Positions 1-29,130 of a stretch of 29,130 nt of DNA are shown one piece after another. The notes below the pieces were generated by a model. The model searched no databases. It saw only the letters and a list, made by a program, of their open reading frames with translations, and was not told the DNA's origin. The translations under genes were made by a program, and so were the position numbers. The number at the start of each line of letters is the position of its first letter. The stretch's first letter is position 1. This DNA is from a virus: positions 1 to 29,130 of the IMG/VR virus record IMGVR_UViG_3300027985_000820; one strand, written 5' to 3'.

Positions 1-63
1 AGACCGAGGATTACTGTAAGGGGTAGGATGAAATGAGAGTGGTGATCCAAAAAAGCGCGAGTT

Positions 64-86
64 AAAAAAAAGCCCTATATTTAGGG
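64..86 (-). terminator. leftward intrinsic terminator
   Basis: Read on the minus strand, a CCCTA-AATA-TAGGG hairpin (73-86) is followed one base later by eight Ts (64-71). It points the same way as the repressor operon and lies about 245 bases past its last stop codon, so it is the likely end of that transcript. The stem is only 5 bp and it may be leaky. Confidence 0.55.
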
Positions 87-206
87 ATATAAAGAGCTTT
101 TACACTGCATTTTTACTACTGTTTCATGTTTAAAACTTTCCATCATTTTTTCATCAATGCGTATTTTTGCGAAAGAAAGCGAAAGAAGATGCGAATATTT
201 GGGGGT

Positions 207-240
207 TCTATCGGTTTGCTGAGCTCAACAAAACGATAGA
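207..240. repeat. 34-bp imperfect palindrome
   Basis: Fifteen of 17 base pairs match around the centre TGAGCTCA (220-227). The outer arms are TCTATCG and CGATAGA and the inner arms TTTG and CAAA, with mismatches at 214/233 and 219/228. There is no T-run on either side, so it is not an intrinsic terminator. It could be a protein-binding site near the phage end or a hairpin in the 3' untranslated part of the leftward transcript. Confidence 0.6.
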
Positions 241-243
241 TTT

Positions 244-263
244 GAGTGTTGCGTAAGTGTTGT
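244..263 (+). repeat. two GAGTGTTG-type direct repeats, 11-bp period
   Basis: GAGTGTTGC at 244-252 and AAGTGTTGT at 255-263 are spaced one helical turn apart. The same motif with the same 11-bp spacing occurs on both sides of the RepA-like gene (10679-10723 and 11686-11730). The following bases (TGTTGTAAAACTG) recur near 12300. Confidence 0.6.
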
Positions 264-272
264 AAAACTGCG

Positions 273-306
273 ACATAGGAACATGATAAAGGAACACATA
301 GGAACA
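273..306 (+). repeat. GGAACA repeats near the left end
   Basis: ACATAGGAACA occurs at 273-283 and 296-306, a 23-base period. A third GGAACA lies between them at 291-296. The location outside the repressor operon is where a Mu-like transposase would have its left-end sites, but no 22-bp consensus can be derived from this window alone. Confidence 0.4.
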
Positions 307-331
307 TTTGTTTTTAAAATGAAATGATAGT

Positions 332-619
332 CTATTTGATGTTGTTTATATTTTTAATGTCTTTTTCCATTTCTTGCATATTTTTTATAATGGTTTCTAT
401 AGCCTTCATTTTTTTGTCACTTACTTTGCCTTCACACTCAGAATACGCATTTATCATATAGTGCTTTGTCATCCCAACATCAACAATATTTGGTGTCTCT
501 TTAAAACGAATGCTCGCTTGCACCTTTTTATATTGCTGCGTGGCATTATCAATATATTTCTGACATTGATCTGCATATAAAAAGTTAAATACAGCGATGG
601 CTATTAGAATAATTTTCAT
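332..619 (-). CDS. small secreted protein co-transcribed with the repressor
   Basis: A 95-residue protein. The start at 619 is preceded by an AAGGA ribosome site; an upstream in-frame ATG would overlap the repressor end. Residues 1-16 (MKIILIAIAVFNFLYA) form a typical signal peptide with a likely cut before DQC. The mature part is about 79 residues, lysine rich and mostly helical, with two cysteines (DQC near the new N-terminus and SEC in the middle) that could form a disulfide in the periplasm. It is not a classical lipobox. It begins 10 bases after the repressor stop codon, so the two are almost certainly one transcript and the protein should be made during lysogeny. That context suggests a lysogenic-conversion or superinfection-exclusion product. 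I recognise no family, so the role is inference. Confidence 0.8.
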   Translation of the reverse strand: MKIILIAIAVFNFLYADQCQKYIDNATQQYKKVQASIRFKETPNIVDVGMTKHYMINAYSECEGKVSDKKMKAIETIIKNMQEMEKDIKNINNIK

Positions 620-629
620 TGTGAATCCT

Positions 630-1313
630 TTATATGATTGCTCGGATAACTTTACCGACAATTTTAAAAACTGATTGATCATCAGGATCAACGTCATAGC
701 TTTCGTAGTCAGGGTTAACGCTTATGATACGGAGCTGTCCGGTCTTCATATCTAGCTGGATCTTTTTTACCATGAGGATGTTTCTCCAGTTAATAATGTA
801 GAGGCCGTCGCCTTCATACTGGCGGTCTAGTTCAAAGAATACCCACGAGTCCGGCATGAGCATGGGAGCCATTGAGTAGCCGTCGACCTGTATAGCGCGG
901 ACTTTTTCAGAGGGTGAGAACTTAAAAAAGATTCGATCCACGTCAATGGTGCGCCACGAGTCGAAGCTGTCGATGCTTTCGAGATGGTTGCCACCGCCTG
1001 CTGATGCCTTGAGTTCCAGGGCGGGGATTTTGTAGACCTCTTCACTTGTCAGGTTGTGGTTGCCTTTTATGGTAGATAAGTCCTGAGACGTCTTATCAAT
1101 CATTTCTCCCCTTCCGTCAAGAAGCCAATCCGGGGAAAGGTTAAATTTTTTAACCATCTGCACGGCTTCAGATGCTGAAAGCTCTTTTACACGATCATTT
1201 TCAATGCTTTTAATACGCGCTTCATTGACTCCGAGTTCATCTGCAAATTTTGCCTGAGAGCCCTTAAAAAGGTCTTTCCTAACTATTTTTACGCGATCTT
1301 TTAACTCTTCCAT
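630..1313 (-). CDS. LexA/CI-type phage repressor with S24 peptidase domain
   Basis: A 227-residue master repressor of lysogeny. An N-terminal helix-turn-helix of the HTH_3 class covers roughly residues 5-60 (SQAKFADELGVNEARIKSIE). A linker follows, then a C-terminal S24 self-cleavage domain. Visible catalytic features are the serine in DGYSMAPML (S147), a lysine in MVKKIQ (K183 or K184), and a probable cleavage bond A105-G106 in ASAGGG. Established behaviour of the family is RecA-stimulated self-cleavage on DNA damage, which predicts SOS induction of this prophage. Mu's own c repressor lacks such a domain, so control resembles lambda or the D3112/B3-like phages. It is transcribed away from the early genes and should bind the GTTAA-N5-TTAAC sites at 1334-1379. 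Confidence 0.93.
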   Translation of the reverse strand: MEELKDRVKIVRKDLFKGSQAKFADELGVNEARIKSIENDRVKELSASEAVQMVKKFNLSPDWLLDGRGEMIDKTSQDLSTIKGNHNLTSEEVYKIPALELKASAGGGNHLESIDSFDSWRTIDVDRIFFKFSPSEKVRAIQVDGYSMAPMLMPDSWVFFELDRQYEGDGLYIINWRNILMVKKIQLDMKTGQLRIISVNPDYESYDVDPDDQSVFKIVGKVIRAII

Positions 1314-1333
1314 GGTGTAAATTCCTATAAAAA

Positions 1334-1385
1334 GTTAAAAATCTTAAACTTTCTATTGACAAAGGTTAAGAAATTTAACTATACT
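1334..1385 (+). promoter_or_regulatory. early promoter with two repressor operators
   Basis: A rightward promoter is seen: TTGACA at 1356-1361 and TATACT at 1380-1385, 18 bp apart. A perfect 15-bp dyad GTTAA-N5-TTAAC (1365-1379) fills the spacer. A second near-copy, GTTAA-N5-TTAAA, lies at 1334-1348 just upstream, over the likely repressor promoter. Two like sites between divergent repressor and early genes is the classical operator layout. A repressor dimer on the second site would block the early promoter, and one on the first would give autoregulation. Predicted start of transcription is about 1392. Confidence 0.8.
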
Positions 1386-1447
1386 TCAACATATCGAATA
1401 TTTAAACGAGTCTCAAAACACGTTTTAAAGTTTGATATCAATTATAT

Positions 1448-1488
1448 CGTTTACCGCTGTGTTTTTACACATGGTAAGCGTGTTTTTT
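1448..1488 (+). terminator. terminator-like hairpin in the early leader
   Basis: The stem CGTTTACC (1448-1455) pairs with GGTAAGCG (1473-1480), including one G-T pair. After a small internal loop, TGTGT pairs with ACACA around a TTTT loop. TGTTTTTT follows at 1481-1488. This is a good intrinsic terminator about 56 bases after the predicted early start and well before the first gene, so it looks like an attenuator or the end of a short leader RNA. Confidence 0.65.
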
Positions 1489-1745
1489 GAAGTAGATGGA
1501 GCCTACCAGAGGCCGTGATAAATCTGGAAGCCGTGGGATTGATCGGCGGGGGTGAGGGTAAAACCTGACGGCACGGGCCAGAAGACGTGCAGAGTTAATT
1601 ATCGCGAAGGCGAGTATTGCGCAGTATTTGGGAAAAAAGAGGCAATGGTGTCTTCGCGTTTACACCACTATATCGCAATTTTGCAGGATTTTGATTTAAG
1701 GAGCAGATTTAGGTCTGTTACGAGATCAAAAAAAAGGTTGTATGT
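1489..1745 (+). other. early leader region, GC-rich and structured, gene uncertain
   Basis: This is the rest of the stretch between the operators and the first confident gene. Bases 1495-1600 are clearly richer in GC than the flanks and contain short pairings (CCAGA with TCTGG, CCGTG with CACGG), so a structured leader RNA is possible. A frame beginning GTG at 1552 stays open to 1785 (77 codons, many basic residues) but has no convincing ribosome site and overlaps the next gene. It is not called as a gene. No Ner-like HTH gene is found here, although Mu has ner at this place. Confidence 0.4.
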
Positions 1746-2261
1746 ATGTGTGACTGTAAAAAGAGTAAAGATACCGGGAGCATAACCATTGTAATCACCG
1801 AAGAGGGTGATGATGTACGTGTACAAGCTAATGGAAATAAGATATCTTCATCATCAATATTGGCGGGGATCATTGAGATCCTTCCGCAGATTAAGGGTGT
1901 GAAAGAAGCAGGGAGAGCATATATTGTAAAGGCAATAGATAACGGTCTCAAAGATAAGATGCCAATGACCGATGCCGATGATGAGTGTCAGAAAATAGAA
2001 ACTCTGGAGCAGTTTGAGGAAAAGATACTCGAAGCGCTGCAGTTTAATGGTTTTAAGCCGAGAGAAAACGGAATTCCATTTTTTGGAGTGTTCGTATATT
2101 CATACTATAAAGACAAACATATAGAAGTGTGCTTTCGTGTGGCAGGTGCAGAGCAAATTACGGTGACTGGTGATGGTAAAAACTTTCCTGATGTCTATGC
2201 TTCGATATTCAAAAATCTACCGAGTGCGTTTAAATACCTAAAAAAACAGATAGAGGGGTGA
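1746..2261 (+). CDS. unknown early protein
   Basis: A 171-residue protein of unknown family. The start at 1746 has an AAGG about 9 bases upstream. The N-terminus has a CDC motif, followed by an acidic beta-rich section and a C-terminal part with FFGVFVYSYYKDKHIEVCFRV, which suggests an alpha/beta fold. There is no signal peptide or membrane segment. It is the first confident gene of the early transcript, ahead of the transposase, where transposable phages carry control or host-interaction genes. AT content is higher than in the transposase region, in line with accessory cargo. The next gene starts 3 bases after its stop, so both are one unit. Confidence 0.7.
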   Translation: MCDCKKSKDTGSITIVITEEGDDVRVQANGNKISSSSILAGIIEILPQIKGVKEAGRAYIVKAIDNGLKDKMPMTDADDECQKIETLEQFEEKILEALQFNGFKPRENGIPFFGVFVYSYYKDKHIEVCFRVAGAEQITVTGDGKNFPDVYASIFKNLPSAFKYLKKQIEG

Positions 2262-2264
2262 GGC

Positions 2265-2516
2265 ATGAAAACAAATGATGCTTTCACGGAAAAGATAGAT
2301 CAGCTGATTGATGACGATATTGATTTTTACACGGGTGAGGTCATCGGTATGGATGAAATGATTACGACGGCCCATTCATTCGTAAGTAGTAGATTTGACA
2401 CCTTTCATAAAAAAGGACTCTTGAACGACAGCATAACAGAGTTTTATGGGGTTCCAAAAGAGCCATTCAGAAAAAGACATCCAGACCCTGCATATGTTCC
2501 CATGTGGGCGAGGTAA
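2265..2516 (+). CDS. small unknown early protein
   Basis: An 83-residue protein with start at 2265 behind a GGTGAGG ribosome site, directly after the previous gene. The N-terminal half is acidic (DQLIDDDIDFYTGEVIG) and the C-terminus is proline and arginine rich (RKRHPDPAYVPMWAR). There is no membrane segment. I do not recognise it. It is followed by a 260-base gap with hairpins, so it probably ends the first early unit. Confidence 0.65.
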   Translation: MKTNDAFTEKIDQLIDDDIDFYTGEVIGMDEMITTAHSFVSSRFDTFHKKGLLNDSITEFYGVPKEPFRKRHPDPAYVPMWAR

Positions 2517-2776
2517 ATTCTTGTATGTCATAGCGCATCCTTCGTGGATGCCAACAGTAATAACCTTCAAACGAGGGGTCTGCGGCTAAAGTCAGCCAGC
2601 CATGACACTTCCTTTCAAATAGAGATTTAACCACCCACCTTACATGTAATTGTAAAACGCTCGGGCATTCGGTAGGGGCTTAGCCATGCCGCAACCTCTC
2701 TTTTGAGGGTTTTTACCTCATTTTTTTACAAAAACAAAAAAAAGCCATATTAATGGCACAAAGATAAGGAGTTATT
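2517..2776 (+). other. intergenic region with hairpins
   Basis: There is no gene in these 260 bases. A perfect hairpin GCATCC-TTCGT-GGATGC sits at 2535-2551, just after the preceding stop codon. A second fold pairs GGCAT (2664-2668) with ATGCC (2686-2690) around an inner GGC/GCC. At 2695-2714 a short CCTC/GAGG stem is followed by GTTTTT, a weak terminator. One of the TTACATGTAA palindromes is at 2640-2649. The region likely separates the first early genes from the transposase operon and may carry a leader RNA. Confidence 0.45.
2640..2649. repeat. TTACATGTAA palindrome, copy 1
   Basis: A perfect 10-bp palindrome between genes, 128 bases ahead of the gene that precedes the transposase. Three further exact copies are at 6871, 15230 and 19095. 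Confidence 0.6.
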
Positions 2777-3151
2777 ATGAGTTCAGAAGAGCAGCTGACG
2801 CTGATACTGGAGACCATTTCCGCAGCGAAGGCCGAGGGACGTGACCTCACCATTGCACAGGCGCAGCGCTGGCTGCACAGAAAGTACATCCAGAACCAGA
2901 TCTACAACAAATACGGCGCCAGTATTCAGGGCTTTCTCGTGATAGCAGGTTTTACGGTGGGCGAGGAGGATGGGCGTCTGGTGCATGACCAACGCTTCTA
3001 CAATATCTTCAGCCGGTACCTAAACAGCGAGAACTACCTGAGCGGTGCGGATGGCGTCAAGCTTCGTGACGCCATGGACCGGCTGGGCATCGACTACCTC
3101 AACTCTCCCACTTTCCCGCTGGAGCCGATCGAAGAAAAAAAGGCGGTGTGA
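2777..3151 (+). CDS. unknown protein preceding the transposase
   Basis: A 124-residue protein with a clear TAAGGAG ribosome site 7 bases before ATG 2777. The sequence is mainly helical: a helix with QAQRWLHRKYIQNQIY followed by YGASIQGFLVIAGFTVG, with charged ends. There is no signal peptide. It ends one base before the transposase start codon, so the two are translationally linked. In Mu the gene before A is the small repressor Ner, but this protein is longer and has no obvious Ner-like HTH, so I leave the function open. It could be a DNA-binding or transposition accessory protein. Confidence 0.75.
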   Translation: MSSEEQLTLILETISAAKAEGRDLTIAQAQRWLHRKYIQNQIYNKYGASIQGFLVIAGFTVGEEDGRLVHDQRFYNIFSRYLNSENYLSGADGVKLRDAMDRLGIDYLNSPTFPLEPIEEKKAV

Positions 3152-3152
3152 T

Positions 3153-5288
3153 GTGGAGTATTTTATTGATACAAGGGTGGCTTCTATCATCTATGGAGTT
3201 GGAGAGCGTGCATTACGAGCAGCTGTGGAACGCGGCAGCGATGCCTACCGCCACACATACATAGAAGCAAAAGGACGTGGTGGGAAAAAGCTCCTCATCG
3301 GCGTCACCAAAACACAACTCGAAAAAGCAGACCTTGACCCTGAAGCACTGATCTGGAACGATGTACTGGAGCCAACAACGTTTGAGATGTTTAAAAGCAC
3401 TCTCATTTCAGATGAAAAAAAAGAAAACATAGCGCCTGACATGCGCGACTTCCTCAACGCCAGCGAAACACAGCAGCGCCAGACACTGCTAAAGCTGAAC
3501 GTCATAGAAGGCTATGCACACCGCAAAGGCTCTACTTCCGAGTATATTGCCTCGCTCGGCTCAAAATTTGACGAGCTTGGCATTACCGAAGGGAAGCTGT
3601 TTCGGTGGCTGAAGAGCTACGCCGATGCGAAGGAGTCTGGCATCAGCCCATTGGTGGCGCTTCTTGACAAGCGTGGTGCAGAACGCGGGGCGACGAAACT
3701 CAGCGCGGAGCAAAAAGAGATGGCAGTGCGGCTGCTATGCCGACGCGACAACCCGCTGCGGGTGAGTGCTATATACCGCAATATGAAACACCGCTTCGGT
3801 ACCGCCATGCCAAGCTACGCGGTGCTCAACAACTTCCTCAAGCGTTGGAAGCGCGAGAACGCGAGCCTATACGAGTTTGCACAGAACGCCGACAAGTGGA
3901 AAAACAGCCGCCTGAGCGCACAGGGAAGCCTGAGCGAAAAGGCGCTCTACCCCAATCACTACTGGGAGCTCGACTCCACACCTGCAGACATCATCACCGG
4001 AGACGGCAAGCGTTACACCATCCTCGGTGCCATCGACGTATTCAGCCGCCGCCGCGTCTTCTGGGTGGACGAGCGCTCGAGCAGCTTCTCCATTGCAAGG
4101 CTGCTGCGCCGCGCCATCATGAAGCTGGGCATTCCCGAGCATGTTGTCATCGACAACGGGAAGGATTACCAGAGTAACCACTTCGAGAGCATCTGCTACA
4201 ACCTCGGCATCGACATGGTGACCGTACCGCCGTTTTCCGGTGACATGAAGCCGCACATCGAGCGGGTGTTTAGGAGCCTATCGAGCCAGCTTTTCGAAGA
4301 GATGGAGGGCTACATCGGCCACAGCGTCGCCGAGCGCAGCGCCATCGAGTCGCGCCGTGGGTTTGCCCATAAGATCGAGAGTCAGGAGAAGTGGTACAAG
4401 AAGGCGAGAGAGGCCAAGAAGGGTGCTTTTGTCGACGGCTTCAAGATCAAGGAGGGGAACCTCGGGCTGGAGCTGAAGATGGCGGTAGAGGCCGACGAGC
4501 TGATGCGGTGGATCGACGGGTGGACGGATATGGTTGAGCGCGAAAAGCATTCATCGCTTCCGGGCACACCACTGCAGCAGTGGCAGAAGCAGGTCGTCCC
4601 CGTCAAGGCGGTACCGGACGAACGGATGCTTGACATTCTGTTTGGCGAGAGCTTCACACGGAAGGTCGGCAAAAAGGGAATTTCGCTTCACGGAGCACTC
4701 TACCAGCATGTGCAGTTGGCCTACCATGTGGGCGAGGATGTACGGGTGATGTCGGTGGACGAGATGGGGCATGTGTATGTCTACACGATGAACCTTGAAC
4801 CGATCTGCATCGCGGAAGACTACGACTTCATCGGCCAGAGCCGTGAAAAGCTCGCGGAAGCCAAGCGCATCAGCCACCGTATCGCCAGAGAGCATGCCAG
4901 AATGCTCGAAGCGTGGGAGCGCGTCAGCAGGGAGATCGACCCGAGCATCAAAGACCGCATCGTCGCCTCCATGGCGGAACGCGGCGTGGAGATGCCGATG
5001 TCAACTCCTGCGGTGACCAAGCCTACAGAGGTGATCCTCAATATTATGGAGGCGTCCAAGACCTTTGCGGCGCAGGATGCAGAAGCCGCGGCAGATTCGA
5101 ACATCACTGACATGCAGGGAGAGAAGCTGCTGCCCTCAGGAAGGCCGCCGTTTCGTCAGGTGTACGACCGTTTCATGTGGGATCTTGAACATGACATGGT
5201 TGATGACAGTACCAAAGAACTCAAAATTGGCAGAGAGGAGATCTGGAATGCCGCAGAAAGAGAGTATGAACGAAAGAAGGCTGGATAG
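3153..5288 (+). CDS. Mu-type DDE transposase A
   Basis: Catalyses strand cleavage and transfer of the phage ends, both for integration and for replicative transposition. With the GTG start at 3153 the protein is 711 residues (Mu A is 663). The N-terminus (VEYFIDTRVASIIYGVGERALRAAVERG) looks like the Mu DNA-binding domain, and HTH-like regions follow. The rve/RNase H core has D274 in WELDSTPADI, D334 in VIDNGKDY and E370 in KPHIERVFR. The D-E gap is 35 residues, shorter than Mu's and like the retroviral arrangement. A mu-C beta-barrel type region follows at about residues 460-560, then a charged C-terminus that in Mu contacts MuB and ClpX. GTG is chosen because the longer upstream frame overlaps the previous gene and lacks homology-like character. 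Confidence 0.93.
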   Translation: MEYFIDTRVASIIYGVGERALRAAVERGSDAYRHTYIEAKGRGGKKLLIGVTKTQLEKADLDPEALIWNDVLEPTTFEMFKSTLISDEKKENIAPDMRDFLNASETQQRQTLLKLNVIEGYAHRKGSTSEYIASLGSKFDELGITEGKLFRWLKSYADAKESGISPLVALLDKRGAERGATKLSAEQKEMAVRLLCRRDNPLRVSAIYRNMKHRFGTAMPSYAVLNNFLKRWKRENASLYEFAQNADKWKNSRLSAQGSLSEKALYPNHYWELDSTPADIITGDGKRYTILGAIDVFSRRRVFWVDERSSSFSIARLLRRAIMKLGIPEHVVIDNGKDYQSNHFESICYNLGIDMVTVPPFSGDMKPHIERVFRSLSSQLFEEMEGYIGHSVAERSAIESRRGFAHKIESQEKWYKKAREAKKGAFVDGFKIKEGNLGLELKMAVEADELMRWIDGWTDMVEREKHSSLPGTPLQQWQKQVVPVKAVPDERMLDILFGESFTRKVGKKGISLHGALYQHVQLAYHVGEDVRVMSVDEMGHVYVYTMNLEPICIAEDYDFIGQSREKLAEAKRISHRIAREHARMLEAWERVSREIDPSIKDRIVASMAERGVEMPMSTPAVTKPTEVILNIMEASKTFAAQDAEAAADSNITDMQGEKLLPSGRPPFRQVYDRFMWDLEHDMVDDSTKELKIGREEIWNAAEREYERKKAG

Positions 5289-5308
5289 TCGGGCGTTTTG
5301 GCGCCCGA
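5289..5308 (+). promoter_or_regulatory. hairpin directly after the transposase stop
   Basis: TCGGGCG (5289-5295) and CGCCCGA (5302-5308) form a perfect 7-bp GC-rich stem with a TTTTGG loop, starting on the base after the stop codon. There is no U-tract, so it is not a standard terminator. It may protect the upstream message end or set the ratio of transposase to MuB. Confidence 0.5.
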
Positions 5309-5364
5309 TGATCGAGTCTTTTGCCAGAAAGACCGAACTATTTCAAATCCTACAAGGAGCAGTC

Positions 5365-6072
5365 ATGCGTGAAGAATTTGTTCAAACGCAGAATTATATC
5401 AAACTTGTCGAAGCTTTTTCAAATCTTGATGAGCTTCCTGTCAGCGCACCCCGCATCGGGCTTGGGTACGGCAACTTCGGGCTGGGTAAAACGTTTGCCC
5501 TAGAGCGTATTGCGCTCAAGGAGAACGCCATTTTGTTTCGGGCGTCCGAGACATGGACGAAAAGCTCGCTGCTTTCAAAGCTGTGCGGGGAGCTGGGTCT
5601 GGATACCAAGGGACATAGCCCTCAGCTCTACGAGCGGGTTCTGGAGTCGTTTCTGGTCAACCCCAGAACGCTCATCATCGACGAGGTAGACGCCCTGACG
5701 CGCGGCGACAAGGTCACGGTTCTGGAGATGCTGCGCGGGCTGCATGATGAGTCGAGCATTGTGCTCTTTCTCGTTGGTATGGAGCAGGCTGACGCCAAGC
5801 TCAAGCGCCACCGTCACTTCTACAGCCGCATCGTCGAGTTTGTGAAGTTCGAGGGGATCGGACCCGCAGACATCGAAAAATTCTGCACATTGTGCGACGT
5901 CGCTATTGAGCCTGACCTCATAGGCTTTTTTGCAAAACGCTACCCAAACCTGCGCCAGATCAAAGTCATTCTGTTGCGTCTGGAGAATTTCTGCAAAATC
6001 AACGGCATCAAAAGCGTTGATCTCAAAACATTCAAAGCATCGGGGGTAGAGCATGGGGTCGACAAAGCCTAA
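5365..6072 (+). CDS. MuB-type AAA+ target-capture ATPase
   Basis: An ATP-dependent DNA-binding partner of the transposase that selects target DNA and stimulates strand transfer. The start at 5365 has AAGGAG six bases upstream and gives 235 residues. Walker A is GNFGLGKT (36-43) and Walker B is TLIIDEVD (102-109). A sensor-type segment VLFLVGMEQAD and a C-terminal helical lid follow (YPNLRQIKVILLRLENF). Mu B is 312 residues with an extra N-terminal HTH, which is absent with this start. An in-frame extension overlapping the transposase end exists but has no better ribosome site. The 3' end overlaps the next gene by 20 bases. Confidence 0.88.
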   Translation: MREEFVQTQNYIKLVEAFSNLDELPVSAPRIGLGYGNFGLGKTFALERIALKENAILFRASETWTKSSLLSKLCGELGLDTKGHSPQLYERVLESFLVNPRTLIIDEVDALTRGDKVTVLEMLRGLHDESSIVLFLVGMEQADAKLKRHRHFYSRIVEFVKFEGIGPADIEKFCTLCDVAIEPDLIGFFAKRYPNLRQIKVILLRLENFCKINGIKSVDLKTFKASGVEHGVDKA

Positions 6073-6616
6073 GCGCTTCAAGAGAAAAGCATCGAAAAAA
6101 CAGAACGTCTGGGCGTACATGCGCCGAAATCGCACCTTCAGAGTGGGTGACATCATGATGCTGCTGGAACTGACGCAGCGTTACCTCAAGCCCATACTAT
6201 GGCACCTTGAAAAAGCCGGATATCTCACCCTGACACAGGATAGCGGAGAGTATCGCGACCGCATCTATACACTGGTGCGAGATACTGGGGTGAAGTCGCC
6301 ATCGATCATTAACGGGGAGGTTTTTGATTACAACACTGGAAAGTTCCATAGTGCAAGCCCCAAAAATATGGCTCGACACAATCTTTTGAAGACGCTTGAG
6401 GCTTTGGAACATACGATCATGACCAAGCACGAGATGGCAGAGGGTGCCGGAATGTCACGGGAGTCCGGAGCCTCGAAACTGGTATTTCAGGAGCTGGAAC
6501 TCAAAGGCGTCATAGCGCGCACCAACCCAATCAGCAGACGTGATAACAAGATGCTATTCACTGTAAACACGGAGAAGCGTGATGCACTCATTGCAGCACT
6601 TCAGGCAGATGGTTGA
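6053..6616 (+). CDS. winged-helix DNA-binding protein
   Basis: A 187-residue basic protein. The lysine- and arginine-rich start (KPKRFKRKASKKQ) is followed by two segments that look like winged helices. The first is about residues 20-75 (VWAYMRRNRTFRVGDIMMLLELTQRYLKPILWHLEKAGYL), the second about 110-175 (LEHTIMTKHEMAEGAGMSRESGASKLVFQELELKGVI). The order and overlap with MuB (20 bases) and the next HTH gene suggest a transposition- or replication-linked DNA-binding factor of the early operon. I know no precise family. Substrate and target are unknown. Confidence 0.75.
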   Translation: MGSTKPKRFKRKASKKQNVWAYMRRNRTFRVGDIMMLLELTQRYLKPILWHLEKAGYLTLTQDSGEYRDRIYTLVRDTGVKSPSIINGEVFDYNTGKFHSASPKNMARHNLLKTLEALEHTIMTKHEMAEGAGMSRESGASKLVFQELELKGVIARTNPISRRDNKMLFTVNTEKRDALIAALQADG

Positions 6617-6890
6617 GACCCATGGCAACAACGCGGTGGCGCGGCGCATTAAAAAGAGCCCGGCGACAATAAGCCGCATTATGAACGGAAACTACCCCAA
6701 CCCCGAAAAGATAATCGCACTGGTAGCGGAGGCCTTCCCGCAAAGCGGTACGGTGATGTGTCCGGTGCTCGGTGAGATCAGCGCAGCAGTATGTGTGCGC
6801 TTCAAGGGGTTCAGCCGCGACGGCACGGTCAGCCGTGACCGGAACTACTGGCAGGTGAAAGAGACCTGTCTTACATGTAAGGAGAACTAA
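6582..6890 (+). CDS. small HTH protein with cysteine-containing tail
   Basis: A 102-residue protein; ATG 6582 has GGAG seven bases upstream and overlaps the previous gene by 35 bases. Residues 10-45 (HGNNAVARRIKKSPATISRIMNGNYPNPEKI) form a Cro/CI-type helix-turn-helix. The tail has CPVLGEISAA and a later CLTC pair, with four cysteines in all, a pattern I associate with small phage proteins whose tail may bind metal. Probably an early transcription regulator, possibly doing the job of Ner, which is missing from its usual place. The palindrome TTACATGTAA lies in its last codons. Confidence 0.75.
   Translation: MHSLQHFRQMVETHGNNAVARRIKKSPATISRIMNGNYPNPEKIIALVAEAFPQSGTVMCPVLGEISAAVCVRFKGFSRDGTVSRDRNYWQVKETCLTCKEN
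6871..6880. repeat. TTACATGTAA palindrome, copy 2
   Basis: Exact copy inside the last codons of the HTH gene (encoding part of LTCKE), overlapping the ribosome site of the next gene. Confidence 0.6.
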
Positions 6891-7135
6891 TGCACGTAGA
6901 AGATGGAAGATTGCGCGCAATCAATAGTGCCGAGGAGCTGAAAGCTGCTTTTGCAGCAGGATTTCAGGCTGTACCGGCTCAGCATTGGGATGAAGCGGAA
7001 GAGTATCTGCGCCTTTCGGAAAATTGTGAGACTGTAGTTGATCTCAAAAACAAGACGCCGCTGACCTCGTGGGCAAAAAAAGAGCGACAAAAGAAAAGGC
7101 GTTGGCGGAATGTCAAAAGAAAGGGCAACCGATGA
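6890..7135 (+). CDS. small unknown protein
   Basis: An 81-residue protein with the start in a TAATG overlap with the previous stop and AAGGAG just upstream. The N-terminal two thirds are mixed and acidic (SAEELKAAFAAGFQAVPAQHWDEAEEYLRL). The C-terminus is strongly basic (KKERQKKRRWRNVKRKGNR), which suggests nucleic-acid contact. I do not recognise a family. It is part of a chain of very small, overlapping early genes running to 7930. Confidence 0.65.
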   Translation: MHVEDGRLRAINSAEELKAAFAAGFQAVPAQHWDEAEEYLRLSENCETVVDLKNKTPLTSWAKKERQKKRRWRNVKRKGNR

Positions 7136-7245
7136 CCCACGCAATCGACGTGCTCTCTGGCGTCGCCCTCGGGTGGCTGGCCTGCGAGATCTATTTTTAC
7201 AGAACGAGAGGAGGACGTAAACCATGGAAAACATGGCGCTGGTAA
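7132..7245 (+). CDS. 37-residue membrane peptide
   Basis: A short frame in ATGA overlap with the previous gene. It encodes one hydrophobic segment (AIDVLSGVALGWLACEIYFY) and then a basic tail ending in WKTWRW, as expected for a single-pass inner-membrane peptide with the tail inside. The ribosome site is weak (AAAGGG). It overlaps the next small membrane protein by 22 bases. It is supported by tight tiling and composition only. Function unknown; a holin-like or host-membrane role is possible but unproven. Confidence 0.45.
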   Translation: MTHAIDVLSGVALGWLACEIYFYRTRGGRKPWKTWRW

Positions 7246-7406
7246 TCAGCTTGGTGGATACGGGAGTGATATTGACAGGGATGCTGTTTGGCATGGTGAT
7301 AGGCGCCGCAATGATGTGGTTCACAATTGATTTGAAAAGATATATGGAGGTGACTGATGGAGTTCGAAGCAATCGAGCCGAAAATGAAGGTGCTCGCCAA
7401 GGGTGA
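7224..7406 (+). CDS. 60-residue membrane protein
   Basis: The start at 7224 follows a strong GAGGAGGA ribosome site. Residues 5-33 are hydrophobic (ALVISLVDTGVILTGMLFGM continuing into VIGAAMMWF), long enough for one long or two short membrane passes, followed by a charged tail. It overlaps both neighbours. In an early operon it could alter the host membrane or be a small holin-like protein. There is no sequence proof of either. Confidence 0.6.
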   Translation: MENMALVISLVDTGVILTGMLFGMVIGAAMMWFTIDLKRYMEVTDGVRSNRAENEGARQG

Positions 7407-7557
7407 GCCTGGAGTTGTGGTGCGGACTGGGAAGTATGAGTTTTTCGAGATGCTTCCGCAGATGGAATATGTGGATGTAGAAGTAGACGGTGTGATCCGG
7501 AGATACGACATCGACGAGGTGCAGCCGTATGAAGAGGAGAAAACATGCCAAGAATGA
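7357..7557 (+). CDS. small beta-rich unknown protein
   Basis: A 66-residue acidic protein with a GGAGGTG ribosome site before ATG 7357, overlapping the previous gene by 50 bases. The pattern of alternating hydrophobic and charged residues (KGEPGVVVRTGKYEFFEMLP, then VDVEVDGVIRRYDIDEV) suggests a small SH3-like or beta-barrel fold, as seen in many phage accessory proteins. No family recognised. Confidence 0.65.
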   Translation: MEFEAIEPKMKVLAKGEPGVVVRTGKYEFFEMLPQMEYVDVEVDGVIRRYDIDEVQPYEEEKTCQE

Positions 7558-7703
7558 CCTACAAAACATGGTTTGCAAAGCTCAAAGAGATCGCGGATGC
7601 CAACAGCATCGAGGTTGAGAGTGACAACTGGTGGCAGGATGACTATCGCGCCGGACTGACGCCGCAGGAGGCGTTTGATGAAGAATACGGATGGAAACTG
7701 TAA
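7545..7703 (+). CDS. 52-residue unknown protein
   Basis: This short gene has a GAGGAG ribosome site before ATG 7545. It overlaps the previous gene by 13 bases and meets the next in a TAATG. The product is tryptophan rich and acidic (TYKTWFAKLKEIADANSIEV, then DNWWQDDYRAGLTPQEAFDE). The LTPQEAFDEEY ending resembles many short phage proteins with a helix near the C-terminus. Function unknown. The tiling on both sides makes it very likely real. Confidence 0.65.
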   Translation: MPRMTYKTWFAKLKEIADANSIEVESDNWWQDDYRAGLTPQEAFDEEYGWKL

Positions 7704-7930
7704 TGACCACAAAATATGACGTAGGGCAAACAGTATATCGCCCAGATGGATGCGATATAAACGTAATTGCTATCAGGATTGAAAAAGGACTCGACAAAGT
7801 GTTGATCACGTATTTCATGGATGATGCACAAAAATATGAAGAGGAGGATCTTCATGGAGACTTCTATGAGTACATGGAGTATCACAGAAAAAACTTCAAA
7901 GGGAGAAAGCCCCCCACAGAGCAGCCATAG
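7703..7930 (+). CDS. small unknown protein
   Basis: A 75-residue protein. The start at 7703 is chosen because it shares TAATG with the previous stop; an in-frame ATG at 7691 is the alternative. The beginning (TTKYDVGQTVYRPDGCDINV) looks like the start of a small beta-barrel, and the C-terminal part is acidic and tyrosine rich (EEEDLHGDFYEYMEYHRKNF). No family recognised. The run of tiny overlapping genes ends here, 51 bases before the DUF3164 gene. Confidence 0.6.
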   Translation: MTTKYDVGQTVYRPDGCDINVIAIRIEKGLDKVLITYFMDDAQKYEEEDLHGDFYEYMEYHRKNFKGRKPPTEQP

Positions 7931-7981
7931 GGCTGCTTGATGGAGCGCTACAAGTCGCCCAATTCAAAACAAGGACAAAGC

Positions 7982-8656
7982 ATGCCAAAGAAAGATGAAC
8001 GCGGGTTCTGGCAAAGCAAGGACGGTGACTTCCGTCACCCGGATATGGTTCCGATGGACAAGCAGCTCGAAGACCAGACGGTAGAAAAGCTGGTTGCCAA
8101 AGCAAAAGAGGTGCAGCAGCTACTGATCGAATTCAAGAGTACTGCCTATGAGGAGTGCTTCACATTCATCGAGCTGCTGCGTGACAAGTACGGCATGGAT
8201 CGCATGGAGAGTTCTCGCATGGGAAGCGTCACACTACGAACATACAATGGCTCTGCAGAGGTACAGATACAGGTCGCGAAGCTGATCAGCTTCGACCAGA
8301 AGCTCTCTCTGGCAAAAGAGAAAGCAGATGAGTATCTGATAGAGAAGACGGAGCATGCCGACCCTGAGATTCGGACGCTGATCACCAAGGCTTTCGAAGT
8401 CAAGAACGGGCGCATCGATGTCAAGAAGATCCTCGCGCTGAAGTCGTACGGCATCAAGCATCCAAAGTGGCTGCAGGCCATGGAGCTGATCGACGATGCA
8501 ACGGAGATCGCAGGCACTAAGAGCTACATCCGGTTCCGTGAGCGTGAAGGCGGGGCTATCGACGGTCAGATGATCAACATCGCTCTTGATCTTGCTGCAC
8601 TCCCGGTGCATGAAACGAAACGTGATGAGGATGATGACGATGACGATGTCGCGTGA
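7982..8656 (+). CDS. DUF3164 family phage protein
   Basis: A 224-residue protein resembling the DUF3164 family found next to transposition genes in many Mu-like phages. It has the typical start with an FW.. and ..MVP..K motif, a long helical centre (VEKLVAKAKEVQQLLIEFKS), the YGMDRMESSRMGSVTLRTYNG beta segment, and KLISFDQKLSLAKEKADEYL. The molecular role of the family is unknown. The start at 7982 is preferred for its AAGGA site; ATG 7940 is in frame but lacks one. The end is a run of aspartates that overlaps the next gene by 17 bases. Confidence 0.8.
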   Translation: MPKKDERGFWQSKDGDFRHPDMVPMDKQLEDQTVEKLVAKAKEVQQLLIEFKSTAYEECFTFIELLRDKYGMDRMESSRMGSVTLRTYNGSAEVQIQVAKLISFDQKLSLAKEKADEYLIEKTEHADPEIRTLITKAFEVKNGRIDVKKILALKSYGIKHPKWLQAMELIDDATEIAGTKSYIRFREREGGAIDGQMINIALDLAALPVHETKRDEDDDDDDVA

Positions 8657-9128
8657 ATATAGCAGCGCGGAAGCATCTGAAATCATCAGAGTTGGAGAGG
8701 ATGAGCTACTGGTGTTGCGCAAAAAAGTAGGTATCGACATGGTAGGAAAGATGACGGAATCCAATATTTCTGCCATCAAAAGCTACAGACGTAATGTGCA
8801 GGGTGTTCCAGATCTACGCCCGGAAGAATATCGGGTATGTGATACATGCATGGAAGAGAAACCGATGATTAACTTTCCAACTCGCGGACGTGGACACTCT
8901 AAAACATGCATGGCATGCCAAACTCAAGAGGAGGATAGCAGTGAACAACAGACGGAGACACCGCAGATTAAGAAAGATGAAGCGCCGATAAGCAAGCAGC
9001 GCGCAAAGGAACTCGTGAAAGAAGCCTATGACCTTGGATTCCGACATGGTGAACAGCTTGGAATAGAGCGAGGGCGTGTTGTGAATGACAGCGTCGGAAT
9101 GCTTGAGCTGCTTGGTGATGTGTCATGA
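8640..9128 (+). CDS. zinc-ribbon protein
   Basis: A 162-residue protein. Several ATGs lie in a row; 8640 is chosen because GAGG ends nine bases upstream, with 8646 as alternative. After an N-terminal helical region comes a CxxC...CxxC knuckle: CDTCMEEK and KTCMAC at about residues 67-93, separated by 19 residues. A charged linker and a helical C-terminus (QRAKELVKEAYDLGFRHGEQ) follow. Such ribbons bind one zinc and usually DNA, RNA or protein. Early phage location suggests a regulator or nucleic-acid accessory. It overlaps the HD gene by ATGA. Confidence 0.65.
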   Translation: MTMSREYSSAEASEIIRVGEDELLVLRKKVGIDMVGKMTESNISAIKSYRRNVQGVPDLRPEEYRVCDTCMEEKPMINFPTRGRGHSKTCMACQTQEEDSSEQQTETPQIKKDEAPISKQRAKELVKEAYDLGFRHGEQLGIERGRVVNDSVGMLELLGDVS

Positions 9129-9694
9129 ATACTGCTAACTTCATAGTCCTTTCATCAGGCGCACGCTTCTACTTCCATGATATGGCCGCCAATGACATCC
9201 ACATTGAAGATATTGCAACGGCACTCTCGAACATCTGCCGCTTTGGAGGACATTGCGGCAAGTTCTACAGCGTCGCGCAGCACTCCGTGATGGTGTCTCA
9301 CCTTGTGCCTGAAGAACATGCACTGGCTGCATTGCTGCATGATGCCACGGAAGCCTATGTCGGCGACATGGTTCGACCATTGAAGCGGCAGATATCTCAC
9401 TACCGGGAGATAGAGCAGATCGTATCACGCCTGATCGAACTGGAGTTTGGTATAGACCTGCATCACCCGGAGATCAAGAATGCAGACAACCGGGCACTTT
9501 ACGCGGAGGCCATGCACTTTTTTGGAAGTGTTGAGGATTGGAAACTTGATGGGTACGAATGTTTATATCATATTGATCCATTTTCACCAGACGAGGCAAG
9601 GGAGTTGTTTATGGGACGATTTCTTGAGCTGATTCCAAGCAAACCATCACCGATGTTCGATCACTACATAAAGCGCTTCACCAAGCTGACTTAA
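9125..9694 (+). CDS. HD-domain phosphohydrolase (YfbR/DatZ-like)
   Basis: A 189-residue metal-dependent hydrolase of the HD superfamily. Motifs are IEDIATALS, GGHCGKFYSVAQHSV (H43 and H53), LLHDATEAY (H72, D73, E76) and a final aspartate in NADNR (D121). The same architecture occurs in 5'-deoxynucleotidases of the YfbR group and in DatZ, the phage dATP triphosphohydrolase used by phages with 2-aminoadenine DNA. So it most likely dephosphorylates deoxynucleotides and shapes the pool during replication. No PurZ-like gene is in the window, so a modified-base role is not supported here. It ends the operon, with a GC hairpin just downstream. Confidence 0.8.
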   Translation: MNTANFIVLSSGARFYFHDMAANDIHIEDIATALSNICRFGGHCGKFYSVAQHSVMVSHLVPEEHALAALLHDATEAYVGDMVRPLKRQISHYREIEQIVSRLIELEFGIDLHHPEIKNADNRALYAEAMHFFGSVEDWKLDGYECLYHIDPFSPDEARELFMGRFLELIPSKPSPMFDHYIKRFTKLT

Positions 9695-9696
9695 CA

Positions 9697-9716
9697 GGCC
9701 GCCCACCGGGGCGACC
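9697..9716 (+). terminator. GC-rich hairpin after the HD gene
   Basis: CGCCC (9700-9704) pairs with GGGCG (9709-9713), and an outer GG/CC pair adds to it with one mismatch, starting 3 bases after the stop. There is no good U-tract, so it is at best a weak terminator or a message-end stabiliser between the HD gene and the replication block. Confidence 0.35.
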
Positions 9717-9769
9717 GCTTGAGTCTGTTTGAAACACTCTCATTTCATTTTGAAAAATAAGGAAAGGCA

Positions 9770-10117
9770 ATGGCTGGAATACGTGAAGAGATAGAAGAGA
9801 TTGTCGCACATCTGAATGATGTGGTAAAGACCAACTACCGTGCCGGATCAAAAAAGACGCAAAGGCTCATTTTGGTACATCTTGGGAAAGGCTTCACCGT
9901 AGATGATTTCAAAATGGTTCATCTCATAAAGGCTGCTGACTGGATGGGGACAGACTTCGCAAAGTACCTGCGCCCGGAGACGCTCTACGGCAGCAAATTC
10001 GAGAGCTACCTAAACCAGCCCATGAGCGACGCGCAGAAGCTCAAAATGATCATGCAGGCCACCGGTAAGAGCGCCACAGAGGTGCGTGACATGATGATGA
10101 ACGGTGACAGACCATGA
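9770..10117 (+). CDS. stand-alone Phg_2220_C-type replication domain
   Basis: A 115-residue protein with an AAGGAAAGG site before ATG 9770. Residues 9-83 closely follow the pattern of the conserved phage replication C-terminal domain (Phg_2220_C): helix EEIVAHLNDVV, GSKKTQRLILVHLGKGFTVD, WMGTDFAKYLRPETLYG, KFESYLNQ. In the known family this domain sits at the C-terminus of replisome-organiser or DnaD-like initiators. Here it is a free-standing protein. It starts a unit of three genes with the RepA-like helicase and so probably acts in loading or recruiting the replication machinery. It overlaps the next gene by ATGA. Confidence 0.8.
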   Translation: MAGIREEIEEIVAHLNDVVKTNYRAGSKKTQRLILVHLGKGFTVDDFKMVHLIKAADWMGTDFAKYLRPETLYGSKFESYLNQPMSDAQKLKMIMQATGKSATEVRDMMMNGDRP

Positions 10118-10674
10118 AGGCGCATTTGCGTGATAGCATCGTCCGCTCTCTTGGCATAGAAGGCGATCTGTTCGCTCTTCCAATGATCGAATCGATCATC
10201 AATGAGATTCCAGAAGATCAGTATCAGGTATTTTTTGATGCGCTCCATGGTGACGAGCATAAGTTCCTACGCGGACTCGACCGGGTGCAAAAGGTGGCGA
10301 AGATCTTTAAGGAGAACCGCAATGCGGCACTGCTCGGCGGAACCTACTCGAAAGCCAAAGAGATAGCAGACAGATTCTATGCCATACGCCGCGCCGTCTC
10401 CGAGTACGCAGAGCGAAATATCAAAGAGGGCAGCCAGAAAGATTTCTTCAACCGTGTGAAGTATAAAGAGATCACGATCCACGGAGAGCCTCTTACCAAG
10501 CAGGAGCTTTACGTCCTGGACAAACTCGGCGGCGGCGCATGGCTCTATGGGCTGATCTTCGAGGCGAACTCCGGCGTGGTGGTAGAGCGGATCGACCAGA
10601 TCATCCGTGACGCCATACTGGAGAAGCAGCAGAAGCAGCTTGGGAAGAACGAAATGAAAAGGATTGGTGTATGA
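10114..10674 (+). CDS. unknown protein of the replication block
   Basis: A 186-residue mostly helical, charged protein, in ATGA overlap with the Phg_2220_C gene. Sections such as HKFLRGLDRVQKVAKIFKEN and AKEIADRFYAIRRAVSEYAE suggest long helices, followed by a part with YKEITIHGEPLTKQELYVLD and GGGAWLYG. No known motif is recognised. Position between a replication-domain protein and a helicase suggests a partner such as a loader or primase-like accessory, by context only. Confidence 0.7.
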   Translation: MKAHLRDSIVRSLGIEGDLFALPMIESIINEIPEDQYQVFFDALHGDEHKFLRGLDRVQKVAKIFKENRNAALLGGTYSKAKEIADRFYAIRRAVSEYAERNIKEGSQKDFFNRVKYKEITIHGEPLTKQELYVLDKLGGGAWLYGLIFEANSGVVVERIDQIIRDAILEKQQKQLGKNEMKRIGV

Positions 10675-10678
10675 CTTT

Positions 10679-10723
10679 GCAACACTCATGCAACACTGAA
10701 AGCCCTGTTTTACTGAGTGTTGC
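10679..10723. repeat. GAGTGTTG repeats ahead of the RepA-like gene
   Basis: GCAACACTC (10679-10687) and GCAACACTG (10690-10698) are direct repeats with an 11-bp period. An inverted copy, GAGTGTTGC, lies at 10715-10723, making a perfect 9-bp inverted repeat with the first. The cluster occupies the whole gap before the helicase gene and could be its operator or an origin-type site. Confidence 0.7.
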
Positions 10724-10749
10724 AGTGATATCAGTTTTGGAGGTGTATT

Positions 10750-11664
10750 GTGTTTGATTTTCTACAGGAAGAGTGGTTGCTCACCGAAGAGAAGCTTCAC
10801 AGCAAAACAGAGTACTACATTGAGAACTTCATTCCCAAAGAAGGGATTACGATGTGGTACGCAAAATCAGGAGAGGGAAAAACATGGTTTTCCCTTGCTG
10901 TAGCCAAGTATATTCTTGACAATCATTCTGATGTGCGTGTGCTGATCTACATGGATTTTGACAACCCCCGTGCAACACTGTCTGATCGGAATGTTGAGCT
11001 GCTAATTTCAAATTATCATAACTTCAAGTTTCTTCATCGGTCAACTATCTCTATCAGCCCTTCAGAGTTGCTTGTCAACATTGGAAAGGGTGCATTCGGA
11101 GAGAATTATAAAGACTGTATTTTTATGATAGATGCCGCCCGTGACGTTGCCGAGGGAGACATGTATAACGATACGAAAGTACGGGCAATGATGGATGTAT
11201 GCAAAAATATACGGGAAGCCAGAGGCACGATCATATTCAACCACCATGCAACAAAGAACGGAAAGCAGATTGATGGCTCCGGAGAGTTTGCTAAAAGTTT
11301 GGATGTACTATACAGACTGGGGCAGCACTCGAAAACAGAAGGCATGATTCATTTGAACCTCGATGCTGAAAAAGAGCGCCTCCCTGTACTCGATCAAACT
11401 TTTACGGTAGACACAAAAACACTATGCCTGAGACCTATGGACGACAGAGTGGCGCGGATTGACGGTGATGATAAGGCATTCATTGACCAGGTAAAAGATG
11501 TCCTGTCAAAAACAAAAGACGGCATGGGGCAGAGCGAACTCCTTGCCAAGATGGGGCTTGAAAAAAGTGATAGACCTGCAAGAGCAAGACTGGAAGCCTT
11601 CACGGGCACATTCTGGAACGTGGCACAGGGTGCACGCAATTCAAAAGTCTATACATTGGTATAG
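10750..11664 (+). CDS. RepA-like hexameric helicase ATPase (AAA_25/RecA fold)
   Basis: A 304-residue protein; GTG start at 10750 with GGAGG seven bases upstream. Walker A is AKSGEGKT (38-45, first glycine replaced by alanine). An IYMDFDNP segment is near 67-73, Walker B is CIFMIDAA (123-130), and IIFNHHATKN (161-170) matches the sensor strand of the RepA/DnaB-like RecA-fold helicases. The last 60 residues look like a winged helix (GMGQSELLAKMGLEKSDRPA). Plasmid and satellite RepA proteins of this type unwind DNA as hexamers at an origin. Mu itself relies on host helicase, so this gene is unusual here. GAGTGTTG repeats lie on both sides. Confidence 0.82.
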   Translation: MFDFLQEEWLLTEEKLHSKTEYYIENFIPKEGITMWYAKSGEGKTWFSLAVAKYILDNHSDVRVLIYMDFDNPRATLSDRNVELLISNYHNFKFLHRSTISISPSELLVNIGKGAFGENYKDCIFMIDAARDVAEGDMYNDTKVRAMMDVCKNIREARGTIIFNHHATKNGKQIDGSGEFAKSLDVLYRLGQHSKTEGMIHLNLDAEKERLPVLDQTFTVDTKTLCLRPMDDRVARIDGDDKAFIDQVKDVLSKTKDGMGQSELLAKMGLEKSDRPARARLEAFTGTFWNVAQGARNSKVYTLV

Positions 11665-11730
11665 GAGTACAACATACACAAAACTGCAACACTCCATAAA
11701 ATAGGGATTTGAGTGTTGTTCGAGTGTTGA
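11649..11730. repeat. hairpin and GAGTGTTG repeats after the RepA-like gene
   Basis: CTATAC-ATTG-GTATAG (11649-11664) is a perfect hairpin including the helicase stop codon. Then GCAACACTC (11686-11694) is followed by GAGTGTTGT (11711-11719) and GAGTGTTGA (11722-11730), the last two with an 11-bp period. The arrangement mirrors the cluster upstream of the gene: a pair in one orientation facing a single inverted copy. Confidence 0.7.
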
Positions 11731-11749
11731 AAATATGAAAGGACAGATA

Positions 11750-12235
11750 ATGGGACACTACTTGCATATCAAGCCGCACGATATGTCGCAATACATACAA
11801 TACTACGGCGTACGAGCTCCTTCTGATTTTTTTGAGATGATGAAATATACGGATTTTCTTCACATGTACCCTATATGCGTGATCGAAAACGGTTCGATAA
11901 AAGCCGCAGCTGTAGCATTTTCAAGGGATGAAGCCTGCGATCTTTTCAAAAATGATGCAAAAAAAGAATGGTACAGAATGCACGTGTCATACATCATTTT
12001 GGCATGCCCTGAAATTGTCAAGGAACTCCAGCTTCTTCCTATGGATGAGGCGCCAAGAGATGGAAATGCAATATATATCGAGGCTGTTGGAATCACGCAA
12101 TACGAAGATGATGCACCTCGTGTCTATCAGGATATCGCATACTGGAGAGATGGAATGTGGAGAAAAAAAGACGGCTCCAATATTTTGGGTAGGTCTGTGG
12201 GATGGTTTCCACTAATTTTAGGGATGGATACGTGA
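11750..12235 (+). CDS. DUF551-like unknown protein
   Basis: A 161-residue protein; ATG 11750 is chosen for its AAAGGA site, with an upstream ATG at 11735 lacking one. The C-terminal half has the pattern LLPMDEAPRDGNAIYIEA, then VYQDIAYWRDGMW and VGWFPL, which resembles the short DUF551-type domain common in phages. The N-terminal half (HYLHIKPHDMSQYIQYYGVR) is not recognised. Function unknown. It is AT rich compared with the helicase and flanked by repeat-bearing gaps, so it looks like a cargo gene. Confidence 0.65.
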   Translation: MGHYLHIKPHDMSQYIQYYGVRAPSDFFEMMKYTDFLHMYPICVIENGSIKAAAVAFSRDEACDLFKNDAKKEWYRMHVSYIILACPEIVKELQLLPMDEAPRDGNAIYIEAVGITQYEDDAPRVYQDIAYWRDGMWRKKDGSNILGRSVGWFPLILGMDT

Positions 12236-12388
12236 AGCAGCACTAAAAAGTACAACACCTGCTACTCTTACAACTGCCCCTATAAATAGGGGCCAAACTG
12301 TTGTAAAACTGTTTCAATTCTCTATATATCTTCAAAGCATACCTAACAATCATACAACCATCGACATATCACGAACAGGAGGAAAATA
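12236..12388. other. intergenic region with CCCCTA hairpin
   Basis: There is no gene in these 153 bases. A perfect hairpin CCCCTA-TAAA-TAGGGG is at 12277-12292, with no U-tract on either side. The following TGTTGTAAAACTG (12299-12311) matches the sequence beside the left-end repeats (259-270), and CAACACC (12254-12260) is a weak copy of the GAGTGTTG motif. It probably serves as a control region for the next gene set. Confidence 0.5.
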
Positions 12389-12640
12389 ATGCATAATAGA
12401 CCCATGAACCCGAAAGAGGTTTTCAAAAAGTATATCAATGAAAATATCATTACAGATTCATTCGGTAATGAGATAGCAAAGGGTGATGAGTGCTTTTTTT
12501 GGACAAATCCACTACAAAGAGTACGGTATAGATTTCACGCCATATATCAAAGGGATGTAGATAGACCATACATATCAGTTGATGTAGATGACAACGATGA
12601 TCTGAGCTGGTGGGCATATTGTGAAAAGGTGGCCCCATGA
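12389..12640 (+). CDS. small unknown protein
   Basis: An 83-residue protein with a strong AGGAGG ribosome site before ATG 12389. Likely a small beta fold: GNEIAKGDECFFW, VRYRFHAIYQ, YISVDVDDNDDLSWWAYCEK. The N-terminal helix carries PKEVFKKYINEN. There are two cysteines and no signal peptide. No family recognised. It leads a chain of overlapping genes running to the Mor activator. Confidence 0.65.
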   Translation: MHNRPMNPKEVFKKYINENIITDSFGNEIAKGDECFFWTNPLQRVRYRFHAIYQRDVDRPYISVDVDDNDDLSWWAYCEKVAP

Positions 12641-12687
12641 GACCAATCAGCAAGCAGTGGCTGCAAACACACTACAAGGAGACCTAA
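12637..12687 (+). CDS. possible 16-residue leader peptide
   Basis: A frame of 16 codons begins in ATGA overlap with the preceding stop and ends in TAATG overlap with the next start. Its last codons contain the AAGGAG ribosome site of the next gene, so its translation may couple the two genes. Only the exact fit at both ends supports it; the peptide MRPISKQWLQTHYKET has no known match. Confidence 0.3.
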   Translation: MRPISKQWLQTHYKET

Positions 12688-12977
12688 TGCAAGGGACGTC
12701 ATATCTTGAATATTTTGCCGAGATTGGCGTACATGTAGAGAAAAGTAAAACAATGCAGTTTACATGTACGGTATGTGGTTCTACGCATCAAAACACTGAT
12801 GTGTATAGTTTTACACTTTTTAAGCACCGCTCTGTGGATTATGTTGAGTATCTTAGCAACAGTAAGATTCAAAAGGAAATGGATAATTACAAAAAATCTC
12901 TTGGTATTCGGCTCTTTTATTATTGGGATAGCCTTTGCGAACGTTGCGTTCATGCGAATGTCAGGGGCGCATTATGA
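12687..12977 (+). CDS. small zinc-finger-like protein
   Basis: A 96-residue protein, AAGGAG before ATG 12687. It contains two CxxC pairs, FTCTVCGS (about residues 26-31) and LCERCVHAN (near 86-90). They are placed to bind one zinc across a helical middle (YVEYLSNSKIQKEMDNYKKS). It looks like a single-zinc adaptor or regulator. It overlaps gemA by ATGA. Confidence 0.65.
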   Translation: MQGTSYLEYFAEIGVHVEKSKTMQFTCTVCGSTHQNTDVYSFTLFKHRSVDYVEYLSNSKIQKEMDNYKKSLGIRLFYYWDSLCERCVHANVRGAL

Positions 12978-13393
12978 ACCGCACCCAGTATCGCGTCATG
13001 CTGATCAAGCAGATTCATGTTTCACACCGCTACCGCGACTATTTCATCTACCAGCGTGAAGAGTACGAAGAGCTTCTACATGAGCATTTCGGTGTCACCA
13101 GCTCGAAACATCTGAATATTGACCAGCTCGTCATGCTATGCGACTGGATGAACTTCCGCATTGATATTCTCCCCGTTCAGAAAAAGAAAGCTGATCTCGT
13201 AACACCGGCGCAGCTCACCACTATACGCGGCATGTGGAGCCAGTATGCCAAAGACACCAGCGACGAAGCACTGCTGAAGTTCGTGAAAAAGATCATCGGA
13301 GAGCAGTACTTACACATCAAAAGCCTGAAGCTCGAAGAGGCACAGAAAATCATACCGGTGCTGGACAAGATGCAGCATGCAAAGGGGCGGTGA
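12974..13393 (+). CDS. GemA family regulator (DUF1018, Mu gp16-like)
   Basis: A 139-residue protein of the GemA/DUF1018 family. The first half matches the family start (YRVMLIKQIHVSHRYRDYFI, then REEYEELLHEHFGVTSSKHL). The second half has TPAQLTTIRGMWSQYAKD and EEAQKIIPVLDKMQ. In Mu, GemA changes host gene expression, reportedly through DNA supercoiling. In Mu-like phages it regularly precedes mor, as here. ATG 12974 overlaps the previous stop by ATGA and the gene ends in TGATG with mor. Confidence 0.85.
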   Translation: MNRTQYRVMLIKQIHVSHRYRDYFIYQREEYEELLHEHFGVTSSKHLNIDQLVMLCDWMNFRIDILPVQKKKADLVTPAQLTTIRGMWSQYAKDTSDEALLKFVKKIIGEQYLHIKSLKLEEAQKIIPVLDKMQHAKGR

Positions 13394-13662
13394 TGGATGA
13401 AAATGAAAAGATAACAAGCTTCGATATGTTCGAGCAGTTCTATGAGGACTGCCGTGATCTTCCCATCGAAGAGGTAGTCAAAAAATACAGCTCATGGAGC
13501 GTTTACGTGCCGTCATACAAAGGCACCTACCGAAATGAGAAAATACTCAGTGACTATGCAGATGGCATGAGCATACCAGATATTGCAAGGAAGTATGAAC
13601 TCTCGCCAAAGCAGATATATGAAATCACGTATGATATGCGTAACCCGACACTAGACATTTGA
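13393..13662 (+). CDS. Mor/C family late transcription activator
   Basis: An 89-residue protein of the Mor family (Mu Mor is 129), here shorter at the N-terminus. The dimer region includes DLPIEEVVKKYSSWSVYVPS with the conserved W..Y.P strand. The HTH is at residues 56-80 (ADGMSIPDIARKYELSPKQI). Mor-type activators bind as dimers upstream of promoters lacking a good -35 and recruit RNA polymerase. The likely targets are the divergent head and tail promoters at 22822-22914, which have -10 elements but no -35. Only one Mor/C-type gene is seen, so it probably does the work of both Mu activators. Confidence 0.87.
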   Translation: MDENEKITSFDMFEQFYEDCRDLPIEEVVKKYSSWSVYVPSYKGTYRNEKILSDYADGMSIPDIARKYELSPKQIYEITYDMRNPTLDI

Positions 13663-13684
13663 TAGAATGTGAAAAAGGAAAAGT

Positions 13685-14002
13685 ATGTACATAAATATGA
13701 ACAGAAAGCGTATAGATAGCATAAGTCCTGATACGGCGCGGTTTGAGGTAAGAATCCCGTTTGTGTTAAAAACTGAACATGCTATTTCAGAGTTGCAGGG
13801 AGATGTGGACTATGAGCAATACGACAAACATCTGGCGCTTAGATTCTTTTCAGAAAGAACAGGCCATAAAAAAGCACTAGATAAGCTTCATGATATATAT
13901 GAAGACCTTCGATATATTCTTCCTCAGCAGCATAAGGAATTGCTTGATAGTTTTGAAGAAGCTCTTGAAAATATGAAACTAAAACTCGATGATGCCTTAT
14001 AG
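13685..14002 (+). CDS. unknown protein at the end of the early operon
   Basis: A 105-residue protein with an AAAAAGGA ribosome site before ATG 13685. The first third is beta-like (PDTARFEVRIPFVLKTEHAI) and the rest is helical with charged heptads (KALDKLHDIYEDLRYILPQQ, then LDSFEEALENMKLKL), possibly a coiled coil. No family recognised. Its stop codon at 14000-14002 touches the stop codon of the oppositely directed morphogenesis gene with no base between. Confidence 0.65.
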   Translation: MYINMNRKRIDSISPDTARFEVRIPFVLKTEHAISELQGDVDYEQYDKHLALRFFSERTGHKKALDKLHDIYEDLRYILPQQHKELLDSFEEALENMKLKLDDAL

Positions 14003-14473
14003 TTACGCGATCCCGATCAGCGCATCCAGCCCGTCGCTGATCGCCTCCATAATCTCCTCTCTCATCCCCTCCAAAACTTCCCCATTTGAATCTATCGGAA
14101 AGAACGGTCGCGCAGGAACCGTTCCTTTTTTGTTGCCGAACTGCTGCACCATCGGGTAGTAGTATCCGTTCGCCGTGGCACTAATGCCTATCTCGGCGCG
14201 GACCGGAGTGCTAACGGTGTAAATTGAGTCCTGCAGGTTCCCCTCTTCATACAGCTTTTTGCTTGACCCCTTGCGCTTTATGGTTGCAGGCTTCAGCGGC
14301 GCCCATGGTGTACCGCTGTAGCTGCGCTCCCTTTCAAACGAATCTGCAACGGCATTGACCACGACATTGGCAGCTTCCGCATAGAGTGCCTTTGACGCCT
14401 CAAGCTTTCTATCAAGCTGCTGCAAAAACTCGACTACCTCGTCGAGTCCTTCAATCTTCACACTCTCATTCAT
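14003..14473 (-). CDS. phage virion morphogenesis protein (Mu gpG-like)
   Basis: A 156-residue protein of the virion morphogenesis family (Mu gpG), which is linked to head-tail joining or tail completion. The start at 14473 has AAGGA upstream. Recognisable parts are the N-terminal LDEVVEFLQQLDRKLE helix, SYSGTPWAPLKPATIKRKG, the GNLQDSIYTVSTPVRAEIGI beta section, YYYPMVQQFGNKKG, and the conserved VPARPFFPID near the end. It is last in the leftward head operon, separated from muF by 203 bases that contain an oppositely directed tRNA-like element. Confidence 0.87.
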   Translation of the reverse strand: MNESVKIEGLDEVVEFLQQLDRKLEASKALYAEAANVVVNAVADSFERERSYSGTPWAPLKPATIKRKGSSKKLYEEGNLQDSIYTVSTPVRAEIGISATANGYYYPMVQQFGNKKGTVPARPFFPIDSNGEVLEGMREEIMEAISDGLDALIGIA

Positions 14474-14586
14474 GTAAATCCTTCAAAAACAGCGTTTAAA
14501 TGGTGTTTAAAAACTAGAAAAGCTTTTTTTTCGACTCATTGGTCGTGTAAGGCATAAAAACGACTCTACGGCCTGTTTTGAAAAAG

Positions 14587-14595
14587 TGCTATAAT
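14587..14595 (+). promoter_or_regulatory. extended -10 promoter for the tRNA-like RNA
   Basis: TGCTATAAT is a perfect extended -10 (TG, one base, TATAAT at 14590-14595). No matching -35 is found at normal spacing, which extended -10 promoters do not need. The predicted start, about 14602, is five bases ahead of the tRNA-like element. It points against the head operon. Confidence 0.65.
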
Positions 14596-14606
14596 TTTGA
14601 AGTAGA

Positions 14607-14671
14607 TGAGCGATAGGTTTAGCGGTAAAACAGATTAAGTTCGGTCGCGGGTTCGAGTCCCGCTCGCTCAT
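14607..14671 (+). ncRNA. tRNA-like RNA with shortened anticodon arm
   Basis: A 65-nt element with most tRNA hallmarks. The acceptor stem TGAGCGA (14607-14613) pairs with TCGCTCA (14664-14670), all seven pairs perfect, with two more pairs possible outside. T8 and A9 follow. The D arm is GTTT/AAAC around AGCGGTA, with one extra base before it. The T arm GCGGG/CCCGC has the canonical loop TTCGAGT. Only 14 bases (14633-14646) remain between the D arm and T stem, where about 21 are normal. They can make a 4-bp stem with two G-T pairs and a 6-base loop, so no normal anticodon is present. CCA is not encoded. The perfect stems and the adjacent promoter argue against random decay. It could be a decoy or mimic, a processing signal, or a degenerate tRNA. 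Confidence 0.6.
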
Positions 14672-14676
14672 CGCCT

Positions 14677-15933
14677 TCAAAATATCTTCTCCTTCCCTTC
14701 CAATGCTGTATTCAATGCTTCATCCGTTTCATAAAGCTGGCCGCTGTGTACAGAGTGAAATACATTTTTCTTGTCCCCGATATCCACACCTACAACAACT
14801 TTCGCTTTTGAAGAGAGTTCGAATATCAAAAGCAGATGCCCGTCATAGTATGCCGATACAGGTTCATGTATGATATCAAGAAGGCTATAGATGTCTTCCG
14901 TGCTGAGAGTGTTTTTTTCGGCTTTCTTTTTCAGCAGTCCGACGCTCTCTTCACCTTTTGCTTTCAGGTTTCTTATTGCTCCGGTATCTGCCAGAATGAG
15001 ATCGCTTTGCGGCTTACGCTTTTCAAGCCATGCATGCAATGGCTCAATGAAGCTAAGGTATCCGAGGCGCATCTTTTCATGGCGCTTGTATTCGGTATCG
15101 AGGGCACGGTCTACAAAACCTTTCCACTCATCCCGGCCCGGCAGCATCTGCATCATATCTGATTTGTAGCTTTCACGGATGATGTCTTCATAGGGGCACA
15201 ATACCGTGCGTGTTCGTGCAAATGCTTTCTTACATGTAACGCTCTGCACCTTTTCAAAATACTGCTGCTCTGCTGTGTAGCCGCCATCTTCGCACGGGCT
15301 ATGATCCCACCCTTCATCAAAGATATCATCCGGCGCTTCTTCGCTGATCTTCCAGCCGCGCTTCTTGATCTGAGATTCGCTGTGAGCCGTCACGGTGCAT
15401 ACACATCCGTAACCGTTCGGAGCGCGGTTTTTTTTCCACCATGGGTGATCACGATGCAGAGTCACTCCATGGCGTGCTCTATGGTTTTCGCGTGTGGTGG
15501 GCAGCAGCTTCGAGACATAGCGCCAGAAGACGCTGGAGACCAGCAGCTTTTGCTCCCGGCAGCGGGCAATCTCGCGGCTCATTCTCATGTTGGTATCGAA
15601 AATAGTCCGGAGTCTACGGCTGCCGATGTTGATGGTTTTCACCTCGCCCGTCTCAGGGTTCACAATATCCTGCTCACCCCACCACCCTTTTTTTTGAAGC
15701 GTGGGAATAATGTTCTTTTTCCACTCTTTGAACCCGGCACCGCTTTGCTGTGCCTGGACAAGACTCTCATGCATATCCTGCAGCAGATCCATCCGCATCA
15801 TCTTTGCAACGGTGAAGGCGCGGCGGTGGGCTTCATAGTTCACTTCGTCGTAAAAAAAGCTGAGCTTGTAGCCCTTGTCACGGAGTATGGCGACGTTCTC
15901 CTCCGGGGTTTGCCCCCATGCAATGGAAATCAT
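14677..15933 (-). CDS. MuF minor head protein with extra C-terminal domain
   Basis: A 418-residue minor head protein. GGAGG lies upstream of ATG 15933, and the start is 3 bases after the portal stop. The MuF core is at about residues 105-182: SRRLRTIFDTNMRMSREIAR, FWRYVSKLLPTTRENHRARHG, and the conserved PNGYGCVCTV with C177 and C179. Known MuF proteins sit inside the head near the portal and some are injected. After about residue 300 there is an extra domain (312-418) with LLDIIHEPVSAYYDGHLLLIFE and VVVGVDIGDKKNVFHSV. This resembles the small nuclease-type effector domains (PBECR group) often fused to MuF, but catalytic residues cannot be assigned by eye. Confidence 0.85.
   Translation of the reverse strand: MISIAWGQTPEENVAILRDKGYKLSFFYDEVNYEAHRRAFTVAKMMRMDLLQDMHESLVQAQQSGAGFKEWKKNIIPTLQKKGWWGEQDIVNPETGEVKTINIGSRRLRTIFDTNMRMSREIARCREQKLLVSSVFWRYVSKLLPTTRENHRARHGVTLHRDHPWWKKNRAPNGYGCVCTVTAHSESQIKKRGWKISEEAPDDIFDEGWDHSPCEDGGYTAEQQYFEKVQSVTCKKAFARTRTVLCPYEDIIRESYKSDMMQMLPGRDEWKGFVDRALDTEYKRHEKMRLGYLSFIEPLHAWLEKRKPQSDLILADTGAIRNLKAKGEESVGLLKKKAEKNTLSTEDIYSLLDIIHEPVSAYYDGHLLLIFELSSKAKVVVGVDIGDKKNVFHSVHSGQLYETDEALNTALEGKEKIF
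15230..15239. repeat. TTACATGTAA palindrome, copy 3
   Basis: Exact copy inside muF, at codons for VTCK on the minus strand. Confidence 0.6.
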
Positions 15934-15936
15934 CTA

Positions 15937-17337
15937 TCACCCCTCCGGGTTTTCATCTTCGACTTCTGCGGCTCCAAGGATGTCCGCGTTCATCATGGCG
16001 CTCGCCATCATCTCCTCCAGCTGATCGAAGCCAAGTCCGGGATAAGCTGCTTCGATAGCCTTGAAGGCATCTTCAAAACTCTCGGAGTCCTCGATGATAC
16101 GCAGCATCTGCTTTTGAAGCGACATCACAATAGGGTTGGTGTCGATGCTGCCAAGCCCTGCAGATATGGCGTCTTGAGGTTTAGTTGCTGAGAAGTGCAG
16201 CAGACCTCCGAGCTTTTTGGCTGCGACCTGCTGCTCTTTTTGCGGCATGGGCTGTACCTTGACACCATAGGTCGCTTCAATGTGCTCCTGTGTGGGCTGC
16301 CATCCCATGAGCGAGATGCGCCAGTCGCGCAGTGATAGATCAATATTCGGATCTTCTTTGTCAGCAAGCTTAATGTCTATGGCTGCATCGATACGATTGA
16401 TAGTGATGAAATCATCGACAACCCTCCATAGTGCTTCCATGACAATGTGTTCATCTGCCATGGCGATATCGCCGCGCACGCCATCATGCACTTCGGCTGC
16501 TGCCAGAGATCCGCTCTTGACATCACTTGTCAGGTTCCCCCCGAGGATAACTTTTGCTATCTGGGTGTCGCAGTAGGAGACCATCTTGTCGAAGTCGCCG
16601 ACTTTTGTCGATATGACCGTCTCTATACTGTCGTCTTCGTCAATGACTGCGGCATCTCCTGAGAGCATGTTGTATAGCTCTTCCGCCATATCGTCACGGT
16701 CTCCTGAAGTTTTTCCCACAGCCCACGGCACACCGTACTTTTCAAGGAACTTATGCCAAAAATCCAGACTCGCACCCTTCAGACGCACAGGCCAGTAGAG
16801 CGCTTCATAGAGCGAGCGTCCCATAGGGCGGTCATGCTTTGGTCTGTGCACGGTGTAGATGGCTTTGAACGGTTCAATGTCACTCCCGGTTCCAGACCCC
16901 ATAGGGTCGTATTTCAATATGTGATCTTTCACGACGAAGTTGCGATAGTCGCGCTCGATAGGAACCGGAATCCAGTAGCCGCTATCATTATGCTCTTTCC
17001 AATTCAGCTCAAACACACTGAGCCCCTGCATGGGCGTGTCGAGCAGTTGATCGAGAAAGGTACGGTGCAGTGATGTTTCCAGGGCAGTGACGGCATTCTC
17101 GTCATCGCAGGTGATGATCAGCTCTTTTTTGAGCGTCGCGGCTTTTCTGCTGCCGAGGCTGGAGATGACCTGATCGTCACGGTCAATGCGGTCACATGCT
17201 TCTTTGGTGAGCCATTTGCGCTGTACGGGTAGTGATGAGAAGATACCTACGAGCAGGTCGCTCATCGGTGCGGCGCTTTTGGTGCGCGTAGTGGTTTTGT
17301 TGGCAAAGATGTTGAGTTTTGGTATTTTGAATATCAT
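15937..17337 (-). CDS. portal protein (DUF935, Mu gp29-like)
   Basis: A 466-residue portal of the DUF935 family. It forms the ring through which DNA is packaged and to which the tail attaches. Family features include the N-terminal region before RKWLTKEACDRIDRDDQVIS, DTPMQGLSVFELNW, a section with PMGRSLYEALYWPVRLKGAS, and WHKFLEKYGVPWAVGKT. The VILGGNLTSDVKSGSLAAAE segment is the usual glycine/serine-rich loop before the clip region. The start overlaps the terminase stop by ATGA, so the packaging genes are translationally coupled. Length is typical of the family. Confidence 0.92.
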   Translation of the reverse strand: MIFKIPKLNIFANKTTTRTKSAAPMSDLLVGIFSSLPVQRKWLTKEACDRIDRDDQVISSLGSRKAATLKKELIITCDDENAVTALETSLHRTFLDQLLDTPMQGLSVFELNWKEHNDSGYWIPVPIERDYRNFVVKDHILKYDPMGSGTGSDIEPFKAIYTVHRPKHDRPMGRSLYEALYWPVRLKGASLDFWHKFLEKYGVPWAVGKTSGDRDDMAEELYNMLSGDAAVIDEDDSIETVISTKVGDFDKMVSYCDTQIAKVILGGNLTSDVKSGSLAAAEVHDGVRGDIAMADEHIVMEALWRVVDDFITINRIDAAIDIKLADKEDPNIDLSLRDWRISLMGWQPTQEHIEATYGVKVQPMPQKEQQVAAKKLGGLLHFSATKPQDAISAGLGSIDTNPIVMSLQKQMLRIIEDSESFEDAFKAIEAAYPGLGFDQLEEMMASAMMNADILGAAEVEDENPEG

Positions 17338-19046
17338 GATGGCATACCCCCGTATGATTGTCTTTTGCGTTGTGGCTGAGGCTTACGATTGCGTTTGTTT
17401 CCGCCTTTTGGTTTTTTCTTGGCTTTTGAGAGCCGCCATGCTCCAACCAGACTGTCAGGTGCATCATCGTTCGCGCCGTCCGGGAAGTCTTCGAGCTGGT
17501 TGATCAGTTCGCCCATACTCTCATGAATCAAAATATCTCCGTCTTCTATTGGGATCACCAACTCTTCGATGCGTTCCTCTTTATTCTCAGTGTTTGAGTG
17601 TCCACGCACGATGATATGCACCCCTTTATCAGCAGCTTTCTCTTTTGTCCAGTCAACCATCGCATCACCGCCAAAGTTATCCTCAATGCGCCACTGCTTC
17701 ACTTTGTATAGCTCTTGTAAGCGGATCATCTCCAGTATGGTAGCTGCCGCTCCCTGCACTTTGTTGATTGATTCAAGCACATAGGCTTTGTACGTCTGTC
17801 TGCAAACCCCTAAAACAGTGATGCTTGTGTAGTCACTCTTTTTTTTGTTTCCTGCCGGGTCAACCCATCCGACAATCTTCAGGTTTGCCGGGGCATTGGT
17901 ATAAAAATGCATCTTCTCGCGCACAAATCCGGTGCCAAGTGCTTTCGGGTTGTTTTGCAACTCTTTGTAAAACGATCGCGGGTTCTCAGCCCATTTTCGC
18001 ATGAGCGTTTCAAGAGGTATGGCTTCAGGCCATAGCAGCTTTGCGCCGCTATCCATATCGGCTTTGTTGGCAGCGTAGAAGTTATGAGCAGCATCTACGC
18101 CCTGCGATTTGTACAGATGGGCGTATTCATTCCACAAGTCCATGCGATCTGGGAAGCGAATGATTGCCTGATAGCGTTTCGGGTTCCAGTAGGCGAGCTT
18201 GAGCTTACGTGCCAGTACCGAATCATTGTGGAGGATAGTGCCGATGTAGATGATGTCCAAGTTTCCATCAACACTGCCAAGGTTTGATACGGCATCATCT
18301 ATCCATGCTTCAAGCTTGTCGCGCTGCTCACGGCTCTTGACATTGGTATCGTTTTCAAGGTCGTCAAGTAGCGCAAGGTCGGGACGATGTACGCCGTGTT
18401 TGATACCCCTTACCCGTTTACCGGAACCAAAACCTTTGACGCGTATGCCGTTACGCGTAATGATGTCACCGACTTTCCAAGACGGGCCTACCCCGGTGGC
18501 ATCCGGGTAGTCTGCTTTTAGGCGCCCATTCTCTTCCAGCTCGGTTTTGACGCTTTCAATGAGTGTTTCGGTCAGCTCTATGGCATCGGAGAATAGTGTC
18601 GGAAAGTGCCGCAGACCGCGAACGATGATCCAGATTAGAAATACCACAGAGACATCGGTAGATTTACCAAAACCGCGCGGTGCTGCCTCGGCATATTTGT
18701 TGCCGGGCACACCTCTGGGGCGGTCGGCAATTTCATGGTAGACAACCTCAAGATCAGCCTGCAATACACTTTTTCCTTCAAGAAAATAGTAGTGCGGAAA
18801 GTAGGTGGTGCGAAAGAAGTGAAAGTCATTGGCCGCTTTTTCGCGGCGTTCTTCTTTTCCTTCCGGGGGTAGTGTGTCAACAGCACGCAGCTGCTGCATG
18901 AGTGCCAAAGAGTGATCGCCTAACCATGAAATAAACTCTTTACGGGTGATCTTCTTGGCTTCTTTTGGAGTATGTCCCTCTTCGATCAGCTCTTTGGGGC
19001 GCTCTTCTAAAAATTCGAGCAGCTCCTCTTTGTCAAATAGTGACAT
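17334..19046 (-). CDS. terminase large subunit (Mu gp28-like)
   Basis: A 570-residue DNA-packaging motor and nuclease. The start at 19046 (MSLFDKEE) is preferred over an ATG 24 bases further out because it has AGGA eight bases upstream. ATPase motifs: APRGFGKST (about residues 122-130) as Walker A and LALLDDLEND (about 224-233) as Walker B with the catalytic aspartate/glutamate region. The C-terminal RNase H-like nuclease starts at IVGWVDPAGNKKKSDYTSI and has a second acidic motif near WRIEDNFGGDAMVDW. The C-terminus is very basic. It overlaps the upstream DUF1804 gene by 14 bases. Confidence 0.93.
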   Translation of the reverse strand: MSLFDKEELLEFLEERPKELIEEGHTPKEAKKITRKEFISWLGDHSLALMQQLRAVDTLPPEGKEERREKAANDFHFFRTTYFPHYYFLEGKSVLQADLEVVYHEIADRPRGVPGNKYAEAAPRGFGKSTDVSVVFLIWIIVRGLRHFPTLFSDAIELTETLIESVKTELEENGRLKADYPDATGVGPSWKVGDIITRNGIRVKGFGSGKRVRGIKHGVHRPDLALLDDLENDTNVKSREQRDKLEAWIDDAVSNLGSVDGNLDIIYIGTILHNDSVLARKLKLAYWNPKRYQAIIRFPDRMDLWNEYAHLYKSQGVDAAHNFYAANKADMDSGAKLLWPEAIPLETLMRKWAENPRSFYKELQNNPKALGTGFVREKMHFYTNAPANLKIVGWVDPAGNKKKSDYTSITVLGVCRQTYKAYVLESINKVQGAAATILEMIRLQELYKVKQWRIEDNFGGDAMVDWTKEKAADKGVHIIVRGHSNTENKEERIEELVIPIEDGDILIHESMGELINQLEDFPDGANDDAPDSLVGAWRLSKAKKKPKGGNKRNRKPQPQRKRQSYGGMPS

Positions 19047-19530
19047 TGGCGAGTTCCTGATCCATCGCATGTACCGTTTCGACGATCTGCTCCATTACAT
19101 GTAACTCAATTCCAGCTTTTGAGAGTCCTCCAAGCAGCGTCTTGACAGTATGCTTTACAATACCAAGAGTATAGGCTTTTGGGTCTTCTGCGTGAGCAAT
19201 GCCACGCATTTTGGCGAAGCTGTCACCGAGCTTGGCGATAGCATCGACTTTCTGCTGCGTGCTCATATTTTCATCTCCACGTATCTCGCGGATCGACTCA
19301 TGCATATACCGGGCAAAGTTTGCGTAAAGGTTTTGACCATCTTCCCCAGTATGCTCAATCACCTTTTGAATACGCAGTGCATCCCAATCAAGGCCGCTTT
19401 TTTGGTCTTCCGATTTGTAGTTTTGAACTGACCGGACACTTTTAAGATTCAGAGCATGGCGAATCTGGTCCATATCCATACCACCGATATACATAGAACG
19501 TGCGGCTAATCGTTTCTCTGCTGCTGTCAT
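19033..19530 (-). CDS. DUF1804-like protein, probable small terminase
   Basis: A 165-residue protein directly upstream of and overlapping the large terminase. The N-terminal region MTAAEKRLAARSMYIGGMDMDQIRHALNLK looks like an HTH of the kind in DUF1804 proteins (Mu gp27), followed by SGLDWDALR and a helical remainder. The position and the HTH support a small-terminase or packaging-recognition role, as is generally proposed for this family. The start overlaps the DUF1320 stop by four bases. The TTACATGTAA palindrome is in its 3' part. Confidence 0.8.
   Translation of the reverse strand: MTAAEKRLAARSMYIGGMDMDQIRHALNLKSVRSVQNYKSEDQKSGLDWDALRIQKVIEHTGEDGQNLYANFARYMHESIREIRGDENMSTQQKVDAIAKLGDSFAKMRGIAHAEDPKAYTLGIVKHTVKTLLGGLSKAGIELHVMEQIVETVHAMDQELANVTI
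19095..19104. repeat. TTACATGTAA palindrome, copy 4
   Basis: Exact copy inside the DUF1804-like gene, at codons for ELHVM on the minus strand. Confidence 0.6.
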
Positions 19531-19937
19531 GGCATCCTCAATCCGCTGGTATCTGAGAGTGGTCTGCTGTGACGAAATACTGACTTGTCGCTTTTTGGAG
19601 CCGGAGCTGATCCGCTGATTGTCGCTTCAGTCGGCAGCAGCTTTTTATTCATCTTGATCAGATACCCCTCCCATGCTTTGCGATCTTCTTTCATGGCATC
19701 GGTCAGCAGATAGTTTTTCCGACGAAGCTCATAGATAGTGAGATCGACGCCGATCTTTTTAAGCAGAGGTGTCGGGGTATCAGGCAATGTCACAAAGCTC
19801 TCAATGAAAGCGAGTGTGTCTGCAATGGCATCATCGACCACATCTTGATCGATGATTCCTGTAGCGTTGATATCGCTCAGCTGCAGTAGCTCGGTTTGAC
19901 TGAGTTCTTTGAGAAGGTCTGTGTTTGTGATTGTCAT
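19527..19937 (-). CDS. DUF1320 family protein (Mu gp36-like)
   Basis: A 136-residue protein with AAAGGA before ATG 19937. The helical pattern QTELLQLSDINATGIIDQDV, then ADTLAFIESFVTLPDTPTPL and DLTIYELRRK, matches the DUF1320 family, which in Mu-like phages lies just after the capsid gene. It is likely a head-completion or connector protein of the gp6/adaptor type. The C-terminal 30 residues are polar and probably flexible. Confidence 0.85.
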   Translation of the reverse strand: MTITNTDLLKELSQTELLQLSDINATGIIDQDVVDDAIADTLAFIESFVTLPDTPTPLLKKIGVDLTIYELRRKNYLLTDAMKEDRKAWEGYLIKMNKKLLPTEATISGSAPAPKSDKSVFRHSRPLSDTSGLRMP

Positions 19938-19962
19938 TGATGATCCTTTTGTGCCCGCGCTC

Positions 19963-20946
19963 TTATGAGAGCACGGTAGCCTTTCGCATGGCAGACACCA
20001 CGGGGATTGGCAGCGGTGTAGATTTGTAGATCAGTTTGTAGCCGCTTGGGTCTTTCGTCTGGATCTGATTGACGAAGAGCGGCAGCGGAGCCAGTCCGGC
20101 ATCGAGATCATCGATAGCGAGATAGCGGAAGCGGAATCCGCTTTCCATGTCGAGAGCCAGAAGTTCGTTGTCGCCGATGGCATTGACATAGGCTTTCGTT
20201 TGCGGGTTGCGGTAGCGCCCCTTGAGCATTTTGATAGTATGACGACCAATCTGGATACCTGCAGCATCGACTTTTGCGATGATGCGTGTGTCGTTTGAAA
20301 GCGCGCCAATCATACCGACAAGGAAGCTTTCAACAGCAGCACCGCAGCGGAACTCCACTTTCATGCCGAAGCCTGAGTCTTCGATAGCTTCCGCCATTTT
20401 GTTGAGGGTATCATTGATGTCACCGATTGTAGCCCCGGTAGCATTAAACATTTTTGTCGGTGTCACGGATGCTACGGTGCCGAACGCCAGAGTATAGGTG
20501 TCGAAGCCACCTTCGATTTTCATGGGGTAGCTGATAGTACCTGTGAGTGATTGGCACGCGATGGCTTCAGCCGTGGCGCGAAGTGTCTTGCGGCCATAGT
20601 CGATTTTGTTCTGAACCCACGTTTGCTGTCCATCTTGTGAAAGCATTTTGACGTCATTGAGTTCTTTCGCTGAAATGAAGTAGTTCGTGTCGATCGGTTG
20701 TGGTTCAATGAATTTGAGGTTTCCGCTGCCTCCGCCAAGTGCATAGCTTTGGGAGCCGCGACGCACGACAGGAACAGCATGTGCGATCTGTGTCAGCTCA
20801 TCGACACCGATGTGTGCGAACTCGTGAGTGGCGCGTACAGATTCAGGATAGATGTCATCCATGACACGTGTATGAATATCCGGCAAAATAGCCAGAGCCG
20901 CAGCGATTGACTGTGTTGAAAAAAGTTGTCCGATAAGTTCATCCAT
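19963..20946 (-). CDS. major capsid protein (phage E / HK97-like)
   Basis: A 327-residue capsid subunit. It has the best ribosome site of the window, TAGGAGGTGATTT before ATG 20946, as fits the most abundant virion protein. The sequence resembles the lambda-E type capsid family: N-terminal helices, a flexible loop near VVRRGSQSYALGGGSG, ISAKELNDVKMLSQDGQQTW with DYGRKTLRATAEAIACQSLT, a beta-rich centre, and a C-terminal SGYKLIYKSTPLPIPVVSAM strand. No long N-terminal scaffold segment is present; scaffolding is likely supplied by the nested product of the protease gene. Confidence 0.88.
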   Translation of the reverse strand: MDELIGQLFSTQSIAAALAILPDIHTRVMDDIYPESVRATHEFAHIGVDELTQIAHAVPVVRRGSQSYALGGGSGNLKFIEPQPIDTNYFISAKELNDVKMLSQDGQQTWVQNKIDYGRKTLRATAEAIACQSLTGTISYPMKIEGGFDTYTLAFGTVASVTPTKMFNATGATIGDINDTLNKMAEAIEDSGFGMKVEFRCGAAVESFLVGMIGALSNDTRIIAKVDAAGIQIGRHTIKMLKGRYRNPQTKAYVNAIGDNELLALDMESGFRFRYLAIDDLDAGLAPLPLFVNQIQTKDPSGYKLIYKSTPLPIPVVSAMRKATVLS

Positions 20947-20956
20947 AAATCACCTC

Positions 20957-21541
20957 CTACATGGGATAGATGTTCAGCGCTTTGAGCGCTTTGAGATCGG
21001 CAGCGCTTGGCGCTGTACCTTCGGCATCGACAGAAAGGCTCTCTTCAACGACGCACCCGAACGCAATGCCGTTGCCAACAGTGCTGACAGAGGTGTCGAC
21101 TTTTGATGTGAGTACGGTTGCGAGCTGATTTGCATACGTGAGCACAATACCGGCAGCATTTGCCGGTGCAGCATCAAATGTGACAGAGACAGCCCCGGTG
21201 TCATAGTTGACAGTCCCGCTTCCATCTCCTGAGAGCACCCCGAAACCATTGTCTGTAACTGTCTGAGCACCATCAGTGATGCTTACCATTTTCGGTTGCA
21301 GCGGCGTACTGGCTGAGCCGGTGAAGGTTACTTCAGTGGCATCGCCCGTGCCGATAGATGCCGTGTTGTCTGCTGCATACGGAATGTGATTTCCGTCAGC
21401 ATCGAACGCGACAAGACGTCCTGCCAGAAGTTCTCCATTCGATGCAGCCATCGCAATGGCTACTAGAATCGGTGGAACGGTCATATTGACGATAGGTTTT
21501 TCCTGATAGCTGAAGCTACCAAATTTCGCATCGAATGCCAT
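20957..21541 (-). CDS. head decoration protein
   Basis: A 194-residue protein between capsid and protease. Low-complexity beta-rich sequence (alanine, glycine, threonine, valine) with AFDADGNHIPYAAD, TVNYDTGAVSVTFDAAPANA and AFGCVVEESLSVDAEG suggests a lambda D-like decoration or a related head-stabilising protein. The middle section with repeats of the NYDTGAVSVTF type resembles small Ig-like or beta-sandwich inserts and makes it longer than classical decoration proteins (about 110 residues). Start has AAGG upstream. Confidence 0.75.
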   Translation of the reverse strand: MAFDAKFGSFSYQEKPIVNMTVPPILVAIAMAASNGELLAGRLVAFDADGNHIPYAADNTASIGTGDATEVTFTGSASTPLQPKMVSITDGAQTVTDNGFGVLSGDGSGTVNYDTGAVSVTFDAAPANAAGIVLTYANQLATVLTSKVDTSVSTVGNGIAFGCVVEESLSVDAEGTAPSAADLKALKALNIYPM

Positions 21542-21544
21542 GTG

Positions 21545-21862
21545 CTATACCTTTTTGAGAGAGATCGCAGTGGGAGCCTGCGTGTTGCTTGCCGCGAACT
21601 GGTTGTTTTGCGGCACCTGTACGGATGGCTTTTGTTTTTCCAAAAACTCCTCAAAACCGGCCTTGTCAGCTTTGCAGTATTTGAGTGCCCAGTCTTTTTG
21701 TTCCGGGTTGATTTTTTTGGCTGCGATGGCAGCATCTACGGTGGCTTCCGCCTGAGTAGCCAGCAGCGCTTCGTTTTGTGTTTTGAGCGCTTCGTTTTCG
21801 GTTTTAAGCGTGGTATTTTCAGTGGTTGCAGCATCGAGCTGCGCCTTTTCTTCCGGGGTCAT
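21545..21862 (-). CDS. nested scaffold product (Mu gpZ-like)
   Basis: Inside the protease gene an AGGAGG (21874-21879 on the minus strand) lies 11 bases before an in-frame ATG at 21862. The product would be the last 105 residues of the protease: TPEEKAQLDAATTENTTLKT and the rest of the coiled coil. Mu and many other phages make a scaffold from an in-frame internal start in the protease gene. The spacing is slightly long, so the yield is uncertain. Confidence 0.6.
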   Translation of the reverse strand: MTPEEKAQLDAATTENTTLKTENEALKTQNEALLATQAEATVDAAIAAKKINPEQKDWALKYCKADKAGFEEFLEKQKPSVQVPQNNQFAASNTQAPTAISLKKV

Positions 21863-22375
21863 GATTGTGTATTCCTCCTGTTTTGGGTTGGGGTTGTTTT
21901 TTGCGGCTTTCACCTCGCCAAGCTCTTCAAGAAAGGGTTTGTTCGTCAGCGCGGCGCTGTGCAGCGACCAGCCGATATCCTTCCCCGTGACCTGATCGAT
22001 GGTGTGCGGATCGAGTACGGGCGATAGGTAGCGGTATTCGGGAACTTCTTGTTTGATGTGCTCGATAGCGCTTTGCGTCCACTTGACTTCTCCGATCAGC
22101 TTGTCAGCTTCGACTTCGAGAGCGATGATCCAGCCAGACGCAGGAGCGCGGCCTCCCCAAAGCGTCGCGTGTTCGTAGTCGATCACGACATCATTCGGCG
22201 ATGCATCAAAGTTTGCTTTGATTTGATGGAGGTCTTCAAGTGTGATTTCAAAAGCACCGTTTGGGTGACCGACCCATTTTCCTACTACGGCAAGTTCGAT
22301 CTTGACGGTAGCGGTGCCATCGGTTGCCATCTTCGCGGCATAGAGTACGGATAGTGCAATGAGTGACAGTTTCAT
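21545..22375 (-). CDS. capsid maturation protease with scaffold C-terminus (Mu gpI-like)
   Basis: A 276-residue protein. The start at 22375 forms TGATG with the DUF1834 stop and has GAGG five bases upstream. The N-terminal domain (residues about 20-170) has the Mu I-protease pattern: KWVGHPNGAFEITLEDLHQI, PNDVVIDYEHATLWGG, APASGWIIALEV, YRYLSPVLD and ALTNKPFLEEL. The C-terminal third is a coiled coil (TTENTTLKTENEALKTQNEA) typical of scaffold proteins. It processes scaffold and capsid during head assembly. An internal ribosome site suggests that the scaffold part is also made alone. Confidence 0.88.
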   Translation of the reverse strand: MKLSLIALSVLYAAKMATDGTATVKIELAVVGKWVGHPNGAFEITLEDLHQIKANFDASPNDVVIDYEHATLWGGRAPASGWIIALEVEADKLIGEVKWTQSAIEHIKQEVPEYRYLSPVLDPHTIDQVTGKDIGWSLHSAALTNKPFLEELGEVKAAKNNPNPKQEEYTIMTPEEKAQLDAATTENTTLKTENEALKTQNEALLATQAEATVDAAIAAKKINPEQKDWALKYCKADKAGFEEFLEKQKPSVQVPQNNQFAASNTQAPTAISLKKV

Positions 22376-22797
22376 CATTTCCTCAATTCAACATGTAGTG
22401 TGCGCATGAACGCGGTCAAGTATCCGCCTCCAGCCTGACCGTCAAAGAGCTTTTGTAGCTTCTGGAGTTTGACGGGCTGTGATCCGGCGAAGCTTTTGGC
22501 GGTGATGCGCTCGTCGATCTCTTCAACGAGATCTACAAGCTCCCAGCGTTTTCCTTCGCGTGCAGTGTCATTCCCTGAAAAAGAGACGTGAACAATATAG
22601 AGGTTGAATACCGCCGTCTTTTTCAGAGCATGGCCAGCATGATCGTCACCCACAAAATCCACCATCACGAGCGGAAGCTCACGTGCCAGAGCTTTTGCTC
22701 CTTCCGGGTTTCCTAGTTCTCCACGGTACTGGCGTGCAGTAAGGCCATCGACAGATGAAAGCGCTGCAATGAGTGCCGTGTTGAAGTTCTTGAGCAT
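22375..22797 (-). CDS. DUF1834 family protein (Mu gp37-like)
   Basis: A 140-residue protein. The start at 22797 is chosen because TGGAGG precedes it; the longer frame begins in the promoter region. FNTALIAALSSVDGLTARQY, then ALARELPLVMVDFVGDDHAG, VFNLYIVHVSFSGNDTAREG and the C-terminal AFMRTLHVEL fit the DUF1834 (gp37) family, usually placed between head and tail genes and probably a tail-completion or connector factor. First gene of the leftward unit. Confidence 0.82.
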   Translation of the reverse strand: MLKNFNTALIAALSSVDGLTARQYRGELGNPEGAKALARELPLVMVDFVGDDHAGHALKKTAVFNLYIVHVSFSGNDTAREGKRWELVDLVEEIDERITAKSFAGSQPVKLQKLQKLFDGQAGGGYLTAFMRTLHVELRK

Positions 22798-22944
22798 GGT
22801 GCCTCCATTGGCGGTCATTGGCGAATGCTACACATATATTTCACCCGCAACGTAGGCACTTTTTTCCAAGAACTCTCTTCGTGGAGAGCCGGACTGCTAT
22901 AGGGGTAGCATTCGGCTGACCTGAAAAAAAATCGAGGAGAACTC
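22798..22944. promoter_or_regulatory. divergent head/tail promoter region
   Basis: Two 17-bp segments face away from each other: TATATGTGTAGCATTCG on the minus strand (22838 down to 22822) and TATAGGGGTAGCATTCG on the plus strand (22898-22914). They agree at 15 of 17 positions and contain -10 plus start region. The plus copy has an extended -10 (TGC before TATAGG). Neither has a good -35. Between them a CTCTC-N6-GAGAG dyad (22873-22888) is a possible Mor binding site. This fits a late control region from which head and tail genes are activated together. Confidence 0.65.
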
Positions 22945-23241
22945 ATGAACATCGACCCCGCAGTCCTACTACAGCTAATCATCGCAGTAGCAGGCGCTGT
23001 GGCTGTAGTTGTGACATCTCGCATCGCATCAGCAAATGCATCACAAGGCTTTGATGCACTAGCAAAACGCGTTGCGGATCTTGAAAAAAATCATGTTGGG
23101 GGAATCACCTATCTTGAGGCCGATGACCGATACATGCCCCGCCGTGAATTTGAACTGACCGTAAAAAATATAGAAGCATCGTTGTCTCACCTTTACAAGG
23201 GGCAGGATGAGATGCTAACACTACTGAAAGAGAGGAAATAA
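22945..23241 (+). CDS. small membrane-anchored coiled-coil protein
   Basis: A 98-residue protein with GAGGAGAA before ATG 22945, the first gene of the rightward tail unit. Residues 8-25 are a membrane segment (LLQLIIAVAGAVAVVVTS). The remainder is a coiled coil (DALAKRVADLEKNHV, then FELTVKNIEASLSHLYKGQD). It may be a late membrane protein of DUF2730-like type or a spanin/holin accessory. No exact family can be given. No lysozyme gene accompanies it in this window. Confidence 0.7.
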   Translation: MNIDPAVLLQLIIAVAGAVAVVVTSRIASANASQGFDALAKRVADLEKNHVGGITYLEADDRYMPRREFELTVKNIEASLSHLYKGQDEMLTLLKERK

Positions 23242-23244
23242 AGA

Positions 23245-24267
23245 ATGCTAGTCAAGTACGTAGTCAAGGTGCTCGCAGAAACGACACCGAATACCCGCAT
23301 GGCAGACGCTACTATGGATGAAAATGCCAAGGCGGTCTATGGTGAAGGTGACCCGATCATTCCCGATCTTGATCTCAGCCGCCGTGAACGCTATCCTATG
23401 GCTGCATTCAGCGGCTTCAAAGTAGTAGAGCATTTCAAAGCATGGGGCTTTATGAAGTTTTCTATCGAAACGCCGCTGCCGCTGAACGTCGCGAGCTTCG
23501 ACGGTAGCGATATCGATATCATGATTCAAGCATCGGGTCATAGTCGTGCGTCGATCTATCAGACGCCCGGTGATGACCAGACGCCGCTTGTGGGCTACGA
23601 GTTTGCCCCGCAGACCGGAAACACCAAGACCATGTCTATCGACATCGTCGGCCCTGAAAACAAATTCAAAGGCCACGGCGGAAAGGCGGCTATGAAGCTG
23701 ACGGCAAAAGCAGGTGACCCGCTGATGATCATGTTCGATGTTTCAGCCGCATTCGATGACGTCGTAGACGGCACCTTCACACCGCCGTTTCTGAACCCTA
23801 CTACGTCGGCGATGATTGACGAAAACGACATCTACGGCCATGTGAAGATCGGCACAACACAAGGTACCGCAACCCGCGCGCAAATTGATGAGTTCACGCT
23901 CGACACTATCGGCAGCGGGCAAGTCGTGCAAAAGAAAAACTTTTCAGTGAATGCTTTCCGTGTCGCTGACTTTTTCCCAACGGTGCAGGTGAAGGGTGAT
24001 GTCGATACAGAAAACCCGTACAGTGTTCAGACTGTACTCGACGGAAATGCCAAAGCGTTCGTTGTCACTGTCAAAGACAAAGACGATCTCTCTGACCCGC
24101 AAGACCCAACTACTGGGAAGGTGAAATGGGAGATCATCGTACCGACAATGACGCCAGACCGTCTCCAAGACCTCACGGCGCGGGATGGCCTTGGGTACCT
24201 CGACAACCTGTTCAATGCGAACCCGACAGCGGGCAACGACAACTATGTCATCCGCTACTACATCTGA
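23245..24267 (+). CDS. probable major tail tube protein
   Basis: A 340-residue protein with GAGGAAA before ATG 23245. It is beta-rich, without membrane or signal segments (for example FSGFKVVEHFKAWGFMKFSI, TPLVGYEFAPQ, VKWEIIVPTMTP). Gene order (this gene, chaperone with frameshift, tape measure) is the standard order tube-chaperone-tape measure, which is the main support. No sheath-like gene stands before it, so a long flexible non-contractile tail is more likely than a Mu-type contractile one. Family not certain from the sequence itself. Confidence 0.6.
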   Translation: MLVKYVVKVLAETTPNTRMADATMDENAKAVYGEGDPIIPDLDLSRRERYPMAAFSGFKVVEHFKAWGFMKFSIETPLPLNVASFDGSDIDIMIQASGHSRASIYQTPGDDQTPLVGYEFAPQTGNTKTMSIDIVGPENKFKGHGGKAAMKLTAKAGDPLMIMFDVSAAFDDVVDGTFTPPFLNPTTSAMIDENDIYGHVKIGTTQGTATRAQIDEFTLDTIGSGQVVQKKNFSVNAFRVADFFPTVQVKGDVDTENPYSVQTVLDGNAKAFVVTVKDKDDLSDPQDPTTGKVKWEIIVPTMTPDRLQDLTARDGLGYLDNLFNANPTAGNDNYVIRYYI

Positions 24268-24279
24268 TTTGGAGCGATC

Positions 24280-24795
24280 ATGCCAGCTATTTTCCTGAGT
24301 CACAACATCGAGATCACGGTAGGGGATGAAACCTTTCCACTCACGGTTCGCCGCGCCACCAAAAAAGAGGAGCAGAAGCTCAAGGCCATGCTCAAGGCGG
24401 AGCAGAAAAAATCTGAAGCACAGGATGCAGAACGTCGTGCGTATGAAAAGAAGATGCGCCGCCTGAATTCACTGCGTTCAGAGTTGCGAGACAATCAGGA
24501 GCTATTCGCGCTCGAAGATGATGCAGACGTAAAAAAAGAGCTTCTCTCTGAACGCCGCACGCTTCGGGCAGATATCGCTGCCATCGAGGCGGAAACAGAG
24601 AGCTATGAGCAGCCTGACTTTGAGAAAGTCATTGCATCGTTTGATGTCATCCCCAAAGCGCGTTTTGAGATGCTGGTAGAGGGTGAAGGCAAAGAGCCGC
24701 TGCTGAAGCTGCTCGATGAGTATGGCTCTATATCGTATGCAGACCTCTGGAGCATCATCAATGCAGGCATTGCAGAGGCGCAGAAAAAAAAGTAG
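24280..24795 (+). CDS. tail assembly chaperone, short form (gpG-like)
   Basis: A 171-residue protein just after the tube gene. It starts beta-like (IEITVGDETFPLTVRRATKK), then has a long charged coiled coil (KKEEQKLKAMLKAEQKKSEA and on to about residue 105), then FEKVIASFDVIPKARFEMLV and ADLWSIINAGIAEAQKKK. Its last codons are AAA AAA AAG TAG and form a slippery site, as in lambda G. The chaperone coats the tape measure during tail assembly; short and frameshifted forms are both needed in known systems. Confidence 0.75.
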   Translation: MPAIFLSHNIEITVGDETFPLTVRRATKKEEQKLKAMLKAEQKKSEAQDAERRAYEKKMRRLNSLRSELRDNQELFALEDDADVKKELLSERRTLRADIAAIEAETESYEQPDFEKVIASFDVIPKARFEMLVEGEGKEPLLKLLDEYGSISYADLWSIINAGIAEAQKKK

Positions 24796-24819
24796 AGCGC
24801 CTCGTCAAATATGCGAGGC
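24786..24819 (+). promoter_or_regulatory. -1 programmed frameshift signal
   Basis: The slippery heptamer A_AAA_AAG (24786-24792) is in the correct phase, one codon before the zero-frame stop. The spacer is 6 bases. A perfect 6-bp hairpin then pairs GCCTCG (24799-24804) with CGAGGC (24814-24819) around a 9-base loop. An AGAGG at 24774-24778 lies 7 bases upstream and could add an internal ribosome-site stimulus as in dnaX. Confidence 0.82.
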
Positions 24820-25085
24820 AGCAGCGTAAACGAAAAGGGAAGCCGCCACCGATTCCGAAAACGGAAAAAGGGAGAGCAGCACATGAAAGAAAAGGCACGA
24901 TCTGGTTGGAAGACGCATGGGAACATGCTGTCTTTTCAGCGTGTGTCAAAGCGCAGCGCTCAACAGGGATGGGGTTGACATTTTCAGACACTTATCTGGA
25001 GCGGTTCGCCAAAGAGTACGGGCTCGAATATCTTGAGCTTGCAGATATCGCGCAGGAGATCCTCGCGGTTTTTATGGAAAAGTGA
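24792..25085 (+). CDS. frameshift extension of the tail chaperone (gpGT-like)
   Basis: Reached only by the -1 shift: from 24792 the -1 frame stays open for 97 codons to the TGA at 25083-25085, six bases before the tape measure start. It has no usable start near its beginning; its first ATG is about 180 bases in. The peptide starts VERLVKYARQQRKRKGKPPP, then has GTIWLEDAWEHAVFSACVKA, LTFSDTYLERFAKEYGLEYL and EILAVFMEK. The fused product would be 268 residues. Known T-extensions bind the tape measure protein. Confidence 0.78.
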   Translation, partial: VERLVKYARQQRKRKGKPPPIPKTEKGRAAHERKGTIWLEDAWEHAVFSACVKAQRSTGMGLTFSDTYLERFAKEYGLEYLELADIAQEILAVFMEK

Positions 25086-25091
25086 AGCGAG

Positions 25092-28000
25092 ATGGACAAA
25101 ACAATCAAAGTCACCATCGCCATTGACAAAAAGACCGGGGCCATCACCCAGATCAACTCGGATCTGGATCAGGTAGGGAAAAAAGCGCAGAGCGCCGGAA
25201 AAGAGGTTGAAAGCTTCAGCTCGAAGTTTCAGAAGCTTGCTGCAGCCATTGGTATTGTTGCAGCGCTGACGACTGCTTTTACCGAGATGGTTTCCACCGG
25301 GTTCGCGTACAACAATACCATGGAGCAGCAGATAGCCGGACTCACGGCGCTGACTGTTGCTACCAGTTCGAACGTTTCTGCCATGGGCAAGCACTTGTCC
25401 ATCACAGAGAAGTACAACCTGGCAAACTCAGAAGCTGTCAGCACCCTCAAGCAGCTCGAAAAAATCAACGCAGAGACGCCGCATACGCTTGATCAGACCG
25501 TGCAGATTTACAAAGCGATGTATGTCAGCATGAAAAACGCCGGTGCATCTACCGAGCAGATGATCAACCTGACCAAAAAGATATCTATTGCGGCAGGATC
25601 TGCGGGAATAGAGTTCGGACAGCTGCTATCCGGTGTTGACGGCCTCGCAACAGGTACGGTCGAAGCCAACTCTGATTTTGGGCGCTTTCTCGGTGGGCTT
25701 GGCCTGACGAATGAGGCGCTGAAAGAGTCAGGTGATGTCGTCAAAACACTTGAGGAACGCTTTGCCCAGTTCCGTGGAGCCGACACGATGGCAGTTGCCA
25801 TGTCGAACCTTGACAATGCGTTTTCAAAGCTATCAGGAACAATGACAAAAAGCGGGTTTGATACGACAAAAGTACTTGTCAACCAACTTGCCAACGCACT
25901 CGTTGGCGTCAATAGTCGCCTTGAAGACTATCTGGCAAATGTCAACCGTATTCAGGACATCCGCAAGCTAACCACTATTGATGATATGAAACGTGAGCTT
26001 ACGCAGCTGCAGCAGCGCCTTATAGAGCTGAAGAGTCATGGGCAGTCTACTTTGGATTCTCTTTTCGGTACCAGCGGAAATGCTGTGGCTGAAATCAAGA
26101 CGGTTGAAGCATCAATCACAGCACTTCAGCGGAAAATTGAACAAACAACAAAAGCAGATTCTCTTGTCAAGGCTCCAGACCTTGAGCTGAACAAAGAAGC
26201 GCTTGACGCCATCGCACAATACGAAAAAGAACTGTACGATCAGCGGGTCAAAGATGCCGAAGCGGAAGCTGATCTGATTCTGATGCGCTACAAAGAAGAG
26301 CAAGCGGCAGCTGAAGAGGTCGCAAAGAAGCAGCTCGACTGGGTAGATCAGAAGATCGCTGCAACAAAGCGTCTGGCTGAAGCTGAAAAGCAGGCAAACG
26401 ATGCAGCCATCACCGCCATGGAGGAGTATTACCGTGCCATCGGCGCAAATGAAGCTGCCGATGCCATCAAATACGCTTCGCTTGAAAGCAGACTGAAAAA
26501 AGCGGGCTTTCTGACAGATGCCGAGATTCAGACGTACATTGCCACGCTCAAAAGTGAAAGTGATGGCGGAGGATGGAAAGATGCATGGACGGAAACCGCA
26601 GCAAAGACTTTTTTTGACGGCATACAAGACGCACTCAATGGAGACTTTTCATTTACAAAGCTCCAGGGCGCAATCACCAGTGCAATAGGACAGGCACTGT
26701 CACAGTACGGCCCAGAAGGTGCCGCAGCGGGAGCCGGGCTTCAACTGCTTGACCCGCTTCTGAAAAAAGTCGGTGATTTCGCAGGAGGAAAGGCTTACGA
26801 AGGCGCGTGGGTAGATGTGCTGACTATGGGCATGACAGGTGGTCTTGGCACCCTCATAGGGTCGCAACTTGGTGGTGGCGGTGGGGACTCTCCTGTCACA
26901 AATGCAAAAGAGCAGATCGACAGATTTGCTAAAAAAATTGAAGAGGCAACCACCGGTCTTTCTGCACTTGAGCAACAAACTACCGCTATCAAGATGCTCA
27001 ATGACGAAATACAGTCGATCAGCCAGAAAAATGGCGGGAAGCTGTCAACGGCGTGGAGCCTGACGCTGGCATCATATGAAGAACAGTTGACGGACATGCT
27101 CACCAGTGGGCTGAATCAGTTCATCGACTATGCGAGCATGACCGATACACAGCTCACAGCCATACTTGGCGGCCATACGCTCGACGAGATCAATGCGTTC
27201 AAAACAGCAATGAGTGATCTGGCATATCAGGCAGCCACAGGGAATGCAGATGCGCTGCGCCAATACAATGACATCCTCATCGATGCCGCTTCCAATGAAA
27301 ATGCACTATACAACATCACGCAAACATACTCTGGGGCCATTGACGAGCTGAGCAGTAGAATAGATGATAGTGCAAGCAGTGCACAGGCAGCATCCGAAGC
27401 GTTCGGAGATTTCTCGCAATCTGCTGCTGACATGTACGAGCAGCTCACCGGACAGACACATAGCACCACGGCTGCGTTCCAAGAGCTTTCAGTTGCCTTT
27501 GTGGATAGCATGGGCGGGCTTCAGACTGTGCTTGACCAGGTCGCTTCCAATACGCTTGAGATGACAAGTGCGCAGTGGGAGATGGTGAAAACCGTCTATT
27601 CACTGCAGGACATATCATCGAGCACGGCATCGGCATCATCGGCTACGCAGACAAACACTGCACAAATTGTGAGAAACACATCGACGACAAGCGGATATGA
27701 CGCTCACATGCAAGAGTACAATGACCGAATTCGTGCTGAAATGTATATTGCTCGGTATCAAGACCAGTTCGCAGGCATATCGCAGTCTGATCTGGAGTAT
27801 GCAGCAGCTATCGGCGACATCATACGTGGAGCCAGCACAAAGCTTCCAAACTATACAGGCCCGAACTATCAGTATGAGCAGGAGCTGAACGCTCTCGCCA
27901 GTTCATTCGGCCTTAACCCAGATGACTACTATGCATACATGTACACAGACTATCAGAGTATGCTCAAAAAAATGTACTCCGATATCACAGGCTATGATTA

Positions 28001-28556
28001 CGGAGACTCGTACAGCATGGGGCTTTTTTCATGGGCGCAGGAGTTCATAGACTCACTCTCTGATGTATCTGATGCTACTGAAGATTACAGTTCGTCACTC
28101 TCCACCGCTGCCAATACGTTCGGTTCTATTTCAGACACATACAGCTCGTGGATCGATCAGCGCTTTGCAAGCGATACTGCGTACAGTGAATTCATGCTCC
28201 GAAAAACAATGGCGCAGGCTGCCGGGATTCAGCAGATTATCTCTTCCGGTGGAGATTACACTCAGTCGGACATCGACCGGCTCCAGACGCTCGCACAGCA
28301 ATCGACATCATACGCTTCGAATTTCCTGGCATCGCTTGACCCGAGTAGCTTTGAGTACCGTATTGAGCAGAACCGGCTCGCGCACACTTTCGGAGCACTG
28401 TCTCGGATTCAGTCAGCGAATGAGAAAACAATCAACGACGTTGTAGCCGCGCAGGAGGCTACAAATACGAACCAACAAACACTCATCCGTATCAATCAGC
28501 AGCTTCTGGCGGCAATGCAGCGGATGGGAATCGCAATAGAGGAGTGGGCAGCATGA
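25092..28556 (+). CDS. tail tape measure protein
   Basis: A 1154-residue protein that sets tail length and is ejected with DNA. The start region IKVTIAIDKKTGAITQINSD and the coiled-coil rich N-terminal half (LKQLEKINAETPHTLDQTVQ, LTQLQQRLIELKSHG) fit tape measures. Hydrophobic stretches occur near residues 50-76 (KLAAAIGIVAALTTAFTEMV) and about 555-600 (GLQLLDPLLKKVGDFAG and MGMTGGLGTLIGSQLGGGGG). The rest is serine-, alanine- and glutamine-rich. No lysozyme or peptidase motif is visible by eye. If the usual helix rule of about 1.5 Å per residue holds, the tail is around 170 nm. The gene overlaps the next by ATGA. Confidence 0.9.
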   Translation: MDKTIKVTIAIDKKTGAITQINSDLDQVGKKAQSAGKEVESFSSKFQKLAAAIGIVAALTTAFTEMVSTGFAYNNTMEQQIAGLTALTVATSSNVSAMGKHLSITEKYNLANSEAVSTLKQLEKINAETPHTLDQTVQIYKAMYVSMKNAGASTEQMINLTKKISIAAGSAGIEFGQLLSGVDGLATGTVEANSDFGRFLGGLGLTNEALKESGDVVKTLEERFAQFRGADTMAVAMSNLDNAFSKLSGTMTKSGFDTTKVLVNQLANALVGVNSRLEDYLANVNRIQDIRKLTTIDDMKRELTQLQQRLIELKSHGQSTLDSLFGTSGNAVAEIKTVEASITALQRKIEQTTKADSLVKAPDLELNKEALDAIAQYEKELYDQRVKDAEAEADLILMRYKEEQAAAEEVAKKQLDWVDQKIAATKRLAEAEKQANDAAITAMEEYYRAIGANEAADAIKYASLESRLKKAGFLTDAEIQTYIATLKSESDGGGWKDAWTETAAKTFFDGIQDALNGDFSFTKLQGAITSAIGQALSQYGPEGAAAGAGLQLLDPLLKKVGDFAGGKAYEGAWVDVLTMGMTGGLGTLIGSQLGGGGGDSPVTNAKEQIDRFAKKIEEATTGLSALEQQTTAIKMLNDEIQSISQKNGGKLSTAWSLTLASYEEQLTDMLTSGLNQFIDYASMTDTQLTAILGGHTLDEINAFKTAMSDLAYQAATGNADALRQYNDILIDAASNENALYNITQTYSGAIDELSSRIDDSASSAQAASEAFGDFSQSAADMYEQLTGQTHSTTAAFQELSVAFVDSMGGLQTVLDQVASNTLEMTSAQWEMVKTVYSLQDISSSTASASSATQTNTAQIVRNTSTTSGYDAHMQEYNDRIRAEMYIARYQDQFAGISQSDLEYAAAIGDIIRGASTKLPNYTGPNYQYEQELNALASSFGLNPDDYYAYMYTDYQSMLKKMYSDITGYDYGDSYSMGLFSWAQEFIDSLSDVSDATEDYSSSLSTAANTFGSISDTYSSWIDQRFASDTAYSEFMLRKTMAQAAGIQQIISSGGDYTQSDIDRLQTLAQQSTSYASNFLASLDPSSFEYRIEQNRLAHTFGALSRIQSANEKTINDVVAAQEATNTNQQTLIRINQQLLAAMQRMGIAIEEWAA

Positions 28557-29130
28557 GTACTTATCGCGAGCATATTCCAAGCAGGGCATTTTTGGTAGCG
28601 CCTGACTATACTCAGAAGAGCGTTGTAGTCGGAAACACATCATATTTGAGAAGCTATTTCAAACCGTATAGTGTAGCGAAGATAACAAAGCTTTCGTCTC
28701 TTGAAAAATATCACCTATCTACTTCTACAGCGACAGCCATAGTTGATACCGCACAAGAGTACGATGAAAACACTGCATACGCCAACGGTGATAGCGTCAA
28801 AGTATCAAGCTACGGCGTGGTGTTTGAAGCCGGGGCTGATGTACCTGCCGGGAATCATCCTCTGTCGCCTGACAGTGTGGACGAGTCAGGTGTGCCTTAC
28901 TGGGTAGAAGATGACACGATAGAAGAGCTGAAAATATTTGATGCGTCCGCAAAAACAGACCTGAGCACCGGGGCAGGAATTCGAATATCCGGGCAGGCTT
29001 TCTATTTCCCAGACTCTATCCAGGGCGTCATTGATCCGTACATAGTAGATCATATTTCAGTCATGGGCATCCGGGCGCCGATCAAAGCTAATGTTCGTAT
29101 GTTTGTGCAGTTCTATTTTCTTGACATCAT
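28553..29130 (+). CDS. tail protein, cut by the window end
   Basis: An open frame from ATG 28553 (ATGA overlap with the tape measure stop) to the end of the window, 192 codons with no stop. The beginning (STYREHIPSRAFLVAPDYTQ) is followed by a beta-rich region with DENTAYANGDSVKVSSYGVV, which resembles short carbohydrate-binding-type modules of tail proteins, then IKANVRMFVQFYFLDI. The position after the tape measure is that of distal-tail or minor-tail genes. The family cannot be fixed from the partial sequence. Confidence 0.7.
   Translation, partial: MSTYREHIPSRAFLVAPDYTQKSVVVGNTSYLRSYFKPYSVAKITKLSSLEKYHLSTSTATAIVDTAQEYDENTAYANGDSVKVSSYGVVFEAGADVPAGNHPLSPDSVDESGVPYWVEDDTIEELKIFDASAKTDLSTGAGIRISGQAFYFPDSIQGVIDPYIVDHISVMGIRAPIKANVRMFVQFYFLDI

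Follow-up and report, generated by a model that had tools for sequence, protein, structure and literature searches.

Does a Mu-like phage that carries a gene for a helicase-type ATPase, next to genes for two replication-type partners, use them to replicate from an extra origin or to assemble a replisome at the forks left by transposition? The question is raised by three adjacent genes, here called the trio, in the window, by which we mean the whole stretch of DNA analysed, a virus record of 29,130 bases. Phage Mu, to which the window phage is alike in its MuA/MuB transposition and, presumably, in having post-strand-transfer forks that need a helicase, codes to our knowledge no replicative helicase or loader; DnaT also has a part in Mu replication, beside host PriA and DnaB-DnaC. 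In the passages of PMC3334882 that describe this step, clearing of the transpososome by ClpX and host factors is followed by binding of PriA to the fork and by loading of DnaB from the DnaB-DnaC complex. The window phage is unlike Mu in that it codes a RecA/DnaB-type ATPase and two replication-type partners itself.

Among the titles, opening lines of abstracts and passages searched (including PMC4004267, PMC11318856, PMC7924643 and PMC8093625), no phage-coded helicase was found described for a Mu-like phage, and the available passages of PMC8705779 held no mention of a helicase. Campylobacter phage DA10 has an AAA ATPase with a suggested role in replication and is set apart from the Mu-like phages in the part of PMC7291426 that deals with it. 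A helicase-type module coded by the Mu-like phage itself, as predicted here, would make this phage a variant for which the literature searched yielded no description.

A maintained gene trio in a Mu-like phage

A MuA-type DDE transposase (rve, Mu-transpos_C) and a MuB ATPase identify the window as a Mu-like transposable phage, and Mu-type head genes (Portal_Mu, MuF, Mu I protein and gp36) were found as well. The genes run in the order S24 repressor, MuA, MuB, DUF3164, GemA-like protein and weak Mor-like protein, followed by the Mu-type head genes on the opposite strand. Among the closest MuA relatives, which are 55-60% identical, are loci from Sulfurospirillum (L044) and Sulfuricurvum (L057), making a host among the Campylobacterota likely. 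The features considered are the following.

3045..5288, + strand: MuA-type transposase (rve, Mu-transpos_C; phrog_310, E=7e-74)
5065..6072, + strand: MuB-type ATPase (AAA_22, TniB; phrog_296, E=1.1e-35)
7937..8656, + strand: DUF3164 protein, an early-region marker (PF11363, E=5.8e-59)
9125..9694, + strand: HD-type dNMP phosphatase, upstream of the trio (phrog_318, E=1.9e-63)
9770..10117, + strand: Phg_2220_C protein, 115 aa (PF09524, E=3.5e-21; phrog_428, E=5.6e-27)
10114..10674, + strand: MID, 186 aa, candidate partner or loader (no Pfam or PHROG family; L091 copy 61% identical)
10675..10749, no strand: gap carrying RCAACAC/GTGTTGY repeats, both direct and inverted (the corresponding L091 gap is laid out similarly)
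10750..11664, + strand: RecA-fold AAA_25 ATPase, 304 aa, GTG start (AAA_25, E=3.9e-10; phrog_6357, E=1.1e-68)
11665..11734, no strand: gap 3' of the ATPase gene, with the RCAACAC/GTGTTGY motif again (motif search)
12935..13393, + strand: GemA-like protein (its own profile matches an L003 protein that matches PF06252 GemA)
13234..13662, + strand: weak Mor-like regulator (PF08765, E=3.5e-4, under the cut-off)

Since the MuB reading frame overlaps that of MuA, the MuB start is probably further down than 5065. An earlier note on this DNA had placed the trio in the early region of a Mu-like phage, and this was borne out by the MuA, MuB and head genes and by the open frames of all three trio genes (9770-10117, 10114-10674 and 10750-11664).

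An alignment scan for MID identified a second Mu-like phage contig (L091) carrying the three genes in the same order, with identities to the window proteins of 73% for Phg_2220_C, 61% for MID and 55% for the ATPase. Between the two phages the trio genes have pS values of 0.71-0.82, which is near saturation, and pN values of 0.17-0.30, indicating purifying selection, and the DUF3164 and GemA-like genes follow a similar pattern. The recurrence in L091 takes the trio beyond chance, and because it is intact there and under purifying selection it is not decayed cargo, an objection that the earlier note had raised and that did not come true. The L091 locus, read as far as the last 7.7 kb of its contig, has about 2 kb of sequence between the contig end and the trio, which puts MuA off the contig on that side. 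The search for the trio in other phages that the same note had suggested thus succeeded in L091; the complete trio was found only there and in the window, and the other phage loci examined have the ATPase without Phg_2220_C and MID. Judged by this sequence conservation, the trio is a maintained block in two phages.

Family and distribution of the ATPase

The AF2 model of the ATPase (pLDDT 88.8) has a RecA fold over residues 2-234, and the C-terminal part reads as a winged helix from the secondary structure of the model. Residues K44, D69, D71, N72, R80, D128, R155, H166, K169, D185 and R210 are invariant in 23/23 ATPases, so that the RecA fold is combined with Walker A and B motifs and a conserved arginine (K44, D128, R210), as in ring helicases of the RepA/DnaB type; from its position, R210 could be a trans-acting arginine finger. 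The family matched so strongly by the window protein, phrog_6357, is of unknown function, as are the families giving the largest PHROG matches of the 23 proteins. Those matches that carry a name are mostly to helicases or primase-helicases, with phrog_239 (primase/helicase) matched by 19, phrog_6012 (DNA helicase) by 12 and phrog_243 (DnaB-like) by nine of the 23 ATPases, while Sak4 and UvsX families are matched by four each, more weakly than the helicase families.

Comparison with PDB profiles gave RadA (E=0.0024), RSF1010 RepA (1g8y, E=0.0066) and a UvsX (E=0.01); the top three rows of this search are RecA fusion chains, whose scores are summed from repeated weak domains of 6-7 bits each. 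Structure comparison of the model did not separate helicases from RecA, RAD51 and KaiC types: among the matches listed, RadA helicase reached Z 18.1, RecA 18.0, G40P 17.1 and DnaB 16.9, and KaiC heads the Foldseek matches. RepA 1g8y is not among the best 50 structure matches per search, places filled by RecA, KaiC and RAD51, and this carries no weight against RepA. NCBIfam gave weak matches only (FlaH, RadB, ArlH, IstB and KaiC types). RepA of RSF1010, taken with the AAA_25 family, and the window ATPase are alike as single-domain RecA-type ATPases of about 280-300 aa, with D-(S/T)-LR-F and HHxxK stretches that align by profile, at an E of only 0.0066; they are unlike in that the window protein has an extra winged-helix-like C-terminus and a MuA-phage setting, in which no iteron array was found. 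The 'RepA-like' helicase of the earlier note therefore holds at superfamily level and no closer, RadA and UvsX scoring in the same range. Membership of a non-replicative family, which would have counted against that note, did not come true either, the protein being placed neither there nor firmly in a replicative family. A RecA-type ATPase that probably forms rings and acts on DNA is well supported by these features of sequence and model, and replicative helicase would be the best reading of its activity.

Single-sequence pattern scans with the window ATPase gave no relative in viral or genome contigs, and alignments were needed; tblastn found the protein at 35-36% identity in Campylobacter phage CAM-P21 and a Helicobacter prophage, where it is annotated 'hypothetical protein'. 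The alignment scan of viral contigs yielded 22 ATPase loci, to which a MuA scan added four more carrying the ATPase. MuA is present in 17 of these 22 loci and the other five begin at or after MuB or near the ATPase; no relative of Phg_2220_C or MID was found in loci L002-L029. Another scan, of GTDB genomes, turned up 21 ATPase loci in Campylobacterota and Gammaproteobacteria (Aliarcobacter, Sulfurospirillum, Sulfuricurvum, Campylobacter, Helicobacter, Alteromonas, Vibrio, Thiomicrorhabdus, Bowmanella and others), again 17 with MuA, the remaining four being short contigs or having the ATPase near a contig end. The ATPase is absent from the Mu-like phages HS6, MuM16-1, RS1 and phiRTG5 and from most Helicobacter prophages compared.

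In a count free of the selection behind these loci, across 386 Campylobacterota genomes, the ATPase profile matched in 128 at E 1e-3 and MuA in 77 at 1e-20. MuA lies at most 7 kb away from 20 of 26 strong ATPase places (>200 bits) versus one of 40 weaker ones (~125-183 bits, with still weaker places left out), which marks a Mu-phage clade of the ATPase within a wider family. This comparison used 70 of the MuA rows listed, one of them twice, the MuA rows left out lying on contigs other than those of these ATPase places; MuA was scored for at most two candidates per genome and may be missed, as in G295. Six strong places do not fall within that distance. Two in G376 and one in G096 are on contigs that lack MuA, MuA being present elsewhere in both genomes; two more are in G295, for which no more than two MuA candidates were scored; and the sixth, in G220, belongs to a Mu-like prophage (L092) that keeps the ATPase along with head genes and a Gam-like gene, and in which neither a full MuA nor MuB was found. 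From this distribution, we regard the ATPase as an established gene of many Mu-like phages.

Three of the wider relatives were examined, two of them (L094, L095) near a phage-type integrase and one (L093) beside a small HTH protein. The L094 relative is also near a sub-cut-off DnaG-type zinc ribbon, that of L095, an island relative, passes the DnaB_C cut-off (34.3 vs 27 bits), and that of L093, another island relative, passes the cut-off of AAA_24 (32.4 vs 27 bits), which we take to be the Pfam family of Sak4. Within the Mu-like phages, distance correlations (Mantel, 17 loci each) were r=0.93 for MuA-MuB, 0.86 for MuA-GemA-like and 0.27 for MuA-ATPase, and the window ATPase is only 30-38% identical to the members of the 23-row alignment save L091, even where MuA identity is 58-61%. 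The weak correlation and the low identity fit either swapping of ATPase genes among phages or rapid divergence.

Partner proteins and their chromosomal relatives

The 115-aa protein covers the whole PF09524 domain (profile 1-73/73) and scores 75.5 bits, where the cut-off is 27; its phrog_428 match is confined to profile positions 232-321 of 455. It has the entire Phg_2220_C domain in common with phage initiators and replisome organizers (phrog_428, phrog_1163), but stands alone, whereas the proteins of L069 (273 aa) and L070 (242 aa) have the domain at the end of a longer chain of the initiator type. Frames in the list of reading frames are opened at the earliest start codon that follows a stop, which leaves no initiator N-terminus in frame, and the sequence-specific DNA-binding domain of an initiator N-terminus is absent from the lone protein both in the window and in L091, whose copy also stands alone. 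That a domain normally found at the end of an initiator is here a gene of its own, as the earlier note had it, is thus confirmed in two phages. Above the cut-off, PF09524 has two matches in 397 Campylobacterota genomes, both of them full-length initiators outside such trios. Without the DNA-binding part of an initiator, the protein would suit a fork better than an origin. No homology was detected between Phg_2220_C and the C-terminus of the chromosomal DnaD-like protein described below (hhalign probability 2%); the C-terminal region of Staphylococcus aureus DnaD, needed for ssDNA and PriA binding according to the title of PMC4909229, may serve as a parallel only.

The MID start and the Phg_2220_C stop overlap by 4 bases. 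With MID as query, neither Pfam nor PHROG gave a family at E values up to 0.1, and there was no AAA+ match, so the earlier description of an unknown helical protein stands in its first part, while its helical nature comes from an AF2 model that is mostly helical but weak (pLDDT 63) and for which Foldseek gave nothing below E=0.98. As a lone query, MID had no relatives in phages, viral contigs or five genomes. Its status as an orphan was overturned by a search of 397 Campylobacterota genomes, which returned five weak matches, one in a broken frame; a search in which MID was aligned to the remaining four identified relatives in 10 of the 397 genomes, among them Sulfuricurvum PD_MW2 (G002, locus L057). 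Identity between MID and these chromosomal relatives is low (19-24%, with E 2e-7 to 3e-4 for one genome).

In 10/10 chromosomal loci the MID relative overlaps the start of a gene for a DnaD/replisome-organizer-like protein of 292-300 aa. Three of these neighbours were scanned and gave sub-cut-off matches to HTH_36 or Phage_rep_O and matches of 1e-7 to 7e-4 to PHROG families of DnaD-like helicase loaders, replisome organizers and O-like proteins, with phrog_2514 (DnaD-like helicase loader) matched at 1e-7 to 3e-7 in the three loci. Two larger regions with a MID relative (L087, L088) look chromosomal, their surroundings being transporter- and cytochrome-like by eye and one contig measuring 2.57 Mb. 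The consistent pairing places MID with the companions of DnaD-type initiators, and the MID family may accompany such initiators as MID itself accompanies Phg_2220_C in the window and L091. Other identities tried for MID were rejected: DciA (PF05258; no Pfam match, and an hhalign probability of 0.4% against a DciA-like protein from a phage), the DUF6475-type partner of L069 (hhalign probability 1.3%) and the phrog_18959-type partner of L070 (2.5%), with controls at 0.2% and 0.3%. A single-pair BLASTP match between MID and the DciA-like protein of L003 (E=0.001) was not borne out later.

MID is comparable to DciA and to the domesticated DnaC/DnaI loaders, as treated in passages of PMC5109545, in being a small protein thought to serve helicase loading and in being possibly of a phage type that replaces DciA on chromosomes; it differs in that it is not detectably DciA, lacks an AAA+ match and has relatives that pair with a DnaD-like protein. 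The Pfam profile for DciA gave three matches in 23 genomes, two over the cut-off, and was too insensitive for these bacteria; it was therefore replaced by an alignment (A11) built from host and phage DciA-like proteins and run on eight genomes. This alignment profile matched none of the four genomes with the MID and DnaD-like pair and all four without it. Two of the four positive genomes, G003 and G264, supplied rows to A11, and in a third, G001, the prophage copy closely resembles A11 row L026, so that the result is a hint only; counting the independent positives, G084 and a second place in G001, the comparison by genome is 2/2 versus 0/4. The MID pair may thus exclude DciA in chromosomes. 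According to the same passages (PMC5109545), dnaC/dnaI genes domesticated from phages displaced dciA on at least seven occasions, and the chromosomal MID pair may represent an analogous event involving different proteins.

Origin or fork

Five of the six copies of GAGTGTTG in the window lie in the two gaps flanking the ATPase gene, and shuffled sequences hold 0.97 copies on average, with 0/100 shuffles reaching six. For RCAACAC/GTGTTGY, six of 15 matches fall in the 8.6% of the window that is non-coding by our own gene list (P about 0.001, a value obtained after the fact, the motif having been picked once seen). One copy of this motif is present in 12236-12388, and the repeat layout beside the L091 ATPase resembles that of the window. 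Five repeat stretches folded as RNA gave z values of -0.1 to -5.3. No compact iteron array was found in the block; instead there are dispersed dyads in several gaps, and a single tandem repeat was found in the block, a 9-base unit present twice within MID. Being spread over several gaps, the repeats are unlike a single origin, and they could be operators, terminators or replication sites.

We give an even chance to the reading that the block is a phage-coded replisome-assembly module, in which a loading pair and a ring helicase act at MuA strand-transfer forks. MuA/MuB strand transfer would replicate the phage and leave forks at the phage ends, where Phg_2220_C and MID would jointly load a ring helicase without origin specificity. 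The ATPase would be that loaded ring helicase, of the RepA/DnaB kind, or else a partner of host DnaB, and the module would replace the host restart route of phage Mu (PriA, then DnaB from DnaB-DnaC). Helicase activity, loading and action at strand-transfer forks are predicted here from gene content, conservation, MuA linkage, fold and pairing. A replisome-assembly step after strand transfer was one of two possibilities in the earlier note, and it is supported by an ATPase that travels with MuA and has mostly helicase or primase-helicase families among its named matches; the pairing of MID relatives with a DnaD-like protein and their possible exclusion of DciA, in a small test, support it further.

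The other possibility, an extra origin-based mode in which the block would be a plasmid-style replicon with the gap repeats as initiator sites, used for example just after infection or in a phage-plasmid stage, appears quite unlikely. Phg_2220_C frequently occurs within annotated replication initiators, the repeats lie on both sides of the ATPase gene with a similar layout in L091, and two of the three wider ATPase relatives examined are near an integrase, all of which would suit an origin. However, the lone Phg_2220_C protein has no initiator DNA-binding domain in either phage, the repeats are dispersed and the sole tandem repeat is the short one in MID, and elsewhere in the phage loci examined the ATPase accompanies MuA without Phg_2220_C. 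The RCAACAC dyads beside the ATPase are what stands of this claim, while an initiator DNA-binding part and compact iterons were not found in the block; fork assembly is favoured over the extra origin, and the earlier interpretation is partly supported.

Two further readings were weighed. The pair could load host DnaB while the ATPase acts otherwise at forks, in branch migration, annealing or repair, as a RadA, UvsX or Sak4-like protein would. The leading structure matches to RadA helicase, RecA and KaiC speak for this, together with the Sak4 and UvsX families matched by some of the 23 ATPases and the AAA_24 match of the L093 relative, but the helicase and primase-helicase matches are more numerous and stronger, the Pfam match of the window protein is to AAA_25 and not AAA_24, and the L095 relative passes the DnaB_C cut-off; we consider such a role unlikely. 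It is very improbable that the block inhibits or redirects host replication by taking over host helicase loading rather than building forks: the catalytic residues are kept in 23/23 ATPases, which an inhibitor would not need, and no similarity was found between MID and the DUF6475-type partner of L069, even though the trio lies in the early region and PMC4887207 describes a phage protein binding to DnaI, the loader of the host.

Starting from the replisome-assembly module, a wider proposal can be put forward tentatively, and we regard it as somewhat unlikely in its full extent. A Mu-like lineage would have left the host restart primosome, with its own ring helicase and a swappable loader slot, filled by Phg_2220_C and MID here and by DciA-like proteins in phages of Helicobacter, Campylobacter and Sulfurospirillum, and the MID and DnaD-like pair would have become fixed on Sulfuricurvum-type chromosomes, replacing DciA as the helicase loader of the cell. 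How host proteins in E. coli hand Mu over from strand transfer to a replisome has been elucidated, and phages with a ring ATPase and loader-type proteins would let this step be rebuilt from phage parts. If MID relatives do replace DciA, they would add another kind of loader to DciA and DnaC/DnaI, and another link between phage and host in helicase loading.

Repeated gap element

An element made up of RCAACAC repeats and inverted GTGTTGY recurs in the gaps of the window and of L091, the second phage with a complete trio:

Window 10675-10749, before the ATPase gene
Window 11665-11734, after the ATPase gene
Window 12236-12388
L091 2820-2912
L091 3825-3925

Several copies hold an inner GCCCTA/TAGGGC-like dyad, and further copies lie close to the left end (about 244-260).

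Neighbors of the ATPase gene in other loci

Mu-like prophages of Alteromonas and Paraglaciecola carry a second, shorter ATPase-like ORF shortly downstream of the first (L045:11223-11924, E=1e-41; L060:11527-12243, E=3e-38). The Mu-like prophage L092 (G220:C7:631000-650000) has kept the ATPase and head genes; neither a full MuA nor MuB was found in it. A stand-alone protein of 80-83 aa, similar to a segment from the C-terminal region of MuA (phrog_310, E=2.1e-4; MuA profile, 2.4e-6), is encoded a short distance upstream of the ATPase in this prophage (L092:7188-7436) and in L028 (10614-10856).

DciA-like and initiator-like genes

Genes resembling that of the helicase loader DciA were noted in Mu-like phages from Helicobacter, Campylobacter and Sulfurospirillum, among them:

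L003:4973-5455, DciA-like gene (PF05258 weak, E=0.063)
L022:8315-8770, DciA-like gene
L026:5399-5881, DciA-like gene

Only L037 passed the PF05258 cut-off (E=5.8e-6); the other scanned members, L003 aside, gave no Pfam DciA match, and the remaining genes were assigned by a profile built in the present analysis. The ATPase was not seen in six of these loci (L032, L033, L035-L038), and both genes were present in the others (L003, L022, L026, L027/L044, L052, L056).

MID-like and DnaD/replisome-organizer-like genes form a conserved chromosomal pair in Sulfuricurvum-type genomes (L064, L065, L066, L068, L087, L088), detected in 10 of the 397 Campylobacterota genomes searched. Where a genome bears this pair, other prophages in it can hold full-length Phg_2220_C initiators, each followed immediately by a partner gene of ~200 aa (DUF6475 in L069/L090, phrog_18959 in L070/L089); these partners are MID-sized, yet no similarity to MID was detected. 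The chromosomal pair possibly stands in place of DciA.

Follow-up and report, generated by a model that had tools for sequence, protein, structure and literature searches.

Immediately past its muF gene, a Mu-like transposable phage carries on the opposite strand the sequence of an RNA that folds like a tRNA without a normal anticodon arm, and similar RNAs follow muF in relatives whose MuF proteins end in the same class of C-terminal tip. We propose, with a probability of about 60%, that this RNA provides immunity in cis: it would bind to the tip, a predicted RNase, as a tRNA decoy that resists cleavage. The pattern suggests a new kind of RNA antidote that replaces the usual immunity protein in dozens of related phages.

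Architecture of the muF end and its antisense RNA

The window, which is the whole stretch of 29,130 nucleotides analysed here (IMG/VR record IMGVR_UViG_3300027985_000820), is a 29 kb piece of the phage, with a Mu transposase and a TniB-like ATPase on its left side and with portal, terminase and capsid proteins encoded by the minus strand (Table 1). Its early region also holds, at 10750-11664, a member of phrog_6357 (E 1e-68), a conserved phage protein family of unknown function. The muF and gpG genes are separated by a gap of 203 bases, in which the antisense RNA ends 4 bases from the muF stop codon, with the two orientations opposed.

Table 1. Coordinates of the features at the muF end of the window
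Feature	Position	Strand	Basis or remark
Extended -10 promoter TGCTATAAT of the antisense RNA	14587..14595	+	Sequence; pattern search
Outer arm of inverted repeat, partner 14675-14683	14594..14602	+	Mostly upstream of predicted start
Predicted RNA start, ~7 bases past the -10	14602..14604	+	Predicted from the -10 position
tRNA-mimic RNA body (acceptor, D arm, shortened anticodon region, T arm)	14605..14672	+	RF00005; covariation with L392 and L237
Acceptor stem 5' arm, partner 14664-14671	14606..14613	+	9 bp if 14605-14672 is counted
D arm with G18G19 (stem 14617-14620 / 14628-14631)	14617..14631	+	Invariant in window, L392 and L237
Shortened anticodon region, 14 bases, conserved	14633..14646	+	13/14 identical in window, L392 and L237
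T arm, stem 14647-14651 / 14659-14663, canonical loop TTCGAGT 14652-14658	14647..14663	+	Rfam alignment
Acceptor stem 3' arm	14664..14671	+	Pairs with 14606-14613
muF	14677-15933	-	Stop codon 14677-14679
MuF C-terminal tip, class-1 PBECR/MuF_C-like predicted RNase domain	14680..15285	-	Weak MuF_C match, relatives, AF2 model
MuF N-terminal head-protein domain	15286..15933	-	Pfam Phage_Mu_F 5.8e-11; phrog_220 1.2e-65; 88% identical in L002
gpG-type neck / tail completion gene, Neck1 type	14003..14473	-	Pfam Phage_tail_S 3.1e-9, phrog_26; downstream neighbour of muF
Swapped cassette, toxin tip + RNA	14569..15286	.	blastn, window vs L002

Comparison by blastn against the nearest relative, L002, revealed that similarity breaks off at 15287 and is back at 14568, so that the N-terminal parts of the two MuF proteins are 88% identical and the C-terminal parts are unrelated. 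Between these breakpoints L002 has, in place of the tip and tRNA mimic of the window, a zincin-like tip with an HETGH motif, whose sole Pfam match is weak, and a small sense-strand ORF. MuF toxins mostly possess a small putative immunity ORF directly downstream (PMC5576092), and the site in L002 is apparently a classical toxin-immunity cassette at the same location. Judged from the sequence, the tip and RNA of the window likewise have the structure of a polymorphic-toxin cassette, in which the tRNA mimic takes the place usual for a protein immunity gene in MuF systems. The only small same-strand ORF found after muF in the window, of 52 residues, is not conserved in the relatives L237 and L392. 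The zincin-tipped MuF of L002 lies at 5649-6530; others occur in L176, L177, L187, L195, L246 and L249, all of them without an antisense promoter.

The window tip scores 15.1 bits against MuF_C, under the curated cut-off of 27.6, and the homologous tip of L012 matches PBECR3 at 5e-6, with 26.8 bits of 30. The other large cluster of tips gives PBECR2 matches up to 1.5e-19. The AlphaFold2 model of the window tip (pLDDT 81) resembles viral models in BFVD named 'Phage MuF C-terminal domain' and 'Nuclease', with E-values of 1e-5 to 4e-4 (4e-4 for those named MuF_C). Fold searches of the PDB with this model and with that of the L232-type tip gave no significant match, and annotated phages, searched directly at the DNA and protein level, returned none to the window tip. 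Set beside the PBECR/MuF_C families (PF18810, PF18812, PF18819; PMC5512222), the tip has relatives that match their models and a fold model with a resemblance to viral MuF_C proteins but significantly to no solved structure, and it stays under the curated cut-off. PMC5512222 treats MuF-C as a PBECR predicted RNase and suggests mRNA, instead of tRNA, as a possible substrate of PBECR domains. We infer that the window tip is an RNase; its subfamily shows Asn in place of the His, probably catalytic, of most class-1 tips.

The RNA had been noticed in a preliminary description of the sequence, which read an intact acceptor stem, U8/A9, D arm and T arm, 14 bases where about 21 are normal, and an extended -10 upstream of an RNA running opposite to muF. 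All of this agrees with the sequence: U8 and A9 are present, and 14633-14646, which spans from the base after the D arm to the T stem, has 14 bases instead of about 21. An anticodon arm with a 7-base loop, as expected of a working tRNA, is absent from the window RNA, and no CCA end is encoded in its sequence. The extended -10 pattern has two matches in the window against 0.74 expected, and the identical TGCTATAAT precedes the RNA of L237; no recognisable -35 was found with the copy in the window. A 20-base inverted repeat (14594-14613 / 14664-14683) reaches past the acceptor stem. Since its outer arm is sited in the promoter and start region, this arm is probably mostly outside the RNA. At 14677-14690, and likewise in relatives, the final muF codons (often ...KIK or KIR followed by the stop) antisense-encode the 3' arm of the RNA and a T-rich tract beyond it, so that the toxin C-terminus and the RNA 3' end have bases in common.

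The covariance-model scan that the preliminary description had suggested for the window RNA and its relatives bore out the likeness to tRNA. Positions 14607-14671 (+) match Rfam RF00005 with 40.4 bits, above the gathering threshold of 29 (E = 4.7e-9 in a one-family search), and the family matches precisely at this spot at the muF end in 10 virus records; one record, L236, has in addition an ordinary tRNA elsewhere. The same search gave no match in two short-MuF and three PBECR2 records. ARAGORN called no tRNA at the window RNA, and the default fast filter of Rfam, run over the whole window, missed it; therefore automatic annotation would not show it. The RNA folds far better than its dinucleotide shuffles (z = -4.2), as does the reverse strand (z = -5.4), and folding energy does not discriminate between the strands. 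YrlA, a bacterial Y RNA, gave a 17-base match (E 9.7), and it was rejected along with other Rfam families as the identity of the RNA, the scores being at chance level.

Conservation and tRNA mimicry beside class-1 tips

Two diverged relatives, L392 and L237, whose MuF proteins are 52% and 59% identical to that of the window, have homologous tips with the RNA immediately after muF; muF of L237 is frameshifted in the assembly, and the RNA comes just past the point where the shifted frame ends. Aligned across all three, the RNAs hardly differ in the D arm, the T loop and the 14-base segment, and vary in the acceptor and T stems. The pairing is kept throughout: across 21 pairs, 63 of 63 cells are paired and none is broken, and six pairs have changed on both sides yet are kept. 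Five of the eight acceptor pairs are altered on both sides among the three sequences, with none broken, and the T stem has a compensatory change in L392. None of 500 shuffles was as good, and shifted registers fall to 29-52% paired. The alignment contradicts decay and shows the short anticodon region to be a maintained feature. The preliminary description had named loss or decay of the fold in relatives with the same MuF end as evidence against its reading, and the opposite was seen in L392 and L237.

A search with the sequences of the tips covered 397 Campylobacterota genomes in addition to viral contigs. On inspection, a tRNA-like antisense RNA follows essentially every intact-ended gene of MuF size, and none follows the large polyvalent proteins. 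A strict tRNA grammar was matched on the antisense strand at 46 of 83 loci, amounting to 37 distinct RNAs that include a few spurious ones or ones with a misplaced acceptor, compared with 0 of 64 controls, 1 of 83 sense strands and 43 of 1660 shuffles. Twenty short loci searched against all Rfam families gave nine matches, all nine of them to the tRNA clan. Similar RNAs were also found outside Campylobacterota, for example in L284 (Moraxella) and L263 (Sideroxydans). A pattern for the shortened anticodon region, with 12-20 bases from D arm to T arm, has at least 120 matches in the unrelated viral contigs L045-L124.

The mimics covary at the elbow, between position 18 of the D loop and position 55 of the T loop. 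With position 18 and six rows read by eye, we found G/U in 22 mimics, A/G in 15, A/U in one and G/G never; the related mimics of L012 and L252 differ at both positions. The same rule, U55 with G18 and G55 with A18, was reportedly obtained by the Steinberg laboratory in selections of active suppressor tRNAs. By contrast with host tRNAs, of which 20 of 32 show a 7-base loop by the same procedure, 16 of the 19 mimics with a hairpin in the anticodon position have only three or four bases in its loop, and none has seven. The missing anticodon arm, taken in the preliminary description as a peculiarity of the window copy, is one form of a family-wide trait of 3-4 nt loops. CCA was not encoded in the mimics looked at. 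In these sequences the elbow and acceptor body are thus preserved and the decoding loop is gone, as would suit an inert decoy, and the amino-acid end has probably been removed as well.

The promoter motif (49 antisense against 1 sense), the T-loop grammar (46 against 1) and the wobble pairs in stems (26 G-U against 3 A-C, many of them shared by descent) point to the strand antisense to muF as the one that encodes the RNA. L232 and L227 have tips that are 87% identical and mimics that are quite different, one of a short D-loop type and the other with a long variable arm and a TGCAACT loop, as though one RNA had replaced another while the toxin stayed the same. This speaks against sequence-specific pairing of RNA and tip and fits recognition of general tRNA shape, and it seems to be the shape and not the sequence that is under selection. 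Assignment of each mimic to one tRNA isoacceptor was dropped, as the best matches were separated by small margins, and we claim no target tRNA. An attachment-site remnant or recombination site was likewise rejected, given that the phage is transposable and that mimics of different phages have in common no sequence able to act as such a site.

Distribution of antisense RNAs among MuF loci

For a wider survey, MuF loci were gathered from viral contigs and bacterial genomes and their C-terminal parts were clustered, giving 52 PBECR2-like tips, 43 tips of class 1 (including the window), 7 zincin-like tips and 64 short MuF proteins without a tip. On the strand opposite to muF and no more than 300 bases from the stop of this gene, a strict TGnTATAAT was present at 49 of 94 loci with PBECR2 or class-1 tips (26/51 and 23/43, respectively), mostly at 57-128 bases from the stop, and at 0 of 7 zincin and 0 of 63 short loci; on the sense strand it was present at one of the 94. 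A perfect closing stem of at least 8 bp at the muF stop accompanies 55 of the 94 tip loci, compared to 4 of 63 short ones. Many of the short-MuF controls belong to distant bacteria, which gives most weight to the zincin controls and to those from near relatives: among near relatives only, the antisense promoter was found at 20/26 and 30/48 tip-bearing loci against 0/7 zincin and 0/4 short. The loci are related to one another, and these counts are not of independent events.

The window RNA is one member of a family, in which the gap between a PBECR/MuF_C-tipped muF and gpG holds a structured RNA, preceded by an extended -10, on the antisense strand. PBECR-type-tipped MuF genes without a gap and without antisense RNA occur in L042, L007/L242 and L231, which possibly have inactive tips or immunity elsewhere. 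At PBECR2-tipped MuF genes (L008, L169, L170, L190, L244 and others) the antisense RNA is different and not tRNA-like. Many of these RNAs contain a hairpin GGC(A)...GCC, the loop of which is pairable with a downstream segment as in a pseudoknot. The loop and segment change together and still match (GUCGG/CCGAC, GUAAG/CUUAC and GCAGAC/GUCUGC), and the pairing is present in 25 of 41 RNAs of this class compared to 15% in controls. Such sequence patterns hint that having an RNA partner is a general trait of MuF proteins with PBECR tips. A third RNA type (GAAACACGGUGAAUCUC...GCCGUAG...), by eye not tRNA-like, was seen in the muF-gpG gaps of L278, L254 and L259, beside other class-1 tips, from Campylobacterota and Nitrospirae.

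Proposed function, rival explanations and related systems

In the proposed mechanism, the MuF head protein would carry its RNase-like tip into the cell, probably delivered with the phage DNA, and the opposite strand would encode the RNA immunity element for this tip. Made from its own host-type promoter, the RNA could be present in the lysogen, while muF is a late gene; an extended -10 with no recognisable -35 would fit such host-driven expression of a prophage gene. The RNA, being tRNA-like to the elbow and acceptor stem and having neither a normal anticodon loop nor an encoded CCA, would act as a decoy that cannot be cleaved, lodged where the tip binds tRNA, and thereby inhibit a toxin whose target would be tRNA. 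Producing cells and lysogens would be protected, and incoming particles would harm only cells without the RNA. A guard of this kind was one of three roles that the preliminary description had offered, and it is the best supported of them: the RNA travels with PBECR/MuF_C tips and is absent at short and zincin MuF, and we infer the binding and the toxicity. The other two, a tRNA-processing handle and a regulator antisense to muF-gpG, gained no specific support. Several points speak against the decoy, namely the sub-cut-off score of the window tip, its Asn for His, the lack of a significant PDB fold match, the mRNA cutting suggested for PBECR domains (PMC5512222), the RNA-less L042, L007 and L231, and the RNA of the PBECR2 class, which is not tRNA-like. 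We lean somewhat less firmly, at better than even odds, towards a broader reading in which RNA immunity forms a whole class in phages. Every PBECR/MuF_C toxin delivered by a virion would then have as its guard, in place of an immunity protein, an antisense-encoded mimic of the toxin's target: tRNAs without anticodon loop and CCA for one toxin class, and a pseudoknotted RNA for the PBECR2 class.

The same association and shape would be expected if the RNA were a ligand of the tip for another purpose, such as a virion cofactor, an assembly chaperone or an RNA cargo delivered with MuF, and inhibition is not distinguished from other binding by them. We nevertheless consider this unlikely, as a separate host-type promoter outside the late operon and the removal of both functional tRNA ends fit a decoy better, and the RNA sits where immunity genes sit. 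It is improbable that the RNA acts in cis by pairing with the muF-gpG late messenger, for instance to silence gpG in the lysogen. Its position gives it full complementarity to the intergenic region, but selection has acted on the fold and not on the sequence, as seen from the compensatory stems and invariant tRNA loops; moreover, antisense action needs no tRNA shape, and the RNA is absent at short MuF and zincin tips although gpG remains. A decoy or working tRNA that counters host tRNA-cutting defences or tRNA enzymes, unlinked to MuF, has an equally low probability: phage tRNAs do defeat such defences (PMC11555353, PMC10264068), yet this RNA is confined to one MuF tip class, inside a cassette swapped with the tip and not found with other tips, and the window copy has no normal anticodon arm.

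Protein immunity was also considered, in the form of the 52-residue sense-strand ORF just past the muF stop, which overlaps the tRNA-like sequence and has its ATG a few bases after GAAGG. It has an in-frame stop in L237 and no ATG in L392, a non-conservation that largely refutes a small immunity ORF in the gap and makes this reading very improbable. Its RDSNPRP-like peptide, moreover, is what a reverse-complemented tRNA T arm is expected to give, such peptides being the usual translation of these arms. A captured host tRNA gene in decay, or a chance fold, would account for the missing anticodon arm, the lack of CCA and a T arm strongly like that of Campylobacterota tRNA-Gly. This was rejected, and its probability is close to nil, in view of the compensatory changes by which the RNA is kept in the diverged L392 and L237 and the grammar controls of 0/64.

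The nearest known systems to the decoy proposed here are the RNAs of type III toxin-antitoxin pairs and the working phage tRNAs that act against tRNA-cutting defences. ToxIN and its relatives offer an analogy of working, since there, as presumed here, an RNase toxin is inhibited by an RNA. Type III RNAs consist of repeats and lie upstream of a ToxN-fold toxin, on its strand, a tandem-repeat layout that the window locus lacks; by contrast, the window RNA is single, downstream, antisense, tRNA-shaped and paired with a virion-protein toxin. Bacterial Y RNAs such as YrlA resemble it as non-decoding RNAs with a tRNA-like part, and are tied to Ro/Rsr proteins. The phage tRNAs that defeat PARIS (in T5) and retron-Eco7 (PMC11555353, PMC10264068) are also tRNA-like RNAs encoded by a phage to counter a tRNA-attacking RNase, but they are working tRNAs that replace cleaved ones, whereas the window RNA lacks a decoding loop and goes with a toxin of the phage itself. 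Compared to the MuF polymorphic toxins (PMC5576092), the window shares the MuF N-terminal domain, the variable tip, the swapped cassette and an element directly downstream, and differs in the nature of this element, a structured RNA encoded antisense in place of a small ORF on the toxin strand. By analogy, the element would work like an RNA antitoxin; the toxin family is a known one, but the protein immunity usual there is missing from this locus. The available part of PMC5512222 describes no RNA partners for the PBECR/MuF_C family, and a literature search, thin on preprints and subscription papers, found neither an RNA partner of MuF toxins nor tRNA-mimic antidotes.

If the decoy reading is true, an RNA would take over from a protein as the guard of a delivered polymorphic toxin, and tRNA mimics would serve as cognate antidotes. 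We know of no earlier case of either. The long-open question of the MuF_C/PBECR target would become directly testable, as for one class the antidote has a shape that points to tRNA. Many Mu-like prophages have an overlooked non-coding gap that an antisense RNA would explain, and the covariation at the elbow would provide a natural data set on how the tertiary contacts of tRNA can be rebuilt.
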